NCBI RefSeq assembly: GCF_001552785.1 | Contig: NZ_KQ959516.1 | Coordinates: 151,853-215,852 of the forward strand | DNA from: Atopobium deltae | GTDB lineage: Bacteria > Actinomycetota > Coriobacteriia > Coriobacteriales > Atopobiaceae | Length of the DNA stretch: 64,000 bases | Reading direction: 5' to 3' | Part shown: in pieces, positions 1 to 64,000 of the stretch | Position numbering within the stretch: the first letter of the stretch is position 1 | How the letters are laid out: every line of letters begins with the position of its first letter | The notes under the pieces: model-generated | What the model saw: the letters and a program-made list of their open reading frames with translations, nothing else | Database searches by the model: none | Told to the model about the DNA's origin: nothing | Translations under genes and position numbers: made by a program

Positions 1-546
1 TCGCCCTTTGAGCTTTCGGGCGGACAGGCGCGCCTAGCTGCTCTAGCAGGCATTTTAGCCATGCAGCCCAAAATTTTGCTCGTCGACGAGCCGACGGCTG
101 GCCTCGATCCCAAAGGCCGCCGAGAAGTGTTGCGTCTGCTCAAGCGCATTCATGCGGCGGGCACGACCTTGGTGCATATCACGCATGCCATGGAAGAAGC
201 AGCGTGCGCCGAGAAGATCATCGTTTTGAATCAATCTCGCATTTTGATGCAGGGCACGCCACAAGAAATTTTTACCCCCGCATACCAGGCACTGCTCACC
301 AAAAATGGCCTCGATTTGCCCGAGCCGTTGCTCTTTGCACAACGCCTTAACGAAAAGTGTGGGCGCGAGGTGCTCGGGCAGACGTTATCGCTCAGCGAAC
401 TTATCGCTAGCATTACGGATTACGTGCGAACCCCAGGTGATGCGCGTGCTGCAGACGCCAAACGAACCCCAGGTGATGCACGGGGCGCGAGCGGCGTGCG
501 TGCCGCAGAAGGAACGCGACCTGCGGGAGGTAAGCCGCGTGGGTGA
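1..546 (+). CDS. ecfA: ECF transporter ATPase, 5'-truncated
   Basis: ATP-hydrolysing subunit of an energy-coupling-factor vitamin/metal importer, on the cytoplasmic face of the membrane. The reading frame is open from base 1, so the N-terminus and Walker A lie outside the window. Visible are the ABC signature LSGGQ (residues 6-10 of the fragment), Walker B ILLVDEPTAGLDP and the switch His in LVHITHAMEEA. After the ABC fold comes a roughly 40-residue Ala/Arg/Gly-rich tail (RTPGDARAAD type) containing a 12-residue duplication. The TGA stop (544-546) lies inside the next gene's start region, so this gene and the EcfT gene are translationally coupled. The substrate-binding S component is not in view, so the substrate is unknown. 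Whether the full protein holds one or two ABC domains cannot be seen. Confidence 0.9.
   Translation, partial: SPFELSGGQARLAALAGILAMQPKILLVDEPTAGLDPKGRREVLRLLKRIHAAGTTLVHITHAMEEAACAEKIIVLNQSRILMQGTPQEIFTPAYQALLTKNGLDLPEPLLFAQRLNEKCGREVLGQTLSLSELIASITDYVRTPGDARAADAKRTPGDARGASGVRAAEGTRPAGGKPRG
427..479 (+). repeat. 17-bp direct repeat, 36-bp period, in ecfA tail
   Basis: The word CGAACCCCAGGTGATGC occurs at 427-443 and again at 463-479, in frame, so the peptide RTPGDAR is duplicated. It falls in the low-complexity C-terminal tail and looks like a recent in-frame tandem duplication. Confidence 0.8.
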
Positions 547-1360
547 AAAACTGCAGCTCGGAGCCTATATACAAACCGACTCGTGGATGACGCGTCTTGA
601 TGGGCGCACCAAACTTGTGGTTGGTCTTATCTACATGATCAGCGTGCTTTTTATTCAAACGCCGTTACAGCTAGCGCTGGGCTTGATCGGTGCTTTCGGA
701 CTCATCCTCCTTGCCAAGCTGCCCATAAAAAGCGTGCTGTGCGCTATTCGACCCGCCGTGAGTATGCTTTTGATTTTGGGTCTTTACAACCTGCTCATTG
801 TTGCGCGTGGAGACGTGCTTGTGCAGCTCGGTTTTATTCGCATCACGACGCAGGGCCTGCATATCGCCGTAATTTTTTCACTGCGCATGGTCGGGGCGCT
901 GATTTGCGCGGCCGTTCTGTTTTTGACCACCACACCCACGCAGGTCACCGACGCGTTCGAAAAACTGTTGCAGCCGTTTGCTCGCTTTGGCCTTCCCGCC
1001 CGCGAGCTCGCACTGATCTTATCGCTTATGCTGCGCTTCATTCCCCTACTCGCCTATGAGGCCATGCTCATTAAGGATGCCCAGGCCATGCGTGGTGCCG
1101 AACGAGAAGGAGCTTCGTTTGCGCAAAAATTGCAAGCGCTCAAGGCATTTTTAATTGCGCTGCTCAGTAGCTCTTTGCGCCATGCCCACGGACTTGCACG
1201 AAGCCTTGATGCGCGCTGCTACGAGAGCGGCTCGCTGCGCACGCATTACAAACCCTCCAGCTATCATGTACAGGATGGCATTGCATATGCGATGTTGGTT
1301 ATCTACCTCGCTGGTCTTATCGGCACGGGTGCCGTGGGCGCTTTTGGGCTGTGGCTATAA
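539..1360 (+). CDS. ecfT: ECF transporter transmembrane protein EcfT
   Basis: Membrane coupling subunit that links ATPase movement to the S component. I start it at GTG 539 (273 aa, the usual EcfT size) because GGGAGG sits 8 nt upstream; upstream in-frame codons encode only a shadow of ecfA. The start overlaps the ecfA stop by 8 nt. Several hydrophobic helices are seen (VVGLIYMISVLFI; LALGLIGAFGLILLAKL). Two coupling-helix motifs of the Ala-Arg-Gly type follow: AMRGA near residue 187 and LDARCY near residue 228. A C-terminal helix ends the protein. Likely co-transcribed with the ATPase before it. A second, independent EcfT is encoded at 46290-47111. Confidence 0.9.
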   Translation: MGEKLQLGAYIQTDSWMTRLDGRTKLVVGLIYMISVLFIQTPLQLALGLIGAFGLILLAKLPIKSVLCAIRPAVSMLLILGLYNLLIVARGDVLVQLGFIRITTQGLHIAVIFSLRMVGALICAAVLFLTTTPTQVTDAFEKLLQPFARFGLPARELALILSLMLRFIPLLAYEAMLIKDAQAMRGAEREGASFAQKLQALKAFLIALLSSSLRHAHGLARSLDARCYESGSLRTHYKPSSYHVQDGIAYAMLVIYLAGLIGTGAVGAFGLWL

Positions 1361-1436
1361 ACGCTCGGTCGTTGTCTATAGACGTGCAACGGGCGCGACA
1401 ACGCCGAGGTTGTGATCACGAGTGCGCAACCTACAC

Positions 1437-2465
1437 CTATAAACGTGCGGCGATATCGTAAATAAGACGCTCGGACTTATCCCAGCCCAAGCACGCGTCC
1501 GTAATCGATTTACCAAAGACGCCGCCGTCAACGGGCTGATTGCCGTCCTCAAGATAGCTCTCAATCATAAAGCCGCGGAACAGGTGCGCCACTTTCGAGG
1601 AGCGATGCATGCTGTCCAACACCTCATCACAAATGCGAATTTGCTCGAGGGGGCGCTTGCCAGAGTTGTCATGGTTGCAGTCGATAATGACGGTGGGATT
1701 GATATAGGTGTCGGTCGTGTAATTCTCGAACAGACGCTCGAGATGCTCGTAGTGATAATTTGCGTGGGTGCGTCCGTCCGATCCAATATAGCCGCGCAAA
1801 ATCGCGTGCACCAAAGGATTGCCTGTTGTTTTGACTTCCCAGTTTCGATAGATGAACATTTGCGGCTGCTGAGCTGCATAAATGGAGTTGAGCATCACGC
1901 TCATGCTGCCGCCCGTTGGATTTTTCATGCCCACGGGGTAGGGTACGCCGCTGGCCACCAGGCGATGCTCCTGATTTTCGACCGAACGCGCGCCTACCGC
2001 CAAGTAAGAAAGCAGGTCATTGAGCACCTGATAGTTGGACGGATACAACATCTCGTCAGCGGTAAACAGCCCCGTCTCTTCAATCACGCGCAGATGCATA
2101 TGACGAATAGCTTTGATGCCTTCGAGCAGGTCATCGCCCGCTAGCGGATTGGGATTATGCAGCAAGCCCTTGTAGCCCGTGCCCTTCGTACGCGGCTTGT
2201 TGGTATAGACACGCGGGATAATGACGAGTTTATCGGCAACTTTTTCGGCAACCTTGGCAAGGCGACCCATGTATTCCAGCACAGCATCCTCGCGATCGGC
2301 CGAACAGGGTCCCATGATCAGCAGTTTGCGCGGATCTTCTCCTCTAAAAATGGCAGCAACCGTTTGGTCAAACTCGCGCTTTTTTTGTGCCATCGTGGCC
2401 GATAAGGGCATCTGCTCGCGAATTTCTTGTGGGATGGGGAGCCTTCGTAAAAAATCAAATGCCAT
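1437..2465 (-). CDS. aroF: 3-deoxy-7-phosphoheptulonate synthase (DAHP synthase, type I)
   Basis: Condenses phosphoenolpyruvate and erythrose 4-phosphate, the first step of the shikimate pathway, in the cytoplasm. The 342-aa length matches the AroF/G/H class. Motifs include IMGPCSADRE near residue 50, the PEP-binding PRVYTNKPRTKGTGYKG stretch, SVENQEHRLVASG, MKNPTGGS and the metal-binding VIIDCNHDNSGK. Start ATG 2463-2465 has an AGGCGAGG ribosome-binding site. It is transcribed alone, convergent with ecfT and divergent from galE. Which of AroF, G or H it matches in feedback specificity cannot be told, so the symbol is generic. Confidence 0.93.
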   Translation of the reverse strand: MAFDFLRRLPIPQEIREQMPLSATMAQKKREFDQTVAAIFRGEDPRKLLIMGPCSADREDAVLEYMGRLAKVAEKVADKLVIIPRVYTNKPRTKGTGYKGLLHNPNPLAGDDLLEGIKAIRHMHLRVIEETGLFTADEMLYPSNYQVLNDLLSYLAVGARSVENQEHRLVASGVPYPVGMKNPTGGSMSVMLNSIYAAQQPQMFIYRNWEVKTTGNPLVHAILRGYIGSDGRTHANYHYEHLERLFENYTTDTYINPTVIIDCNHDNSGKRPLEQIRICDEVLDSMHRSSKVAHLFRGFMIESYLEDGNQPVDGGVFGKSITDACLGWDKSERLIYDIAARL

Positions 2466-2766
2466 GAGCGCCTCGCCTTGTTACGTTCACATCACAACCA
2501 GCCACGTTTCGCAAAAGCAAGCAACGCACGTCTATACAGGTTCATGCCGGCTATGAATAAAATTTGCATAAATTTGACAATCCTGATGCATACTATCACT
2601 TCATGAACTCCGCACATGCGCAATTCACGTAGGTCACGTATACTTGCAAAGAAACGTTAACACTCGCGGCGTTTCACACGCTGGCGGCGCGTACGAGGCG
2701 GCACCAGGCATCACGCCTCGCGAGCGCGATACGTGATGCCTCACACAACACTTCACGGAGGAGCCT
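2466..2766. other. Divergent intergenic region aroF/galE
   Basis: About 300 bp between two divergent starts. It contains a TTGACA at 2574-2579 and TATACT at 2639-2644, but I could not pair either with a well-spaced partner, so no promoter is claimed. The only clear structure is the dyad listed separately at 2707-2740. Confidence 0.5.
2707..2740. promoter_or_regulatory. 9-bp inverted repeat in galE leader
   Basis: GGCATCACG at 2707-2715 and CGTGATGCC at 2732-2740 are perfect inverted copies separated by 16 nt, ending 26 nt before the galE start. It may be an operator or a 5'-UTR hairpin. No run of T follows, so it is not a typical terminator. Confidence 0.5.
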
Positions 2767-3825
2767 ATGGATGCTTTGAGCGCTTTTGATTCGCAAGATT
2801 GTATTTTAGTGACGGGCGGTGCCGGGTTTATCGGCAGTCACACCGTCGTTGAACTGCTGCAACACAAGGTGAAAGTCGTCATCGTGGATGACCTTTCAAA
2901 CGCAAGCAAAAAAGTGCTCGAGCGCATACATACCATCGTAGGCGACGAGGCGTTTTCGCTCCTGACGTTTTACCAAGCCGACGTATGCGACAAGCAGGCA
3001 TTGAGCGCCATTTTTGACGCGCACCCCGTCACGGCGGTTATTCATTTTGCAGGCTTTAAGGCGGTGGGCGAATCGGTTTCCAAACCCATCGAATACTACA
3101 CGAACAACCTTTCCAGCACCTTGACACTGGTCGATGTCATGCGCGCACACAGCTGCAAGTCGATTATCTTCTCGAGCTCGGCGACCGTTTACGGCGACCC
3201 CGACTCGCTGCCCTTAACCGAGCAGAGCCCCAAGAAGAGTGCCACCAACCCCTACGGTTGGACCAAGTGGATGATCGAGCAGATTTTGACCGACCTTCAC
3301 ATGGCTGACGAGAGCTGGAATGTCGTCTTGCTGCGCTACTTCAACCCCATTGGCGCGCACCCGTCGGGCCTTATGGGCGAAGATCCTAAGGGTATTCCCA
3401 ACAACCTTGTCCCCTACGTGGCGCAGGTGGCTGTCGGCAAGCGCGAGGCTACGCACGTCTTTGGCAACGATTATCCCACCCCCGACGGAACGGGCGTGCG
3501 CGACTACATCCACGTCTGCGACCTGGGCACGGGCCACGTTGCCGCGCTGCGCTGGATGAAAGGCCGCCATGGCGTCGAGGTGTTTAACCTCGGCACTGGC
3601 CAGGGAAGCTCCGTGTTGGATGTCATTTCGTCCTTCTCGAAAGCCTGTGGCAAAGAAATCCCCTACGTCATCGACCCACGCCGTCCCGGCGACGTCGCGA
3701 CCAATTATGCCCAATGCGACAAGGCCAAAGACCTGATGGGCTGGCAAGCGCAGTACAACCTTGATGACATGTGCCGCGATTCGTGGAACTGGCAATCGCA
3801 TAATCCCGATGGTTATGAAGGATAA
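2767..3825 (+). CDS. galE: UDP-glucose 4-epimerase
   Basis: Interconverts UDP-glucose and UDP-galactose for glycan synthesis. It is a short-chain dehydrogenase fold of 352 aa. It has the NAD-binding VTGGAGFIGSHT near residues 16-27, the SSSATVYG active-site strand and the catalytic NPYGWTKWM (Tyr-x3-Lys) near residue 160. The substrate loop RYFNPIGAHPSGLMGEDP is also present. Start ATG 2767 has a GGAGGA site 5 nt upstream. It is followed within 5 nt by the prenyl synthase gene, so the two are probably one operon. Confidence 0.95.
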   Translation: MDALSAFDSQDCILVTGGAGFIGSHTVVELLQHKVKVVIVDDLSNASKKVLERIHTIVGDEAFSLLTFYQADVCDKQALSAIFDAHPVTAVIHFAGFKAVGESVSKPIEYYTNNLSSTLTLVDVMRAHSCKSIIFSSSATVYGDPDSLPLTEQSPKKSATNPYGWTKWMIEQILTDLHMADESWNVVLLRYFNPIGAHPSGLMGEDPKGIPNNLVPYVAQVAVGKREATHVFGNDYPTPDGTGVRDYIHVCDLGTGHVAALRWMKGRHGVEVFNLGTGQGSSVLDVISSFSKACGKEIPYVIDPRRPGDVATNYAQCDKAKDLMGWQAQYNLDDMCRDSWNWQSHNPDGYEG

Positions 3826-3829
3826 AGTC

Positions 3830-5074
3830 GTGTCTGACGAGAAGACCGCACAGGTTGGCAAAAAGATCGATGGCGCTGCAGTGGGCGGCGCGATGGCTGG
3901 CGAGAAGTTCGACGGCGTTGCAGCAGACAGCGTGGCAGCTGGTGGCGGAGCGGGCAACAGCAATAACCTTTTTGTCAGCTGGCTTTTGGCACAGCAAGCG
4001 CTGATCGAGCACGCCATGCTTGAAGGGCTTCCGACTGCCTCACAGCACGCGCCGCGTAGCACCGAGCGTGATCTCGAGCAGTTTTTGTATGATCCTCTGC
4101 GCGCATTTATTCACGATGGTGGCAAACGCACACGCCCTGCCCTGTGTCTTCTCGGGAGCTTGCTGCCACAAAAGAACGGCGTTGCGAACGTCAGTGCAAG
4201 CGCCGATGCGGGTGACGCAGATCAGCGCTTGGTGCAGGTACTTGACTGCGCCTGCGCCTTTGAGGATTTTCAATCCGCGGCACTTATCCACGATGACATT
4301 GCTGACCAAAGCGAAAAACGTCGTGGACAACCTTGCATGTATCACACCCAGGGCACGGGTGTTGCCTTAAACGTGGGTGATCTGGCACTTATTAGCGTCA
4401 TACAGCGCATCGTCAAGTCAGCAACGATCGCCGACGATGTTAAACTCAAGCTCATCGATCTTATCGCCACGACAGAGCAACTCACCATCGAGGGCCAAGC
4501 GCTTGATTTGGGCTGGGCGCGTGACGGTCGTTGGGATATTACTGAAGAGGACTATCTCTACATGGCCCGTCACAAAACCGCCTATTATTCGGCAGCAGCA
4601 CCGCTGGTAGCAGGTGCGCTGTGTGCGGGTGCCACGCAGGAGCAATGCGAAAGTCTGCAGAACTTCGGTCTTCAAGCGGGCCTGGCATTTCAGCTTCAAG
4701 ACGATCTTCTGAACCTTATTGGTGACCCCAACAAGCAGGGCAAAGATTGGCGCAGCGACATCACCGAAGCCAAGCGCACGCTGGTTGTCGTACGAGCCCT
4801 CACGCAGTTTGCGCAGACCTCACGCACGCAGGCAAAACGTGCGCGCCTGATCGAACTTCTCGACAGCAATACTGCCGATCCAGATAAGCTGGCCGAGGCC
4901 GTCGAACTGCTAGAAGAAGCGGGGAGCATCAAGTATGTACAAAACTATGCACACCAGCTCATTTGCCAGACAAAAGCGCAGCTCACACAAGCTACTGATG
5001 CGCACGGTTTTAACCAAAACGCCACCGACATACTGCTTGCCATGGCTGACTTTTTTATAGAACGTGTTGACTAG
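3830..5074 (+). CDS. Polyprenyl diphosphate synthase
   Basis: Builds isoprenoid chains (quinone side chains or lipid carriers) from isopentenyl diphosphate. Chosen start is GTG 3830, with GAAGGA 7-8 nt upstream; in-frame ATGs at 3809 and 3815 overlap galE and lack a site. The first Asp-rich motif is DDIAD in AALIHDDIADQSEKRRGQP, preceded by DGGKRTRPALCLLG. The second is DDLLN in FQLQDDLLNLIGDP. The 414-aa length exceeds the usual 300-340. The excess is mainly an Ala/Gly-rich N-terminal extension (residues about 1-45) plus a short insertion after LLPQK. Chain length cannot be read confidently. The extension's DNA carries two copies of the CGAGAAG word. Confidence 0.85.
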   Translation: MSDEKTAQVGKKIDGAAVGGAMAGEKFDGVAADSVAAGGGAGNSNNLFVSWLLAQQALIEHAMLEGLPTASQHAPRSTERDLEQFLYDPLRAFIHDGGKRTRPALCLLGSLLPQKNGVANVSASADAGDADQRLVQVLDCACAFEDFQSAALIHDDIADQSEKRRGQPCMYHTQGTGVALNVGDLALISVIQRIVKSATIADDVKLKLIDLIATTEQLTIEGQALDLGWARDGRWDITEEDYLYMARHKTAYYSAAAPLVAGALCAGATQEQCESLQNFGLQAGLAFQLQDDLLNLIGDPNKQGKDWRSDITEAKRTLVVVRALTQFAQTSRTQAKRARLIELLDSNTADPDKLAEAVELLEEAGSIKYVQNYAHQLICQTKAQLTQATDAHGFNQNATDILLAMADFFIERVD

Positions 5075-5154
5075 TGGCTGAAGCGCACAGAGATTTGACT
5101 AGCATGAACTACACTAGGTATGTACTTACGTGCCTAATGTGCTAAGGAGGAGTA

Positions 5155-6066
5155 ATGGACCCCGTTCACGAAGGTATGAGTGGAGCAGCTGTAGAAGATA
5201 TTCAAGAACGTCTTGAGCAGCTCGGCTACAGCATCGATGCGCAGGAGCATCAGGACAAAACATTTGGCTCTTCTACAGCCACGGCGGTAACGCGCTTCAG
5301 ACTCGATCACGATTTGGGGCTTTCGAGCGAGGTCGATACCGCGTGCTGGGCACAACTCGTTGACGAAAGCTGGGAATTTGGTGAGCGCACCTTGTACCTG
5401 CGCCTTCCCAATTTTCACGGGCGCGACATTATGATGCTGCAGGAGCGCTTAAACGTGCTCGGCTTTTCGTGTGGGACGCCCGACGGCTATTACGGCGTGC
5501 ATACCGAGGCAGCCGTCAAGCAATTCCAAGAAAACATTGGCCTTATGGCTGACGGTATGGCATTTTCGGACACCTTCGATGCGATTAAGCGCTTGCATCA
5601 CGTGTGGTCGGGCAAACCCGCAAACGGTCCGCATCCGCAGCTTGGCACGGGTTTTGCACGCGCAGCATCCGTACTCGAAAATCTGCACTTCGCTTTGAGT
5701 GCCGATGACCCCATTTCGCGCAATATCGTAGGACGCTTGTGTAACCTTGCACAGGCCACGGTTACCGATGCTGACATTGAAGTGCTCGACAATCTCGAGA
5801 ATCTTGCACAGCAACAAAAACCTGTCTTTTTGCTCTCCCCCAACACGGCAGTGGCTTCCGTTGGCATCGCCAACGTCGAGGTCGACGACCTCGAAACCCT
5901 CCCGCAGCGTATTCGTACGGCATACGAGAGCGCCCAGTCTTCTCATCCGCTTATCCGTTTGCAGCTGCCCGTGGCCGCCGAGTATAACGGTACGTTTTCG
6001 GCTTCCGATGCACAGACCTTGGCCATTATGCTGCTGGACGCCATTTGCGAAGCATTTGCCCAATAG
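5155..6066 (+). CDS. Peptidoglycan-binding (PG_binding_1) repeat protein
   Basis: Two PG_binding_1-type repeats are visible. Residues about 6-65 run EGMSGAAVEDIQERLEQLGY to DTACWAQLVDES. Residues about 80-150 run GRDIMMLQERLNVLGF, then PDGYYGVHTEAAVKQFQ. Both show the D/G-x-V-x-x-L-Q-x-x-L-x-x-L-G pattern. The remaining 150 residues contain no motif I recognise and no hydrolase residues are evident. There is no signal peptide, which is odd for a wall-binding module; it may be cytoplasmic or exported differently. Strong site AAGGAGGAG before ATG 5155. In related genomes such modules are often fused to amidases, but none is seen here. Confidence 0.75.
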   Translation: MDPVHEGMSGAAVEDIQERLEQLGYSIDAQEHQDKTFGSSTATAVTRFRLDHDLGLSSEVDTACWAQLVDESWEFGERTLYLRLPNFHGRDIMMLQERLNVLGFSCGTPDGYYGVHTEAAVKQFQENIGLMADGMAFSDTFDAIKRLHHVWSGKPANGPHPQLGTGFARAASVLENLHFALSADDPISRNIVGRLCNLAQATVTDADIEVLDNLENLAQQQKPVFLLSPNTAVASVGIANVEVDDLETLPQRIRTAYESAQSSHPLIRLQLPVAAEYNGTFSASDAQTLAIMLLDAICEAFAQ

Positions 6067-6163
6067 GCTCCCGTGCGCTCTCACACGCATTCGTCCTCAT
6101 GCAGCAACAACGCAAACCTGCGCCTCGAGGGCAAATTTCAAGCAATAAGTTTTCGTGAAGATC

Positions 6164-6192
6164 TGGTCAGAATCGTTTTTGTCGTATACACT
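6164..6192 (+). promoter_or_regulatory. Candidate sigma-70 promoter for tRNA-Gln
   Basis: TGGTCA (6164-6169), 17-nt spacer, TACACT (6187-6192). A start about 7 nt downstream would put initiation just before the tRNA at 6208. Each hexamer matches consensus at only about four of six positions. Confidence 0.4.
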
Positions 6193-6207
6193 ATAGTTCG
6201 CGCGCAC

Positions 6208-6282
6208 TGGGGTATCGTCCAATGGTTAAGACACGGGTTTTTGGTGCCTGTAATGGGGGTTCGACTCCCTCTACCCCAGCCA
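6208..6282 (+). tRNA. tRNA-Gln (UUG anticodon)
   Basis: Acceptor arms TGGGGTA (6208-6214) and TACCCCA (6272-6278) pair perfectly. The T arm reads GGGGGTTCGACTCCC. The anticodon arm is CGGGT-TTTTGGT-GCCTG, giving anticodon TTG, which reads CAA (Gln). The discriminator is G 6279 and the 3' CCA is encoded (6280-6282). It sits alone 60 bp upstream of glmU and may be co-transcribed with it. Confidence 0.93.
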
Positions 6283-6341
6283 ATCGCTTTGGCTTTTAAA
6301 CCATTTGTAAACCATGACGTAGGTAATGGAGGCATCTTCTT

Positions 6342-7823
6342 ATGCCACTCACCGCGATAATCCTTGCAGCTGGCGAGGGTACGCGCATGAAATCTCGTCA
6401 TCCCAAAGTTATGCACAAACTTCTTGATAAGCCCCTCGTTGGATGGGTTGTTGACGCCGCTCGCCGTGCCGGAAGCGACCGCATTATTGTGGTTGTTGGT
6501 CATGGTGCAGCTGAAGTAAAAGCATACCTTGGCAACGACGACGTCGAATTTGTCGAGCAGACTCAACAGCTCGGCACAGGTCATGCTGTACGCTGCGTTT
6601 TTGACGCCTTGTATGCCACAACTGCCGAGAAGACCGACGAGGTCGCAACCACAACTGGTGTTGCTGTCGTAGGCGCATCCACCGCCGCGACCACCGACCC
6701 CGCCGCGCGTGCCGCCGACGAGCACATCGTCGTACTCTATGGCGACACGCCGCTCGTGCGCCCCGAAACCATACGCACGCTCGTACAAACCACCACCGAA
6801 CAACACTACGCCTGCTCGGTGCTCACGATGCTCCCACCCGATCCTGCGGGCTACGGTCGCATCGCCTATAAAGATGGGCAGCTCCACGTCATTATCGAAG
6901 ATAAGGACTGTAGCGACGAACAGCGCCAGACGCTGCGCGAATGCAACTCGGGCCTATACTGCTTTAAGGCTAGCGAGCTTGCACAAGGTATCCAGCAGCT
7001 TTCCTGCAACAACGCTCAGCACGAATATTATTTGACTGACATGGTTGGATATCTCGTGAATAAACACGAGCGCCTGCAGTCGGTATGCTGCGACGATTAC
7101 AAAGAACTTCTCGGCGTTAATTCGCGCACTCAGCTGGCACAAGCAGCAAAGATCATGCAAACGCGCATTAACGAGTATCACATGAATCGCGGAGTAAGCA
7201 TGCTTGACCCCTCGACGGTTTGGATTGGCGCCGACGTTAAGATCGGGCAAGACACCGAAATTCTGCCCAACAGTATTCTTTTTGGCGACACTCGCGTAGG
7301 AAGCGAATGCACCATCGGCCCCAACACGCGCTTGATAAACTCCCAGGTTGGAGACGAGTGCCTCGTTGACGAGAGCGTTGTAGTTGACTCGCGTATCGAC
7401 AATAAGGTGTCCTGCGGTCCGCGCGCATATCTGCGTGGCCATACGCATCTTAAGGATCGCGCAAAAGCAGGAACCCACGTTGAGCTCAAGAATTCCACCG
7501 TTGGAGAAGGTTCCAAGGTTCCGCACCTTTCGTATATTGGCGACACGACCATGGGAAGTGGCGTTAATATAGGAGGCGGGTCTATTACCTGCAATTATGA
7601 CGGCGTTCACAAACACAAGACCATAATTGGAGACAACGCTTTTATTGGTTCGGATACCATGATGGTCGCCCCCGTAAACATTGGTGCGGGCGCCATGACT
7701 GGTGCAAGCTCGTGTATTTACAAAGATGTACCGGCCGACGCTTTGGCAATTGAGCGCTCGGAAGAAGTCATAAAGGAAGGCTTTGCTAAGACAAAGCGGG
7801 CAAAACTCGAGAAAGGGCATTAG
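6342..7823 (+). CDS. glmU: Bifunctional GlmU: GlcNAc-1-P uridyltransferase / GlcN-1-P acetyltransferase
   Basis: Makes UDP-GlcNAc, precursor of peptidoglycan and wall glycans. The N-terminal pyrophosphorylase domain has LAAGEGTRMKS (residues 8-18), QLGTGHA and LYGDTPL. The C-terminal half is a left-handed beta helix of hexapeptide repeats (IGPNTRL, VGDECLV, IGGGSITCNYDG). The conserved NYDG and IGSDTMMVAPVNIG stretches are present. GGAGG lies 9-10 nt before ATG 6342. An insertion of about 34 residues (about 92-125, Thr/Ala-rich, with AEKTDEVATTTG) interrupts the uridyltransferase domain just before LYGD, explaining 493 aa against the usual 450-460. prs follows after 3 nt, so they are one operon. 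Confidence 0.95.
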   Translation: MPLTAIILAAGEGTRMKSRHPKVMHKLLDKPLVGWVVDAARRAGSDRIIVVVGHGAAEVKAYLGNDDVEFVEQTQQLGTGHAVRCVFDALYATTAEKTDEVATTTGVAVVGASTAATTDPAARAADEHIVVLYGDTPLVRPETIRTLVQTTTEQHYACSVLTMLPPDPAGYGRIAYKDGQLHVIIEDKDCSDEQRQTLRECNSGLYCFKASELAQGIQQLSCNNAQHEYYLTDMVGYLVNKHERLQSVCCDDYKELLGVNSRTQLAQAAKIMQTRINEYHMNRGVSMLDPSTVWIGADVKIGQDTEILPNSILFGDTRVGSECTIGPNTRLINSQVGDECLVDESVVVDSRIDNKVSCGPRAYLRGHTHLKDRAKAGTHVELKNSTVGEGSKVPHLSYIGDTTMGSGVNIGGGSITCNYDGVHKHKTIIGDNAFIGSDTMMVAPVNIGAGAMTGASSCIYKDVPADALAIERSEEVIKEGFAKTKRAKLEKGH

Positions 7824-7826
7824 TCT

Positions 7827-8822
7827 ATGTACGAAAATCTGTGTCAGCCCATGAGCAGAGAGAAAAAAATCAAACTCTACACCGGCACTGGCAATCCCGT
7901 ACTAGCTCAACGTATTGCAAATGTCTTGCACCTCGGACTTTCCGGTCTTCGTATCGAGAAGTTCGCGAATGGGGAAATTTACGCACGCTTCGAAGAGACC
8001 GTACGCGGCAGCGAGGTATTTTTCATTCAATCCATTGCGGGCCAAAACGTTAACGACCTGATTATGGAAACGCTCATTGTTGCAGATGCAGCGCATCGTG
8101 CTTCGGCTTCCAACTTCACCGCGGTTATCCCCCACTACGGTTATGCTCGTCAGGATCGCAAGGCAGCAAGCCGCGAGCCCATTACCGCGCGCCTCGTGGC
8201 AAACCTGCTTGAAGCTGCAGGTATTGACCGTATTATTACCCTTGACCTGCACTCGGGTCAGATTCAGGGCTTCTTCGACATTCCCGTCACGCACTTGACG
8301 GCGTTGTATCAATTTGGTGACTACTTTAAGACCAAAAACTTTGACTGGAACAACACGGTGGTTGTTTCGCCCGACATGGGTCGCGCAAAAGTTGCTAAAA
8401 AGCTTTCCGATTATTTGGGTTGCGAGGTTGCTATTGCCCACAAGAGTCGCCCCAGTCATAACGCTGCCGAGGTCATGGGTATTATCGGCAATATTAAGGG
8501 TCGTACCTGCATTATTAATGACGACATGATCGACACGGCGGGCACCCTGTGCGGCTCCATCACCAAGCTCAAAGAGATGGGCGCTGGCGACATTTATGTC
8601 TGCGCCACACACGGCGTTTTTTCGGGTCAGGCCATCGAGCGCCTCGAAAATGCCCCTATCGAGGAGTGCGTCGTAACGGATGCTATCCCCTGCTCGATTG
8701 CCAACACCGAGGACTCGAAGATTAAATCCATTTCGGTCGCGCAAGAGCTTGCTGATGCCATTTATGCCGTCTATGCCGATAAGACCGTCAGTGGTGTTCA
8801 CGGCGGAAACTCCGAAATGTAA
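7827..8822 (+). CDS. prs: Ribose-phosphate pyrophosphokinase
   Basis: Makes PRPP from ribose 5-phosphate and ATP for nucleotide, His and Trp synthesis. The 331 aa include the N-terminal KLYTGTGNPVLAQRIAN (in place of the common SGxxxxxLA) and the ATP-site HYGYARQDRK. The metal-binding LDLHSGQIQGFFD and the PRPP loop INDDMIDTAGT near residues 230-240 follow. ATG 7827 has AAAGGG upstream; a second ATG at 7851 would give the more usual N-terminus. It lies 3 nt after glmU, a common pairing because both feed nucleotide-sugar and nucleotide supply. Confidence 0.95.
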   Translation: MYENLCQPMSREKKIKLYTGTGNPVLAQRIANVLHLGLSGLRIEKFANGEIYARFEETVRGSEVFFIQSIAGQNVNDLIMETLIVADAAHRASASNFTAVIPHYGYARQDRKAASREPITARLVANLLEAAGIDRIITLDLHSGQIQGFFDIPVTHLTALYQFGDYFKTKNFDWNNTVVVSPDMGRAKVAKKLSDYLGCEVAIAHKSRPSHNAAEVMGIIGNIKGRTCIINDDMIDTAGTLCGSITKLKEMGAGDIYVCATHGVFSGQAIERLENAPIEECVVTDAIPCSIANTEDSKIKSISVAQELADAIYAVYADKTVSGVHGGNSEM

Positions 8823-8830
8823 TTATTGCA

Positions 8831-9463
8831 ATGCCTGCACAAGACCTGTCCTCAAAAGAGCTTCGTGGCGCACAAAACATTCGCATGATCTGCGGCCTTG
8901 GTAATCCAGGGTCGCAGTATGCGTATACGCGCCACAACATTGGCTTTGCCGTGATTGATGCTATAGCCGAAAGCCGCCATATCACGTACTGGAAAGACGA
9001 ACTCGGTGCGCAGGTAGGCGTTTATAAGCATCGAGCGCAGGGGCTGGCCGCAGGTCAAAACCAGGGCGCAGGTCAAACCTCGAGTCAAGAAATTCTTCTG
9101 GTCAAACCACAGAGCTTCATGAACACAAGCGGCGGTCCTCTTGCAAAACTTGCACAGCGCTATCATATTGCGCCCGAAGAAATCCTTGCTATCCACGACG
9201 AGGTAGATTTACCCGAAGGAGATATTCGTCTTAAATGTGGTGGAGGCCTGAATGCGCATAATGGCCTGCGAAGCATTGCTCAAAAATTAGGGACTCGCAA
9301 TTTTTATCGTCTACGCATGGGCATTGGTAGACCTCCTGGAAAGATGGATGTCGCAACCTATGTTTTACGCGAGCTCAAGGGCAATTTTAAAGATGATTTT
9401 GTATTTGAAGCGCAACAGGGCGCGCAGGAGTGCCTGCGCTTCTTGGGATGGTGCAGCTTGTAA
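8831..9463 (+). CDS. pth: Peptidyl-tRNA hydrolase (bacterial Pth)
   Basis: Releases peptidyl-tRNA dropped from ribosomes. The family core starts at MICGLGNPG; the catalytic His is in YTRHNIGF. LLVKPQSFMNTSG and the Asp-containing LAIHDEVDLPEGDIRLK follow, then GGGLNAHNGLRSI. Start is uncertain: ATG 8831 gives 18 extra residues, while internal ATG 8885 gives a family-like start. Neither has a clear Shine-Dalgarno sequence. There is a Gln/Gly/Ala-rich insertion (AAGQNQGAGQTSSQ) near residue 78. A second, unrelated peptidyl-tRNA hydrolase (Pth2) is at 17576-18004. Confidence 0.92.
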   Translation: MPAQDLSSKELRGAQNIRMICGLGNPGSQYAYTRHNIGFAVIDAIAESRHITYWKDELGAQVGVYKHRAQGLAAGQNQGAGQTSSQEILLVKPQSFMNTSGGPLAKLAQRYHIAPEEILAIHDEVDLPEGDIRLKCGGGLNAHNGLRSIAQKLGTRNFYRLRMGIGRPPGKMDVATYVLRELKGNFKDDFVFEAQQGAQECLRFLGWCSL

Positions 9464-9479
9464 TGCCTGCGCTTTTTGG

Positions 9480-9567
9480 GCTAGCTCCGTCTGGAGTATC
9501 ACCTGTTCGCGCAGTTACCCAACGCTAGCTCCGTCTGGAGTATCACCTGTTCGCGCAGTTACCCAAC
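9480..9567. repeat. Perfect 44-bp tandem duplication
   Basis: The 44 bases 9480-9523 are repeated exactly at 9524-9567, starting 17 bp after the pth stop. Each copy contains the small hairpin CTCC-GTCT-GGAG. No T run follows, so a terminator role is doubtful. Identity of the copies suggests a recent duplication. Confidence 0.95.
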
Positions 9568-9854
9568 ACTAACTATAAGTAATTATGCATATTCCCCCAC
9601 AAAATTCTCTGTATACTAGTATTTTTTAATACTATTTTGCAGCCCCAGCAATATTCTCGCAATTTTATGAGCCCGCACAGCAATTTTTTAAGCCAAAGTT
9701 CATGCTATAGCCTACAATAAAGATACGTCGGTTTTACCCGCTTGAACCGTTGTTGGAGTCAACGGTTGGGCTGGAGCCGACCAAAGGGAGGAAAGGAAAA
9801 GCGGCCCCACGGGGTCGATTTTCGCATGGAGAACTATGGGGAGGAGTACAGCAC
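9568..9854. other. AT-rich intergenic leader of nfnA
   Basis: No gene is seen. From about 9570 to 9720 the DNA is AT-rich. A perfect 8-bp stem AACCGTTG (9745-9752) / CAACGGTT (9760-9767) is followed by the purine-rich GGGAGGAAAGG and a second potential hairpin GGCCCC/GGGGTC around 9813-9826, just before the GGGGAGGAG ribosome-binding site. It may be a structured 5' leader. I do not recognise a known riboswitch. Confidence 0.4.
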
Positions 9855-10697
9855 ATGTATAAAATTCTCCAAAAAACGCAATTCTCCGAAAACGTATTTA
9901 AATTTCGCATCGAAACCGCCGAAATAGCCAAACATGCGCACGCGGGGCAATTTTTGATGGTTCGCGCCAACGAACTATCCGAGCGTGTGCCGTTTACCTT
10001 TGCCGATTGGGATGTGAAAGCGGGCTGGGTTGAATTTATCTTTATGGTTATTGGTAAAACGACTCGCATGCTCGCTACGTACCAGGAAGGAGATTTTTTG
10101 CAGGACGTCACCGGGCCTTTGGGCATGCCAACCCAGCTGAAGGAAGGACGCTGGGCTGTTATTGGTGGCGGCGTCGGGCTGGCCATTGCGTTTCCTGTAA
10201 CGCGCCTATTGGCCCACGCGGGCTATGAGGTACATGCCATTATGGGTGCACGCACCAAAGAATTGCTGTTACTCGAGCAGCAATTTCGCGAGCTTTTACC
10301 CTCAGATCACATCCACATCACCACGGATGATGGCTCATATGGCGAGAAGGGTGTCGTCACGCAGCCTTTGGGGCGTTTGCTACAAGCCAATGTAGCCGAT
10401 CGCGTTTTTTGTGTCGGCCCCGTGTCTATGATGAAATTCTCGACACTGACCGCCGAGAAATACAACACCCCCATCACCGCTTCGCTCAACCCCATTATGG
10501 TTGACGGAACGGGTATGTGCGGCTGCTGTCGAGTCGAAATTGGAGACGAAACAAAATTTGCCTGTGTTGATGGTCCAGACTTTGATGCAACCAAAGTAAA
10601 TTGGGATGATTTACGCATGCGTCAAGCTTCCTACCTCACCGAAGAAAAGCAAGCGCTCAAAGCGTACGAGGAAAAGATGTGTCCATGCCACAAGTAA
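9855..10697 (+). CDS. NfnA-like / DHOD electron-transfer-like FAD, [2Fe-2S] subunit
   Basis: Small subunit of an NfnAB-type NADH-dependent ferredoxin:NADP+ oxidoreductase (also annotated sulfide dehydrogenase), inferred from pairing with the GltD-like gene that follows. ATG 9855 is used, with GGGGAGGAG 8-9 nt upstream; in-frame codons back to 9750 belong to the leader. The 280 aa show RVPFTFAD (FAD contact), GGGVGLAIAFP (NAD(P) loop) and a cysteine cluster MCGCCRVEIG then FACVDGP for the iron-sulfur centre near residues 216-237. It overlaps the next gene by 19 nt. An alternative is the glutamate synthase-associated PyrK-like protein. Confidence 0.82.
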   Translation: MYKILQKTQFSENVFKFRIETAEIAKHAHAGQFLMVRANELSERVPFTFADWDVKAGWVEFIFMVIGKTTRMLATYQEGDFLQDVTGPLGMPTQLKEGRWAVIGGGVGLAIAFPVTRLLAHAGYEVHAIMGARTKELLLLEQQFRELLPSDHIHITTDDGSYGEKGVVTQPLGRLLQANVADRVFCVGPVSMMKFSTLTAEKYNTPITASLNPIMVDGTGMCGCCRVEIGDETKFACVDGPDFDATKVNWDDLRMRQASYLTEEKQALKAYEEKMCPCHK

Positions 10698-12115
10698 TTG
10701 ATCGCCCAACCCCTGCAAAAGCCACAACAAAAACGCGTTACATTCCTAACGCCACAGCGCCACGCACGCCCGACAACGAGGAGCCTGCCGCCGAACGCAT
10801 GAAGGATTTTCGTCCTATCGATAAGGGCTTTACCATCCAAATGGCCCTTGCCGAGGCAAATCGCTGCCTGGATTGCAAGCGTCCGCTGTGCATCACGGGC
10901 TGCCCCGTGAATATTAAAATCCCTCAATTTATCAAGAAGATCCGCGCGCAAGATTTTGGTGGCGCGCTGGATATTATTCACGAGGACTCGATGCTTCCCG
11001 CTATTTGTGGACGCGTCTGCCCGCAGGAATCGCAGTGCGAAGGCAAGTGTATCCTGGGCAAACGTGGTAATCCTATTGCCATTGGCCAGCTTGAGCGCTT
11101 TGTGGGCGACAAGCCCGAACTCGCAAGCAAACCAGTCATAGAGGCGGCAAAACACAAAAAGGTTGCCGTCGTAGGTTCGGGCCCGTCGGGCATTACCTGC
11201 GCAGGAGAGCTTGTGCGTCGTGGTTTTGATGTAACCGTGTTTGAGGCCTTCTTCACGGGCGGTGGCGTTTTGGTTTATGGCATCCCCGAGTTTCGTCTTC
11301 CAAAAGCAGTGGTCAAGCGCGAGATCGACGCTCTAACGCAGCTGGGTGTCAAATTTGAATACAACTCCGTGGTGGGGCGCATTTCTACCGCGCAAGAGCT
11401 GTTCGAGAAGGGGTTCGATGCGATGTATGTCGCGACGGGCGCAGGACTTCCCAAGCTGCTCCACATCCCTGGAGAAAATTTACCAGGCGTCTTTTTTGCT
11501 AACGAGTACCTCACGCGCGTGAACCTCATGAAGGCAAAAGATTTTCCCCATTACGACACCCCCACCAAGCACGGAAAAAACGTTATCGTTTTTGGCGGCG
11601 GCAACGTCGCTATGGACGCCGTTCGTACTGCTAAACGCCTTGGTGCCGAGCACGCCATTATCGCCTACCGACGCACCGAAAAGGAGATGCCCGCCAGTAA
11701 AGCGGAACTGCATAATGCCAAGGCTGAGGGCGTTGAAGTCATGCCGTTGGTCTCGCCTGTCGAATTTCTCGCTGGCGAGAAGGGCTTTGTGCGTGCTGCA
11801 CGTGTGCAAAAAATGAAACTTGGCGAGCCTGACGCGAGCGGACGTCGTCGTCCCGAGCCTATCGAAGGCGCGTTTGAGGACATTCCTTGCGATGTTGCGA
11901 TTTCGGCCATTGGCACCAATGCGAACCCGCTGGCAAAGATGGTTGCCAACTACAAGCTCAACAAATGGGGCTACATCGAAACTGACGAGAACGGTCACAC
12001 GTCCGAAGCGCGTATTTGGGCTGGTGGCGATATCGTCACGGGTTCAGCCACGGTAATTCTTGCCATGGGCGCTGGTAAAACCGCAGCTAAAGCCATTGAT
12101 GAGACACTGAGCTAG
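10679..12115 (+). CDS. NfnB / GltD-type FAD, 4Fe-4S oxidoreductase
   Basis: The 478 aa hold an N-terminal double cysteine cluster for 4Fe-4S centres: NRCLDCKRPLCITGCPVNIK near residues 59-80, and ICGRVCPQESQCEGKC near 105-122. The FAD fold VAVVGSGPSGITCAGELVRRG begins near residue 162. A second nucleotide fold has VIVFGGGNVAMDAVRTAKR, and the closing motif is IWAGGDIVTGSATVILAMGAGKTAA. With the preceding gene it matches the NfnAB arrangement, an electron-bifurcating transhydrogenase of anaerobes. No large GltB glutamate synthase is in the window, which favours Nfn over glutamate synthase. The start overlaps nfnA, implying coupling. Confidence 0.85.
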   Translation: MSMPQVIDRPTPAKATTKTRYIPNATAPRTPDNEEPAAERMKDFRPIDKGFTIQMALAEANRCLDCKRPLCITGCPVNIKIPQFIKKIRAQDFGGALDIIHEDSMLPAICGRVCPQESQCEGKCILGKRGNPIAIGQLERFVGDKPELASKPVIEAAKHKKVAVVGSGPSGITCAGELVRRGFDVTVFEAFFTGGGVLVYGIPEFRLPKAVVKREIDALTQLGVKFEYNSVVGRISTAQELFEKGFDAMYVATGAGLPKLLHIPGENLPGVFFANEYLTRVNLMKAKDFPHYDTPTKHGKNVIVFGGGNVAMDAVRTAKRLGAEHAIIAYRRTEKEMPASKAELHNAKAEGVEVMPLVSPVEFLAGEKGFVRAARVQKMKLGEPDASGRRRPEPIEGAFEDIPCDVAISAIGTNANPLAKMVANYKLNKWGYIETDENGHTSEARIWAGGDIVTGSATVILAMGAGKTAAKAIDETLS

Positions 12116-12396
12116 CACAAGTTCGCGCGGGCCACGCGAATGCACGCCAACGCATAACGCAGACGTGCGAACGTACACGAAATCAAGAGCGGGTGCATGA
12201 ACGGCTAATTTATGCGTCCGCTTTTTGTACGCCTGTCGCGGCGCGGTTTATATTATGATAGGAAGGGTTGGCGCTCTAGGGCAGGGCAACGCCACTAAGG
12301 CAGGGCAACGCATATCGCAGGCATCAGGTCAGCCGCGGGGTAAAGCAATGCCACAAAGGTAAATCAGGTACACACAAAAACGCGCGGAGGTCTCTT
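12116..12396. other. Intergenic region with short degenerate tandem repeats
   Basis: About 280 bp with no gene seen. GGCAGGGCAACGC occurs at 12280-12292 and 12299-12311, with a weaker third copy (GGTAAAGCAATGCC) near 12340. TATTAT/TATGAT at 12251-12259 could be a -10 element, but I see no convincing -35. Confidence 0.45.
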
Positions 12397-13878
12397 ATGC
12401 AGCTTGGTTTTGATAATGACAAATATCTCACCCTTCAAGCTGAGCATATTAGAGAGCGTATCGCACAATTTGGTGGCAAGCTGTACCTCGAATTTGGTGG
12501 CAAACTCTTTGATGATTACCACGCTTCCCGCGTGCTTCCTGGCTTTGCGCCTGATTCAAAAGCGCGCATGCTTGCAAAGCTTGCTGACGAAGCCGAGGTG
12601 CTTTTTGCAATCAACGCCAATGACATTGAGCAGGGAAAACGCCGCAGCGACATTGGCATTTCCTATGGCGAAGATGTCCTGCGCCTGATGGATGTGTTTC
12701 GTCATATGAAGCTTGCCATTACGGGCGTTGTCATTACACAATGGACGGGCCAGCAAAAGGCCATGCAGTATCAAACAAAACTTGAGTCGATGGGAATAAG
12801 CGTCTACAGGCACTTTCCCATTGAAGGCTACCCCTCCAACGTCGACCGCATCGTGAGCGACGAGGGTTTCGGCAAAGATGAGTATGCTATTACCACGCGC
12901 CCGCTTGTGGTGGTTACCGCTCCTGGTCCTGGTTCGGGCAAGCTCGCCGTCTGCCTTTCTCAGCTGTATAACGAGCACCGCCATGGCGTGTCCGCAGGCT
13001 ATGCAAAATTCGAAACCTTCCCCGTGTGGAACCTGCCTTTGCAGCACCCCGTCAACGTTGCTTACGAAGCCGCCACGCTGGATCTGGGCGATAACAACAT
13101 CATCGACCCCTTCCACCTTGAAGCTCACGGCGAAGTCACCGTCAATTACAATCGCGACGTCGAGACTTTCCCCGTGCTCAAAACCACCATGGAGCGCATT
13201 TTGGGACACAGCCCCTACGCCTCGCCCACCGATATGGGCGTCAACATGGTCGGTAGCTGCATCAGTGACGATGCAGTGTGCCGAGAGGCGGCCAAACACG
13301 AAATCGTACGTCGCTATTTCCATTGTGCCGAGAAGATCGAGCGAACGGGAGAAGGTGCCTCTGAGCTCGAAAAAGCCAGCTTGCTCATGAAAGAAGTTGG
13401 CATAGACGAGAGTCTCTCGCCTGCGCGAACCGCAGCACTGAAAAAAGCTGAAGACACGGGTGCGCCCGCGGGTGCCATGCAGCTTCCCGACGGAACCATC
13501 GTCACGGGCAAAACTTCCGAATTACTTGGCGCAGCATCTTCGCTTTTACTCAATGCCCTCAAGCGCGTTGCAGGCATCCCCAAAAAGACGTACATCGTGC
13601 GCGATGAGGCGCTCGTTCCCATTTGTAAGCTCAAAACCGAGCATCTGCACAGCCATAACCCGCGTCTGCACTCCGACGAGACACTTATTGCGCTGTCGAT
13701 AAGTTCGGCGACAAATCCCGAGGCACAGCACGCTATTGAGGCGAGCAAACAACTCTACGGCTGCGATGCATACTTCTCGGTTATCATTTCGCATACGGAT
13801 GAGCGTGTGTATCAGCAGCTCGGCATTAATGTGTGTTGCGAGCCACACTTCGAAAGCGGCGCGTACTACCACAAGTAA
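12397..13878 (+). CDS. DUF1846 family protein
   Basis: A 493-aa cytoplasmic protein that matches the DUF1846 family end to end. It has the N-terminal signature HIRERIAQFGGKLYLEFGG then FDDYHASRVLPGF. Further on are TAPGPGSGKLAVCLSQLYNE (a P-loop-like glycine stretch near residue 172) and NPRLHSDETLIALS near the C-terminus. Molecular function is not established to my knowledge. GGAGG lies 6 nt before ATG 12397. It is monocistronic: a convergent terminator follows. Confidence 0.9.
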   Translation: MQLGFDNDKYLTLQAEHIRERIAQFGGKLYLEFGGKLFDDYHASRVLPGFAPDSKARMLAKLADEAEVLFAINANDIEQGKRRSDIGISYGEDVLRLMDVFRHMKLAITGVVITQWTGQQKAMQYQTKLESMGISVYRHFPIEGYPSNVDRIVSDEGFGKDEYAITTRPLVVVTAPGPGSGKLAVCLSQLYNEHRHGVSAGYAKFETFPVWNLPLQHPVNVAYEAATLDLGDNNIIDPFHLEAHGEVTVNYNRDVETFPVLKTTMERILGHSPYASPTDMGVNMVGSCISDDAVCREAAKHEIVRRYFHCAEKIERTGEGASELEKASLLMKEVGIDESLSPARTAALKKAEDTGAPAGAMQLPDGTIVTGKTSELLGAASSLLLNALKRVAGIPKKTYIVRDEALVPICKLKTEHLHSHNPRLHSDETLIALSISSATNPEAQHAIEASKQLYGCDAYFSVIISHTDERVYQQLGINVCCEPHFESGAYYHK

Positions 13879-13888
13879 GCTTGCGCTA

Positions 13889-13932
13889 CCCCATCCGCAG
13901 CTCTAGTTTGCAGGTGGGGGGGTATTTATTTT
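13889..13932. terminator. Terminator between DUF1846 gene and asparaginase
   Basis: CCCCATCCGCA pairs imperfectly with TGCAGGTGGGG around an AGTTT-type loop and is followed by TATTTATTTT on the + strand. It serves the + strand DUF1846 gene at a convergent junction. Confidence 0.65.
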
Positions 13933-13935
13933 GCG

Positions 13936-14985
13936 CTACTCGACGTCTGAACGATCGTGATTAATCACACGATAAAAGAGTTCCGCGCGCTCCTCGGACG
14001 AGCTGGACTGTCCAAGTATCCACATAGTTTTTGCGACCACAGACTCAACGGACATGTCGCCTGCGCGCAAAATGCCTGGATGGTGTGCATAGGCACGACC
14101 TACCTCATACACGCCTAGATCAAGACCTTCTTCATCCACCTGCGTGGTAATGACCAACGTGCGTCCCGAATCAACCCAGTCAAAAATAGCTCGCTCATAC
14201 GAAGCTCCGTCATGCTCTGGAATGCCTCCGACACCGAAGGTTTCTAACACAATCGCTCGATAATCTCGCTTTAAAAGCTCAAAAATCGAAGGGTCAAGCC
14301 CAGGAGTCAGCTTGAGTACGATGACCCGTCCATCGAGCTGGCGATAAAAGCGCGGCTCGTCGGTCTTCTCGGCAGCAATATTCTGATTTTCAGCGCTGAC
14401 AACATTGCTCGTCTGCGTCAGGCTATGCACGTTACGGATGAGTTTATTGTTGCGAAAGACCGCCAAAATTGGATAATTCATGCTGGTGAATGCATTAAAA
14501 CTCATGGTGCGTTGCTTGTGGGCGCGCGTACCGCAAATGACCTGACCACTAAAGACAATGACCACTCCAGCAGCTGCGGGATCGCAGGCATACAGCACTG
14601 AGTGATAGGTGTTGATCTTCGCATCGGTAAAGGGATGGTCCATAGGCTGCTGAGACCCTGTCAAGACGATGGGCTTCTCGACATCTTGAATAAAATACGA
14701 AAGCGCGGCCGCGGTGTAGGCCATGGTATCGGTGCCATGCAGCACGACAAAACCGTCGTAGTCGCTATACTTTGCTTGAATCGTCCCGGCGATGTCGAGC
14801 CAATTGTGGGGGCGCATATTGGTACTGTCGATGTTCATGAGCTGCACGTAGTCAATATCGCACAGGCCGTCGAGCAGCGGTACTTGCCTGAGCAGCTCCT
14901 GAGCGGTGCGTGTTGGCGCAAGCTGACCTTGCTGGCCTGTTGACGCGATGGTACCACCCGTTGCGATCACTAAGATGCGTTTCAT
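13936..14985 (-). CDS. ansA: L-asparaginase, type I (cytoplasmic)
   Basis: Hydrolyses asparagine to aspartate and ammonia. The first catalytic Thr is in VIATGGTIAST near residue 10. The second catalytic motif is VVLHGTDTMAYTAAALSYF near residue 83, followed by PIVLTGSQQPM. There is no signal peptide, so it is the cytoplasmic type. Start ATG 14983-14985 is preferred over ATG 14989-14991 because AAAGG is 9 nt away rather than 3. A Glu/Lys/Thr/Asp insertion (NIAAEKTDEPRF) near residue 195 carries the CGAGAAG word. It is divergent from the small membrane protein gene at 15079. Confidence 0.93.
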   Translation of the reverse strand: MKRILVIATGGTIASTGQQGQLAPTRTAQELLRQVPLLDGLCDIDYVQLMNIDSTNMRPHNWLDIAGTIQAKYSDYDGFVVLHGTDTMAYTAAALSYFIQDVEKPIVLTGSQQPMDHPFTDAKINTYHSVLYACDPAAAGVVIVFSGQVICGTRAHKQRTMSFNAFTSMNYPILAVFRNNKLIRNVHSLTQTSNVVSAENQNIAAEKTDEPRFYRQLDGRVIVLKLTPGLDPSIFELLKRDYRAIVLETFGVGGIPEHDGASYERAIFDWVDSGRTLVITTQVDEEGLDLGVYEVGRAYAHHPGILRAGDMSVESVVAKTMWILGQSSSSEERAELFYRVINHDRSDVE

Positions 14986-15078
14986 GCTCATCAGCCTTTC
15001 TATCCCTATGAAGTTCTATAATATAATAGTTGGTCTCATAAAGGCCACGTGCAACAAAAACGAACAAGGAGTACCTCG

Positions 15079-15462
15079 ATGTCTTTAGCACAACGTCAAT
15101 TTAAAATCGTCTGCCTCATGCTCATGACGTTTGGCGTGTTAAGCATGATTGCTAGCACCGCTGCGAGCGTCATGAAGATCACCACCGCGGTTGGCTCGGT
15201 GGCGGGTCTTATGGTTGGCGGTCTTGCGGCATTTTACGGCTTTAAAAGTGCTATGGCAGCAAACGTACCCTCGGCGGCCACCGAGCAAGGCAAAACGCTG
15301 GGCACAGTGCTCGTCTTTGCCATCATCGTTGGTTTTGTTTCTGTCTTTGGCAACCTTTTTGGTTCCAAGGTTTTTTGTGCCACAATAGCGGGCATTTTGG
15401 GATTGCTTGCGCTATTGTGCGTCGTGTTATGCAACCGCCTTGCCAAGGAAGTCGACCGATAA
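15079..15462 (+). CDS. Small four-helix membrane protein, function unknown
   Basis: A 127-aa protein with about four hydrophobic segments: IVCLMLMTFGVLSMIAST, AVGSVAGLMVGGLAAFY, LGTVLVFAIIVGFVSVFG and ATIAGILGLLALLCVVL. It ends in a charged tail, RLAKEVDR. AAGGAG lies before ATG 15079; an upstream in-frame ATG at 15049 has no site. I recognise no family. It stands alone between asparaginase and the pyrophosphatase. Confidence 0.7.
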   Translation: MSLAQRQFKIVCLMLMTFGVLSMIASTAASVMKITTAVGSVAGLMVGGLAAFYGFKSAMAANVPSAATEQGKTLGTVLVFAIIVGFVSVFGNLFGSKVFCATIAGILGLLALLCVVLCNRLAKEVDR

Positions 15463-15707
15463 GATCGCGCACTTGAGCGCGCGGTCCGCGCTTGCAACAA
15501 CGCCCGATCACGCACTTGTGGATGCGCCGCGAGCGGACGGTCTTCTCGGCAGGCTGACGCGCATTCGATCGCGCACCGCAATATGTATTCTCGCTGTTAA
15601 ACAACGTATCTCACGTACACGCAGACGCACGGTGGGGTACCATTCACGTACGATAGTATTGTATACAGCGTTATCACACAGTTACACAGCACTAGTAAGG
15701 AGTTATT

Positions 15708-17063
15708 ATGGCTGACGATATCCGTAAGGTCTACGTCTTTGGACACCTTCACCCCGACACCGACAGCATTGGCGCGGCAATAGGATACGCCTATCTCAAA
15801 AATCAAATTGACAAACCCATTTACCAGGCGTGCCGCACCGCGCGCATTAATCTTGAAACCGCGTTTGCCCTAAAGCACTTCGGCTTTGACGAGCCTCCTC
15901 TGATCGAGACCGCAGCCCCGCAGATCGCCGATGCCCAGGTACAGACCGTTGACGGCATTGCCGAGAAGACCACGATTTCTGAGGCTCTTGCACTCATGAA
16001 AAAGCAGGGTCTGACGCTTCTTGCCGTCGTTGATAAGGACAAGACGCTGCTTGGTGCTATCAGTCGTCGCACGCTTGCCGACGTTATGCTCACGCGCATC
16101 GCTGACGGTGCCGAGGCGGCCGACGAGCTTGCCCTGAACGACGCCGTGAGCTCTGTCATGATCGCTGCTGATAAGCTCACGACCGTTTCGGTCGCAAACA
16201 AGGTAGCCGACGCTAAAAAGACACTTGAGGACGCCGCCGATGACATGCTTGTTGTTGTGGATCGCGACGGCAAGTACCACGGCCTCGTAAACGCTTCCGA
16301 CCTCGAGAACGTCACCAAGAAGCGCGTCATTTTGGTCGACCACAACGAGCGCACCCAGGCTGCCGACGGCATTGAAGAGGCCGAAATCCTAGAGATTATC
16401 GACCACCATCGCATCGGTTCCATCGAGACCAACTCCCCCGCGTACTTCCGCAACGAGCCCGTTGGTTGTACCTGCACCATTTTGTATGACATGTATAACG
16501 AGAATAACGTCAAGATCCCCGCAAACATCGCTGGTATCTTACTTTCGGCCATCATGTCCGACACCCTGTGCTTCCGCTCCCCCACCTGCACGCCTCGCGA
16601 CGTCAAGGCAGGTCGCGCCCTTGCCGAGATTTGCGGTGAGGATCTGGAGAGCTACGCCGACTCCATGTTTGACGCGGGCGCCGACCTTACGGGCCGCACC
16701 GCTGCTGACATTTTTGGTGCCGACTTCAAGATCTTCGAGCGCGGCGATGTGCGCTTTGGCGTTGGCCAGGCAAGCTTCATGACCGAGAACAGCCGCAAGG
16801 CCGCCGAGGAGCTTGTTGGTCCCTACCTGAAGGATGGCGCTGCCGAAAACGAAATTCCCGCTGTCTTCTATCTGTTCACCGACATTAAGTCGAAGACCTC
16901 CGAGATGCTGTACTGGGGTAAGGATGCCGATAAGATCGTCGAGAAGGCCTTTGGTGTCGCACCTGTTGACGATATTGCAACCTTGGTTGGTGTTGTCAGC
17001 CGTAAGAAGCAGGTTGCACCAAACCTGATGGCTACACTGGAAGAGTATGTCGGTCAGAAGTAA
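15708..17063 (+). CDS. ppaC: Manganese-dependent (family II) inorganic pyrophosphatase with CBS domains
   Basis: Hydrolyses pyrophosphate and drives biosynthetic reactions. The DHH-type catalytic core has GHLHPDTDSIGAAI (residues about 12-25), LVDHNE and IDHHRIG, and the DHHA2 domain has the metal-site neighbourhood near MSDTLCFRSPT. Between residues about 73 and 195 sits a CBS pair (TISEALALMKKQGLTLLAVVDKDKTLLGAISRRTL; SSVMIAADKL; DMLVVVDRDGKYHGLVNASDL broken here into parts). This is typical of nucleotide-regulated CBS-PPases. At 451 aa it lacks the DRTGG domain found in longer members. AAGGAG precedes ATG 15708; a strong terminator follows the gene. Confidence 0.93.
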   Translation: MADDIRKVYVFGHLHPDTDSIGAAIGYAYLKNQIDKPIYQACRTARINLETAFALKHFGFDEPPLIETAAPQIADAQVQTVDGIAEKTTISEALALMKKQGLTLLAVVDKDKTLLGAISRRTLADVMLTRIADGAEAADELALNDAVSSVMIAADKLTTVSVANKVADAKKTLEDAADDMLVVVDRDGKYHGLVNASDLENVTKKRVILVDHNERTQAADGIEEAEILEIIDHHRIGSIETNSPAYFRNEPVGCTCTILYDMYNENNVKIPANIAGILLSAIMSDTLCFRSPTCTPRDVKAGRALAEICGEDLESYADSMFDAGADLTGRTAADIFGADFKIFERGDVRFGVGQASFMTENSRKAAEELVGPYLKDGAAENEIPAVFYLFTDIKSKTSEMLYWGKDADKIVEKAFGVAPVDDIATLVGVVSRKKQVAPNLMATLEEYVGQK

Positions 17064-17181
17064 TGCTCGCGCGTACTATGCTCGAGACGCGTACAGCGCA
17101 CGAAGCGTATAATTCGTAGGGCGTAAAAACTCTACCGTTCGTGATGAGCTTTGAGCTCACATAAGGATGTAGATTCAACAT

Positions 17182-17216
17182 AAAGGAGGTGGCTCAAAAA
17201 ACCACCTCCTTTTTTA
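17182..17216 (+). terminator. Rho-independent terminator after ppaC
   Basis: AAAGGAGGTGG (17182-17192), loop CTCAAAAAA, then CCACCTCCTTT and a T run to 17215. A perfect stem, the clearest terminator in the window. Confidence 0.95.
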
Positions 17217-17275
17217 CGTTTATGCACCTTGCGTACTACTTTGTACTACTCTTCCGTATACGCACGCACTTTGTG

Positions 17276-17519
17276 TTACGTAGCTTCTGCGATGATTGCC
17301 ATACCCGCAAGCGCGACCCCTGTGCCAGACGTCTCGTCGGCTGTCTTGGGGAGTTTCTTGGACTTGGCTTTTGGTTTTGCCCTTGTCCTTTGTTGTGTCC
17401 TTGGCGGCGGGGGTCGGCGCGGGGGGCGCTGGCGGGTTAGGCGCAGGCTGATTGGGCGCAGGTGGGTTTGGTTGCGTCAGCGTTGGGGGGTCGGCTGAGG
17501 CGGCGTGCAGCTAGAGGCG
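17276..17519 (-). pseudogene. Decayed LPXTG wall-anchored protein, C-terminal remnant
   Basis: On the - strand one frame encodes a proline-rich linker (QPNPPAPNQPAPNPPAPPAP then TPAAKDTTKDKGKTKS). A second frame, offset by one base, encodes KSKKLPKTADETSGTGVALA and GMAIIAEAT before TAA at 17276-17278. The linker and the LPKTA sorting signal are therefore split by a frameshift. The hydrophobic helix is truncated and the basic tail is missing. A TAG ends the linker frame upstream. No start codon or N-terminal domain remains. It fills most of the 512-bp gap between ppaC and pth2. Confidence 0.75.
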
Positions 17520-17575
17520 CGCCGCAACATGCCGTAGCGTTGCGGCGGGGTGCAACTAGAGGTAGCTATGAAACG

Positions 17576-18004
17576 CTAGAACAGCGGCAAATCCCCCGTT
17601 AAAGGATCAACCTGTTCTGGAAGCAAGGGCTCCAATGCAAGGCAGGTAAAGGTGGGCTCGCCATGAAATTCGGTAAGCCCTGCGTCACGTACGAGCGCGC
17701 AGACAAAACCCAACTCATTAGCACGCTGTGCAATATCGAGCAACGCTTCTTCGGAATCCACGTATACGCAAATCTTTGCGATACCTGCTTCAAACCATGC
17801 CGATAAGGGCGTGGGCGCTTGGCCTTCATCATCAAGATAGACCCATGAATTATGCGCTACCCGCACCTGATCGAGGCGCCTCTCTTTGGCGAGTGCCATA
17901 AGAATCGCCTCGACACAGGCGTGGCTTGCTTGCGCCGCAATTTTACCTTTGCGCATATGCAGGTCGCGGCGCATGACGATCATTTGTTTTGCTTTGTATG
18001 CCAT
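17576..18004 (-). CDS. Peptidyl-tRNA hydrolase 2 (Pth2 family)
   Basis: A 142-aa protein of the archaeal/eukaryotic-type Pth2 family. The N-terminal KQMIVMRRDLHMRKGKIAAQ then ASHACVEA matches the signature, and RDAGLTEFHGEPTFTCLAL near residues 106-124 carries the conserved Asp and Thr region. It recycles peptidyl-tRNA by a fold unrelated to bacterial Pth. That the genome also encodes a normal Pth (8831-9463) suggests redundancy or a specialised role. ATG 18002-18004 is preceded by a weak AGGAAC. It lies just downstream of ettA on the same strand. Confidence 0.88.
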   Translation of the reverse strand: MAYKAKQMIVMRRDLHMRKGKIAAQASHACVEAILMALAKERRLDQVRVAHNSWVYLDDEGQAPTPLSAWFEAGIAKICVYVDSEEALLDIAQRANELGFVCALVRDAGLTEFHGEPTFTCLALEPLLPEQVDPLTGDLPLF

Positions 18005-18085
18005 GAAGTTCCTTAGTCGCGCGGGTTATTATCTACCGTGCGTCAGTATGTTGCTGCAAAGCGAGCACGCAGTCACAGCAGCCCA

Positions 18086-19765
18086 TTAATCGCGCGTGAG
18101 TTTTCGATGCAAGCAATGTGGGCGTGCCGCCTCCATACCAAGGCGAAGCACGCGATCCTTCTGATAGTCCGCAAAGTTACCCTCAAACCAATGCCAGCGT
18201 GCGGGGTTCTCATCAGTTCCTTCCCAGGCAAGAATGTGCGTGCAAATACGGTCCATAAACCAGCGATCGTGGCTCGTGACTACCGCACAGCCCGCAAATT
18301 CCAACAGCGCTTCTTCAAGACTTGCCAAAGTTTCGGTATCCAAGTCGTTGGTCGGCTCGTCAAGGAGCAAAAGGTTGCCGCCCTGTTTGAGCGTCAAGGC
18401 AAGATTCAAACGATTGCGCTCACCACCCGACAAAACGCCTGCAGGTTTTTGCTGGTCAGTACCCTTAAAACCAAAAGCGCTCACATAGGCTCGGCTCGGA
18501 ATCTCTGTTTTGTCCACGCGAATAATATCATTGCCGCCCGAAACGACTTCCCATACGCTCTTATTCGCATCAAGGCCTTCGCGCTGCTGATCGACATAGG
18601 AAAGCTGCACCGTCTCGCCCAGTTCAAGCGAACCTGCGCTGGGTTTTTCGGCACCCACAATCATCTTGAAGAGCGTCGACTTGCCCACACCGTTGGGGCC
18701 AATCACGCCCACGATGCCATTGCGCGGAAGCATAAAGCTCAAGTTGTCGATAAGAACGCGCTCTCCGTAGGCTTTGCGCAGGTCAGTAACCTCGAGCACC
18801 TTAATGCCCAGGCGCGGACCCACGGGAATATGAATGTCCGTAAAGTCAATATTGGTAGCGCGTGCGGCCTCGGCTTCCATTTTTTCGTATGCAGCAAGAC
18901 GGGCCTTGCTCTTGGCCTGGCGCGCCTTCTGAGACGAACGCACCCAGGCGAGCTCAGACTTCATCTTACGTGCGCGCTTTGCATTTTGCTTTGATTCAAG
19001 TTCCAGACGCTGGGCTTTTGTCTCGAGATAGGTCGAATAGTTGCCCTCGTACGGATACAAGGTACCGCGGTCGACCTCACAGATCCACTGCGCCACGTTG
19101 TTTAAAAAGTAGCGATCGTGCGTCACGGCAAGCACGGCACCAGGGTAATTTTTGAGGAATTGCTCCAACCACAATACGCTCTCGGCGTCGAGATGGTTGG
19201 TGGGCTCGTCGAGTAATAGCAGGTCAGGAGCCTCAAGCAACAGCCTACACAGCGCAACACGGCGGCGCTCACCACCCGAAAGATGCGCGACATTCTCGTC
19301 AGGATCGGGGCACTGCAACGCGTCCATCGCCTGCGACAACTGGCTATCCAGATCCCAGCCATTAGCAGCATCAATTTCGTCTTGCAGCTTGCCCATCTCG
19401 TTCATCAGCGCGTCAAAGTCGGCGTCGGGCTCGGCCATTTCGTTACCTATTTGATTAAAGCGGTCGATCTTATCGAGAAGATCTTTGAAGGCGAGCTCGA
19501 TATTCTCTTTGACTGTTTTTGTGTCGTCGAGCGGTGGCTCTTGCTGCAGCAGACCCACGGTATAGCCTGGCGCGAGGCGCGCTTCTCCGTTGGAAACGTC
19601 CTCCATACCCGCCATGATTTTGAGCAGCGTTGACTTGCCCATGCCATTGGGGCCCACCACACCGATCTTCGCGCCAGGGAAAAATCCCATAGTAACGTCA
19701 TCCAAAATGGTTTTGCCCTCGTAGGCCTTGCGAGCTTTGTACATCTGGTAGATAAACTCTGCCAT
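18086..19765 (-). CDS. ettA: Energy-dependent translational throttle protein EttA (ABC-F)
   Basis: A soluble ABC-F ATPase that binds the ribosomal E site and gates elongation according to ATP level. It has two ABC domains: Walker A GPNGMGKST near residue 40 and GPNGVGKST near 355. The signatures are LSGGERRRVAL and LSGGERNRLNL, and both DEPTNHLD and DEPTNDLD are present. The linker between them is Lys/Arg-rich (ESKQNAKRARKMKSELAWVR). The N-terminus MAEFIYQMYKARKAY and the 559-aa length fit EttA rather than resistance ABC-F proteins. AAGGAGAAGG precedes ATG 19763-19765. Confidence 0.95.
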   Translation of the reverse strand: MAEFIYQMYKARKAYEGKTILDDVTMGFFPGAKIGVVGPNGMGKSTLLKIMAGMEDVSNGEARLAPGYTVGLLQQEPPLDDTKTVKENIELAFKDLLDKIDRFNQIGNEMAEPDADFDALMNEMGKLQDEIDAANGWDLDSQLSQAMDALQCPDPDENVAHLSGGERRRVALCRLLLEAPDLLLLDEPTNHLDAESVLWLEQFLKNYPGAVLAVTHDRYFLNNVAQWICEVDRGTLYPYEGNYSTYLETKAQRLELESKQNAKRARKMKSELAWVRSSQKARQAKSKARLAAYEKMEAEAARATNIDFTDIHIPVGPRLGIKVLEVTDLRKAYGERVLIDNLSFMLPRNGIVGVIGPNGVGKSTLFKMIVGAEKPSAGSLELGETVQLSYVDQQREGLDANKSVWEVVSGGNDIIRVDKTEIPSRAYVSAFGFKGTDQQKPAGVLSGGERNRLNLALTLKQGGNLLLLDEPTNDLDTETLASLEEALLEFAGCAVVTSHDRWFMDRICTHILAWEGTDENPARWHWFEGNFADYQKDRVLRLGMEAARPHCLHRKLTRD

Positions 19766-19878
19766 GCCTTCTCCTTATGATTTGTGTTGTGCTTTGATCA
19801 TACCAGCTTCCTGGGTTTGTATGTAGTCTTGCAACCATGCGGAGTGCAGCTCTGCACTCAAGGTGGAATCAAGACGCG

Positions 19879-19911
19879 AAGCCAGAGCAAGTGCCCTGGC
19901 TTTTAGCTTTT
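19879..19911 (+). terminator. Terminator-like hairpin
   Basis: AAGCCAG (19879-19885), 10-nt loop, CTGGCTT (19896-19902), then TTAGCTTTT on the + strand. The T-rich side is on the + strand, where no intact gene lies immediately upstream. It could also end transcripts of the - strand pseudogene. Confidence 0.35.
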
Positions 19912-19970
19912 ACTGAAGTGTACCTGACCGCTTTACGCGCGATGCCCAGTTGAAATTACGCACGACACGC

Positions 19971-20400
19971 TTAGCGTTTGCATGAACGCAAACGACGCTG
20001 CATACCAAGAAGCAACATCGTCGCTCCAGAAACAAACAGCGTTGCTGTCTGCGGTGCGGCCATCAACGTTGCATCTGACGTTTTGGGAATCGCAGCTTTT
20101 TAGGCTTAGGCCGTGACTGTGGTGACGTCGGAGGAGTCGACGGGAATAACAACCTCGTAGCGAGTAAATTTGTTTTGCAGAGCCTCCTGTTTTACGAGGT
20201 ACTTGTCTTCCAATTTGTGGCTCGTGCCACCAAAGCCCCAAAAGCCTGTACCAGAGACTTTAAGCATAGACCCTTATACGAAGCGCGCGCGATAATCGTG
20301 GCGCGAATTTCGTACGGAGCGGTGGCGGGTGCGGCACTTGTAGGCTGTGCAGGTTGCGTGGGGGTCTGAGCAGGCGCGCGACGCTGCGAGTCACCACGCA
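19971..20400 (-). pseudogene. Decayed LPXTG-type surface protein (several frameshifts)
   Basis: Reading the - strand, successive frames give a Pro/Thr/Ala linker and start of a domain (QTPTQPAQPTSAAPATAPYE, then IRATIIARASYKG). After a shift comes GTGFWGFGGTSHKLEDKYLV then NKFTRYEVVIPVDSSDVTTV up to a stop. After another shift comes a sorting signal IPKTSDATLMAAPQTATLFV, a hydrophobic stretch SGATMLLLG and the basic tail MQRRLRSCKR with TAA at 19971-19973. The order domain, sorting signal, helix, basic tail is that of a cell-wall anchored protein, but no single frame spans it. No signal peptide is found. Confidence 0.72.
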
Positions 20401-20549
20401 ACATGAAGACGGTATACTTTCTTGTATGCACATTACGCCTTACTGACTGCAGCCTACGGTGGCCATGGCCGCGCCCGCGCGGCACCCTCGCGACGGGCGA
20501 AGCGCCTCATCGCGACACCCACTGCAACCATTTTTATTTTGGAGTTGTC

Positions 20550-21149
20550 ATGTTTCCGTTTTTAGCAATTCTCTCGCGCATGAAATACATCGAGCGCTGG
20601 GCCCTTATGCGCAACTCGCGCCCCGAAAACCTTGCCGAACACTCGCTCGAGGTGGCTCTCATCGCACATATGCTCGCAACCATCGCTAATACCCGCTACC
20701 ACAAGACGCTCGACGCCAATCGCGCGGCCATGATCGGGCTTCTCCACGACTCGTCCGAAATTATCACTGGCGACATGCCCACGCCCGTCAAATATGCCAA
20801 CAGCTACATCCAGACCGCCTACAAGGACGTCGAGCATAAAGCCGAGCAATCGCTTGTGAACACGCTGCCCACTGATGTACGCAACGTTTACCAGGACCTT
20901 TATTGCGCGAACCCCAATGATGCCGACGACGTGTATCTGCGCCGCCTCGTAAAGGCTGCCGATAAGATCTCTGCGCTGATCAAATGTATCGACGAGGCGC
21001 AGTCGGGCAATCAAGAATTTATAACTGCCGAGAAGAGCATTCGAGCAAGCGTTGATGAACTTGCGCAAGCGCTCCCCGAGGTGCGCGACTTTGTAGAGAA
21101 ATTTTTGCCCGCCTATGGCTTAACGCTTGACCAGCTCATTCATTCATAA
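20550..21149 (+). CDS. yfbR: 5'-deoxynucleotidase YfbR (HD domain)
   Basis: Dephosphorylates deoxyribonucleoside 5'-monophosphates; a metal-dependent HD hydrolase. Start ATG 20550 is chosen because TGGAG lies 8 nt upstream and the N-terminus then matches the family (199 aa, same as E. coli). The frame remains open upstream to 20403 over the pseudogene leader. Metal ligands are the His in LAEHSLEVALIAH (near residues 33 and 41) and the HD pair in GLLHDSSEIITGDMPTPVKY near residue 68. Three imperfect copies of CATTCATTCATAAG lie at its 3' end (21138-21181), before trmB. Confidence 0.92.
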   Translation: MFPFLAILSRMKYIERWALMRNSRPENLAEHSLEVALIAHMLATIANTRYHKTLDANRAAMIGLLHDSSEIITGDMPTPVKYANSYIQTAYKDVEHKAEQSLVNTLPTDVRNVYQDLYCANPNDADDVYLRRLVKAADKISALIKCIDEAQSGNQEFITAEKSIRASVDELAQALPEVRDFVEKFLPAYGLTLDQLIHS

Positions 21150-21189
21150 GCCCATTCATTTGTAAGTCATTCATTCGTAAGGACTGTTG

Positions 21190-22089
21190 ATGCACGCACT
21201 TCATGCTCGCTTACCGAAAAATTTTGTTTTGGAAGAACGCCTCGAGCGTTTTGGCCATGTGATTGAAGTCGAGCCCACGCGCTTGCGCGGTCAGTGGGTG
21301 ACACTTTGCTATCCCAGCATGGGTGCAGATTCGGGTGCCACAAGCGATCTTAGCAAAACTCGCTTCAGCAAAGTATACCTTGATCTGGGCTGCGGCAAAG
21401 GTGTGTTTACCTGCGAACTTGCTGCACAAAACCCTGATGCTTTATGCATTGGTATGGACAGCGAACCTCTATGCATTGCCTATGCCGCACAACGAGCACA
21501 TGAAGCTCATCTGAATAACGTCATTATTGTACCTGGCAATGCCTCAAAACTTGCGAGCTATTTTGCAGAAGGTGAACTTGAGCGCATCTACCTTAACTTC
21601 CCGACCCCCTTCCCTCGTAAAAAAGAAGCAACCGCTCGCCTGACGCACGCGCTGATGCTTGCAAGCTATACTCGACTTCTGGCCCATACCAGCACATCGT
21701 CAATCCGTTTTAAGACGGACAGTATTCCGCTATATCGTTTTAGCTTGACCCAAATTGAACCCGCTGGTTATGAGCTTTGTTGGAAAAGCGAAGAAGTGCG
21801 AGATGTGCTTCCCGATGAGCCCCAAACGGGATACGAAAAACGCCTACGTGCCAAGGGCGCGCAGATTCATGGATTCGAAATTGTTCCGCGTGACTTACAA
21901 AAAACATGCCCCACGCCAGAAGCGATCACACCAAAAGCAATACAAGAGAAGCTCACCATGTCTATGAGCTTGGTGGATTATTTGCCCGATGATCTCTCTG
22001 AGCTTTCTTACATACCGCATGGCATGGAAGGAACCGTCGTTAACCTGCGCAACCGAAGATTACGCAAGGCCATGGCAAAAAACTGCTAA
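21190..22089 (+). CDS. trmB: tRNA (guanine-N7-)-methyltransferase
   Basis: Methylates G46 of tRNAs using S-adenosylmethionine. The SAM-binding motif is YLDLGCGKGVFTCELAAQNP near residues 60-80. The family motif IYLNFPTPFPRKKEATARL near residues 138-156 replaces the usual FPDPWPKKRH. ATG 21190 is preferred over TTG 21187; AAGGA is 5-9 nt away. At 299 aa it is about 80 residues longer than E. coli TrmB, with extra C-terminal sequence (SLVDYLPDDLSELSYIPHGM). A similar C-terminal part occurs in longer Gram-positive-type members. Confidence 0.85.
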   Translation: MHALHARLPKNFVLEERLERFGHVIEVEPTRLRGQWVTLCYPSMGADSGATSDLSKTRFSKVYLDLGCGKGVFTCELAAQNPDALCIGMDSEPLCIAYAAQRAHEAHLNNVIIVPGNASKLASYFAEGELERIYLNFPTPFPRKKEATARLTHALMLASYTRLLAHTSTSSIRFKTDSIPLYRFSLTQIEPAGYELCWKSEEVRDVLPDEPQTGYEKRLRAKGAQIHGFEIVPRDLQKTCPTPEAITPKAIQEKLTMSMSLVDYLPDDLSELSYIPHGMEGTVVNLRNRRLRKAMAKNC

Positions 22090-22207
22090 AAGTCGTCCTT
22101 AGATCACTTGCAATGAGCGCATCCACTTTTCGAGGGCAGTGTAGTCAAACGCTCTCATACATTTCCCCGATTTCACGCACTCGACATTCGTCCAGTTTAA
22201 AAACTTT

Positions 22208-22235
22208 TCGTCCAATTATAACCTAATTTGGACGA
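22208..22235. other. Inverted repeat TCGTCCAA/TTGGACGA
   Basis: TCGTCCAA (22208-22215) and TTGGACGA (22228-22235) are perfect inverted copies with a 12-nt AT-rich centre. A third TCGTCCA lies near 22189. An outer pair, CGACATT (about 22182) and AATGTCG (about 22243), extends the symmetry. It lies between the convergent trmB and ATPase genes, which suggests a terminator, but there is no T run right after the stem. Confidence 0.5.
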
Positions 22236-22339
22236 TTATGTGAAATGTCGTGCGCCGCAAGTAAAACCACCTACGGACGCACGACGATCTTATCGACACA
22301 CGCACGCTACCCGCGCACGCTGTCACGAGAGCGCACAGC

Positions 22340-24403
22340 CTACGACACACGCAGGGTACGCGAAGCGTTGAGCACGCACAGCACCATCATCCCAACATCA
22401 CCAAACACGGCAAGCCAAATGGGCGCAAGACCAAAGGCTGCAAGAAGCAAAATAAGAAGCTTCACCGCAATAGAAGCCACAATGTTTTGGCGTGCAATGA
22501 GTCGTGTAAAGCGAGATAAGCGTATAGCCTGTGCAATGCCATCGAGCGAGTCATCCATAAGCACAATGTCGGCGGCTTCAATAGCAGCATCAGAGCCCAT
22601 ACCACCCATGGCAATACCAATATCGGCGCGGGCCAAGACGGGGGCATCGTTAATGCCATCGCCCACGAAGGCAAGCGTCCTGTCTGGTTCCCTCTGCTCA
22701 ATAAGCGCTTCGATCGCGGCAACTTTTTGATCAGGCAAAAGGTTCGCACGCACTTCATCGATACCCAGCTGATCGGCAACCTGCCAAGCGATCTCGGTCT
22801 TATCGCCAGAAAGCATGAGCATTTTTGTAATGCCCAGCTCACGCAGATTCTTCAGACTCGCGGCGGCGTTGGGTTTAATCTCGTCCGAAATAACAATGTG
22901 ACCAGCATAGACACCATCGACCGCAATGTGAATCATGGTGCCTGTTAGGATGCAGTCATGCCAGGTGGCGCCCACGTGCTCCATCAGAACGCTGTTGCCC
23001 ACGGCGGCCTGCTGCTCGTTGACCTCGGCGATAATACCTTCGCCCGCATACTCGCGAATGTTCGAAATGTCGCAACTGTCCTTCTCGCCAGGATATGCCT
23101 CACGCAAAGCAGCCGCAATGGGATGCGTCGAATGACGCTCGACATGGGCCGTAAGGTGTAAAAGTTTGTCGGAGTTAAACTCGGACGGATGCACCACGCG
23201 CACCTTAAAGACACCGCGGGTCAGCGTGCCGGTCTTATCGAACACCAGCATGTTAACCTTGGACAAAGCCTCCAAGTAGTTGGAACCTTTGACAAGCACG
23301 CCCTTTTTAGAAGCGGCACCAATGCCACCAAAAAAGGTGAGCGGCACCGAAATAACCAGTGCGCAGGGGCACGAAACGATCAAGAACGTGAGTGCACGAA
23401 TGAGCCACGGTGCAAAATTTTGCACAAAGTTGCCCGATACCAGTGGCGGCACAAAAGCCACAACGAGCGCGGCGCACACCACGATGGGCGTATAAATGCG
23501 CGCAAAGCGCGTGATAAAGCGCTCGCTGGTGGATTTTCCTTTGGAGGCATTCTCGACCAAATCAAGAATGCGCGATGCCGTCGACTCCTTAAAGACTTTA
23601 GTCACGCGCACGCGCAACACGGCGTTCAGGTTGACACAGCCCGATAAGACTGTGTCGCCGAGCGTTGCCGCGCGGGGAACCGACTCCCCCGTCAGCGCAA
23701 CGGTATCGAGGTTCGAGCTTCCTTCGACGATAATACCGTCCAGCGCGATACGCTCACCAGGGCGAACGACCATGATGTCGCCAAGGCGCGCCTCATCAGG
23801 TGTGATGGTTACCACGTCGCCGTCGCGTTCGATATGCGCGATGTCGGGGCGGATATCCACGAGCGCCGTCACCGCATTGCGGCTCTTATCTTGTGCGGCG
23901 GCCTCAAAAATTTCTCCCACTTGGAAGAAGAGCATGACAAAGACGGCCTCGGCAAACTCGGGCTCGCCTCCTGGGATGAATCCTATGCACAACGCTCCGA
24001 TGGTCGCGATGGACATAAGCAGATCCTCGTCAAAGGGATGCCCCTCTTGTATGGAATTAACTGCCGAGAAGAGCACGTCGTAACCTGCTACCAAATACGA
24101 GGGCAAATACAGAAAAAAGATCATGCCCATAGGAAGGGTCACAACATGCGAGATGATAAGTGCCCCCACAAGCAACAGTCCCGCTGCCAGCATGCGGGGA
24201 ACTTTGCTTTGGTCTGCTGCGCGGGTGTGGGCGTGGGTGTGATCGGCCGCGTGCGCCGTCGCAGCAGCGGCGTCGGTTGCATTTCCACATGCGCAGCTGC
24301 AGGTGCAGGTAGCCATATGTTCAGAACTATGGTCAGGAGTGTGATCACAAGCAGCACCAACAGTGCGGTCAAGCGTGTTATCACCAGCGCAAGAGCATGT
24401 CAT
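22340..24403 (-). CDS. Heavy-metal P1B-type ATPase (Zn/Cd-type efflux pump)
   Basis: A 687-aa membrane ATPase exporting soft divalent metals. The N-terminal 68 residues are Cys/His-rich (CTCSCACGN; HAADHTHAHTR) and probably bind metal; no classical HMA domain is seen. Catalytic parts are the actuator LTGESVPR, the metal-site CPC in FLIVSCPCALVISVP, DKTGTLTRG, HP in ERHSTHPIA and VGDGINDAPVLARADIGIAM. A final helix pair follows. CPC with His/Cys-rich N-terminus favours Zn/Cd/Pb over Cu. ATG 24401-24403 has GGAGAG nearby. A SmtB/ArsR-like operator lies in its promoter, but the cognate regulator gene is not in the window. Confidence 0.9.
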   Translation of the reverse strand: MTCSCAGDNTLDRTVGAACDHTPDHSSEHMATCTCSCACGNATDAAAATAHAADHTHAHTRAADQSKVPRMLAAGLLLVGALIISHVVTLPMGMIFFLYLPSYLVAGYDVLFSAVNSIQEGHPFDEDLLMSIATIGALCIGFIPGGEPEFAEAVFVMLFFQVGEIFEAAAQDKSRNAVTALVDIRPDIAHIERDGDVVTITPDEARLGDIMVVRPGERIALDGIIVEGSSNLDTVALTGESVPRAATLGDTVLSGCVNLNAVLRVRVTKVFKESTASRILDLVENASKGKSTSERFITRFARIYTPIVVCAALVVAFVPPLVSGNFVQNFAPWLIRALTFLIVSCPCALVISVPLTFFGGIGAASKKGVLVKGSNYLEALSKVNMLVFDKTGTLTRGVFKVRVVHPSEFNSDKLLHLTAHVERHSTHPIAAALREAYPGEKDSCDISNIREYAGEGIIAEVNEQQAAVGNSVLMEHVGATWHDCILTGTMIHIAVDGVYAGHIVISDEIKPNAAASLKNLRELGITKMLMLSGDKTEIAWQVADQLGIDEVRANLLPDQKVAAIEALIEQREPDRTLAFVGDGINDAPVLARADIGIAMGGMGSDAAIEAADIVLMDDSLDGIAQAIRLSRFTRLIARQNIVASIAVKLLILLLAAFGLAPIWLAVFGDVGMMVLCVLNASRTLRVS

Positions 24404-24439
24404 AAACTCTCCATCCTCTATTTGTTAGATACATTATAT

Positions 24440-24463
24440 ATGAATACTTGCTCATATATTCAT
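24440..24463 (-). promoter_or_regulatory. ArsR/SmtB-type metal-repressor operator
   Basis: ATGAATA (24440-24446) and TATTCAT (24457-24463) form a perfect 7-bp inverted repeat. Within it, read on the - strand, TGAGCAAGTATTCA shows the TGA-N8-TCA core of SmtB/CzrA-type operators. It lies just downstream of the ATPase promoter, the usual repressor position. Confidence 0.65.
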
Positions 24464-24468
24464 TTATT

Positions 24469-24497
24469 ATACTATAGCAATTTCATTTGTGTGTCAA
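24469..24497 (-). promoter_or_regulatory. Sigma-70 promoter of the metal ATPase
   Basis: On the - strand: TTGACA (24492-24497), 17-nt spacer, TAGTAT (24469-24474). An overlapping perfect TATAAT (24466-24471) would need a 20-nt spacer. The operator begins immediately after it. Confidence 0.65.
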
Positions 24498-24560
24498 AAA
24501 CAAATTCTCCTTAATTGTTTGGTCCTGCCCCTCTTGAAGTCACCGACGCACGGTTTGCTT

Positions 24561-24587
24561 GATCTTCTCGACTGAGCGATCTTCTCG
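24561..24587. repeat. Paired 10-mer GATCTTCTCG, 17-bp spacing, non-coding
   Basis: GATCTTCTCG at 24561-24570 and 24578-24587, in the about 290-bp non-coding gap before the DUF3825-like gene. Both are copies of the window-wide CTTCTCG word. A second non-coding pair with the same 17-bp spacing lies at 44461-44484. Nothing else is recognised in 24521-24812 apart from the ribosome-binding site GAGAGG of the next gene. Confidence 0.8.
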
Positions 24588-24812
24588 GTGTGTGTGGACT
24601 GGCGGACGTGAGCTGTGGGCGTGTGCTCGAGATGTATAGATTTTGTTTAATGCATCGTATCGTATTTGCACCAAAAAAAAGCCCCAGAGCGGCGAATTTT
24701 AGAAAAAATTCTGTTAGTGGTGTCATTAGTGGCGTCGTTTGGCAAGTTTGGGCCGCACAAAAACAATTTTCCTTTAAGCTATAAGGGTATAAATATTCGT
24801 GAGAGGTGTCAC

Positions 24813-27272
24813 ATGCCTTTAGTTTCTCAAAATCATGCACTGTACCTGTACCAGCTCATCCAACGCACCATCGGAGAAGGTTGCCAGGTTTCGCTTGCCA
24901 ACATAGAGGCGGTACTTGCTGAGGATAATCTTGCCGCCGCCGATTTTGACTGCGACGACGTCTTAAGCCTTATGCAGGCAGTTCCCGCTTTTATCAAGGT
25001 CACCACCTTCAAAAAGGGTCGCGTGTTTGTCACGCTCATGCCCTACCCCGAATTTGATCAGGCGCTCGAGGCACTCAATCAAGATTCGCCTGCAGAGAAG
25101 GGCGCCGATAAACTCAAGCCTTGGCGTCGTAAGCGCCGCACAAAGCTTTTGCGCCCACAAAAGCCAAAGCAGAAGAAGCCTGAGGCTGCACCCGAGGTTG
25201 CTGTTGAGGTCGCTGACGAGGCTGCCGAAGAGAAGATTGTCGAAGGGCAAGCAGCGCCAGAGGACGAGAAGATCGCTGCCGAAGTCGAACAGGTGACGAC
25301 AGAGGACAAACAGGCCGCGACACCCGATGAGCAGGTTGTCTCCGCTGAGGGTGTACAGACTGTACCTGCCGAGGAGCAGAATCTCGAAGCGGCTGAACCC
25401 GAGCAAGTCGCTGTTGACATCGAGTACAAAATCGACGTAGCCGAAGTCGAGCAAATTTCAGCTAAACCCGAGCAAGAGTCCATCCCCACGACAGCACAAG
25501 AAGATCCCGCTGCCTCTGAGGAAGAAAGTGTGATCGCTGCACCAACGCGTGGTATAGATGAGCTCAAACGAGCAATTCAACAGCAAGCCGACTCCAGAAT
25601 CAACGGAGACTCAGACATAAGCTCCAACCACAAGACCGAGCCTGCAGAAGCATCAGCAAAAGACGCCGCTGAGAAAAAAGACTCTGCCGCAGCAAAAAGG
25701 CGTCGAGAGAAAAAGTCGCAGGAGCCCACCTCGCAAGAAACAACAGCACATAAGCATAACTCACAAGAATCAAGCTCCCGAGATTCGGCACAAAGAACGA
25801 GGTCAAACACATTGCAACGCACGCGCCAAGCGTATAGAATGGAGCCGCCTGGTCCCGTACGCCATAATCGTCGACCTTCTCGACCGGAGGCGTATATTCC
25901 TATTGCGTTGCAATCGAATTTGCCTCAAACGTTTCAGGATGACATTTACTGCCCCACGAACATCTTGAACGAGCTCTACAATCTTGCCCCCGAAAACACC
26001 AACGTGATGGAGCTTCTGACCCACTCGTGGCAGCTTGCCCGTTCTGGAGGAAACCTGAGCGGCACTCGAAACAAGGTGAATTTCCCTCTTGCGCTGGAAT
26101 ATGGCTGCGACCGCAAACATGCGCCGAGCATTGTGGCTGTCATCCAAAAGACACTGCCCATTACCAAGCAAAAGCCGTGGATTATCAGCAAGCTTATCGT
26201 ACAGAAGACGGCGAGCGCGACGAATGCCACAACCGCAGCAAATAAAAGACGGAGTCCGCAGGCTGTCCTTAATGAACCCCTTTTCTGTGCTTCCGATCAA
26301 CTTGTTGAGCAAAACGATATTGAGCATCCTTTTAATGGCGCACTGCAAGCATTAACGCAATTTGCACTACTTGGTAGCTGGCATACCATCGCTTCAGAGC
26401 TGAACGATATTTACGGAGGTCAAGGAGGCAGTCCGAATGGTTCCCAAAATGTGACACGCAGCTGGATCGCTCAAAATGCCTGCAACTATCTCGCAAGCAT
26501 TTTTTATCGTGCCTACACGACCTCGCCCGAATCACTCGTACAGACCTCTACAAAAGCGTTGTTGCACACCAACCTGTATACACTCTTTGGCGAGGCCATT
26601 TATATGTGCTTCAACCATCTTGAAGAGCCAGAAGACCCTACAGCTGAGGGCGCAACAGCTGCAAATGCCGCTTCAGATACCGCTTCAGAAGAAGCCAATC
26701 AACCTGCCGCAAACGAAGACGTTCTCGATGCTTGCATCGTGAGAAACAAGCCCCCAAGGGCCGAAACTTCATCATGGTCCTTTGCAGAATTTTCTACGAG
26801 TGACGGCAACTTCGTGACACAAGCCATGGAGGACGCTAGCGCTCCCGCGCTCAGCTTGCCAAAACCTGTTTCGTTTACTTTCAGCCCACAGGCGCTGTAT
26901 TTTGACGCAAACGCCGAGCTCGCTATCGATACACACCAGCTTCGGACCATGCTTCCCGCCGAAATCCAGCAAAACGTTTCGCAAGATGATTTTCTTGACG
27001 CCTGCCAACAGGCATTTGCGCAAGCTCAAAAGAACTATCGGAATATCGCACAAGGCTATAGCTCAGCACTCAATGAGAGCGTTCCCATCGTTGAGCTTGC
27101 TGTGCCGACCGCAACGCCCTACGCTTTGGTGATCAATTATGCAGATGCGAACTATCAGCTCGTCAATGTGGTAGAACGCTCTGTCGCACAGCAAAGTGCG
27201 TTTACCTTAAGTCCAACGCCTGCTTCATGGCTTGCCGAGAAGCCCGTCGTAACTGAAATTCATGCCTCATAG
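24813..27272 (+). CDS. Putative winged-helix + acidic linker + DUF3825-like protein
   Basis: An 819-aa protein. ATG 24813 has GAGAGG upstream; the frame is open further upstream but without a site. Residues 1-85 look like an OST-HTH/winged-helix type domain (LYQLIQRTIGEGCQVSLANI; VPAFIKVTTFKKGRVFVTLM). Residues about 95-390 are low-complexity, Glu/Ala/Gln-rich and charged. Residues about 400-815 resemble DUF3825: NILNELYNLAPENTNVMELL, a Trp-containing helix LLGSWHTIASELNDIYGG, LLHTNLYTLFGEAIYMCF and KNYRNIAQGYSSALNESVPI. PYALVINYADANYQLVNVVE and a terminal PASWL complete it. Function unknown; RNA binding is a guess from the fold. It is monocistronic. Confidence 0.6.
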   Translation: MPLVSQNHALYLYQLIQRTIGEGCQVSLANIEAVLAEDNLAAADFDCDDVLSLMQAVPAFIKVTTFKKGRVFVTLMPYPEFDQALEALNQDSPAEKGADKLKPWRRKRRTKLLRPQKPKQKKPEAAPEVAVEVADEAAEEKIVEGQAAPEDEKIAAEVEQVTTEDKQAATPDEQVVSAEGVQTVPAEEQNLEAAEPEQVAVDIEYKIDVAEVEQISAKPEQESIPTTAQEDPAASEEESVIAAPTRGIDELKRAIQQQADSRINGDSDISSNHKTEPAEASAKDAAEKKDSAAAKRRREKKSQEPTSQETTAHKHNSQESSSRDSAQRTRSNTLQRTRQAYRMEPPGPVRHNRRPSRPEAYIPIALQSNLPQTFQDDIYCPTNILNELYNLAPENTNVMELLTHSWQLARSGGNLSGTRNKVNFPLALEYGCDRKHAPSIVAVIQKTLPITKQKPWIISKLIVQKTASATNATTAANKRRSPQAVLNEPLFCASDQLVEQNDIEHPFNGALQALTQFALLGSWHTIASELNDIYGGQGGSPNGSQNVTRSWIAQNACNYLASIFYRAYTTSPESLVQTSTKALLHTNLYTLFGEAIYMCFNHLEEPEDPTAEGATAANAASDTASEEANQPAANEDVLDACIVRNKPPRAETSSWSFAEFSTSDGNFVTQAMEDASAPALSLPKPVSFTFSPQALYFDANAELAIDTHQLRTMLPAEIQQNVSQDDFLDACQQAFAQAQKNYRNIAQGYSSALNESVPIVELAVPTATPYALVINYADANYQLVNVVERSVAQQSAFTLSPTPASWLAEKPVVTEIHAS

Positions 27273-27295
27273 GGATCTCATTGATACCGTAAAGA

Positions 27296-27510
27296 TGAGC
27301 GGGATCGAAATTTTCGGTCCCGCTCTACTTTCACTCTATAATGCGTTTATAAACACGCGGCATTGCATCTAGAACGGCCATAAAAAATATCCTAAAAGGC
27401 ATAGTAAAAGCGTATGAGAATTACGCCAACGGTATATTTTTTACCGTTGGCGTAAGCTGGTATTATAAGCTGTATTTTACTGAATTCAATATGATTTCAA
27501 GCTGTAAAAA
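27296..27510. repeat. Dispersed repeat copy A (cassette deletion scar)
   Basis: 27296-27410 matches 48770-48884 without gaps (about 13 differences in 115 bp). 27405-27510 matches 49989-50095 (about 90 per cent). In copy A the halves are contiguous, joined at TAAAAG (27405-27410); in copy B they are separated by 1,110 bp holding two genes. Read on the - strand, copy A still encodes LLLCLLGYFLWPF and a stop, the C-terminus of the small membrane protein in copy B. It also contains a perfect 14-bp stem, 27421-27434 with 27442-27455. Confidence 0.9.
27297..27325. terminator. Hairpin at end of DUF3825-like gene
   Basis: GAGCGGGA (27297-27304) pairs perfectly with TCCCGCTC (27318-27325); inner CGAAA/TTTCG bases extend the stem. 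The tail TACTTTCACTC is only weakly T-rich. It is part of repeat copy A. Confidence 0.55.
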
Positions 27511-27547
27511 GCTATCCCGCTCTTCCTAACAAAGTCGCGGGATAGCT
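27506..27547 (-). terminator. Rho-independent terminator of the LPXTG gene
   Basis: Perfect 11-bp stem AGCTATCCCGC (27510-27520) / GCGGGATAGCT (27537-27547), followed on the - strand by TTTTT (A run 27506-27510). It lies 40 bp past the LPXTG stop codon. Confidence 0.9.
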
Positions 27548-27586
27548 CTATGCCTCTATACCAGCAGATATGCAAGTGTTTGCATG

Positions 27587-29338
27587 CTACTGTTGCTTTT
27601 TACGCCCAAAAGCATAACCAGCGGCACTGACGCCGACAGCGCTGACGCCAGCTAACGTAAGTACTGAAGCCTGCAGCACGAGTGAAGCATCGCCCGTCTT
27701 AGGAAGTTTCTTTGCAAGCTGCTTGCTCGGCTTTGTGGGCTTTGCAGGAACTGGCTGAGGTGTCGGTTGGGCCGCGGGATTTGGTGCGGGTGGCGCTGGG
27801 GGCGTAGGTGGCACAGCTTTTTTCTTAACCGTAACCGTTGCTTTAGCCGTAGCGCGAGCGCCAGCGCTGTCAGTCAGTGTGTAGGTAATTTCGTAGGCGC
27901 CAGGTTTGGTTGTGTCGAAGTTGCCCTTCTCGATAACTACCTGATCATGCAGGTTGTCACCGTCTTCGGCGTCGGAAGCCTTGGTAATAAGGCTCTTTAG
28001 GTCAAGGGTGTCACCCTGTACGATGGTCGCGTTTTTAACTTCGAGCACAGGAGGCATGGTCCATTGGCCGTAGACCTCAAACTTCGGGTGCGTCACGACG
28101 CTGTCCTTAGTAAAGGCCGTGCCTGTGCCGTCGGGCTTCAGATTCCAGCCGACGCAGACCTTGCCATCGGAAGCTGCGGGCACTGTGGGCAATTCTTTTT
28201 GTAAGCACGTTGTCGCAGCTCCTTCGCCTACGCAATTGTTGGCTAGGGATTTTTTGTAGTAGATGGGCAGCGTGGCAACTTTTTTACGTGGATTGTCTGG
28301 GTGGTTCAAAATAAAGGTGACCTGTGGAATGCGTGCATCAAGGGTCATCACAAAGCAACTGGTACTCTTAAATTTCTCGAAGGTGTTGATGTGATCAACT
28401 TCATCTTTCCACCGGCGCAAGTACCCGTAGTTATGGTAGGGCGTGATGCGCGTATACGTTTTGCCTTTGTAAGTAAAGGTTGCACGCAGAGGCACGTAAC
28501 CTTCGTCACACAGACCCAAAAACTCCTGAGGGGTTGGTGTTGTGGGATTGCTATCAGCAGAAATCTGCGTGATCACATAGTCCTTCCCCGCTTTGTATTT
28601 TGGATTCAAGCCAGTAGCCTTATCGCCATTCATCACAAAGATGTCTTTGGCGACCTCTTTGTTTTTGGCCCAAATGATGTTCACGATGTCCATATGAAAG
28701 CGAAGAGCGCAGTAGGGCTTGGTGGTCGTACCGTCATAGATGGCCTCAAGACCCTCGCCATCCATATCCTTCTTTCCGTTAATCATCAAAAAGTCCTCGG
28801 TCTTCTCGCCATAGCCAGAGCCAATGTTGCTCAGCCATGCATAATAGCCAGCGGGCAAGGTCGAGGTATCGATCTTGATACGGTATTTTTTATTCTTTTT
28901 GAGACCAAGAATGAATTTGGAGCCGCTTTCTCTAAAGTTGATGCCGTGGACATTGCCAGTGCCAAACTTTATCGAGGGGTTATAGATGCCCTTGTCGGTC
29001 TTAATCAGGTTTCCCTGCTCGTCATAGATGTGAAACGCGATGTTTTTCCACACCTCAGCAACGGGTTTACTCCAAATCGAACCCAGTACATGCGCAGTTC
29101 TGTTCACGCTAATCGTATCGAGGGGACTACGAAAAATATCTTCTTTACCGCCGTCGAGCTCCCGAAGAAACATCTCTGGCAGGATATCGAGGACAAATTC
29201 GTCATCGGGAATGTCAACGTGGTCGGGCACCTGCGGATCGTCGGCGCGCGCCTGCGATAAGGGCAGCGCAAGGCAAACCAACACCACGACAAACGTTGCC
29301 GCTATAAAAAGGGCAAACTTCTTGTAAGCATTTTTCAT
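27587..29338 (-). CDS. LPXTG cell-wall-anchored surface protein
   Basis: A 583-aa secreted protein, sortase-anchored to peptidoglycan. Start ATG 29336-29338 is chosen (GGGAGA about 10 nt upstream) because it gives a clean signal peptide: KNAYKK, then FALFIAATFVVVLVCLALPL, cleaved near ARA-DD. An N-terminal adhesin-like region of about 300 residues has no family I recognise. An InlB B-repeat-like segment follows (VATLPIYYKK; DGKVCVGWNLKPDGTGTAF; VYGQW) near residues 360-430. Then comes a DUF5011/Ig-like domain (ATIVQGDTLDLKSLI; GAYEITYTLTDSAG), a Pro-rich wall spanner, LPKTGD, a hydrophobic helix and the basic tail GRKKQQ. Two decayed relatives lie at 17.4 and 20.2 kb. Confidence 0.9.
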   Translation of the reverse strand: MKNAYKKFALFIAATFVVVLVCLALPLSQARADDPQVPDHVDIPDDEFVLDILPEMFLRELDGGKEDIFRSPLDTISVNRTAHVLGSIWSKPVAEVWKNIAFHIYDEQGNLIKTDKGIYNPSIKFGTGNVHGINFRESGSKFILGLKKNKKYRIKIDTSTLPAGYYAWLSNIGSGYGEKTEDFLMINGKKDMDGEGLEAIYDGTTTKPYCALRFHMDIVNIIWAKNKEVAKDIFVMNGDKATGLNPKYKAGKDYVITQISADSNPTTPTPQEFLGLCDEGYVPLRATFTYKGKTYTRITPYHNYGYLRRWKDEVDHINTFEKFKSTSCFVMTLDARIPQVTFILNHPDNPRKKVATLPIYYKKSLANNCVGEGAATTCLQKELPTVPAASDGKVCVGWNLKPDGTGTAFTKDSVVTHPKFEVYGQWTMPPVLEVKNATIVQGDTLDLKSLITKASDAEDGDNLHDQVVIEKGNFDTTKPGAYEITYTLTDSAGARATAKATVTVKKKAVPPTPPAPPAPNPAAQPTPQPVPAKPTKPSKQLAKKLPKTGDASLVLQASVLTLAGVSAVGVSAAGYAFGRKKQQ

Positions 29339-29530
29339 CTGCGAATCATCTCCCATGTCGGATCCAATAAGCCCATGCTTACAAAAAGATTACCCTCCCC
29401 AGCTCATTTGAAGAAGAGGGGGTATCAAAAAAATCCATATAATAGGTCAATGGCCCAAAAATAGGCGCAAATGGTCGAGAAAGCGGGTTGATCGCGGCTG
29501 GGACTAAGCCTCGAGGAGCCTACAGTTCGC

Positions 29531-29989
29531 CTACAGCTCGCGTGTGACGTGATCGAAAAGACCGGTGCATCCCGCAAGTACATCATCAAAGGTAGCGTCA
29601 AAATTCCCCGTGTACCACGGGTCAGCAATGTCACGCTGTTTTCCTGCCCAATCTAAAAGAAGCGACAGTTTGTGCTCGGAGTCACCGCCCACCATGCTGC
29701 GCATATTGCGCATGTTGTACGAGTCCATACCCACGAGATAATCGAAATTTGCATAGTCCGCTGCAATAAGATGCCGTGCGCGGTGATCACCACACCAAAT
29801 ATGGTGGCGCTGCAAAACTTTTCTGGTGCGTCTGTCGATGGGACTACCAATTTCGTCGTAGGACGTCGCTGCTGAATCAATGCCAAAAGCATCCGCCAAG
29901 GCCGCGCGATCGACTAAATCTTGCATGACATACTGCGCCATGGTCGAACGACAAATATTTCCGTGGCAGACAAACAAAATTTTTATCAT
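29531..29989 (-). CDS. Low-molecular-weight protein-tyrosine phosphatase
   Basis: A 152-aa cytoplasmic phosphatase. The P-loop C-x5-R is VCHGNICRST at residues 7-16. The general-acid DP is in IADPWYTGNFDATFDDVLAG near residue 122. AGGAG is 6 nt from ATG 29987-29989. It is followed upstream by uppP on the same strand with a 39-bp gap, so they may be co-transcribed. In Gram-positives such enzymes often regulate exopolysaccharide tyrosine kinases, but none is seen nearby. Confidence 0.92.
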   Translation of the reverse strand: MIKILFVCHGNICRSTMAQYVMQDLVDRAALADAFGIDSAATSYDEIGSPIDRRTRKVLQRHHIWCGDHRARHLIAADYANFDYLVGMDSYNMRNMRSMVGGDSEHKLSLLLDWAGKQRDIADPWYTGNFDATFDDVLAGCTGLFDHVTREL

Positions 29990-30028
29990 GAGAAACTCCT
30001 CGTTAAAGGGGTTGTCAATACGTCGGGC

Positions 30029-31003
30029 TTATCGGCAGATCATGAAGTAGGCAATCACGATCAAGCCGAGCACGATGCGGTAAATGCCAAAGAATTGGAA
30101 ATCGTGTTGTTTGACGAAGCGCATCAAGAAGCGCACGGTCAGTAGCGAAACGACAAATGCCACTACGCAGCCAACGCCCAAAATGGCAAGCTGGTCGACG
30201 CTGAACATGTTACCCTTGAGGGAGAACTTGACCAGGCGCAAAAAACTTGCACCAAACATAACGGGAACCGCCAAGAAAAACGTAAATTCCGCAGCTACAG
30301 CGCGTGAGCAGCCCAAAAGCAAGCCGCCGATAATGGTCGAGCCCGAACGCGACGTTCCAGGGATTATTGACAAGACCTGAAAGATGCCAATGCCGAGCGC
30401 GGTTTTCCAACTCATGGCAAAAACGTCGGTCGTTTGAGCGTTATCCACCTGAGACAAGGTCTGCGGCTGCAATGCCTGAGCGGCGTTGGGTGAAAAGTGT
30501 TTGCCCTTGTAGCCCACCGTGTTGCCAACGCCAACGCGCCCAAAAGCGCCCGTCATAGCACCAGATGCAGCACGCGCTTGACGGGTCTTCTCGATAACAA
30601 TAAACGCAATACCATAGACGATAAGGGCGGCGGCAATCACAAAAGGACTTCCGAGGTGCTCCTCCATCCAGTCATCCAGAGGGATGCCGATAATCGCAGC
30701 AGGAATGCAGGCAACCACGATTTGTGCCCAAAGACGCCAAGTTGATTTTTGCTCGACCGTCGTTTTGTGGCCCGACCAGGGGTTGAGCTTATCAAAAAAC
30801 AAAAAGACAACCGCAAGGATTGCTCCGAGTTGGATGACGACCAAAAACATATCCCAAAAATCAGTGCTTACCTGCAGTCTTACAAACTGATGTAGTAGCA
30901 GCATGTGCCCCGTCGAAGAGATGGGAAGCCATTCGCTAATGCCTTCCACGATGCCATAGATAAAGGCTTTTAGCAGTTCGATTAGTAAAACAACAATGTC
31001 CAC
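30029..31003 (-). CDS. uppP: Undecaprenyl-diphosphatase UppP (BacA)
   Basis: Integral membrane enzyme recycling the undecaprenyl carrier lipid; also gives bacitracin tolerance. The start is GTG 31001-31003 with GGAG 7 nt upstream. The family motif EGISEWLPISSTGHMLL (residues about 19-35) holds the conserved Glu-rich and SSTGH elements. PGTSRSGSTIIGGLLLG near residue 225 carries the catalytic Arg. A hydrophilic insertion of about 45 residues (ARAASGAMTGAFGRVGVGNT to AQTTDVF, residues about 150-195) makes it 324 aa instead of 265-280. Confidence 0.93.
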   Translation of the reverse strand: MDIVVLLIELLKAFIYGIVEGISEWLPISSTGHMLLLHQFVRLQVSTDFWDMFLVVIQLGAILAVVFLFFDKLNPWSGHKTTVEQKSTWRLWAQIVVACIPAAIIGIPLDDWMEEHLGSPFVIAAALIVYGIAFIVIEKTRQARAASGAMTGAFGRVGVGNTVGYKGKHFSPNAAQALQPQTLSQVDNAQTTDVFAMSWKTALGIGIFQVLSIIPGTSRSGSTIIGGLLLGCSRAVAAEFTFFLAVPVMFGASFLRLVKFSLKGNMFSVDQLAILGVGCVVAFVVSLLTVRFLMRFVKQHDFQFFGIYRIVLGLIVIAYFMICR

Positions 31004-31173
31004 GTGCTCACTCCTCAGGCCAACTCCTTGAAGCTTTAATGGTACCCCTGCGATAAAACTTCTGGCGCCTCATTCGTACCGTTCAAAGAAAAAAGCATCC
31101 AGACATAAAGCGAATGGGTATTATATCTGTAACAAAAGCTCGGCACACGAGCTCGGTAAGCAAGGAGGCTACC

Positions 31174-31623
31174 ATGGCAGAGTACGAGAACACAGGCTAT
31201 CAAAAGGTCTTCGTAGCACTTGATGGAACCGAGGAGCAAGACACCGTGCTCGATCGCGCGATTGCTGTAGCAAGAAGTATTGGTGCCAAGCTGTATATTG
31301 GGCACGTCCTTGACTCTACCGCGCTGGAAACCGCAGGTACCTACCCTATTGACCTCATACCAAAATTAGAGAAGCTCTTCCGCGAATCCATTAGCGACGC
31401 CGTTGAACAGGCACAAGCCGACCCCGACATTCCCGAAGTGCAGGTCATGGTCAAGTATGGTCGTATCCGCGAAACGCTCAAAGAGGAATTTTTGGACATC
31501 ATCGAGCCAGACGTCGTCATTTGTGGAGCGCGAGGTCTTTCACCCATTAAGTATGCGCTACTGGGTTCTATCTCGATGTTTTTGCTCCGCGCAGCCGAGT
31601 GCGACATTTTGGTTGTTAAATAG
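31174..31623 (+). CDS. Universal stress protein (UspA family)
   Basis: A 149-aa nucleotide-binding protein. ATG 31174 follows AAGGAGG; the upstream in-frame ATG at 31114 has no site. It starts YQKVFVALDGTEEQDTVLDR and ends with the ATP-binding pattern G-x2-G-x9-G-S: VICGARGLSPIKYALLGSIS, then MFLLRAAECDILVVK. The ATP-binding class is therefore likely. It converges with the DMT transporter, stops 2 bp apart. Confidence 0.9.
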   Translation: MAEYENTGYQKVFVALDGTEEQDTVLDRAIAVARSIGAKLYIGHVLDSTALETAGTYPIDLIPKLEKLFRESISDAVEQAQADPDIPEVQVMVKYGRIRETLKEEFLDIIEPDVVICGARGLSPIKYALLGSISMFLLRAAECDILVVK

Positions 31624-31625
31624 CG

Positions 31626-32774
31626 CTACGCCGTCAGATACACCATCACAATAATCATGATGAACCCAGCGATATCCGTTGGCAAAAAGCTTGTGCCCAA
31701 CAAGAGCACCGAACTTATCATCGCGACCAGCGGCTCGGACGTAGTCAACATGCTCGAGCGCACGGACCCAACTTCTGACAGACCTTGCAAAAACAGGGCG
31801 TAGGCGCCGTAGGTTCCAATAACAACCGAAAAGACAAGCATGGTCATGCCAAAGGTGTCGAGCATGGGCATGTAGTTCCACGGCTGCACGTACAAAGCGA
31901 GCAGTCCTCCCGAGAAGAGCATCGCGTAGCCATTGACAACAAAGCTCCCCCATTTGTTGAGCAACTTTATGGGCAAAATGGAGAGAAGCGCTGCCGAAAT
32001 AGCGCAGGACGCTCCCCAGAACAAGCCCCAGGCAGGAATTTGCAAACGAGAGGGATCGCCTGCCGTTGCCAGCAAATACGTACCTGTTATAGCAAGCACG
32101 ATGCCAATAAGTTCGCGCCTGCGAGGGCGACGACGATTATGAATACACACATAAAAGAGGACAACCACAATACTGAGCGTTTGCAACACGGTAGCCGTGG
32201 CTGCATTGGTGTAACTAATTGTCATAACGTACGAAACGTTCGAGAACAAAATGGCCGTGAGTGAAATCCACACGAGGCTCACCACATCGGCCCGCTCTTT
32301 AAGAATGCCAAACATCTTATCGCGATGCAGACCCCAGGCCGTCGCAAGAAACAGCACGCCCGCGCCAAGCTCGCGCATGCAGACAAGCCAAAGCTCGGGG
32401 ACGTGATAGGTATCAAGCAAGATTTTGACGAAGGTGCCATTTAAGCCCCAACACGCGCCGCCAATCAGCGAGATGATAATCCCGTGCATAAGCCGAGAAG
32501 ATACCTCTTGTGAGCTGGGCGCTTTGACTTTTTTTCTCCTGAAAGTTTTGAGCAAAAGGCGCTTTTTTGCGCCGCTATCGTTGTGCGACTCGGCGACTTG
32601 CGCGGCACCGTCGTTTTCCTGCTCGGCGGGCTTATCGGCGGGCTGCGGCTCGGCGGGCTTATCGGCGGCGACGTTCTCCTGCTCGATGGCGTTATTTTGC
32701 TCAACTGTATATTGCTTGACTACCTCGGGATTGTTGGCCGATACGTCATTGGTATACAACTTCGTTTTACTCAC
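31626..32774 (-). CDS. EamA/DMT-family transporter with long N-terminal tail
   Basis: Drug/metabolite-type permease with about ten helices and two EamA repeats: LIGGACWGLNGTFVKILLD near residue 100 and WGLFWGASCAISAALLSILP near residue 240. Start GTG 32772-32774 is preferred (TTGGAG 7 nt upstream) over codons back to 32822. The first 85 residues are hydrophilic and repetitive (ADKPAEPQPADKPAEQEN), then Lys/Arg-rich, and presumably cytoplasmic. That tail is unusual for the family. Substrate unknown. Confidence 0.85.
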   Translation of the reverse strand: MSKTKLYTNDVSANNPEVVKQYTVEQNNAIEQENVAADKPAEPQPADKPAEQENDGAAQVAESHNDSGAKKRLLLKTFRRKKVKAPSSQEVSSRLMHGIIISLIGGACWGLNGTFVKILLDTYHVPELWLVCMRELGAGVLFLATAWGLHRDKMFGILKERADVVSLVWISLTAILFSNVSYVMTISYTNAATATVLQTLSIVVVLFYVCIHNRRRPRRRELIGIVLAITGTYLLATAGDPSRLQIPAWGLFWGASCAISAALLSILPIKLLNKWGSFVVNGYAMLFSGGLLALYVQPWNYMPMLDTFGMTMLVFSVVIGTYGAYALFLQGLSEVGSVRSSMLTTSEPLVAMISSVLLLGTSFLPTDIAGFIMIIVMVYLTA

Positions 32775-33018
32775 GTCATCTCCAAAACATCTCGCACATA
32801 CAACAAAGCTCACAAAACGCACTCACAAAACGCTGTTAGCATCTTACTCGTATGTAAAATGGGTACATAAAGCTCATTCATGGAGCCACTGTACAGCATA
32901 CCTGTACGCCGTGGTAATTGCTATGCTTTATCATGATTTTATCCCTACGAGAGATTGCAAGGGCAAGTTGCGACACCTGCTTACCAAGAAACTTATCAAG
33001 AATACCGACGAGGATTAT

Positions 33019-36000
33019 ATGAACACCAACGCAAAAACCGAAGCCCGCGCCGTTGCACACGGCGCCGCACGTGCGGCAACCACCACAACACCAGCGAATG
33101 TTGACTACACAACACAGTTTCCCCAGCTCAAGGAGGGTTGCTGCATCTCGAACTTTAGCCTCAAACGCTTCGAACCCGTAAGCGAAATTAATGGCGCCGC
33201 GTACCTCATGCAGCACCAGCCCACAGGCGCACGCTTGGTATGGTTTGCCTGCCCCGAAAACAACAAAGCCTTCTCGATAGCATTTAAAACACCACCCGTA
33301 AACGACACGGGCGTATTTCATGTGCTCGAGCATTCCGTGCTGTGCGGCTCGCAAAAATTCCCTGTAAAAGAGCCGTTTACGCATCTGCTCAAGACCTCCA
33401 TGCAAACATTTTTGAATGCAATGACCTTCCCCGATAAGACCATGTATCCCGTTGCCTCGACCAACGAACAAGACTTGCTCAATCTCATGGACGTGTATAT
33501 CGACGCGGTGCTCCACCCCGCCATTTATCACAAGCCGCACATCCTTGAGCAGGAGGGCTGGCATTACGAACTGGATGAGAAGGGCGGCGAGCCCGCAAGC
33601 ATGACCTCAATTGAGGACAGCGGAGACGCACCTGCCGCCCCCGCGCAAACCCTCAGCTACAACGGCGTTGTCTTTAGCGAGATGAAAGGTGTGCTTTCGG
33701 ATCCTGACAGCGTTTTGCTCCAGGAAGTTACCCGCCAACTCTTCCCCGATACGGCCTATCGCTTTGAATCGGGCGGCAATCCCTTGGCCATTCCGCAACT
33801 TTCCTACGATGAGTTTATCGACACCCACGCGCGCCATTATCGACTGGACAACAGCTACACCATTCTGTACGGCAACATGCATATCGAGTCGATACTCGCC
33901 TTTTTGGACGAGCGCTTCTGCGCGCAAGAAAATCGCGACGCTGGTCGACCCAACACGCTGGGCATCCAAGCGCCTGTGTCGGTGCGCCATGCTACAACGA
34001 CCATGCAAACGACGCATGATAATGCCTGTTCAGCGCTCAGTTTTGCGATCGGCAGCTCGAAGGATCGCACGCGGGTACTCGCGGTCGATATTTTGCTCGA
34101 CGCCCTTTTTGGCTCCAACGAGGCACCCCTCAAAAAAGCCCTTCTCGACGAGAAGATCGCCGATGATGTCTGCGCTTACCTCATGGATGGCATCGCGCAA
34201 CCGTATATTTTGCTTGAGCTCAAGGGCGCCAAACCCGATACGCTCGAGCATTTTTACGAGCTTGTGCAAAGCTTGTGCCACCACATTGCACGCGAGGGCA
34301 TCGACCGCAACTTGCTGGAAGCGTCGCTCGCGCAAGCAGAATTTAATCTGCGCGAAAATGAGTGGGGCTCCTACCCCGATGGCATTGCGCTTTCCATGCA
34401 AGCCATGAACAGCTGGCTATACGACGACGATGATCCCACCAGTTACATTCACTATGAGGAAGCGCTGCGGGAGTTGCACCAGGCATTCGACACGGATTGG
34501 TACGAGCGCCTACTCGAAGAAATTATCTGCAACAATACGCACTTTGCCTGCGTCGAGCTTGTGCCCTCCGCCGAGGGTGATGCACAAAAGCAAGCCTGTC
34601 ATCTTGCAGCGCTTGCTGCTTCGATGAGCCCCGAGGATCTGTCAGATATCAAACAAAAAACCGAGCACCTGCGCAAGCTGCAAGAAATGCCCGACGCGCC
34701 CGAAGATGTCGCAAAACTCCCGAAGCTTTCGCTAGCAGACCTCGACGAGCCTCCCGCCGAAGTCGCGATGCAGCTGTGCGAACAGTACACCGCTCGCTAC
34801 GGCGTGCCCAGCTACCTGCACGATTTTGCAACACACTACATCAACTATGTGTATTACTACTTCGACTTGGCCCACCTGCACTTTGAGGACATGCCCTACG
34901 TCACCATCCTGAGCGATGTGCTGGGCAAACTCGCGACCACGCACTACTCCGCCGCCGAACTCGATACCTTGATTGAGTCTCAGCTCGGCAGCCTCAGCTT
35001 TTTTGTCGAGAATACCGCGAATGCGCATGACCCCAACAAACTGCAGGTCAAACTCGTGGTTGCCGTCAGTTCACTGACCGACAAGCTGTCTCAAACGAGC
35101 GCGATTCCTGCGCACATCTGGTCCAGCACGAACTTTAACGATAGGGCCCGGATCTTGCAGACGCTCACGCAGCGCCGCATCGCCATGGAGCAGGGCTTTA
35201 TGGGCGCGGGTCACGCATATGCTATGAGCCGCCTGTACTCGTACTTCTCGAAAAACGCGCTGTTATCGCAGCAGATCAATGGCATTGATTACTATTTCTT
35301 CCTCTGTGATTTGATCGAACATTTTGACGAGAAGTTCGACGAGCTGCGCGCAAAACTTGCCGAGCTGTGCCGCAGCATTTTTGTGAAGCCAGGCGTGGGT
35401 GCGAGCGCGGGTGCTCCTGCGGCATCAAGCACGGCGCCAGGCGCGGCATCAAACGCTGCATCACATCTCGAGTTGAGTTTTACGGGCTCGAAAGACGAGC
35501 TCGAGAGCTGGTGGCAGCACGCCGCAGAACTCGACTTTTTTGCTGGCGCCGCAAACGCGAGCGAAGCCAACGCCGCAGCCAACGCGACTGCCACAACCAA
35601 CACCTCGGACAAAGCGGGCGAAGTGGCCAACAGCCTCGCAGAACAACACCTCATCATTCCCGAGCCACAGATCAAAAATGAAGCCTTTGGCGTTCCAGGT
35701 AATGTTGTCTTTGTTGCCAAAGGTGCGATACTGCCCAACGCCGCATCGGAAGCCAAATCTGCCGATCCAGCAGGCCCCGCCAACTCTGCCGACGCAGACG
35801 ACCCCAAAGACGGCGTTTGGCAGGTCATTAACCGTGCTATTTCTCTCGATTATCTCTGGAAAGAAGTCCGTGTTGCAGGCGGCGCCTATGGCTGTGGCTT
35901 TAGCACCGCAACGGATGGCTTCGCGCGATTCTTCTCGTATCGCGATCCCCACATTGACGAAACCCTCCAGCGCTTCGAAAACACGGCTGGCTGGCTCGCC

Positions 36001-36396
36001 AACTGGCAGCCTTCCGAAGATGAGTTGTGTGGCTACATTGTATCGACCGTGGCATCCTATGATGCTCCCGAGAAACCCCGTGCCACCGCACGCGCTCAAG
36101 ACCTGCTGCGCCTAAGCGGACAGGATCCCGACATTCGCCTGCGGCGTCGCGCGGAGGCGCTGGCAACCACCGTCGAGCAGATTCATGCACGCGCGCAAAA
36201 ACTCGCGCAGCTGCATAACAAACATGCAATATGCGTTTTTGGTAGTAAGGATATTATTGAGGCTTCCAACGCCGAGCTCACTCGCATCCCTTTGATGCGC
36301 GATGCCAACGACACCACCAATAACGAAGCAGTTCCCGACGACGCTACGGCTGCCGAGAAGATCGACGAGGCCGCAACACGCCCCACAAACGCCTAG
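33019..36396 (+). CDS. M16C peptidase (presequence-protease-like zinc insulinase family)
   Basis: Large cytoplasmic zinc oligopeptidase of the PreP/insulysin type. Start ATG 33019 has GAGG upstream; earlier in-frame ATGs lie antisense to the DMT gene leader. The inverted zinc motif HxxEH is HVLEHSVLCGS near residues 98-108. The distal Glu is likely in VVFSEMKGVLSD near residue 220. The C-terminal half has the substrate-side RVAGGAYGCG-type motif, the Arg-Tyr pair equivalent being YDAPEKP. At 1,125 aa it exceeds the usual 970. Ala-rich insertions account for this: ASAGAPAASSTAPGAAS, ANASEANAAANATATTN and SADPAGPANSADADD. A tail ends AEKIDEAATRPTNA. Confidence 0.88.
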   Translation: MNTNAKTEARAVAHGAARAATTTTPANVDYTTQFPQLKEGCCISNFSLKRFEPVSEINGAAYLMQHQPTGARLVWFACPENNKAFSIAFKTPPVNDTGVFHVLEHSVLCGSQKFPVKEPFTHLLKTSMQTFLNAMTFPDKTMYPVASTNEQDLLNLMDVYIDAVLHPAIYHKPHILEQEGWHYELDEKGGEPASMTSIEDSGDAPAAPAQTLSYNGVVFSEMKGVLSDPDSVLLQEVTRQLFPDTAYRFESGGNPLAIPQLSYDEFIDTHARHYRLDNSYTILYGNMHIESILAFLDERFCAQENRDAGRPNTLGIQAPVSVRHATTTMQTTHDNACSALSFAIGSSKDRTRVLAVDILLDALFGSNEAPLKKALLDEKIADDVCAYLMDGIAQPYILLELKGAKPDTLEHFYELVQSLCHHIAREGIDRNLLEASLAQAEFNLRENEWGSYPDGIALSMQAMNSWLYDDDDPTSYIHYEEALRELHQAFDTDWYERLLEEIICNNTHFACVELVPSAEGDAQKQACHLAALAASMSPEDLSDIKQKTEHLRKLQEMPDAPEDVAKLPKLSLADLDEPPAEVAMQLCEQYTARYGVPSYLHDFATHYINYVYYYFDLAHLHFEDMPYVTILSDVLGKLATTHYSAAELDTLIESQLGSLSFFVENTANAHDPNKLQVKLVVAVSSLTDKLSQTSAIPAHIWSSTNFNDRARILQTLTQRRIAMEQGFMGAGHAYAMSRLYSYFSKNALLSQQINGIDYYFFLCDLIEHFDEKFDELRAKLAELCRSIFVKPGVGASAGAPAASSTAPGAASNAASHLELSFTGSKDELESWWQHAAELDFFAGAANASEANAAANATATTNTSDKAGEVANSLAEQHLIIPEPQIKNEAFGVPGNVVFVAKGAILPNAASEAKSADPAGPANSADADDPKDGVWQVINRAISLDYLWKEVRVAGGAYGCGFSTATDGFARFFSYRDPHIDETLQRFENTAGWLANWQPSEDELCGYIVSTVASYDAPEKPRATARAQDLLRLSGQDPDIRLRRRAEALATTVEQIHARAQKLAQLHNKHAICVFGSKDIIEASNAELTRIPLMRDANDTTNNEAVPDDATAAEKIDEAATRPTNA

Positions 36397-36397
36397 C

Positions 36398-37189
36398 CTA
36401 ATCAATCAACCCTAGGCGCACGCAAGCATTGTAAATGCCATGGTTATCGACATCTTCGGTAACCATGGTTGCTTGTTCTTTGACCTTCTCGTCAGCATTG
36501 CCCATCGCAATAGAGGTGCCTACCAGCGAAAACATGCCAAGATCGTTGCCACCATCTCCAAAGGCAAGAGCTTCGTCAGCTGTGATGCCCAAATGCTCCA
36601 TGGTCTTGATAACGGCTGGAGCTTTGCCACCCTGTTGCGGAAAGACGTCGGCAAAAAGGTCTGTCCATCTGGCGGTGGCCAGGCAATGGGTGCGACTCAG
36701 CAGATCATCGTCCCTGCTGGGCTCTTGATACACGTTAAACTGATAAATCTCTTGATTGAGCGCCTGTGTGATGTCCTCGCAGGTATAGGTCATGCCGATC
36801 ATGGATTCCAGCTTTTTGACACGCTCGTTGCGTGCAGAAATGTAAAACTTGTCTTTTTGCATACACAGAGTCGGGATGCCGTTGGTCAGCCCATAGTTCA
36901 CAATCGCTTCCACGTCGGTCTTATCGATAGGCACATTATGGTAAACGCCATGTTGAGAAAAGCAATACTGGCCGTTAAGGGTGATGTAGGTGTCAAACGG
37001 CTCTTGATCTATGCCGCTCAGCTGGTAAATAGGACGCCCCGTTGCCAAAATGGGAATGATGCCCGCGGCGTGTAATTTGCGCACAGCCTCGCGCGTGGAA
37101 GCTGGCTCTTGGTGCTCTTTAAACGAAAATAGTGTTCCATCAACATCAAAAAATACTGCTTTTACCTGCGTCGCTTTTATCTGCGTCAT
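36398..37189 (-). CDS. Cof-type HAD-superfamily hydrolase
   Basis: A 263-aa phosphatase of the Cof/IIB HAD subgroup, acting on sugar phosphates or similar small molecules. Motif I is FFDVDGTLFSF near residue 13 and motif II is ILATGRP. The type IIB cap lies between. The late motifs are an invariant Lys in QQGGKAPA and ALAFGDGGNDLGMFSLVG. Substrate cannot be assigned. The AGGATGAGG site is rather far (about 13 nt) from ATG 37187-37189, so the start may be a few codons off. It ends 2 bp from the convergent M16 gene. Confidence 0.9.
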   Translation of the reverse strand: MTQIKATQVKAVFFDVDGTLFSFKEHQEPASTREAVRKLHAAGIIPILATGRPIYQLSGIDQEPFDTYITLNGQYCFSQHGVYHNVPIDKTDVEAIVNYGLTNGIPTLCMQKDKFYISARNERVKKLESMIGMTYTCEDITQALNQEIYQFNVYQEPSRDDDLLSRTHCLATARWTDLFADVFPQQGGKAPAVIKTMEHLGITADEALAFGDGGNDLGMFSLVGTSIAMGNADEKVKEQATMVTEDVDNHGIYNACVRLGLID

Positions 37190-37276
37190 GTGCTAAAAAA
37201 CCTCATCCTGTCGTAGCGGTGTGGTGTATACGGGTGGCATACGCGGCGGTGCAGCCGGATGTGAGTGCGCGTTGCA

Positions 37277-38101
37277 CTAGCGTAACATGGCATACTGCGC
37301 AACGGACTCAAAGCCGATGCGCTCATAAATGTGGCCTGCGGTTGGGTTATCGTAAAACAGGGTCAAGAACTGCTTACCTGCTGCCAACTCATCCTGGCAC
37401 AACTGCGCCACCACGGCCGTCGCAAGGCCAAAGTTGCGGCGATCCTTGTGCGTACATACGCCGACAATCATAGCCGATTTGGAATTATTGGCGCTGGTAG
37501 AAGCCACGCTTACGAGCTTATCTTTATAAAAAACACCATAACTCACGCAGCCGTGCGCGGCATCGGCACGCTTTTGCTTTTTGGCAAGTTCGATCGAATG
37601 GCCGTCGCGATACAGCTCATGATACTCATCGGTGGATGCCAAAAGCGCAAAGTACTCGTCGTAATCATCTTCCCCCAAACGGCGAATGACCGAGCCTTCG
37701 GGCGCAGGAGCGACCTGATCGCTTTTCAGTTTGTCTAAACGCGCCAAGTGAGAAGAAATGAGTGACAGATTATCAAAATAAGGGGCAAGCGCAGCAATAA
37801 TATCATGCGGTCCATTAATGCTACCGTAGTATAGCTGGCTTGCCTCCTCCTTAATAAGCGTTACCATGCTCAACACATCAAAGTGATCGTGTTGGCTGTA
37901 GCAGACAAAGTTAGTGTAAAACTTCACCACAATGCTATCCCAGCTGCCATCATCGTTAACAAGCGCAAATACACAGACAGGATCCGTCAGACCAAATTGC
38001 TCAATATCCCCCAAAATAAAGGTGGTCACCTCGGGTTCCTTCGAGATATAGTCCAACACACGTGCACGATCAGCTTCTGTGAGGCGGCGAGAAATACTCA
38101 T
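37277..38101 (-). CDS. GNAT-family N-acetyltransferase
   Basis: A 274-aa protein with a C-terminal GNAT fold. VGVCTHKDRRNFGLATAVVA near residue 205 is the acetyl-CoA-binding motif A variant, followed by FYDNPTAGHIYERIGFESV. The N-terminal half (LDYISKEPEVTTFILGDIEQ) resembles that of two-lobed GNATs of Firmicutes. Start ATG 38099-38101 has CAGGAG 7 nt upstream, better than ATG 38143. Substrate unknown. Confidence 0.85.
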   Translation of the reverse strand: MSISRRLTEADRARVLDYISKEPEVTTFILGDIEQFGLTDPVCVFALVNDDGSWDSIVVKFYTNFVCYSQHDHFDVLSMVTLIKEEASQLYYGSINGPHDIIAALAPYFDNLSLISSHLARLDKLKSDQVAPAPEGSVIRRLGEDDYDEYFALLASTDEYHELYRDGHSIELAKKQKRADAAHGCVSYGVFYKDKLVSVASTSANNSKSAMIVGVCTHKDRRNFGLATAVVAQLCQDELAAGKQFLTLFYDNPTAGHIYERIGFESVAQYAMLR

Positions 38102-38210
38102 GTGGCAACTCCTGATAAGTGGCAGCTCCTGAAAAAAGCTCATAACACCTGATTAACAAGGTCTTCATTTTAATTCTACTATGAGCCACCACAAAAAACT
38201 ATGCGCTGCA

Positions 38211-40412
38211 CTATTCGCGACGGAAATTATCGGTCTGCGCCTCGATAAGCCGAAGCGACACGGCGTAGGTGACAAACAAGTAGCCTCCGTACACGCTCAC
38301 AAAAATGATGAAGCTTAGCGTCGTGTTGATAATATCGAAGCCCCCAAAAATCCGCAGGATATCGCTAATCACCATCAGCGCACAGATCGAATGCGCCAGC
38401 CCTACCAGCAGCGGAAGCATAAACGAAGCAAAAGTTTGGAAGAGCAGCGAGCGTTTGCGCGCTTCTTGGGAGCTTCCCAAATCTGACAGCATACGATAGC
38501 GCCCAGCAGCGGCTGAAGCAGACGAGAGCCGTTGAATAGCCATGATAGCAGCACAGGCAATGACCAGCACAAATCCGATGTACAACGCAAGGTAGGTGAT
38601 CATGCCTCGCGTATCGAGCCCCTGGCTTTTCATCATGGCACGCGTAAGAAGCATGGGATACACCTCTTTGTGAGCGACGTTCGGGTCGCTGGCGCGCTCA
38701 CCAAACACGGCTTGTTTAAAACTTTGCGAATCGTCACACAGCCTGCCGAGAAAGTCTTCGGCATGCTTCACGTCGGTGCCCTGCGCATAGTTGATGTTTA
38801 CCAGCAGCTGATGGACGGGATAGTTGGCGATGACATCGTCGGCAACCACGATGGTTCCTGTATTTGAGGCGAAAAAATTGTTTGAAATACCGGCGGTCTT
38901 ATCGCCAATAAATCCTTGTGTAGCGGGTTTATACGTTTTGCCATTAAGCGTGATGGTGTGGCCACGTTCGACAGCGGCTTTGTAAATGTCCGTAACGAGC
39001 ATCATATTAGCCGTCAGAAGGTACTCGTCGTGGGCAAGCGAGACGGGAGTGGCTCCCGCAAATTCGCGTAGCTTGTTATAGGTCGAAAGCGCCATGAAGT
39101 CGAGACTTTGGGTAGTGACGTTGGCGTGTTCAAAGCCAGCGGGAAGCTTCTTGTGAGCGGTAGCTGCAAAAGCACCCAGCGATGCTGTTTTAGCGACCTC
39201 GGAGCGGTCGAGTGCTTGCGTCCCCGATTGCGCGCTCCCCGATTGCGCGAGCGCCTGCGGGTCCGTCTGCGGTGCAGCTGGTCGACACAAGCGCACGATC
39301 ACGGCCTTGCCGATGGACGAAACGTCAAAGCCCGCTTGCTTAAACGCCTGCATGCTCGCTGGAAGTGTATGATGCTTGATGCCCGTACGACTCATAAACA
39401 TACTAATCGTGGCATCAAAGGGCAGTGCCTGCTTCTCGGACGATTTGAGCGCACTGACCAAACCAGAACCCGTGGTGACACAGGTAATCGCAAAAAACAA
39501 AATAAGCGAAATGAAGCCCATAGAGACACAGTTGGTGTTGATCTGGTTGGACATTTCGCGCACGGTAAAACTATGCAGACCGCTGTTATAAAAGCGTTTC
39601 GAGCGTTGTGCAACAGCCAGCAAAAATCCCGCAAGACCATAAAAGAGCACAAACGTGCCCACAAACACCATCGCCGTGGTAATGCCAAAATCTGCCAAGG
39701 TGGTGCCCGTGGCGCTCGCTCCTGGAAAACCCTGCGTAATCAGCCGATAGTACGCGCCGCCGATTAGCGCCGCGCCTACCACAAAGAGCAAGCTCGAAAA
39801 AACAAGCCCTTTTACCTTGATCTTCTCGGATTGGTGCGCAGCACTCATACTATCAACCAGCTTGACCTGGTGCAGCGAGCGCATGTTGAAGCAAGACATG
39901 ACCACAAAGGTCACCACAAAGCAGGCGCAGGTGGTGATAAACGCTTCTGACGAGAAGAAAAAGCGAAACTCAGTGATGGTTTTCTCAAAAATATGGGCCG
40001 TCACAAACACGAGGACCTGCGAAATTGCTGCTCCCAACACAAAGCCGATGGCTAAGGCCGCGAGGGCCACGAAGAGGGTTTCGAGCATGATGACGTACAC
40101 GACCTGCAAGCGACGCATACCAAATACCTGGTAAAGTGCCAGTTCGCGCTTGCGATAGCGCATCAAAAAGTTGTTGGCATAGACCATCAAAAAGCCTGTG
40201 ATCAGCGCCAGAAAAACGGTGAGCGCCGTAATATACATGCCGATATTTTTCACGAGCTCTTGCGTGGATTCCCGCAAAAACTTTGCCTGTACCCCGATGG
40301 TGTTAAAGGCGTAAAACACTGCCACGCTTAAGGAAAGCGTCAAAAAATAGACGATGTACTCGCGTGCACTGCGATGCACATTGCGAAAGGCGAGCTTAGT
40401 AAGCATCGACAT
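38211..40412 (-). CDS. BceB-like ABC transporter permease (FtsX-type)
   Basis: Large permease of a peptide-antibiotic sensing and detoxification transporter. The N-terminal TM segment is REYIVYFLTLSLSVAVFYAF, followed by the FtsX helices around MRYRKRELALYQVFGMRRLQ, a strongly conserved BceB/FtsX coupling motif. A large extracellular region (about 330-560) sits between helices 7 and 8, and three helices end the protein. The extracellular domain carries a low-complexity stretch DPQALAQSGSAQSGTQALDR. Start is one of two close ATGs (40412 or 40406), overlapping the ATPase stop. It forms a module with the three genes that follow in the window. Confidence 0.87.
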   Translation of the reverse strand: MSMLTKLAFRNVHRSAREYIVYFLTLSLSVAVFYAFNTIGVQAKFLRESTQELVKNIGMYITALTVFLALITGFLMVYANNFLMRYRKRELALYQVFGMRRLQVVYVIMLETLFVALAALAIGFVLGAAISQVLVFVTAHIFEKTITEFRFFFSSEAFITTCACFVVTFVVMSCFNMRSLHQVKLVDSMSAAHQSEKIKVKGLVFSSLLFVVGAALIGGAYYRLITQGFPGASATGTTLADFGITTAMVFVGTFVLFYGLAGFLLAVAQRSKRFYNSGLHSFTVREMSNQINTNCVSMGFISLILFFAITCVTTGSGLVSALKSSEKQALPFDATISMFMSRTGIKHHTLPASMQAFKQAGFDVSSIGKAVIVRLCRPAAPQTDPQALAQSGSAQSGTQALDRSEVAKTASLGAFAATAHKKLPAGFEHANVTTQSLDFMALSTYNKLREFAGATPVSLAHDEYLLTANMMLVTDIYKAAVERGHTITLNGKTYKPATQGFIGDKTAGISNNFFASNTGTIVVADDVIANYPVHQLLVNINYAQGTDVKHAEDFLGRLCDDSQSFKQAVFGERASDPNVAHKEVYPMLLTRAMMKSQGLDTRGMITYLALYIGFVLVIACAAIMAIQRLSSASAAAGRYRMLSDLGSSQEARKRSLLFQTFASFMLPLLVGLAHSICALMVISDILRIFGGFDIINTTLSFIIFVSVYGGYLFVTYAVSLRLIEAQTDNFRRE

Positions 40413-41211
40413 CACCAGCCATGGTGGCAATCACAGCAATAATACGATCGAAGAATTCACGGCGGGTGGCGTCTCCGCGTACGAGCTCCGAAAAGAGCTT
40501 GCCGTCGCGAATAAACAAGACGCGCTGGCACCAACTTGCAGCATATTCGTCGTGGGTAACCATCAATACGGTCGCCTGGTATTCTTGATTGAGCTTGGTA
40601 AGGCTTTCGAGCAAAATGCGGGTGTTTTTGACGTCGAGCGCGCCCGTTGGCTCGTCCGCCAAAATGAGGGCGGGATTGCTTACCATGGCGCGCGCAGCAG
40701 CAACACGCTGACGCTGGCCACCGCTCATGTGGTGCGGGAATTTATCGAGCACTTCCAGCACGCCGAGCGTCGTGGCCACTTCAACTACACGCTGCGAGAT
40801 TTCGCGGGGATTGACGCGCGCGATTGCAAGCGGAAGGGTAATATTTTCTCGCGCGGTTAAGGTGTCGATAAGATTGGCATCTTGGAAGATAAACCCAAGA
40901 CGACGGCTACGGAATTCTGCAAGCTTTTTGTTGGAAAGCTCGGCCATGTTTTGTCCAGCAATGTACACCTCGCCAGCGGTTGGCTCATCAATGGTGGCGA
41001 TGCACTGCAACAAGGTGGATTTACCACTACCCGAGGAGCCCATGATGGCGACAAATTCGCCGTTTTCGACAGTGAAGCTGACTCCCGCCAGCGCTCGCAC
41101 ATAAAGCGAGCTGGTGCCGTAGACTTTTTCGAGATGCGATACGCGAAGCGCAGTGTCTGGCTGCGTTACGCTTTGTTGCATTGCAGGTTTTTCGTGACGA
41201 GGCTTGAGCAT
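40396..41211 (-). CDS. BceA-like ABC transporter ATPase
   Basis: The ATPase of the Bce-type exporter/sensor, 271 aa. ATG 41209-41211 is chosen because AAAGGAA is 6 nt upstream; in-frame codons to 41292 cross the palindromic upstream region. Walker A is GSSGSGKST, the signature HMSGGQRQRVAAARA and Walker B ALILADEPTGALD. The Q-loop is in LGFIFQDANLID. It overlaps the permease gene, so they are coupled. The MacB/LolD/BceA family assignment follows from partnership with an FtsX permease and a two-component system. Confidence 0.92.
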   Translation of the reverse strand: MLKPRHEKPAMQQSVTQPDTALRVSHLEKVYGTSSLYVRALAGVSFTVENGEFVAIMGSSGSGKSTLLQCIATIDEPTAGEVYIAGQNMAELSNKKLAEFRSRRLGFIFQDANLIDTLTARENITLPLAIARVNPREISQRVVEVATTLGVLEVLDKFPHHMSGGQRQRVAAARAMVSNPALILADEPTGALDVKNTRILLESLTKLNQEYQATVLMVTHDEYAASWCQRVLFIRDGKLFSELVRGDATRREFFDRIIAVIATMAGDVDAY

Positions 41212-41237
41212 AGTGATTCCTTTCAGGGTGCTTTTCA

Positions 41238-41270
41238 GCGTAAAAGCTTTTGCGTAAAAGCTTTTACGCA
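41238..41270. promoter_or_regulatory. Palindrome and 14-bp tandem repeat upstream of bceA-like gene
   Basis: GCGTAAAAGCTTTT occurs at 41238-41251 and 41252-41265. The second copy continues into a perfect 20-bp palindrome at 41251-41270, centred on AAGCTT. It lies 27-59 bp upstream of the ATPase start. It could be the binding site of the linked response regulator or an mRNA hairpin. Confidence 0.6.
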
Positions 41271-41276
41271 AAAGCC

Positions 41277-41307
41277 GTTTGAATGTCGACACCTCTATTA
41301 TTCAAAC
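41277..41307. promoter_or_regulatory. Inverted repeat GTTTGAAT/ATTCAAAC
   Basis: GTTTGAAT (41277-41284) and ATTCAAAC (41300-41307) are perfect inverted copies with a 15-nt spacer, next to the palindrome above in the same 180-bp gap. Candidate operator of the Bce-type response regulator; promoter elements are not clear. Confidence 0.5.
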
Positions 41308-41393
41308 TATGCCACAGCACTGCCATCGAATGTACTTACCTGCAGCTTTCATTTTTGTAAGGTTTGTTGGTACGTGAAGCAGCACTTCCCTGC

Positions 41394-42482
41394 CTAGCCC
41401 CACTTTTGCATGAACGGAAAGGTAATCGTCAGTTGCGTCCACGCACCTTTTTGACTGTCGATCGCAACCGAAAGCCCCATCTTGTGGCACAGCTCCTGCA
41501 CCAAATACAAGCCGATTCCTGTACTTTTTTGTTGCATACGACCATTGTCGCCCGTAAAACCCCACTCAAAAACACGGCCCACATCTGCCTGCGAAATGCC
41601 GCAGCCGTTGTCCCATATGCTCAGCGCAATTCGTTCGTGCGCACTGCCCTTCTCGATAAGCTCTGCCGAGAAGACCAACACAGGGTCGGAGCTGCGGTAA
41701 CGTACGGCATTATCAATCAGCTGCCCCAACACGAAGATCATCCACTTAGTATCGGTGTATACCACCACATCGCGCTGCTCATCGCTTAGGAGCTCCACGC
41801 GAAAACCCGCGCCAATCAGCGCCTGAGCACGAGACTTAACCGCATCGACAACAAGCGTGGAAAGCGACACCTTGCGAATGACATAATCTTTTTCGAGCGA
41901 GGTGCTTCTCGCCAAAAATAAGGCCTGCTCAACAAATTTTTCGGTCTTCGCCAACTCGGCACGGAGCTGCGAAGACGCTGCACTAGGATTGTTTTGCACC
42001 AACAGGTGCGCCGCCGCCAACGGCGTTTTGATCTCGTGTACCCACAGTTCAATATACTCGCGATACTGCTGCATATCCCGATGGCTGTCAGCGGCATAAC
42101 GCTGAGCCGTACCAGCGATTTTCTCGCAAAAATCGTAAGCGAGTTTGCCCTCCCAATATACGGGTTTTTCCAGCTGATGCATCCAGGTCGAAATCCCATA
42201 GAGCGACGTTGTTTTGTGCAACGATTCACCTGCGATGGTGCTTGTCTCGTTGGTCTTCTCGATAGCGTGCTGAAGCTCCATCAGACTTCGCAGATAAGAG
42301 CGACGTTGTGCATAGCCCCACAGACCTGCGAGCAACAAGCAACCCAGCGATAGCAACGCACACAGGATTGCAAAATCGACGCTGAAACCCGACAGATAGA
42401 TGAGCGTCGCTGGTAGAAACGCTGCCAAACAGCAGCAAATGATTTGCACAACATGCGATTGTATGTAGCGCCAGGCGAGCAT
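41394..42482 (-). CDS. BceS-like intramembrane-sensing histidine kinase
   Basis: A 362-aa membrane kinase with two N-terminal helices (VVQIICCCLAAFLPATLIYL and FAILCALLSLGCLLLAGLWG) and almost no extracellular loop, typical of kinases that sense via a BceAB transporter. The H box is WVHEIKTPLAAAH near residue 148. The N box is LIDNAVRYRS, and G1/G2 are WDNGCGIS and KSTGIGLYLVQELC. Its start ATG 42480-42482 follows the response-regulator stop by 1 nt, so they are coupled. Confidence 0.93.
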   Translation of the reverse strand: MLAWRYIQSHVVQIICCCLAAFLPATLIYLSGFSVDFAILCALLSLGCLLLAGLWGYAQRRSYLRSLMELQHAIEKTNETSTIAGESLHKTTSLYGISTWMHQLEKPVYWEGKLAYDFCEKIAGTAQRYAADSHRDMQQYREYIELWVHEIKTPLAAAHLLVQNNPSAASSQLRAELAKTEKFVEQALFLARSTSLEKDYVIRKVSLSTLVVDAVKSRAQALIGAGFRVELLSDEQRDVVVYTDTKWMIFVLGQLIDNAVRYRSSDPVLVFSAELIEKGSAHERIALSIWDNGCGISQADVGRVFEWGFTGDNGRMQQKSTGIGLYLVQELCHKMGLSVAIDSQKGAWTQLTITFPFMQKWG

Positions 42483-42483
42483 C

Positions 42484-43215
42484 TTAGGCCTGCTTCGTGG
42501 AGCTTGTGGACGCGGTGGGCGCGGGCTTCATGGCATACCCCATGCCGCGATGCGTGACGATACATCCGCCAGCACCGAGCTTCGACAGGGTGTGACGAAG
42601 GCGATTCATGTTGACGGTCAGCGTATTATCGTCGATAAACTCGTTGGAGTCCCAGAGCGCTTCCATAATTTCTTCTCGCGAGACCACTGCCCCACGACGG
42701 TTCATCAACAACTCCAAGATGCGCAACTCGTTTTTTGTGAGCTCCACGGATTTCGTTTGCGCGGCATCCAACGAATCATCTTTATAAACGCAGCAGCGCA
42801 GCACATCGCAGGAAAGTCCCGCCCAGCTAATGATGCGACTCATCTCGTGTGCAGGTTTGCTACGACGAAGCACAGCATCGATACGTGCTAGCAAAATCTG
42901 GCCATTATAGGGCTTGGCGAGAAAATCGTCTGCCCCCAAATTCATGCTCATAAGCTCATCGAGTTCGTTGTCGCGACTGGTGAGGACGATAACGGGAATC
43001 GTCGTTTGCTGACGAATTTCGTGCAGCGCGAACTGCCCGTCGACACCAGGCAGCCCCAAATCCAGAAGCAAAATATCGGGTTGTGCGCTCATGACCTGCT
43101 GTGCGATCTTCTCAAACGAAGTGGGAATCTCAACGCTGTGACCCGCATTGCGCAAAAGGCAACAGAGCTGATCACACATGGTGTTATCATCTTCAACGAC
43201 AAAAAGATGTGCCAT
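42484..43215 (-). CDS. OmpR/PhoB-family response regulator (BceR-like)
   Basis: A 243-aa regulator. The receiver has acidic VVEDDN (residues 6-11), phospho-acceptor Asp in LLLDLGLPGVDG near residue 52, and VLTSR plus LAKPY (switch Ser/Thr and Lys). The C-terminal winged helix has KSVELTKNELRILELLMNR and IDDNTLTVNMNRLRHTLSKL. It ends with RGMGYAMK. Gene order regulator, kinase, ATPase, permease on one strand matches BceRSAB loci, which respond to bacitracin-like peptides. The two dyads before the ATPase gene are plausible targets. Confidence 0.93.
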   Translation of the reverse strand: MAHLFVVEDDNTMCDQLCCLLRNAGHSVEIPTSFEKIAQQVMSAQPDILLLDLGLPGVDGQFALHEIRQQTTIPVIVLTSRDNELDELMSMNLGADDFLAKPYNGQILLARIDAVLRRSKPAHEMSRIISWAGLSCDVLRCCVYKDDSLDAAQTKSVELTKNELRILELLMNRRGAVVSREEIMEALWDSNEFIDDNTLTVNMNRLRHTLSKLGAGGCIVTHRGMGYAMKPAPTASTSSTKQA

Positions 43216-43244
43216 AGCTACACGACTCCAGCAATCTCATAGCT

Positions 43245-44318
43245 CTAGCGACGTGACTTGAGTTGACAAAACAGCTTCGTGTTACGCCGCTTAACAAACG
43301 AAATCACGCTACCCTCGAGGTAGACAAGCCAAGTGCGCCGAGCTCGAATGGGGGCGATAAGCGCCTTCATATGTGACGAACGAGGTTGCGCAATCTCGGC
43401 AGCTTTTTGCGCTGTTGGCGTGCTGATCATCATGTGAATCGCCTGCAACTTTTGCGCGCGCGACAGAGTGCACAAAGGATTACATACGTTTTCGATGCAG
43501 CCAACCAGGCGCTCAATGTAGCGGCGGTAAATCATTTCCCGATGCTCGCTTGTATCGAGAAGACCCCAGTGCTCGTACAAATCGCACATCCAGCCATGCT
43601 CTTCCTCGCGCTTCTCGTACATGTCGGGGCGCCAGCGGGAGGTCTCGGATTCCGAACGCGAACGAATGAAGTGATAGTAGGCCTTATCGCTGACCACGAC
43701 GCGCTCGACGTCACGAATGAAGTCGAGCACAAAAGGAAAATCATCCCAAAACGTAGGCCTAAAACGCAGAGACAGCTCTTCTATGCGCGAGCGCAAAAAG
43801 AGCTTATTCCAGGGTGTATACAAGAGATTCTCGTCAAACAATTTGTAGGCGGCTTGCCTAAAAGCTGCCGCGTTGGTGTAGTTTGCGGATGGCTGATGCT
43901 TGAGCTCGCTGATGTGCTCGTTACTATTTTTTGCGTAGTAGGTGTCGATGTAAAAGCCCGTCACGACGAGTTGCGCTGCGTGCTCGCTTGCATGCGAAAC
44001 CATATCCTGCAACATGTTCTGCTCGGCCCAGTCGTCGGCATCCATAAAGTAGACGTAGGTGCCGCGGGCGTGGTCCAGCGCCAAATTGCGTGCAGCAGGA
44101 GCACCCGCGTTGGAAGTGTGGAAGACATCAATGCGAATATCTTTTTTGGCAAAACGGTCACAAATGTCGCCCGAACGGTCCGTCGAGCCATCATCAACAA
44201 TGAGCAGCTCAAAGTCGCGAAACGTTTGATTCTGCAAGCTCTCGATAGCACGACCAACGTACGTATCGACGTTATAGACTGGCATAATGACTGAAACTTG
44301 GGGATTATTGCGAGCCAT
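43245..44318 (-). CDS. Family 2 glycosyltransferase
   Basis: A 357-aa GT-A-fold transferase for wall or capsular glycan synthesis. It opens VSVIMPVYNVDTYVGRAIES, then IVDDGSTDRSGDICDRF. The DxD-type metal motif is MDADDWAEQ near residue 92. The C-terminal half contains a Trp/Arg-rich region (ESETSRWRPDMYEKREEE) and a basic end. ATG 44316-44318 has GGAGG 4-5 nt upstream. No membrane helix. Acceptor and sugar unknown. The region upstream is a 10-bp tandem repeat. Confidence 0.9.
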   Translation of the reverse strand: MARNNPQVSVIMPVYNVDTYVGRAIESLQNQTFRDFELLIVDDGSTDRSGDICDRFAKKDIRIDVFHTSNAGAPAARNLALDHARGTYVYFMDADDWAEQNMLQDMVSHASEHAAQLVVTGFYIDTYYAKNSNEHISELKHQPSANYTNAAAFRQAAYKLFDENLLYTPWNKLFLRSRIEELSLRFRPTFWDDFPFVLDFIRDVERVVVSDKAYYHFIRSRSESETSRWRPDMYEKREEEHGWMCDLYEHWGLLDTSEHREMIYRRYIERLVGCIENVCNPLCTLSRAQKLQAIHMMISTPTAQKAAEIAQPRSSHMKALIAPIRARRTWLVYLEGSVISFVKRRNTKLFCQLKSRR

Positions 44319-44330
44319 TAAACCTCCAGC

Positions 44331-44380
44331 TAATCCAACATAATCCAGCGTAACCCAGTGCAACCCAGTTTAACCAAGTA
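44331..44380. repeat. Five imperfect 10-bp tandem repeats before the GT2 gene
   Basis: Units: TAATCCAACA, TAATCCAGCG, TAACCCAGTG, CAACCCAGTT and TAACCAAGTA, contiguous from 44331 to 44380, immediately upstream of the ribosome-binding site (44323-44327). The rest of the 196-bp gap holds two CGAGAAG words at 44461 and 44478. Confidence 0.85.
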
Positions 44381-44514
44381 GCTTTATAGGCTATGTTGTT
44401 TATTTTACCCGCATCTGTGGGATATCACGAGAAACCAACAGAATGAGGGCATCGACATGTCGAGAAGGCCGTCACGCCGAGAAGCCTCCGCGGATGGTCG
44501 CGCGTACTACGAGC

Positions 44515-45327
44515 TCACTGCTCCACAAGCGTTCCGACGAGAAGACCGAGCTTCTCGTTATCGACCACTACCTGGTTGTTATCGGTGTCTTGACCTGCGT
44601 CGCCTGCCGCGGCTGCACTCGCGGCGCCACCCGCAGCGGCGTTCGCAACAAGCGGTGCCTCAACCTTTTTGGTGTTTTTTCGACCAATCGAGCGCGCAGT
44701 ATCAAAGAAGTCGAGCAACTCAGGGGCCGACATGTCGCTGTGCAAGGTCTTGAGCAATTCGGGCGCTTGCTTTAAGAGCTCCGACGCACCCATACGGGAC
44801 GTAGCCAAAAAGCGCTCCCACCCTTGGGAGTCGACCACCATAACGTGCGAGATCTGAAGCCCCAACGTCGAGGCCACCGCATCAATGCTGCCCTTTGACT
44901 CGTGCTGCGCAAAAAATTCCTGCAAGCCGACGGGCTTCTCGCCAGACGCAACGCGTATATGCACGGGCAGATTCACGAAGTGCGAGCGCTTGGCTGTCGT
45001 ATCCATGCAAATGAGCTTCGCTTCCTGCAGCGCCTTGGTATTATCGTCAGCGTGAATGAAGACCAGCGTGGTGATGACAGCATGGCCCGAAAGCTTGGTG
45101 TGCGCAGTAGGCGTCGTGGTGGTTTTTTGCGCCTTGATTGATTGCGTGAGCTGCGTGTCACCCAATTTGGAGTTCGTCTGCGCAAAATGCCACATAACAA
45201 GAAGGCCGCCGACCAGCGCTACCGCCAACACTGCTAGGACGATAAGGGCATTGCGCGTGCTGTGCTTTGTCTTCAAAGCCACGTCGCTGCGCTGATAACG
45301 AATGCGTTTTGTCGTGCATTTTGCCAT
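44515..45327 (-). CDS. Membrane-anchored LytR-CpsA-Psr-like protein, degenerate
   Basis: A 270-aa protein with a basic N-terminus and a single helix NALIVLAVLAVALVGGLLVM. An extracellular domain of about 120 residues weakly resembles the LCP fold (ITTLVFIHADDNTKALQEAK; SIDAVASTLGLQISHVMVVD). The Arg residues that bind polyprenyl phosphate in true LCP ligases are not evident. The C-terminus is Ala/Gly-rich (NAAAGGAASAAAAGDAGQ). ATG 45325-45327 is preferred; GTG 45336 is too close to AAGGAG. The assignment is tentative. The last codons carry the inverted pair CGAGAAG and CTTCTCG (44538-44557). Confidence 0.5.
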   Translation of the reverse strand: MAKCTTKRIRYQRSDVALKTKHSTRNALIVLAVLAVALVGGLLVMWHFAQTNSKLGDTQLTQSIKAQKTTTTPTAHTKLSGHAVITTLVFIHADDNTKALQEAKLICMDTTAKRSHFVNLPVHIRVASGEKPVGLQEFFAQHESKGSIDAVASTLGLQISHVMVVDSQGWERFLATSRMGASELLKQAPELLKTLHSDMSAPELLDFFDTARSIGRKNTKKVEAPLVANAAAGGAASAAAAGDAGQDTDNNQVVVDNEKLGLLVGTLVEQ

Positions 45328-45350
45328 GCCGATCACTACTCCTTAGATCA

Positions 45351-46229
45351 CTACTTCCAGAGTTCCAGCGCGCCTTGCGGATACGCCACCTGCGCAAACA
45401 CTAGACCCTTCGCGGGAGCGCACTGCCCAGCAGTACGCCTATCTTTTGCAGCGAGCACCTCGGCCACCCACGATTCTTCTCGGCGACCGCAGCCAACCTC
45501 TACGAGCGTCCCCACAATCGTGCGCACCATTGAATGCAAAAACGCATTGCCGCAAATGTCGACCGCAATGAGCGACTCTCCAGCTTCCTCGATGCGCGAA
45601 ACCTGCAGGCAATAAATGCAACGATTCGTCGATTTGCCCACCGCCGACGCGGCCTTGCAAAAGCTTTTAAAGTCATGCTCCCCCACCAGGGCTTGGGCAA
45701 CCCGATTCATAGCGTCTACCTGCGGGTTTGCGCGAAGCCACCAGGCATGATCATACGCGAGTACGGGGCGTGTCCAGCCATCAGCAATGCGATAGCGATA
45801 CGTACGCGATTGTGCATCAAAGCGTGCCGAGAAGCCCGGCGCTGCTCGATATATTGCCGAAATCGAAATATCGTCGCTCACCAGTGCACTGAGAGCGCGC
45901 TTGATCGTAGCACCGCCCAGCGCCAGCTCCGAGGCGTAGACAGGAAGGCTAATATGCTGTGCGAGGGCATGAACCCCTGCATCGGTGCGCCCAGCACAGA
46001 CAATCTCTACGGGTCGATGCAAATAAATTTGCAAGGCGCGGATCAGTTCGGCGGCGACCGTACGAACACCATCCGTCTGCGCGGCAAAGCCAGAAAAATT
46101 AGCCCCACGGTACCCGAGCTTAATCACCATGGTAGCGGCAATGGGGTCGGACAGACCAGCCGCAACTTCCGCCGCCGCAACTTCCGCCGATCTTCTCGGC
46201 TCAACAATATTGTTCGTATCGATACTCAA
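45351..46229 (-). CDS. truA: tRNA pseudouridine synthase A
   Basis: Makes pseudouridine 38-40 in the tRNA anticodon arm. The catalytic Asp is in CAGRTDAGVHALAQ near residue 82. The supporting motif is GYRGANFSGFAAQ near residue 40, and MVRTIVGTLVEVGCGR lies near the C-terminus. The frame begins with TTG 46227-46229 (GGTGAAAG upstream), giving an Ala-rich leader of about 33 residues. An internal ATG at the MVIKLGY site would give the usual N-terminus but lacks a ribosome-binding site. It is downstream of ecfT in the classic order. Confidence 0.93.
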   Translation of the reverse strand: MSIDTNNIVEPRRSAEVAAAEVAAGLSDPIAATMVIKLGYRGANFSGFAAQTDGVRTVAAELIRALQIYLHRPVEIVCAGRTDAGVHALAQHISLPVYASELALGGATIKRALSALVSDDISISAIYRAAPGFSARFDAQSRTYRYRIADGWTRPVLAYDHAWWLRANPQVDAMNRVAQALVGEHDFKSFCKAASAVGKSTNRCIYCLQVSRIEEAGESLIAVDICGNAFLHSMVRTIVGTLVEVGCGRREESWVAEVLAAKDRRTAGQCAPAKGLVFAQVAYPQGALELWK

Positions 46230-46289
46230 ACTTTCACCTATCGTGCGAGGCTGACGCGGACTTTCTACAACAGCTTTCTACAATGGCTT

Positions 46290-47111
46290 TTAAAACAGAA
46301 CGGCGCCCACAAAAAAGAAAACACTTACGATAAGAAACAGTATATCGCGAGTGCGCATGCACAGCGCCACGAAGCTCGGCTCGCGGGCGCCATAACATCT
46401 ATCCTGCATAGCTTGCCCCAGCTCGTCGGCCTGCTGGAGCAAAAGTACGATGGTGGGAATAAACACCGACAGCCACATCGACATGCGCTTGAACAGATTT
46501 TTTTGCTCAAAACGCACGCCGCGCGAACGCTGCGCGAGCACAAGCTGATTGACCTGCTCGATGCTTAGGGGCAAAAAGCGCAGTGCAATGGTTAGCATCA
46601 TAGCAATATCGTTTACAAGAAACCTTCGATCGAGAGCCCCGCAGCGATGACGCTCAAGCGGTTGCAACAGCGCGCGAATAACATCGACGATTTGCACCGC
46701 TGTAACGGTCGAAAATACCAGCATAAAATAGCTTGCAAGCACATATATCCTTGCCAGCGCAAACATACTTTGCTGCAAGCGCTGCGGCGTAATGCCGCAG
46801 GAACCGATGAGCGAGATGCTGCCCGAACCATCGAGCACCAATCCGTTGAGCACGATACTTATGCAGGTGATCACCACAAGTGGTCTGACGAGAGGAGTGT
46901 ACAGCCGAAACGGTATGCGCGAAGCAAAAAGTAACAGTAGCTGTAACAGCGCCAACAGCGCCAGCCCCACGTAGGAGCGTACAAAAAAGATGCTCACAAG
47001 TAAGCATGCTGCCGCTGCAAGCTTGGCGGCGGGAGCGATGCCTGGCAAGTCCATGGTAGAGCGCGTAAGCGAGTAGACTGCTGAGTGCGTCTTTGAAGCA
47101 AAACTTGTCAT
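46290..47111 (-). CDS. ecfT: ECF transporter transmembrane protein EcfT (second)
   Basis: A 273-aa coupling subunit. ATG 47109-47111 overlaps the ecfA stop as ATGA, with GAGGGG 7 nt upstream. There are five or so helices (LAAAACLLVSIFFVRSYVGL; YVLASYFMLVFSTVTAVQIV), then the coupling motif QRSRGVRFEQ near residue 203 and QDRCYGAR near 250. It lies between ecfA and truA, the standard context of the general EcfAAT module shared by several S components. Confidence 0.92.
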   Translation of the reverse strand: MTSFASKTHSAVYSLTRSTMDLPGIAPAAKLAAAACLLVSIFFVRSYVGLALLALLQLLLLFASRIPFRLYTPLVRPLVVITCISIVLNGLVLDGSGSISLIGSCGITPQRLQQSMFALARIYVLASYFMLVFSTVTAVQIVDVIRALLQPLERHRCGALDRRFLVNDIAMMLTIALRFLPLSIEQVNQLVLAQRSRGVRFEQKNLFKRMSMWLSVFIPTIVLLLQQADELGQAMQDRCYGAREPSFVALCMRTRDILFLIVSVFFFVGAVLF

Positions 47112-48664
47112 CGTTGGCACCCCTCGCCTATCACGTGACCTTGTGCAACAATGCGACCCTTCTCGACCGCGCACTCCCGCTCCACCACGTGTCCCTCGTC
47201 AAGAAGCAGATGCGCGCTCGCCAGATCCATCCAGTCTTCGGTATCGTGAGTGATAATGAGCACCGCGCAACCACGCTGACAGAGCTGTGCAACTAGCGTT
47301 TGCAGCTCGTAGCACCCCTGCGCATCAAGACCGCAGGTCGGCTCATCAAAGATAAGCACGCGCGTTTGCATACTCAAGACGCCTGCTATAGCCACACGCC
47401 TGGCTTGACCCCCCGACAGGCTAAAAACCGATCGGTCAAACAACTCTTCAGAAACGCCCAACGTCCGAAGCGCAGCGATTGCCTGCGCGCGAGCTTGCAC
47501 AACCGACAAACCTTGCTGCAAAGGACCAAACATTACGTCATCCAGTACGGTGTCACAAAAAAGCTGGTCAGCAGTTCGTTGAAACACAAAGCCCACCTGC
47601 GAAGGACGCACGGGTTGATCCTCGTACAAGACCTTACCTGAACTTGGCTTCATAAGCCCTGCAAGCACCAGCGCAAGCGTTGTCTTTCCCGCTCCTGACT
47701 TTCCGCTGACAAGCGTGAGCTCGCCCGCATGTAAATCTAGGGAAATGTCATCAATAAGAGCTTGTCTGCACGCGCGGTGGGACTTATGCGCGTCAGGCTT
47801 TTGCAACACGTTTCGCGAAGTGTTGCAAACAACAGCGAGTTTCTCGGCGTGCAGTATAACATTGTGTTGAGGGGCAGGAGTCGTTGCCTTTGAAGTATTC
47901 TTCTCGCTAGGAGCAAATTTCGGCTGTGCGCTATGACTTTGGCCGTGTCGAGTGATAAGACCAGAGCGGAGCATCAGTTCGTCTGAGGAAAGCAACACCT
48001 CAGGAGCGCCAGACCACAGCAAACGCCCCTGCTCAAGTACCAGAACGCGCGTTGCATCTTGCAGCGCGCCCGCATCGTGTGTTGCCTCGAGCACTGCCAC
48101 TCCGCTGGCCAGCAGCGTTTTAATATGCTTTCGGACCGCCTTTCGCGCAGCCTGATCGAGCTGAGAATCCACCTCATCAAGCAGCAATACCTGCGGGCGC
48201 ATCACCATAACCCCAGCAAGCGCAAGACGTTGCTGCTCACCACCCGATAAATCATGCGTCAAACGCTGCTCAAAACCATCCAGACCAACCTTATGCAGAG
48301 CCTCGGATGTACGACGCCGAACCTCATCATGTGGCAGCCCCAGATTGCGCGGACCAAACGCAAGCTCATCAAAAACGACCGACGAGACGAGCTGCGTCGT
48401 GGGATCCTGGCGCACAAGACCGACACGCTGTTTAATCTCGCTTGAGGGTAGATCCTCAAAGTTGCGACCGTTGAGGCATATGGAGCCCGCCGAAGGTTTA
48501 AGCGTTTGATTTGCAAGGCGCAGTAGCGTCGATTTACCCGAGCCGTTACTGCCAACCACACACACATGTTCGCTGGCGAGAAGTTCAAACGAAATGTCAC
48601 GCAGGGCATATGACCCTGCGTTTTTTGTATCATACGAAAAATCTATGTGATCAAAACGAAGCAT
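47108..48664 (-). CDS. ecfA: ECF ATPase with two fused ABC domains (EcfA1-EcfA2)
   Basis: A 518-aa fusion. Domain one (1-240) has Walker A GSNGSGKST, signature LSGGEQQRLAL and DEVDSQLD. Domain two (about 270-518) has GKSGAGKTT, LSGGQARRVAI and DEPTCGLD. A hydrophilic linker holds residues about 240-270 (SAQPKFAPSEKNTSKATTPA). Many genomes encode EcfA1 and EcfA2 separately here, so this is a single-chain version. Its start, ATG 48662-48664, has only a weak site. It would stand next to rplQ but for the cassette at 48.8-49.8 kb. Confidence 0.93.
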   Translation of the reverse strand: MLRFDHIDFSYDTKNAGSYALRDISFELLASEHVCVVGSNGSGKSTLLRLANQTLKPSAGSICLNGRNFEDLPSSEIKQRVGLVRQDPTTQLVSSVVFDELAFGPRNLGLPHDEVRRRTSEALHKVGLDGFEQRLTHDLSGGEQQRLALAGVMVMRPQVLLLDEVDSQLDQAARKAVRKHIKTLLASGVAVLEATHDAGALQDATRVLVLEQGRLLWSGAPEVLLSSDELMLRSGLITRHGQSHSAQPKFAPSEKNTSKATTPAPQHNVILHAEKLAVVCNTSRNVLQKPDAHKSHRACRQALIDDISLDLHAGELTLVSGKSGAGKTTLALVLAGLMKPSSGKVLYEDQPVRPSQVGFVFQRTADQLFCDTVLDDVMFGPLQQGLSVVQARAQAIAALRTLGVSEELFDRSVFSLSGGQARRVAIAGVLSMQTRVLIFDEPTCGLDAQGCYELQTLVAQLCQRGCAVLIITHDTEDWMDLASAHLLLDEGHVVERECAVEKGRIVAQGHVIGEGCQR

Positions 48665-48769
48665 TTTTCTAGCATACGTTTTCTTGGGTGGTATGCAAAC
48701 TGCTTACCACAAACAACAGACTTTTCTAGGGGATATTTATTGCGTGTATCCCAAAACTACAGTCACAGC

Positions 48770-48884
48770 TGAGCGGGACCGAAATTTTCGACCCCGCTCT
48801 GCTTTCACTCTATAGTACGTTTATAAACATGCACCGTTGCATCTAAAACGGCCAGAAGAAATATCCTAAAAGGCATAGTAAAAG
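48770..48884. repeat. Dispersed repeat copy B, left half
   Basis: Matches 27296-27410 over 115 bp without gaps (about 89 per cent). It contains the hairpin GAGCGGG (48771-48777) / CCCGCTC (48793-48799), a probable terminator for the - strand cassette, and the last codons of the small membrane protein. It ends at TAAAAG (48879-48884). Confidence 0.9.
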
Positions 48885-49184
48885 TGATAATAGGTCAATA
48901 ATGACAAATGCTACGTACCATCTAAATGGCTGCTTTAATCCCGTTTCGTTAAACCAAGGGCGCGGCAATAGTACTACATAGCAGAAGATCGACCATATAA
49001 TGCCCTTAAGCAATGTATTTTCAAACTCCAGCGAAATGAAGTGTACTCCCATCATCCTAATCAGTTCAAGTAAAAGCGCACCCATTGCAAGCAGTGTCAC
49101 CGTATAATAGACGTACTTATACAGTTTGCTGTTATAGATGTCATTCATCTCGCGCGGCAAGACATCATCAGTATGTTGTGACAT
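48843..49184 (-). CDS. Small membrane protein, putative immunity protein of the cassette
   Basis: A 113-aa protein with three hydrophobic segments: YYTVTLLAMGALLLELIRMM, LLKGIIWSIFCYVVLLPRPW and WYVAFVIIDLLSLLLCLLGY. GGAGGAG is upstream of ATG 49182-49184. It overlaps the secreted-protein gene by 17 nt, so it is translationally coupled. I recognise no family. Its size, topology and coupling to a secreted protein are those of a bacteriocin immunity protein, which is inference only. Its C-terminus (LLLCLLGYFFWPF) persists as a remnant at 27.4 kb. Confidence 0.7.
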   Translation of the reverse strand: MSQHTDDVLPREMNDIYNSKLYKYVYYTVTLLAMGALLLELIRMMGVHFISLEFENTLLKGIIWSIFCYVVLLPRPWFNETGLKQPFRWYVAFVIIDLLSLLLCLLGYFFWPF

Positions 49185-49836
49185 TTATTGTCTCCTCCAC
49201 TGTGAGATAGACGGGTTTTCCCCAACGAATATATTTAAGTCTTTTGGTTTTTTGCGTGAGCTTCAGACCATGATTCGATTGATTGGGAATTCTATTATGA
49301 AGTGCATTTAGGATATCTGCGATTTTCCCACTAACCTTTCCAGCTATTCTCGTTGCTGGGAAGAACGATAGAATCACTCCAATCACAGTTGCCACAGTAG
49401 CCGCAATACCAATTGCGTCTCGTATAGATTTATAGGAGACATATTTATACGAGATTTTGCCTGAGGATCTGGTGGCAAAATACGACCCACCGTCCTCACT
49501 TGAGGCGGTCTGTATCTCATCAAGAGAAATCGTTTTTCCTGTTATGGAAGAATACAGTGTACGAGCTTTTTTATCGTAGGAAAAGAATGATTTTTCACCA
49601 GTTGCAGTATTGGTGACTGTAACGTTTCTATGGTGATCAGTATTAGCAATTGTAATCTTAGAGAGTTGTTTGTCTTGAACAACTTCAAAAGAATCATTTG
49701 AAACTTGGCGTACGCTTACAGAAGAACCGTTAGCATCAACAGTAGTTTGTGCATACGCACCACAGGGAATAGAAGAAAATACCAACACAGCCGATAAAGC
49801 TCCTGAAATAATAGTACGTACTGTTTTTGGACTCAT
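49168..49836 (-). CDS. Secreted protein, putative bacteriocin/toxin precursor
   Basis: A 222-aa exported protein. ATG 49834-49836 has AAAGGAGG 7 nt upstream; earlier in-frame codons to 49881 lack a site. The signal peptide is TVRTIISGALSAVLVFSSIP with cleavage probably after GAYA. The middle is rich in Thr/Ser/Val beta strands (QLSKITIANTDHHRNVTVTN; GKTISLDEIQ). A hydrophobic segment, DAIGIAATVATVIGVILSFF, near residues 140-160 is followed by a basic region. It recalls large secreted bacteriocins such as geobacillin-26-type precursors, but I cannot prove homology. The DNA is more AT-rich than the flanking genes. Confidence 0.65.
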   Translation of the reverse strand: MSPKTVRTIISGALSAVLVFSSIPCGAYAQTTVDANGSSVSVRQVSNDSFEVVQDKQLSKITIANTDHHRNVTVTNTATGEKSFFSYDKKARTLYSSITGKTISLDEIQTASSEDGGSYFATRSSGKISYKYVSYKSIRDAIGIAATVATVIGVILSFFPATRIAGKVSGKIADILNALHNRIPNQSNHGLKLTQKTKRLKYIRWGKPVYLTVEETINVTTY

Positions 49837-49969
49837 GATGAGCCTCCTTTGATACGCTTTTAATAGAAATTGGTGGAGCAAAGGTAGAGCTAGGGTAGAA
49901 AAGTTTCACGTACCCCCTTTCTTTCGTGTGTTGGATTCTCCTTTCGTCTCGTGGTTTTTAACTTGCTTT

Positions 49970-49999
49970 AAAAATACGCTTTTTCATATAAAAGCGTAT
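49970..49999 (-). terminator. Intrinsic terminator/attenuator in cassette leader
   Basis: On the - strand, ATACGCTTTT (49990-49999) pairs perfectly with AAAAGCGTAT (49974-49983) around a 6-nt loop, and TTTTT follows. It lies between the candidate promoter and the secreted-protein gene, so it could attenuate cassette transcription. Confidence 0.7.
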
Positions 50000-50095
50000 G
50001 AGAATTACGCCAACGGTATATTTTTTACCGCAGGCGTAAGCTGGTATTATAAACTGTATATTAACTGAATTCAGTATGATTTCAAGCTATAAAAA
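49989..50095. repeat. Dispersed repeat copy B, right half
   Basis: Matches 27405-27510 (about 90 per cent, one 1-bp gap). It starts with TAAAAG (49989-49994). It contains the hairpin TTACGCCAACGGTA (50005-50018) / TACCGCAGGCGTAA (50026-50039), perfect in copy A and with two mismatches here, and the candidate cassette promoter. Confidence 0.9.
50046..50085 (-). promoter_or_regulatory. Candidate promoter of the secreted-protein cassette
   Basis: Two overlapping options on the - strand. One is TTGAAA (50080-50085), 16 nt, TAATAT (50058-50063). The other is CTGAAT (50069-50074), 17 nt, TATAAT (50046-50051). Both give a leader of about 200 nt containing two hairpins. Confidence 0.45.
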
Positions 50096-50120
50096 TTTGC
50101 TGGATTGTGGGCCCCAAATC

Positions 50121-50158
50121 AAAAAAAGCAGACGCCCCGCGCTTTGCGGGACGTCTGT
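50121..50158 (-). terminator. Rho-independent terminator after rplQ
   Basis: AGACGCCCCGC (50130-50140) and GCGGGACGTCT (50146-50156) form an 11-bp stem (one G-U on the - strand RNA), followed on the - strand by seven T. It ends the ribosomal supercluster. Confidence 0.92.
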
Positions 50159-50210
50159 TTCATACACTTTTGTGACACAGCTGGGTCAACGTACCAGCTG
50201 CAATTTTTAG

Positions 50211-50810
50211 CTACTCAGCTTTGGGCTCTTCAGCCTTAGCCTCGTCTGCTACAGCCTCGTCGACCTTGGCGTCGTCAGCCTTAGGGTCGTCAGCAACAAC
50301 CTCGTCGATCTTGGCGTCATCAGCAGCAGCCTCGTCGATCTTGACATCGTCGGCCTCAGCAGCATCAGCAGCGACCTCGTCGGTCTTCTCGACAACTTTG
50401 GTCACCTTCGTGACGGTTGCGGGAGCCTCCGTTGCCTTTGCAGCCAAAGTCTCGTTGACGAGCTCGATGATAACAACCTCGGCGTTATCGCCCTTGCGAG
50501 CGCCAAGTTTCATAATGCGTGTGTAACCACCATTGCGGTCGGCCCACATACCCTGTGCAGCCTTCTGGAAGACCTCGGATACCAATGCGGGGTCATTAAG
50601 CTTGCTGATAGCATTGCGGCGGGACGCGAGGTCACCCTTCTTGGCCCAGGTAATAATGCGATCAACGTCAGGGCGAATGGCCTTGGCGCGCTCAATGGTA
50701 GTTTTAATGCGGTCATGGGTGAGCAAAGCACTTACCAGGCCGTTCTTGATGGCCTTAGTGTGGCTTGCGTCAGTACCAAGCTTCATACCGCGCTTTTTGT
50801 TATGCCTCAT
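50211..50810 (-). CDS. rplQ: 50S ribosomal protein L17 with acidic C-terminal extension
   Basis: Residues 1-120 are canonical L17 (MRHNKKRGMKLGTDASHTKA; IKTTIERAKAIRPDVDRIIT; NGGYTRIMKLGARKGDNAEV). A tail of about 75 residues follows, made of near-repeats of ADDAKIDE/VADDPKADDAKVDEAVA, strongly acidic. Extended L17 tails are known in some actinobacteria, but this one is long and repetitive. Its first part, VVEKTDEVAADAAEA, carries the CGAGAAG word. Last gene of the alpha operon. Confidence 0.95.
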   Translation of the reverse strand: MRHNKKRGMKLGTDASHTKAIKNGLVSALLTHDRIKTTIERAKAIRPDVDRIITWAKKGDLASRRNAISKLNDPALVSEVFQKAAQGMWADRNGGYTRIMKLGARKGDNAEVVIIELVNETLAAKATEAPATVTKVTKVVEKTDEVAADAAEADDVKIDEAAADDAKIDEVVADDPKADDAKVDEAVADEAKAEEPKAE

Positions 50811-50845
50811 TCTTACTACTCCTCTAAGCGTGTAAGTGGCGGGGT

Positions 50846-51787
50846 TTAAGGTTTAAGACCAAGCCCCATCGATTCAAGCTTATCTTTAACTTCCTCGATG
50901 GACTTGACGCCGAAGTTACGGATGTTGAGAAGATCGTTTTCGGAGAACTCAACCAGCTGGCGTACAGAATGAATAGCTGCACGCTTGAGGCAGTTGTAGG
51001 AACGAACCGAAAGGTCCAAGTCCTCAATCTGCTTATCAAGATCGCTGTTATCGTCCTGCTCTTCAGTCGCGAAGATGGATTGCTCCTCTGGCTCCTCGGG
51101 TTGCTCGGCCAAGCTCATAAACGCAGCCATGTGCTGGTCAATGATGTTGGAAGCCTCTACAACAGCATCGCGAGGTGCGATGGAACCATCGGTCTCGACT
51201 TCGAGGATCAAACGGTCGTAGTCGGTGTGCTGGCCAACGCGGCAGGGTTCAACTACCTTGGCGCAGCGGCGCACGGGAGAGAAGCGCGAGTCAATGTGAA
51301 CAATACCGATAGGATCGGAATCACGCTCGTTATCCTCGCCGTTAACGTAACCACGGCCGACGCCAATGTGCAAAGACATCGACAGGTGAGCACCCTCGCC
51401 TAAGTGGCAAATGACGTGCTCAGGATTAATAAGATTGAACTGCGATGGAACGGAGAAATCACCGCCACAGATTGTTGCGGGACCATCGATGTTGATGCTT
51501 GCTTCAGCCTCGTCGCCTGTACCTGTCGCTGCAAATACAAGCTCTTTGACGTTTAAGACGATGTCGGTAACGTCTTCATAGACGCCCTCGATCGAAGTGA
51601 ACTCATGCTGCACGCCATCAATTCGAATAGCCTCGACAGCAGCGCCCTCCAAAGAAGACAAAAGAACACGGCGCAGGGAGTTGCCCAAGGTGTCGCCGTA
51701 ACCGCGCTCCAAAGGCTCGACAATAACGCGAGCGAGCGTGTCTTTGATCTCCTCAACAGAAACTGTAGGGCGGATAAATTCGGACAT
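50846..51787 (-). CDS. rpoA: DNA-directed RNA polymerase subunit alpha
   Basis: A 313-aa alpha subunit. ATG 51785-51787 follows GGAGG by 5 nt. The N-terminal domain has VEPLERGYGDTLGNSLRRVL and LSSLEGAAVEAIRIDGVQHE. The C-terminal domain (near residue 240 on) has LDLSVRSYNCLKRAAIHSVR and LLNIRNFGVKSIEEVKDKL. It sits between rpsD and rplQ as usual. Confidence 0.97.
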   Translation of the reverse strand: MSEFIRPTVSVEEIKDTLARVIVEPLERGYGDTLGNSLRRVLLSSLEGAAVEAIRIDGVQHEFTSIEGVYEDVTDIVLNVKELVFAATGTGDEAEASINIDGPATICGGDFSVPSQFNLINPEHVICHLGEGAHLSMSLHIGVGRGYVNGEDNERDSDPIGIVHIDSRFSPVRRCAKVVEPCRVGQHTDYDRLILEVETDGSIAPRDAVVEASNIIDQHMAAFMSLAEQPEEPEEQSIFATEEQDDNSDLDKQIEDLDLSVRSYNCLKRAAIHSVRQLVEFSENDLLNIRNFGVKSIEEVKDKLESMGLGLKP

Positions 51788-51810
51788 GTATACCTCCAAC
51801 CAGAGCTAAA

Positions 51811-52404
51811 CTACTTGGAGTAGAGCTCGACGATGAGCTGGGCATCAAGATCAAGATCGATTTGATCGCGGCTCGGGAGTTGCAATACGCTACCCTGGAG
51901 CTTCTCGATATCAACCTCAAGCCACGCGGGTACCGTCATGTGCTCGGTGGAAATTAATGCTTCTTTAATAGGAAGCAAGTCCTTGGCTTTTGCTGCAACT
52001 GCAACAACGTCGCCAGCTTCTACACGGTAGGAAGGAATGTCCACGCGCTTGCCATTGACGGTAATGTGTCCATGACGAACGGTTTGACGAGCTTCCTTAC
52101 GAGTACGAGCAAAGCCTAGACGGAAGACAACATTGTCAAGACGAGTCTCGAGAATAGCCAACAGGTTGTCACCCGTAATGCCTTCAATCTTCAGAGCCTT
52201 CTCGTAGTAACCACGGAACTGCTTTTCTAATACGCCATAAATAAACTTAGCCTTTTGCTTCTCACGCAGCTGTTGACCATATTCGGACTCGTTGCGATGT
52301 TGACGCTGGGGCTGACGATTGGACTTCTTGTTGATTCCCATGACGATGGGATCAATGTCTAGAGACCTGCATCTTTTCAGAACAGGCGTCCTATCCACTG
52401 CCAT
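51811..52404 (-). CDS. rpsD: 30S ribosomal protein S4
   Basis: A 197-aa primary 16S-binding protein. The S4 RNA-binding domain is seen in ETRLDNVVFRLGFARTRKEA then RQTVRHGHITVNGKRVDIPS. It lacks the N-terminal zinc cysteines of the four-Cys form (one Cys, KRCRSL). It is often an autoregulator of the alpha operon. Confidence 0.97.
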   Translation of the reverse strand: MAVDRTPVLKRCRSLDIDPIVMGINKKSNRQPQRQHRNESEYGQQLREKQKAKFIYGVLEKQFRGYYEKALKIEGITGDNLLAILETRLDNVVFRLGFARTRKEARQTVRHGHITVNGKRVDIPSYRVEAGDVVAVAAKAKDLLPIKEALISTEHMTVPAWLEVDIEKLQGSVLQLPSRDQIDLDLDAQLIVELYSK

Positions 52405-52422
52405 GTTAGTAATCCTTCCTTA

Positions 52423-52824
52423 CTACACGCGACGACGCTTGCACGGACGGCAACCGTTGTGCGGAATGGGGGTCTTGTCCTGAATGCTCGAAACTTCAAG
52501 ACCTGCTGCCTGAAGTGAGCGAATTGCAGTCTCGCGACCAGAGCCAGGGCCCTTTACGAAGACGGCCACCTTATGCAGACCGTGCTCCATTGCGGCCTTA
52601 GCGCAAGCCTCTGCTGCCATCTGTGCGGCGAAGGGGGTCGATTTACGAGAACCCTTGAAGCCAACAGTACCAGCAGACTGCCAGGCGATTACATTGCCCG
52701 CTGGGTCAGTAATCGAAACAATTGTGTTGTTAAAGGTGCTCTTAATGTGAGCCTGTCCAACAGCAATGTTTTTACGCTCAGAGCGCTTTACGCGAACGCG
52801 AGCGTTTTTCTTTTGTGTAGCCAT
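52423..52824 (-). CDS. rpsK: 30S ribosomal protein S11
   Basis: A 133-aa platform protein. Signatures are [40 protein letters not shown] and the C-terminal [17 protein letters not shown]. It is 18 bp from rpsD. Confidence 0.97.
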
Positions 52825-52836
52825 TGTCTAGTCTCC

Positions 52837-53205
52837 CTACTTCTTCTTACCGCCGACCTGACGACGCTTACCCTTACGGGTACGAGCGTTCGTGTGGGTG
52901 CGCTGGCCATGGACAGGAAGACCTTTGCGGTGACGCAAACCGCGATAGCAACCAATCTCCATGAGACGGGCTACATTCTGGCGAACCTCACGGCGGAGGT
53001 CACCCTCAACGGTATAGTTGTCGCTAATAGCGTCACGAAGCTTTGTTACTTCGTCCTCAGTGAGGTCACGAACATGAGTATCTGGATTTACCCCAGCAAC
53101 TTGACAAATCTTGTTAGCGCTGGTGCGGCCAATGCCGTAGATATAGGTCAGACCGATCTCGACGCGCTTCTCGCGCGGGAGGTCGACACCGTTAATACGG
53201 GCCAA
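52837..53205 (-). CDS. rpsM: 30S ribosomal protein S13
   Basis: A 122-aa head protein. [20 protein letters not shown] opens it, and [20 protein letters not shown] then [10 protein letters not shown] ends it. Confidence 0.97.
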
Positions 53206-53219
53206 CTTGTGCTCCTCTC

Positions 53220-53333
53220 TTAGCCCTGGCGCTGTTTATGGCGCGGGTTCTCGCAAATCACGTAAACCTTACCGTGACGGCGAATCACTTTGCACTTATC
53301 GCACATCTTCTTGACGGAAGGACGTACCTTCAT
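53220..53333 (-). CDS. rpmJ: 50S ribosomal protein L36
   Basis: A 37-codon gene: [20 protein letters not shown] then [17 protein letters not shown]. The four zinc ligands (CDKC, C, H) of the zinc-binding L36 form are present. ATG 53331-53333, TAA 53220-53222. It lies between infA and rpsM as expected. Confidence 0.97.
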
Positions 53334-53458
53334 CTCTGTTTCCTCTCGATAGTTCTGATGAACCCTCGTGCTTGGTGGCCGACCAGGTGGCGCTGATCAT
53401 GCACTATCTACTCGCCCAGCCGCAGGCGTGAATACCATACTGTAAAAACAGCAAGCAC

Positions 53459-53677
53459 TTATTTATAACGATAGGTAATGCGCCCGCGAGTAAGATCATA
53501 GGGAGAAATTTCCACGACGACCTTATCTCCAGGCAAAATACGAATATAGTTCATTCGAATCTTACCCGAGATGGTGCACAGGATTGTGCTACCGTTTTCG
53601 AGCTCGACATTGAACATAGCATTTGGCAAAGGCTCAAGCACCTTACCCTCAAGCTCGATTGCGTCTTGTTTGCTCAC
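53459..53677 (-). CDS. infA: Translation initiation factor IF-1
   Basis: A 72-aa S1-fold factor. Start GTG 53675-53677 gives the standard length and [20 protein letters not shown], with AGGAGAGG about 8 nt upstream; the ATG at 53698 would add seven residues. [20 protein letters not shown] and GRITYRYK end it. Confidence 0.95.
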
Positions 53678-53841
53678 CCTGTATACCTCTCCTCGCACAA
53701 TATAGGCGATTAGACATCATACCTAAGTTATAGATACTTTTGCAAAAACATCATGAATTGCACACACAAGCGTACGGGTACGGGCGAGAAGACCGGCGAG
53801 GTCGCACACACCACTCACGCACGCAACTCACGTGAAGTCTT

Positions 53842-54630
53842 TTAGAGCTGGCCTCCATACATCGAACACCATGGACCGTCAGCATCTGCCGAGACTACCA
53901 CCGGACCATCTTGCGTGATCGCAATGGTATTCTCGAAATGCGCCGACAACAAGCCGTCAGCGGTCGAAACCGTCCAGCCATTCTCGGCAGTGTAGACCTC
54001 GGGGCTGCCCAAGGTAATCATGGGCTCAATGGCCAACACCATGCCGACCTGTAGACGAACCCCGCGACCCCGCTTTCCATAATTGGGAACGTTGGGATCC
54101 TCGTGCATGTCGCGGCCAACGCCATGACCCACGTAGTCGCGCAACACGCCATAGCCGTGCTTCTCGGCAAGGCTTTGGCATGCGTAACCAATGTCACCGA
54201 TGTGGTTTCCAGGAACTGCCTGCGCAATCGAAGCCTTAAGGCAGTCGCGCGTCACTTCGCACAGCGCCTTGGCCTCATCGGAAGGCTCGCCAACGTAGAA
54301 GGTCCACGCGTTGTCGCCTGCCCAACCGTTGACGGTAGCTCCCGTATCAATCGAAACAATGTCGCCCTCGGAAAGGCGAACGTCAGCAGATGGAATACCA
54401 TGCACAACTTCATCGTTTACGCTCGCGCAAATCGAACCTGGAAAACCTTGATACCCCTTAAATGTCGGGATAGCGCCATGCATACGAATGACGCTCTCCG
54501 CAATTTGATCAAGCTCTAAGGTACTAACGCCAGGCCTAATAGCAGCGCCAACGCGACGTAATGCCAGTTTTGACACGGCACCTGAAGCTTTGAGTTCTTC
54601 AATCTGCTGCGGTGTTTTGATAATAATCAT
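53842..54630 (-). CDS. map: Methionine aminopeptidase, type I
   Basis: Removes N-terminal Met from nascent proteins. A 262-aa pita-bread enzyme. Metal ligands are seen in VSIDTGATVNGWAGDNAWTF, HGVGRDMHEDPNVPNYGKRG, IEPMITLG and the final Glu in FENTIAITQDGP. ATG 54630 overlaps the adk stop (ATGA type). The 125 bp after its stop, toward infA, contain the motif copy at 53785. Confidence 0.96.
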   Translation of the reverse strand: MIIIKTPQQIEELKASGAVSKLALRRVGAAIRPGVSTLELDQIAESVIRMHGAIPTFKGYQGFPGSICASVNDEVVHGIPSADVRLSEGDIVSIDTGATVNGWAGDNAWTFYVGEPSDEAKALCEVTRDCLKASIAQAVPGNHIGDIGYACQSLAEKHGYGVLRDYVGHGVGRDMHEDPNVPNYGKRGRGVRLQVGMVLAIEPMITLGSPEVYTAENGWTVSTADGLLSAHFENTIAITQDGPVVVSADADGPWCSMYGGQL

Positions 54631-55268
54631 AGACCGAGCCGATCCTTTACTGTTGTATATACCTCATCAACAGGCCTGTCCCCATCGACCTTGACGAGAA
54701 GACCGCGCTTCTCGTAATACGAAATCAAGGGGAAGGTTTGTTGCTGATACACATCCAAACGATGTGCAATCGTTTGTGGTTTGTCATCTTCGCGCTGATA
54801 CAGTTCGCCCGAGCACTTGGGACATACGTTGTTGCGCTCACTTGCTGCTTGGGCGTTGGTCATGTACCCGCAGTCACGGCAGGTACGACGCGAGCTCAAG
54901 CGCTCGATAATGACGTCGTTTTTGACGTCGACGAGAAGGGCATCCGTGATACTTTTGCCCAAGGTCTCAAGCTCTGCGTCAAGCGCTTGCGCTTGTGCAA
55001 CATTGCGAGGAAAACCATCCAAAATAAAGCCAGCGGCGGCGTCGGGGGCACTTAAGCGCTCCTTCACAAGGCCGATAACCAGCTCATCGGGAACGAGTGC
55101 GCCCGTCTTCATAAACGACTGAGCCTGAATACCCAGAGAGCTCTGTGCTTTAACAGCCGCACGAAGCAAATCTCCAGTCGAGATATGAACAACGCCAAAC
55201 TCATCCACAAGCCTTTGAGCTTGGGTTCCTTTGCCAGCGCCAGGAGCGCCTAATAATACGATGTTCAT
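54627..55268 (-). CDS. adk: Adenylate kinase (zinc-lid form)
   Basis: Interconverts AMP, ADP and ATP. P-loop GAPGAGKGTQ at residues 7-16, with LDGFPRNVAQAQALD and RLSSRRTCRDCGYMTN. The lid has four cysteines (CRDC, CPKC) that bind zinc. ATG 55266-55268 is preferred over GTG 55277. The inverted pair CGAGAAG and CTTCTCG (54695-54714) lies near its 3' end. Confidence 0.96.
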   Translation of the reverse strand: MNIVLLGAPGAGKGTQAQRLVDEFGVVHISTGDLLRAAVKAQSSLGIQAQSFMKTGALVPDELVIGLVKERLSAPDAAAGFILDGFPRNVAQAQALDAELETLGKSITDALLVDVKNDVIIERLSSRRTCRDCGYMTNAQAASERNNVCPKCSGELYQREDDKPQTIAHRLDVYQQQTFPLISYYEKRGLLVKVDGDRPVDEVYTTVKDRLGL

Positions 55269-55370
55269 GTGTCTCACTCTTTCCTAACGCTTACATGAAG
55301 ACTACATCTGCTTACAACCGCGCACGAACGCATACGAGCACACGCGAGCGCGGGATGGACTTGGCAAGGC

Positions 55371-56657
55371 TTATTTGAAGAAGCCCTCATAATTGTGCAT
55401 CTTGAGTTGTGCCTCAAGCTGCGAAATGGTGTCTAAGCCAACGCCTACCATAATCAAAATGGAGGTACCACCAAAGGTTCGAATGAGCGCATTGGAGGTA
55501 AAGGTAAAAACAATGGATGGCACAACAGCGATCAATGCCATGAAGATTGCTCCTGGCAAGGTAATGTGATCAAGCGTGCTCTTAATGTACGCCGCTGTTG
55601 CAGAACCAGGACGAACGCCTGGAATAAAGCCACCCTGCTTACGGAGGTTATCGGCAGTATCGTCTGGATTGAAGACCATCGACGTATAGAAATACGCGAA
55701 GAAGACGATGAACATGACCGACAAAATCCAGTTCACCCAGCCAGTCGAGATTGCATTCGCAAAGCCGCTGATCCAGGCAACGCCTGGGAAGAAGACGGCA
55801 ATCTGGGCGGGGAAATACAAAATGGTAGACGCAAAGATGATGGGGACGACGCCAGCCGTATTGACCTTAATGGGCAAATAAGTTGACTGACCACCCATGA
55901 TACGACGCCCGATAACGCGCTTAGCATACTGGATAGGGATCCTGCGCTGACCACGCTCGATGTACACAATGAAGGGTACGACAATAGCGATGATCAGCAA
56001 TGTTCCTGCTGCGTACAGAAGACCCATGTTGCCAGAGCGAATGGTGCTCTGGATAGCCGTGGGAAAACCACTCATGATGTTGGTAAAGATAATCAACGAC
56101 ATGCCATTACCAATACCGCGCTGCGTAATAACCTCACCAAGCCACATGATCATGATGGCACCAGTGACCATGGTTACTACTACAACAGCATCCATGAGCA
56201 GCTCTGGCGCGCCAGTATTGGCAAAGCTAATGCCAAAGGCGGGGCTCTTGTACAAGAATAAATAGCCAATAGCGCTGATAAACGCGAGCACAATCGTAAT
56301 GTAGCGGTTGTACTGGGTAATCTTGCGCTGACCCGACTCGCCTTCCTTCACTAATTCGGCCAAAGAGGGAACGACTGTCTGCATCATCTGCATGATAATT
56401 TCGGCAGTGATGTAGGGCATAATACCCAAGCTAAAGAGCGAGACACGCGAAAGCGCACCGCCCGAGAAGAGGTCTAATACCGAAATAAAGTTCGCGTTTG
56501 CTGACGCAGACTTGTATGCCGCGAGCATTCCCGCGACAGGAATGCCCGGTACAGGCAGGTGTGCACCAAGCCTGTACAGGAGCAAAATACCAAGCGTCAA
56601 TAAAATTTTGTTACGCAATTCCTTAATACGGAATGCATTGGCGATTCCCTTTAGCAC
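55371..56657 (-). CDS. secY: Protein translocase subunit SecY
   Basis: A 428-aa ten-helix channel. The plug and lateral gate region is seen in LDLFSGGALSRVSLFSLGIM. The cytoplasmic loop is RGQRRIPIQYAKRVIGRRIM. Helix 10 has GIFMALIAVVPSIV-like sequence (LPGAIFMALIAVVPSIVFTF). It follows rplO with 3-nt spacing. Confidence 0.97.
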   Translation of the reverse strand: MLKGIANAFRIKELRNKILLTLGILLLYRLGAHLPVPGIPVAGMLAAYKSASANANFISVLDLFSGGALSRVSLFSLGIMPYITAEIIMQMMQTVVPSLAELVKEGESGQRKITQYNRYITIVLAFISAIGYLFLYKSPAFGISFANTGAPELLMDAVVVVTMVTGAIMIMWLGEVITQRGIGNGMSLIIFTNIMSGFPTAIQSTIRSGNMGLLYAAGTLLIIAIVVPFIVYIERGQRRIPIQYAKRVIGRRIMGGQSTYLPIKVNTAGVVPIIFASTILYFPAQIAVFFPGVAWISGFANAISTGWVNWILSVMFIVFFAYFYTSMVFNPDDTADNLRKQGGFIPGVRPGSATAAYIKSTLDHITLPGAIFMALIAVVPSIVFTFTSNALIRTFGGTSILIMVGVGLDTISQLEAQLKMHNYEGFFK

Positions 56658-57100
56658 GGGAGATCAACCTTTCCTCCAGCCGCTTCAATTTTAGCTTGAG
56701 CAGAAGCGGAAACCTTGTCCACCTTGACCGTAAGCTTCTTGGTGAGCTCACCGTCGCCGAGAATCTTAACGGGAATAAACTCACTCTTAATGACGCCCTT
56801 CTCGAGAAGAGCAGCGCCATCGACAACGTCGCCGTCATTAAAAAGACCATTCAGACGAGAAACGTTGACAGGGGCATATTCAACGCGGTTGATGTTTTTG
56901 AATCCAGGAAGCTTAGGAAGGCGCATAGCCAGTGGCTGCTGTCCACCCTCGAATCCCGAACCCTTACCGCCACCTGCGCGAGAGAGCTGACCGTTTTGGC
57001 CGCGGCCACAGGTCGTGCCATAGCCAGAGGAGTTACCACGGCCTACACGCTTGCGAGCCTTTTTAGCGCCCTGAGCAGGACGAAGATCATTGAGTTGCAT
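56651..57100 (-). CDS. rplO: 50S ribosomal protein L15
   Basis: A 149-aa protein. MQLNDLRPAQGAKKARKRVG, GRGNSSGYGTTCGRGQNGQL and FEGGQQPLAMRLPKLPGFKN are typical. Its DNA holds the palindrome CTTCTCGAGAAG (56798-56809), two overlapping copies of the window-wide word. Confidence 0.97.
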   Translation of the reverse strand: MQLNDLRPAQGAKKARKRVGRGNSSGYGTTCGRGQNGQLSRAGGGKGSGFEGGQQPLAMRLPKLPGFKNINRVEYAPVNVSRLNGLFNDGDVVDGAALLEKGVIKSEFIPVKILGDGELTKKLTVKVDKVSASAQAKIEAAGGKVDLPC

Positions 57101-57113
57101 ACCGGCTAACTCC

Positions 57114-57302
57114 TTAGTTCTCTTCTACGGTCACGAGGTGCTTGACCTTAAAAATCATGCCTCGGACACTGGGATTATCGGGAAGAATTGCGACGTCGCT
57201 AATCTTGCGAAGGCCCATGGCGCGGCAGGTAGCCGTCTGGTCCTTCTTGACGGAAGCAACAGCGCTACGCACGAGCGTAACTTTAAGAGTCTTTTCTGCC
57301 AT
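57114..57302 (-). CDS. rpmD: 50S ribosomal protein L30
   Basis: A 62-aa protein. LKVTLVRSAVASVKKDQTAT and MGLRKISDVAILPDNPSVRG match the family. Confidence 0.96.
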   Translation of the reverse strand: MAEKTLKVTLVRSAVASVKKDQTATCRAMGLRKISDVAILPDNPSVRGMIFKVKHLVTVEEN

Positions 57303-57304
57303 GA

Positions 57305-57826
57305 TTATTTATCCTTCCCGACGAACATTTCACCGACGGTCAGGCCACGACGCTCGGCGGTTTGCTCGGGACTCTCGAGTTTTTTGAGGCCCTCAGCAGC
57401 CGCTTTAATCATATTCAATGCGTTGTCCGTACCAAGCGAGTTGGCAAGTACATTGGTAATACCTGCAAGCTCGAACAGGGGACGTACGGGACCACCAGCG
57501 ATAAGACCGGTACCTTCAAAGGCAGGCTGAATAAAGACGCGGCCTGCACCATAGTGACCCTCTACCTCGTGCGGTACGGAACCAGACTCGGTAATGGGTA
57601 CCTTAAACATATTTTTCTTAGCGTCCTCGACTGCCTTCTGAATAGCCAGGGGTACCTCAGCCGAACGACCGGAGCCAAGGCCGACATTACCTTTGCCATC
57701 GCCGACTACTACCAGCGCGACCAACGACATACGACGGCCACCCTTAACGGTCTTGGAAACGCGGCGAATGTATACGACGCGCTCCTGAAGATCAGTCTCT
57801 TGCTGGCGCTTACGATCACGTGCCAT
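57305..57826 (-). CDS. rpsE: 30S ribosomal protein S5
   Basis: A 173-aa protein. [20 protein letters not shown] and [20 protein letters not shown] form the RNA-binding part. The C-terminal part has [20 protein letters not shown]. It is 2 bp from rpmD. Confidence 0.97.
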
Positions 57827-57837
57827 CTAAATTCCTC

Positions 57838-58206
57838 CTAGAACTTCAGGCCCGCGTTGCGGGCTCCATCTGCGAGTGCCTTGACACGACCATGATAGAG
57901 GCGACCACCACGATCGAACGTAACGACCGTTACGCCCTTCTCGATGGCGCGTTTTGCAACGAGCTCGCCTACAAATTCAGCAGCCTCTTTGTTGGAAGCT
58001 ACCTTTCCTGTTGCCTTAAACTCAGCATCGAGCGTGGAGGCAGTGCAAATAGTTTGAGCTTCTACATCGTTAATAAGCTGTGCATAAATGTTGCTGTTTG
58101 TGCGATGTACACTCAAGCGAGGACGTTCGGCGGTGCCAAAAATCTTGGCACGAATGCGGCGTTGGCGGCGCTTCAGACCAAGCTTCTTTGCCTTAAACTT
58201 ATTCAT
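57838..58206 (-). CDS. rplR: 50S ribosomal protein L18
   Basis: A 122-aa 5S rRNA-binding protein. ATG 58204-58206 follows AGGAG; a TTG at 58212 is less likely. [20 protein letters not shown] and [20 protein letters not shown] are typical. Confidence 0.97.
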
Positions 58207-58270
58207 CAACACTCCTTTTTATGCCGACACCTGACGGGGTGACGGTCTTGTTATTTTGCAAGTCTTACGA

Positions 58271-58807
58271 TTACTTAGCAGCCTTACCAAGCTTGCGACG
58301 AATGTGCTCGCCAGCGTAGTGAATACCCTTGCCCTTGTATGGCTCAGGTGGACGCTTGCCGCGGATCTCGGCCGCAACCTGACCGACTTGCTCTTTTGAG
58401 ATACCCTTGACGCTGATGTGAGTGTTGTCGGGAACCTCAAAGGTAATACCTGCAGGTGCAGAATATACGACAGGATGAGAATAGCCCAAAGAGAGCTCGA
58501 GGTCTCTACCTTTGAGCATGGCACGGTAACCTACACCCGTCAGCTCGAGTTTCTTCTCGAAACCCTCGGAAACACCCGTCACCATGTTGTGGATAAGGGT
58601 GCGGGTAAGGCCCTGCTGTGCATTGGACTCGCTCGTCTCGTCTACACAAGTGACGAGAAGTTCGTCGCCCTCGTGAGCAATGCTGACGAGGTCAGAAAAG
58701 ACGCGCGAGAGCTCGCCTTTTGAGCCTTTGACGCTTACGTGAGTGCCGTCGACTGTCACAGTGACTCCAGAAGGAATCTGGACAGGCTTTTTACCGATAC
58801 GAGACAC
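58271..58807 (-). CDS. rplF: 50S ribosomal protein L6
   Basis: A 178-aa protein. GTG 58805-58807 with AAGGAG 5 nt upstream gives VSRIGKKPVQIPSGVTVTVD; the ATG at 58864 would add 19 residues and run into rpsH. The C-terminus KRPPEPYKGKGIHYAGEHIR is canonical. Confidence 0.96.
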   Translation of the reverse strand: MSRIGKKPVQIPSGVTVTVDGTHVSVKGSKGELSRVFSDLVSIAHEGDELLVTCVDETSESNAQQGLTRTLIHNMVTGVSEGFEKKLELTGVGYRAMLKGRDLELSLGYSHPVVYSAPAGITFEVPDNTHISVKGISKEQVGQVAAEIRGKRPPEPYKGKGIHYAGEHIRRKLGKAAK

Positions 58808-58835
58808 GGTGTCTCCTTTCCTAATTCCTTGAGTC

Positions 58836-59234
58836 TTACCAAATGTATGCGATGATTTCGCCACCGACGCCAGCCTTACGGGCGTCGCGATCGCTCATCA
58901 TGCCTTTAGATGTCGAAATAACTGCGGTGCCCAAACCACCCAACACGCGGGGAAGGTCGTTCACTGCAGCATAAATGCGAAGACCAGGTTTCGAAATACG
59001 ACGAATGCCCTTGATGGTCTTAGCGCGGTTCTTACCATATTTAAGGGTGATGGTAAGAATGTTCTGGGGCTTGGCGTCCTCGATGACGTAGCCCTCGATG
59101 TAGCCCTCTTCGCCAATAACACGTGCAATCTGGGCAAGTACCTTGGTAGAAGGCATAGAAACTGTCTCCTTACCAGCGGAACTTGCATTGCGAATGCGTG
59201 TAAGCATATCGGCAATAGGATCGGTAACGTTCAT
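58836..59234 (-). CDS. rpsH: 30S ribosomal protein S8
   Basis: A 132-aa protein with [20 protein letters not shown] at the start and [20 protein letters not shown] at the end. In enterobacteria S8 represses spc-operon translation at rplE. The unusual leader before rplE here makes the same mechanism worth asking about. Confidence 0.97.
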
Positions 59235-59328
59235 GTAGTGTTCTCCTTTGTTAGAGATGAATTTCCCTATCCGGTTCGCTTAAACCCGTAGTAAAAGCGC
59301 CTGGATACGGCTGCTTTGGCGGCAAGCC

Positions 59329-59514
59329 TTACCAGCTTGCTTTTTTGACGCCAGGAAGCTCGCCGGTGCTTGCAAGCTCGCGGAAGCATACACGGCACAG
59401 ACCAAACTTGCGATAGACGGAGTGGGGACGCCCACAACGCTGGCAACGGCTCTGCGTACGCGTAGAAAACTTCGGCTCGCGTGAAGCTTTGACGATCATC
59501 GATGTCTTAGCCAC
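59329..59514 (-). CDS. rpsZ: 30S ribosomal protein S14, zinc (type Z) form
   Basis: A 61-aa protein with the zinc motif C-x2-C-x12-C-x2-C in [20 protein letters not shown] then CF. This is the short zinc-dependent S14 of Gram-positives. Confidence 0.97.
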
Positions 59515-59584
59515 AAATCCTCCTTATAAAGTCGTCTTGGCCCGATGTCAAGGCGCGACTTACCATGTGAATAGTATCTTCTCG

Positions 59585-60151
59585 TTAGTTCTTCTTGAAG
59601 GGGAAGTTAAAGGCCTGCAACAGCGCCTTACCCTCTTCATCGGTTTGTGCGGTGGTCACGATGGTGATATCCATACCGCGCGTGTGATCGACCTTATCGA
59701 AGTCAATCTCGGGGAAGATGAGCTGCTCGGTAATACCCATCGAGAAGTTACCGCGGCCATCGAAGCTCTTGGGAGAAACACCGCGGAAGTCGCGAATGCG
59801 AGGGATTGCAATAGCAATCAGGCGGTCGAGAAACTCCCACATGCGCTCACCACGAAGGGTAACTTTTGCACCAATGGGCATACCAGCACGAAGATGGAAG
59901 GTAGCAATAGATTTACGAGCACGGGTAACGATGGGCTGCTGACCAGTAACGGTGCGCAGATCGGCAACGGCAGCGTCAATAGCCTTGGAATCGGTGGCTG
60001 CCTCGCCAACACCCATGTTTACCACGATCTTCTCGAATTTAGGAATCATGTTGACGTTGGTGTAACCAAATTGCTTTTGCAGCTCATCGCGAACGGTGGC
60101 GTAATAGCGCTGCTTTAAGCGAGGGACAACTTTATCCTTCTTATCTGCCAT
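59585..60151 (-). CDS. rplE: 50S ribosomal protein L5
   Basis: A 188-aa 5S-binding protein. [40 protein letters not shown] and [20 protein letters not shown] are typical. AAGGAG lies 7 nt before ATG 60149-60151. It is separated from rplX by 399 bp containing a terminator, so it probably has its own promoter. Confidence 0.97.
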
Positions 60152-60443
60152 AATATCTCCTTAACAACGGTGGATTATGCGCGGGGTTGGCCTCGCGCCC
60201 CTTTGTTTGGCATGCAAAGGGCCATAACACGCCCATTACACATAGACATGCATCGATAAAGTTTAGTGTTTTTGAATTGCTATTGCTAGCATAGAATTTA
60301 TATTTTTGAGAATTGCCAAAATTTGTACATCTAACCTGCACATCTACAGGCGCCCTGTGGTCTGCTAGCAGTTTGTGATCTACTTGCATCTTGCAGTGCA
60401 AAGCTCGGAACGTAATGAGCGACGACTCGGGACGCGAACAGAT
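60152..60443 (-). other. Long leader of rplE (no gene seen)
   Basis: This gap splits the spc operon. On the - strand, candidate elements are TTGGCA near 60312-60317 with AT-rich sequence after it (no clear -10), and a hairpin ACAGG-CGC-CCTGT at 60345-60357. Another hairpin CCCTTTG/CAAAGGG (about 60198-60221) lies 30-50 nt before the rplE ribosome-binding site. An open frame here (60141-60476) has no ribosome-binding site or recognisable protein. Confidence 0.45.
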
Positions 60444-60483
60444 AAAAAGTACGAGCTCGCAGGCGGATATGCCCACGAGCTCG
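60444..60483 (-). terminator. Terminator between rplX and rplE
   Basis: CGAGCTCG at 60452-60459 and 60476-60483 pair (each is self-complementary), the stem extended by GGC/GCC after a two-base mismatch. Five T follow on the - strand (A run 60444-60448). It lies about 70 bp after the rplX stop. Confidence 0.65.
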
Positions 60484-60550
60484 CATCATGTTTTACGCTT
60501 TCACGCGTCTCACGTTTCACGCGTTTACGCGGTTGCGCGTTGAATAAAAA

Positions 60551-60868
60551 TTACAGAGCCTCACCAGAGCGCTTAGCAAAGCGCACTTTGTTGCCCGTCT
60601 CGTCAAAGCGATAGCCTACACGCGTGGGCTTGCCAGACTTGGGGTCAACCAGCGCAACGTTGGAAACATCAATGGCTGCTTCCTTCGAAACGATGCCACC
60701 CTGCTGATTGGTCTGCGTTGGGCGCACGGCCTTTTTGATAATGGCAACGCCCTCGACAATAACCTTGTTCTTGGAAGGAAATGCGCGCAGAACCTTGCCC
60801 TGCTTGCCCTTATCCTTGCCCGAAATAACTTCCACAAGGTCGTCTTTTTTAATGTTCATCTTAGACAT
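60551..60868 (-). CDS. rplX: 50S ribosomal protein L24
   Basis: A 105-aa KOW-domain assembly initiator: [20 protein letters not shown], with [20 protein letters not shown] and the [19 protein letters not shown] end. ATG 60866-60868 has GGGAG about 8 nt upstream. Confidence 0.97.
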
Positions 60869-60885
60869 TGTATTCGCTCCCTTGC

Positions 60886-61254
60886 CTACAGCGTCTCAGG
60901 TGCGAGAGAGACGATCTTCATGTACTTACGATCACGCAGCTCACGGGCAACAGGCCCGAAGATGCGGGTACCGACTGGAGCGCCGTCTTTGTTGATGACA
61001 ACACAAGCGTTTTGGTCAAAACGGATGTAGCTGCCGTCCTTACGACGGGTCTCTTTGACGGTGCGGACAATAACGCAACGAACGATATCGCCCTTTTTAA
61101 TGTTGCTACCAGGGGTAGCTTCCTGAACAGCGCCAATAACAACGTCACCAATGCGGGCGTAACGACGTTTGGAGCCGCCCAGAATCTTGATGCATTTCAC
61201 GCGACGCGCGCCGGAGTTGTCGGCGACGACGAGCATGGTCTCTTGTTGAATCAT
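60886..61254 (-). CDS. rplN: 50S ribosomal protein L14
   Basis: A 122-aa protein. ATG 61252-61254 with GGAGG gives [20 protein letters not shown], the family start; codons upstream to 61314 are spacer. The end is [16 protein letters not shown]. Confidence 0.97.
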
Positions 61255-61346
61255 CAGATCCTCCGAACATGTTCCATCAGAGGTGTGCCATGTATAACGG
61301 TGTGTATGGCACACATGACATGGAATCGATTAAGTAAAGATCGTGC

Positions 61347-61613
61347 TTACTTGGCCTTCTCGACAACCTCAACAACACGCCATCTTTTGGTCTTCGATAA
61401 GGGACGTGTTTCCATAACACGGATGGTATCGCCAATACCTGCGATGCCCTGCTCGTCATGGCAGTGAAGCTTCTTGGTCAAAGTCATCATCTTGCCGTAT
61501 TTAGGATGACGTTTACGGTCCACAATTTCGATTGTCACGGTCTTCTCGCCAGAGATAGACGTAACAACACCAGTGCGGAGCTTACGCGAATTCCTGGATG
61601 TTTCTTGAGTCAT
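61347..61613 (-). CDS. rpsQ: 30S ribosomal protein S17
   Basis: An 88-aa OB-fold protein: GVVTSISGEKTVTIEIVDRK, HPKYGKMMTLTKKLHCHDEQ and IGDTIRVMETRPLSKTKRWR. Its DNA holds two copies of the CTTCTCG word (61356, 61542). Confidence 0.97.
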   Translation of the reverse strand: MTQETSRNSRKLRTGVVTSISGEKTVTIEIVDRKRHPKYGKMMTLTKKLHCHDEQGIAGIGDTIRVMETRPLSKTKRWRVVEVVEKAK

Positions 61614-61630
61614 AGTGTATCTCCTGCGAT

Positions 61631-61834
61631 CTACTTGGACTGTGCTGCGATTTGACGTGCACGCATTTCGGTTTGAACGCGCGCGATGTCACGCTTGACG
61701 GTTGTTACACGCGCCGTATTGTCCAGCTGGCTGGTGGCCATCTGGAAGCGGAGGTTAAACAGCTCTGCACGGCCGTCCTCAAGCTTTTGCGCAAGCTGCT
61801 CATCCGAGAGCTTGCGAAGTTCAGTCGACTTCAT
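61631..61834 (-). CDS. rpmC: 50S ribosomal protein L29
   Basis: A 67-aa two-helix protein near the exit tunnel: MKSTELRKLSDEQLAQKLED and LFNLRFQMATSQLDNTARVT. Confidence 0.97.
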   Translation of the reverse strand: MKSTELRKLSDEQLAQKLEDGRAELFNLRFQMATSQLDNTARVTTVKRDIARVQTEMRARQIAAQSK

Positions 61835-61836
61835 AG

Positions 61837-62265
61837 TTACTTATCCTCCCCGTCCTGGTCGGCGCTGGTAACAATCTTGGTCTTAATGGGCAGTTTGTGC
61901 TGAGCAAGACGCAAGGCCTCGCGAGCAACCTCATCGGAAACACCGGTGATTTCAAACATAATACGACCAGGTTTTACAACGGCTACCCACTCTTCGGGAT
62001 TACCCTTACCTTTACCCATGCGGGTCTCGGCGGGTTTCTTAGAGATTGGTTTATCTGGGAAGATCGTGATCCAAACCTTACCACCACGACGCATACGACG
62101 AGTAATTGCAATACGAGCAGCCTCGATTTGGCGGTTGGTAATCCAGTGTGCCTCCTCGGCACGAATACCATAGGTACCGAAGTTGAGCTTGGTGTGGCCC
62201 TTGGCAACACCCTTCATTGAACCACGCTGCACCTTACGGTGAAGCACGCGCTTAGGAGCTAGCAT
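61837..62265 (-). CDS. rplP: 50S ribosomal protein L16
   Basis: A 142-aa protein: [40 protein letters not shown] and [20 protein letters not shown]. Its start (62263-62265) overlaps the rpsC stop. Confidence 0.97.
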
Positions 62266-62975
62266 TATTTGCCCCTCCTTTCGCCACGACGGCGAGGACG
62301 GCTGGTGCCTTCAAGTGCGGGATTAGGCGCAGGCTGACCAGGGAGTTTCTCGCCCAGGTAAATCCAAACTTTAATACCGCAGGCACCCATGGTGGTGCGA
62401 GCTGTGCTGATGCCATAGTCAATACGTGCGCGCAGGGTGTGCAGGGGTACACGACCCTCACGATACCACTCACGACGACCCATCTCGGCACCGCCGAGAC
62501 GACCGGAGCACTGGATACGAATACCCTTAGCGCCGGCTTTGCGGGCGGATTGAACGGCTTTACGCATGGCACGACGGAATGCGATGCGCTGCTCGAGCTG
62601 CTCAGCAATGGACTGAGCTACGAGCCTTGCGTCCAACTCGGGACGCTTGATCTCGATAACGTCAACGGCGACCTGGCCCTTCTCGACACCGCAGAGCTTC
62701 TCGAGATCACTGCGAAGGCCGTCGATCTCGGAGCCCTTTTTACCGATGACAATACCAGGGCGAGCGGTAAGGATAATGACCTTTACCTTGTCACCTGCAC
62801 GCTCGACCTCCACGCGGGAGAGAGCAGCACGACTCAGGCGCTTCTCGAGGAAACGGCGAATCTGCAGGTCATTTCCGAGGTTTTGTGCGTATGTCTTGCT
62901 ACCAGCAAACCAACGGGAACGCCAGTTTTCGGTAATGCCAAGACGGAAGCCAGTAGGCTGGACTTTCTGACCCAT
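62265..62975 (-). CDS. rpsC: 30S ribosomal protein S3
   Basis: A 236-aa KH-domain protein. ATG 62973-62975 with AAAGGAGG gives [20 protein letters not shown]; upstream codons to 63059 run into rplV. KH motif VIIGKKG-like sequence is [20 protein letters not shown]. The tail is basic ([12 protein letters not shown]). Confidence 0.97.
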
Positions 62976-62979
62976 GCTC

Positions 62980-63342
62980 TTATGCCTCCTTTCGTGGAGC
63001 AACGACAATAGTGATGTGACTTGTACGCTTATTAATACGAGATGCAGAACCCTTTGCACGAGGGCGAATACGCTTCAGCGTGGGGCCTTCATCAACGTAT
63101 GCAGCCTTGATTACCAAGTTATCGCGACGAAGCCCGTGGTTATTCTCGGCGTTTGCAATTGCAGAACGCAGGACCTTCTCGACATCGACAGCAACAGCGC
63201 GGTCGGTAAAGGCGAGGGTCTCCAGCGCAGCTTCGACGGTCTTGTTGCGAATGGTGTCAACAACAAGGCGGCTCTTGCGAGGAGCAACGCGAACGTACTT
63301 CGCTTGTGCGCGAACCTCACGAGAGGTAGTAGTTTGTGCCAT
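62980..63342 (-). CDS. rplV: 50S ribosomal protein L22
   Basis: A 120-aa tunnel protein: [40 protein letters not shown] and the hairpin [20 protein letters not shown]. Confidence 0.97.
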
Positions 63343-63357
63343 TTAGTGTTACCTCCC

Positions 63358-63618
63358 CTACTTAACCTTGTGACCGCGGAACGTGCGGGTTGGGGCAAAC
63401 TCACCCAACTTGTGACCAACCATGGACTCGGTCACGTACACGGGGACATGCTTGCGTCCATCGTGCACCGCAATGGTGTGTCCTACCATCTCGGGAAAGA
63501 TGGTGGAAGAACGTGACCAGGTTTTAATAACGTCTTTGGTACCAGCCTCGTTTTGTGCAGCAACACGCGCAAGGAGGCGAGTCTCCACAAACGGGCCTTT
63601 CTTGAGACTTCTGCTCAT
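63358..63618 (-). CDS. rpsS: 30S ribosomal protein S19
   Basis: An 86-aa protein: [20 protein letters not shown] and [19 protein letters not shown]. Canonical. Confidence 0.97.
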
Positions 63619-63648
63619 TGAATCTTTCTCCTCTTACTCGTGTTTAGA

Positions 63649-64000
63649 CTACTTCGTCTTACGACGGCGGATGATCAGGCGGTTAGAAGCCTTCTTCGGG
63701 TCACGCGTCTTAGCACCCTTGGAGGGCTTACCCCAAGGCGATACAGAAGGACGACCAGAAGTGTGGTTCTTGCCTTCACCACCACCGTGTGGGTGGTCAA
63801 CAGGGTTCATGACCGTACCACGAACGGTAGGACGAATGCCACGCCAACGGTTGCGGCCAGCTTTACCAATGGTGATGTTGGAGTGCTCGGCGTTACCAAC
63901 CTCACCAATCGTTGCACGGCAGGTGAGAAGAACGCGGCGAAGCTCAGAAGAAGGCATGCGCAAGACGGCATAGCCGTTATCCTTACCCATCAACTGAATG
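63649..64000 (-). CDS. rplB: 50S ribosomal protein L2, partial (C-terminus)
   Basis: The frame runs off the window end, so only the C-terminal 117 residues are seen. [20 protein letters not shown] (with the peptidyl-transferase-centre His region), [20 protein letters not shown] and a basic end identify it. First visible gene of the S10 operon part. Confidence 0.96.

What the first reader, a model, noticed from the sequence alone, without database searches (positions are those of the whole stretch)
48770..50095. Two-gene secreted protein + membrane protein cassette between rplQ and ecfA: candidate new bacteriocin-immunity pair
Seen: a 222-aa protein with a signal peptide, beta-rich middle and a 20-residue hydrophobic segment. 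It overlaps a 113-aa three-helix membrane protein by 17 nt, in AT-rich DNA, breaking the otherwise classic rplQ-ecfA-ecfT-truA order. Known: coupled secreted-toxin and small-membrane-immunity genes are typical of bacteriocins. Inference: toxin and immunity roles; I cannot place either protein in a named family with confidence.
Basis: partly seen in the sequence, partly recalled or inferred. Interest (0 to 1): 0.8.

Follow-up and report, generated by a model that had tools for sequence, protein, structure and literature searches.

The report
New bacteriocin-and-immunity gene pair family
Between two housekeeping genes this bacterium carries a small two-gene cassette that most likely makes an exported protein killing related bacteria plus a membrane protein protecting the producer; the toxin family matches no named family and is scattered across one bacterial order.

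Summary
In detail: a 222-aa exported protein (49168-49836, -) overlaps by 17 nt a 113-aa, three-helix membrane protein (48843-49184, -) in 39.5% GC DNA between rplQ and ecfA. The two congeners held have rplQ directly followed by ecfA. Pfam, NCBIfam, PHROGs and PADLOC give no confident family. Profile searches found relatives of the exported protein in 10 of 397 genomes of the order: 8 intact genes and 3 that lost their 5' part. All 11 are followed at once by a small membrane-protein ORF; the partners are mostly unrelated to each other. No intact toxin gene without a partner was found. The reverse was: intact partners behind toxin stumps, and a lone intact partner in a congener without a toxin match. 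This genome also holds a decayed partner and, 21 kb away, a collapsed copy keeping only the cassette's two ends. That is how bacteriocin-immunity pairs evolve. AlphaFold2 suggests a beta domain, a disordered linker and a C-terminal domain of about 102 residues with hydrophobic helices; five members carry Tat-like signals. Killing and immunity are inferred, not shown. Best reading: a new family of two-gene bacteriocin cassettes.

The parts
48767..50095 (-). Whole cassette unit: leader and promoter region, toxin gene, immunity gene, 3' palindrome
   Evidence: Both ends are shared with the collapsed copy at 27293-27510 (88% and 93% identity); absent from rplQ-ecfA in two congeners; 39.5% GC
49168..49836 (-). 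Exported protein, 222 aa, proposed bacteriocin precursor (P0001)
   Evidence: ORF and RBS; relatives in 10 of 397 genomes of the order; model
49750..49836 (-). Signal peptide, about residues 1-29, cleavage expected after AYA
   Evidence: Sequence inspection: basic N-end, hydrophobic core, AxA motif; low pLDDT 1-37. Five of eight intact members have twin-arginine signals instead
49525..49722 (-). N-terminal beta domain, about residues 39-104
   Evidence: Strands 39-104, mostly pLDDT 80-91
49171..49476 (-). C-terminal domain, residues 121-222, proposed active part; length 98-106 aa in the members with a full domain; ends in Tyr in 7 of 8 intact members and all 3 relics
   Evidence: Alignment A5, lengths, separate model pLDDT 82
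49303..49395 (-). Two hydrophobic helices (residues 148-178), proposed membrane-active hairpin
   Evidence: Model; hydropathy of the sequence
48843..49184 (-). Three-helix membrane protein, 113 aa, proposed immunity protein (P0002)
   Evidence: ORF, RBS, hydropathy; homologous to the partner in the second copy of this genome, E 5e-5
48771..48799 (.). 29-bp near-perfect palindrome at the 3' end of the cassette (terminator or end structure)
   Evidence: Only three places in the 1.45-Mb genome, each at the 3' end of a cassette copy or relic
49837..50095 (-). Leader and promoter region of the cassette (promoter-like TTGAAA-16-TAATAT at 50085-50058, not above chance)
   Evidence: Promoter scan no better than shuffles; right part conserved in the collapsed copy
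49974..50039 (-). Two leader RNA hairpins, the second followed by UUUUUAAA (attenuator-like)
   Evidence: RNA fold of the leader -31.4 kcal/mol, z -3.9, none of 200 shuffles as stable
50129..50157 (-). Terminator of the rplQ operon, which separates the cassette from it
   Evidence: 12-bp stem with T-run
27293..27510 (-). Collapsed second copy of the cassette: 3' palindrome and immunity-gene end joined to the toxin leader; interior lost at an 11-bp imperfect repeat CATA(G)TAAAAG
   Evidence: blastn against the cassette, two pieces of 118 and 112 columns, E 3e-40 and 6e-43

Best explanation
A two-gene bacteriocin cassette of a previously unnamed family. The first gene makes a precursor exported by Sec (here) or Tat (several relatives). 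It has a beta domain, a disordered linker and a C-terminal domain of about 102 residues whose hydrophobic helices are proposed to enter or disturb the membrane of competing relatives, perhaps after cleavage in the linker. The overlapping second gene makes a small membrane protein that protects the producer from its own toxin. Shown by sequence: the pair, its constant association, partner divergence, decay of toxin genes with survival of partners, and patchy presence. Inferred: export, killing, membrane target, cleavage and immunity.
For: (1) Pairing: 8 of 8 intact and 3 of 3 truncated toxin genes are followed on the same strand within -65 to +29 nt by a small ORF with two or more hydrophobic helices; one other of 58 long ORFs in the window has such a neighbour. 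(2) Partners are mostly unrelated between species, as immunity proteins matched to divergent toxins are. (3) Asymmetric decay: in this genome a toxin stump of 59 residues with an intact 115-aa partner (L002), a partner pseudogene alone (L062) and a collapsed copy; in G225 a toxin stump with two tandem partners; in G170 a toxin without signal but with a partner; in congener G001 a lone intact partner with no toxin match in the genome. (4) Patchy: 10 of 397 genomes, low GC against flanks in most, absent at this site from congeners. (5) Export signals in all intact members and a C-terminal domain with hydrophobic helices that folds on its own in prediction. (6) The same layout, secreted protein of 220-245 aa with an adjacent membrane protein, is known for dysgalacticin with its immunity factor DysI (PMC8308785) and is seen at geobacillin-26 family loci.
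Against: No member has known activity. No sequence or fold link to a proven bacteriocin was established. Partners are called membrane proteins from hydropathy alone, and the start of the partner in L037 is uncertain. Most partners cannot be shown to be homologous, so a shared immunity role is inferred from position. The models rest on 7 to 11 sequences.
Confidence: 0.77

Rival explanations
1. The membrane partner is not immunity but a dedicated export, processing or anchoring factor for an exported surface protein (for example an adhesin).
For: Constant adjacency and overlap fit any obligate partnership; the partners are membrane proteins.
Against: A helper should be conserved with its client, yet partners are less conserved than the exported protein, survive intact after the client is destroyed and stand alone in a congener. 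The exported protein already has Sec or Tat signals and no sorting signal.
Confidence: 0.1
2. The exported protein is an effector aimed at the animal host or a signalling protein rather than a bacteriocin.
For: Targets are unknown; the organism probably belongs to an order whose members often live on animals (own knowledge). No tool result speaks for it.
Against: Does not explain partner-only survival, two tandem partners or partner diversification; patchy presence with absence from congeners is typical of inter-bacterial toxins.
Confidence: 0.06
3. The pair is mainly a selfish, mobile addiction cassette: it inserts next to terminators and persists because loss of the partner is harmful, with little benefit in competition.
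For: Several copies or scars in one genome, two of them sharing both ends; a palindrome found only at cassette ends; empty site in congeners.
Against: No transposase, terminal inverted repeats or target-site duplication seen; the C5 copy is diverged in sequence, so recent hopping is not shown; other species share no obvious cassette ends.
Confidence: 0.06

Closest known systems
Dysgalacticin-DysI and streptococcin A-M57 (large heat-labile streptococcal bacteriocins; PMC8308785)
   Same: About 220-aa precursor with Sec leader and an adjacent gene for a membrane-associated immunity factor; membrane damage.
   Different: Plasmid-borne in streptococci; sequence relation could not be tested because the record is not held; some members here have twin-arginine signals.
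Geobacillin-26 family (NCBIfam NF035925; geobacillin 26, alicyclobacillin 24; PMC13176240)
   Same: Secreted proteins of about 240 aa with proven narrow-spectrum killing; a small hydrophobic ORF lies directly downstream at three loci examined.
   Different: No hit to the family profile; profile comparison not significant; their transmembrane helix lies about 20 residues from the C-end, here a long beta hairpin follows the hydrophobic helices.
SdpC-SdpI killing factor of Bacillus (own knowledge)
   Same: Sec-exported precursor of about 200 aa with a hydrophobic toxin part; membrane immunity protein.
   Different: No NCBIfam hit; no cysteine in the mature protein here; no SdpA/SdpB-like genes beside it; immunity protein much smaller than SdpI.
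Closticin 574 and other bacteriocins cut from the C-end of a larger Sec precursor (own knowledge)
   Same: Idea of a precursor with a C-terminal active part of about 80-100 residues.
   Different: Cleavage here is only inferred from the disordered linker; no sequence comparison was possible.

Membership tests
Secreted bacteriocin with adjacent immunity gene (the kind) | Export signal on the toxin | tested here: met
   Sec-type signal in P0001; signals in all 8 intact members, 5 with twin-arginine motif, by inspection (TIGR01409 weak hits in 2 members)
Secreted bacteriocin with adjacent immunity gene (the kind) | Linked gene for a membrane protein, never absent where the toxin is intact | tested here: met
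   11 of 11 loci; orphan partners exist, orphan intact toxins not seen
Secreted bacteriocin with adjacent immunity gene (the kind) | Kills related bacteria; partner protects | not testable with these tools
   Needs expression and killing assays
Geobacillin-26 family (NF035925) | Score above the NCBIfam cut-off (40 bits) | tested here: not met
   No hit at E 10 or better for any of 8 members; positive control alicyclobacillin 24 scores 123.6 bits
Geobacillin-26 family (NF035925) | Remote relation at profile level | tested here: inconclusive
   hhalign without signal peptides: score 19.1 against at most 15.2 in 40 column shuffles, but probability 1%; only three family sequences were at hand
Geobacillin-26 family (NF035925) | Single transmembrane helix near the C-end | tested here: not met
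   Hydrophobic helices at 148-178 followed by a beta hairpin 190-221
SdpC family | Cysteine pair in the mature toxin and sdpAB-type neighbours | tested here: not met
   The only Cys of P0001 (C25) is in the signal peptide; neighbours are rplQ and ecfA; the defining feature itself is from own knowledge
Dysgalacticin / streptococcin A-M57 family | Sequence homology to dysgalacticin | not tested
   Record AY907345 not held
Any Pfam, PHROGs or PADLOC family | Significant profile match | tested here: not met
   Pfam hits far below cut-offs, PADLOC none; a weak PHROG 9547 match (E 0.009) covers signal and N-part only

The most novel reading that the evidence does not exclude
A new family of Sec- or Tat-exported bacteriocins, confined so far to one order of Actinomycetota, carried on a compact 1.3-kb toxin-immunity cassette that spreads between intergenic sites without a transposase of its own and leaves collapsed scars and orphan immunity genes behind.
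Probability: 0.2. Interest if true: 0.75.

Novelty: new variant of a known kind. Interest (0 to 1): 0.55.

Why it matters
If it kills as predicted, it gives a first handle on protein weapons within this order of Actinomycetota: a literature search combining bacteriocin with group names such as Coriobacteriia and Eggerthella found no paper devoted to the subject (that the organism belongs there is my inference from general knowledge, not a tool result). Unrelated immunity partners attached to related toxins make a natural set for learning how small membrane proteins neutralise membrane-active toxins. Twin-arginine signals on several members would mean that some are exported folded, which is unusual for bacteriocins (own knowledge).

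Tried and rejected
Scans of genome contigs with the protein and with alignment A1 found no confirmed relative; viral contigs none (A2 had no stretch conserved enough); plasmids none. A phylum-wide sample of 296 genomes gave only members already known in the order. Weak hits (L014-L021, L023) dropped out with the better profile and were not counted; the same holds for the marginal G277 and G368 hits. Fold searches: whole model no significant PDB match; the C-terminal domain alone resembles the topology of ribosomal protein eL31 (Z up to 6.8, rmsd about 3.2-4 A, about 80 residues), below the level the tool regards as telling and without sequence support, so I draw no function from it. PDB sequence search gave nothing. 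SdpC membership rejected (no hit, no cysteines). Geobacillin-26 membership not supported; remote relation left open. Promoter prediction was no better than chance. A terminal inverted repeat or target-site duplication was looked for at the cassette and the collapsed copy by eye and not seen.

Full report
Observation. On the - strand of the window the order is rpoA, rplQ, the pair, ecfA, ecfT, truA. The first gene of the pair (49168-49836) encodes 222 aa with a signal peptide; the second (48843-49184) encodes 113 aa with three hydrophobic helices and overlaps the first by 17 nt. Both have clear ribosome-binding sites. The rplQ operon ends in a strong terminator at 50157-50129, so the pair probably has its own transcription start, with a leader of about 260 nt in which two hairpins form (z -3.9). 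The cassette is 39.5% GC in a 52.6% GC window. In the two other held genomes of the genus, rplQ is followed directly by ecfA.

Family. Pfam, NCBIfam, PHROGs and PADLOC give no confident match for either protein. Searching related genomes with the protein and then with growing profiles gave relatives in 10 of 397 genomes of the order, in 5 of 123 genera, and none in the phylum-wide sample outside the order, on plasmids or in viral contigs. Eight genes are intact: the window gene, L003, L004, L008, L009, L010, L011 and the divergent L037. Three lack their 5' part: L002 (this genome, contig C5), L012 and L013. Identity to the window protein is 20-30%. The C-terminal part is 98-106 residues in all members that keep it whole and ends in tyrosine in every member except the divergent L037. 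Five intact members (L003, L004, L010, L011, L037) have a twin-arginine motif in the signal; the other three, including the window protein, have Sec-type signals (by inspection; weak TIGR01409 hits).

Partners. All eleven copies are followed on the same strand, between -65 and +29 nt from the toxin stop, by an ORF with two to five hydrophobic helices. As a yardstick, two of 58 long ORFs in the window have such a neighbour, one of them being the toxin gene itself. The partners are mostly unrelated in sequence: only the window partner and that of L002 (26% identity, E 5e-5) and the two tandem partners of L012 (31%) are recognisably alike.

Decay. In this genome contig C5 carries a toxin stump (59 residues, L002) directly followed by an intact 115-aa partner; contig C1 carries a partner pseudogene with stops behind what looks like rpsA, and no toxin match (L062); and window 27293-27510 is a collapsed copy in which the 3' palindrome and the last bases of the partner gene are joined to the toxin leader, with 88% and 93% identity to the two ends of the intact cassette. 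The junction lies at an imperfect 11-base repeat, CATA(G)TAAAAG, present at both break points. In G225 a toxin stump is followed by two tandem partners; in G170 the toxin lacks its signal but the partner ORF remains. Congener G001, without a toxin match, has a lone intact 105-aa partner homologue. So partners outlive toxins; no intact toxin without a partner was found. This is the pattern expected if the partner protects against a toxin still made by neighbours.

Cassette ends. The 29-bp palindrome at 48771-48799 occurs at three places in the whole genome, each at the 3' end of a copy (intact, C5, collapsed). Together with the shared right end this defines a unit 48767-50095. No transposase, inverted terminal repeats or target duplication were seen, so how the copies arose is open; duplication and decay within the genome would explain them as well as mobility.

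Structure and mechanism. AlphaFold2 on the family alignment (mean pLDDT 71) gives a beta domain (39-104), a disordered linker (107-124) and a C-terminal domain. The C-terminal domain alone is predicted at pLDDT 82: strand, three helices of which two are hydrophobic, and a long beta hairpin. No significant PDB match was found; the nearest topology is ribosomal protein eL31 (Z 6.8), which I treat as a common arrangement. Proposed working: export by Sec or Tat; possible cleavage in the linker, which has an arginine in most members; insertion of the hydrophobic helices into the membrane of a related competitor; blocking of this by the small membrane protein in the producer. All of these steps are inference.

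Comparison. The layout matches dysgalacticin (220 aa with Sec leader, adjacent membrane immunity factor DysI, membrane damage; PMC8308785). The geobacillin-26 family, of which alicyclobacillin 24 kills relatives and acts at the membrane (PMC13176240), also has a small hydrophobic ORF directly downstream at the three loci I examined: 62 aa unannotated, 54 aa and 131 aa. Membership in that family is not supported: none of eight members hits NF035925 while alicyclobacillin 24 scores 123.6 bits; profile comparison aligns only signal peptides, and without them the best score exceeds 40 column shuffles (19.1 against 15.2 at most) but has 1% probability. A shared N-terminal beta domain is thus a lead, not a result. 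SdpC is excluded by missing cysteines and no profile hit.

Verdict. The family is unnamed and restricted, as far as seen, to one order. The kind of system is known; the family, its host group and its frequent twin-arginine signals make it a new variant.

Noticed in passing
window 27293-27510: Collapsed copy of the same cassette beside an LPKTG-type surface protein gene (27587-29356, -); its interior was lost between imperfect 11-base repeats.
   Followed up: yes
window 48771-48799 and 27297-27325; L002 1058-1090: A near-perfect 29-bp palindrome found only three times in the 1.45-Mb genome, always at the 3' end of a cassette copy; the window copy lacks a clear T-run, so it may be more than a terminator.
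   Followed up: partly
window 49736-49909 (-): A 57-codon GTG ORF with a strong RBS-like stretch (AAAGGGGG) overlaps the toxin start in another frame; it may be a translated leader peptide or chance.
   Followed up: no
L030:30951-31139 (-), L038:2772-2936 (+), L039:2728-3123 (+): Small hydrophobic proteins directly downstream of geobacillin-26 family genes; the alicyclobacillin 24 neighbour is not listed in the record's gene table and the paper does not mention immunity. Candidate immunity genes of that family.
   Followed up: partly
L012:857-1498 (-): Two tandem related three-helix proteins behind a toxin stump: orphan immunity candidates.
   Followed up: partly
L060:1492-1809 (+): Lone intact homologue of the partner in a congener with no toxin match.
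   Followed up: partly
L062:1486-1683 (-): Decayed partner gene next to what looks like rpsA in the window's own genome.
   Followed up: partly
window 49974-50039 (-): Two stable leader hairpins before the toxin gene, the second followed by UUUUUAAA, suggesting attenuation; the first is a perfect palindrome in the collapsed copy.
   Followed up: partly
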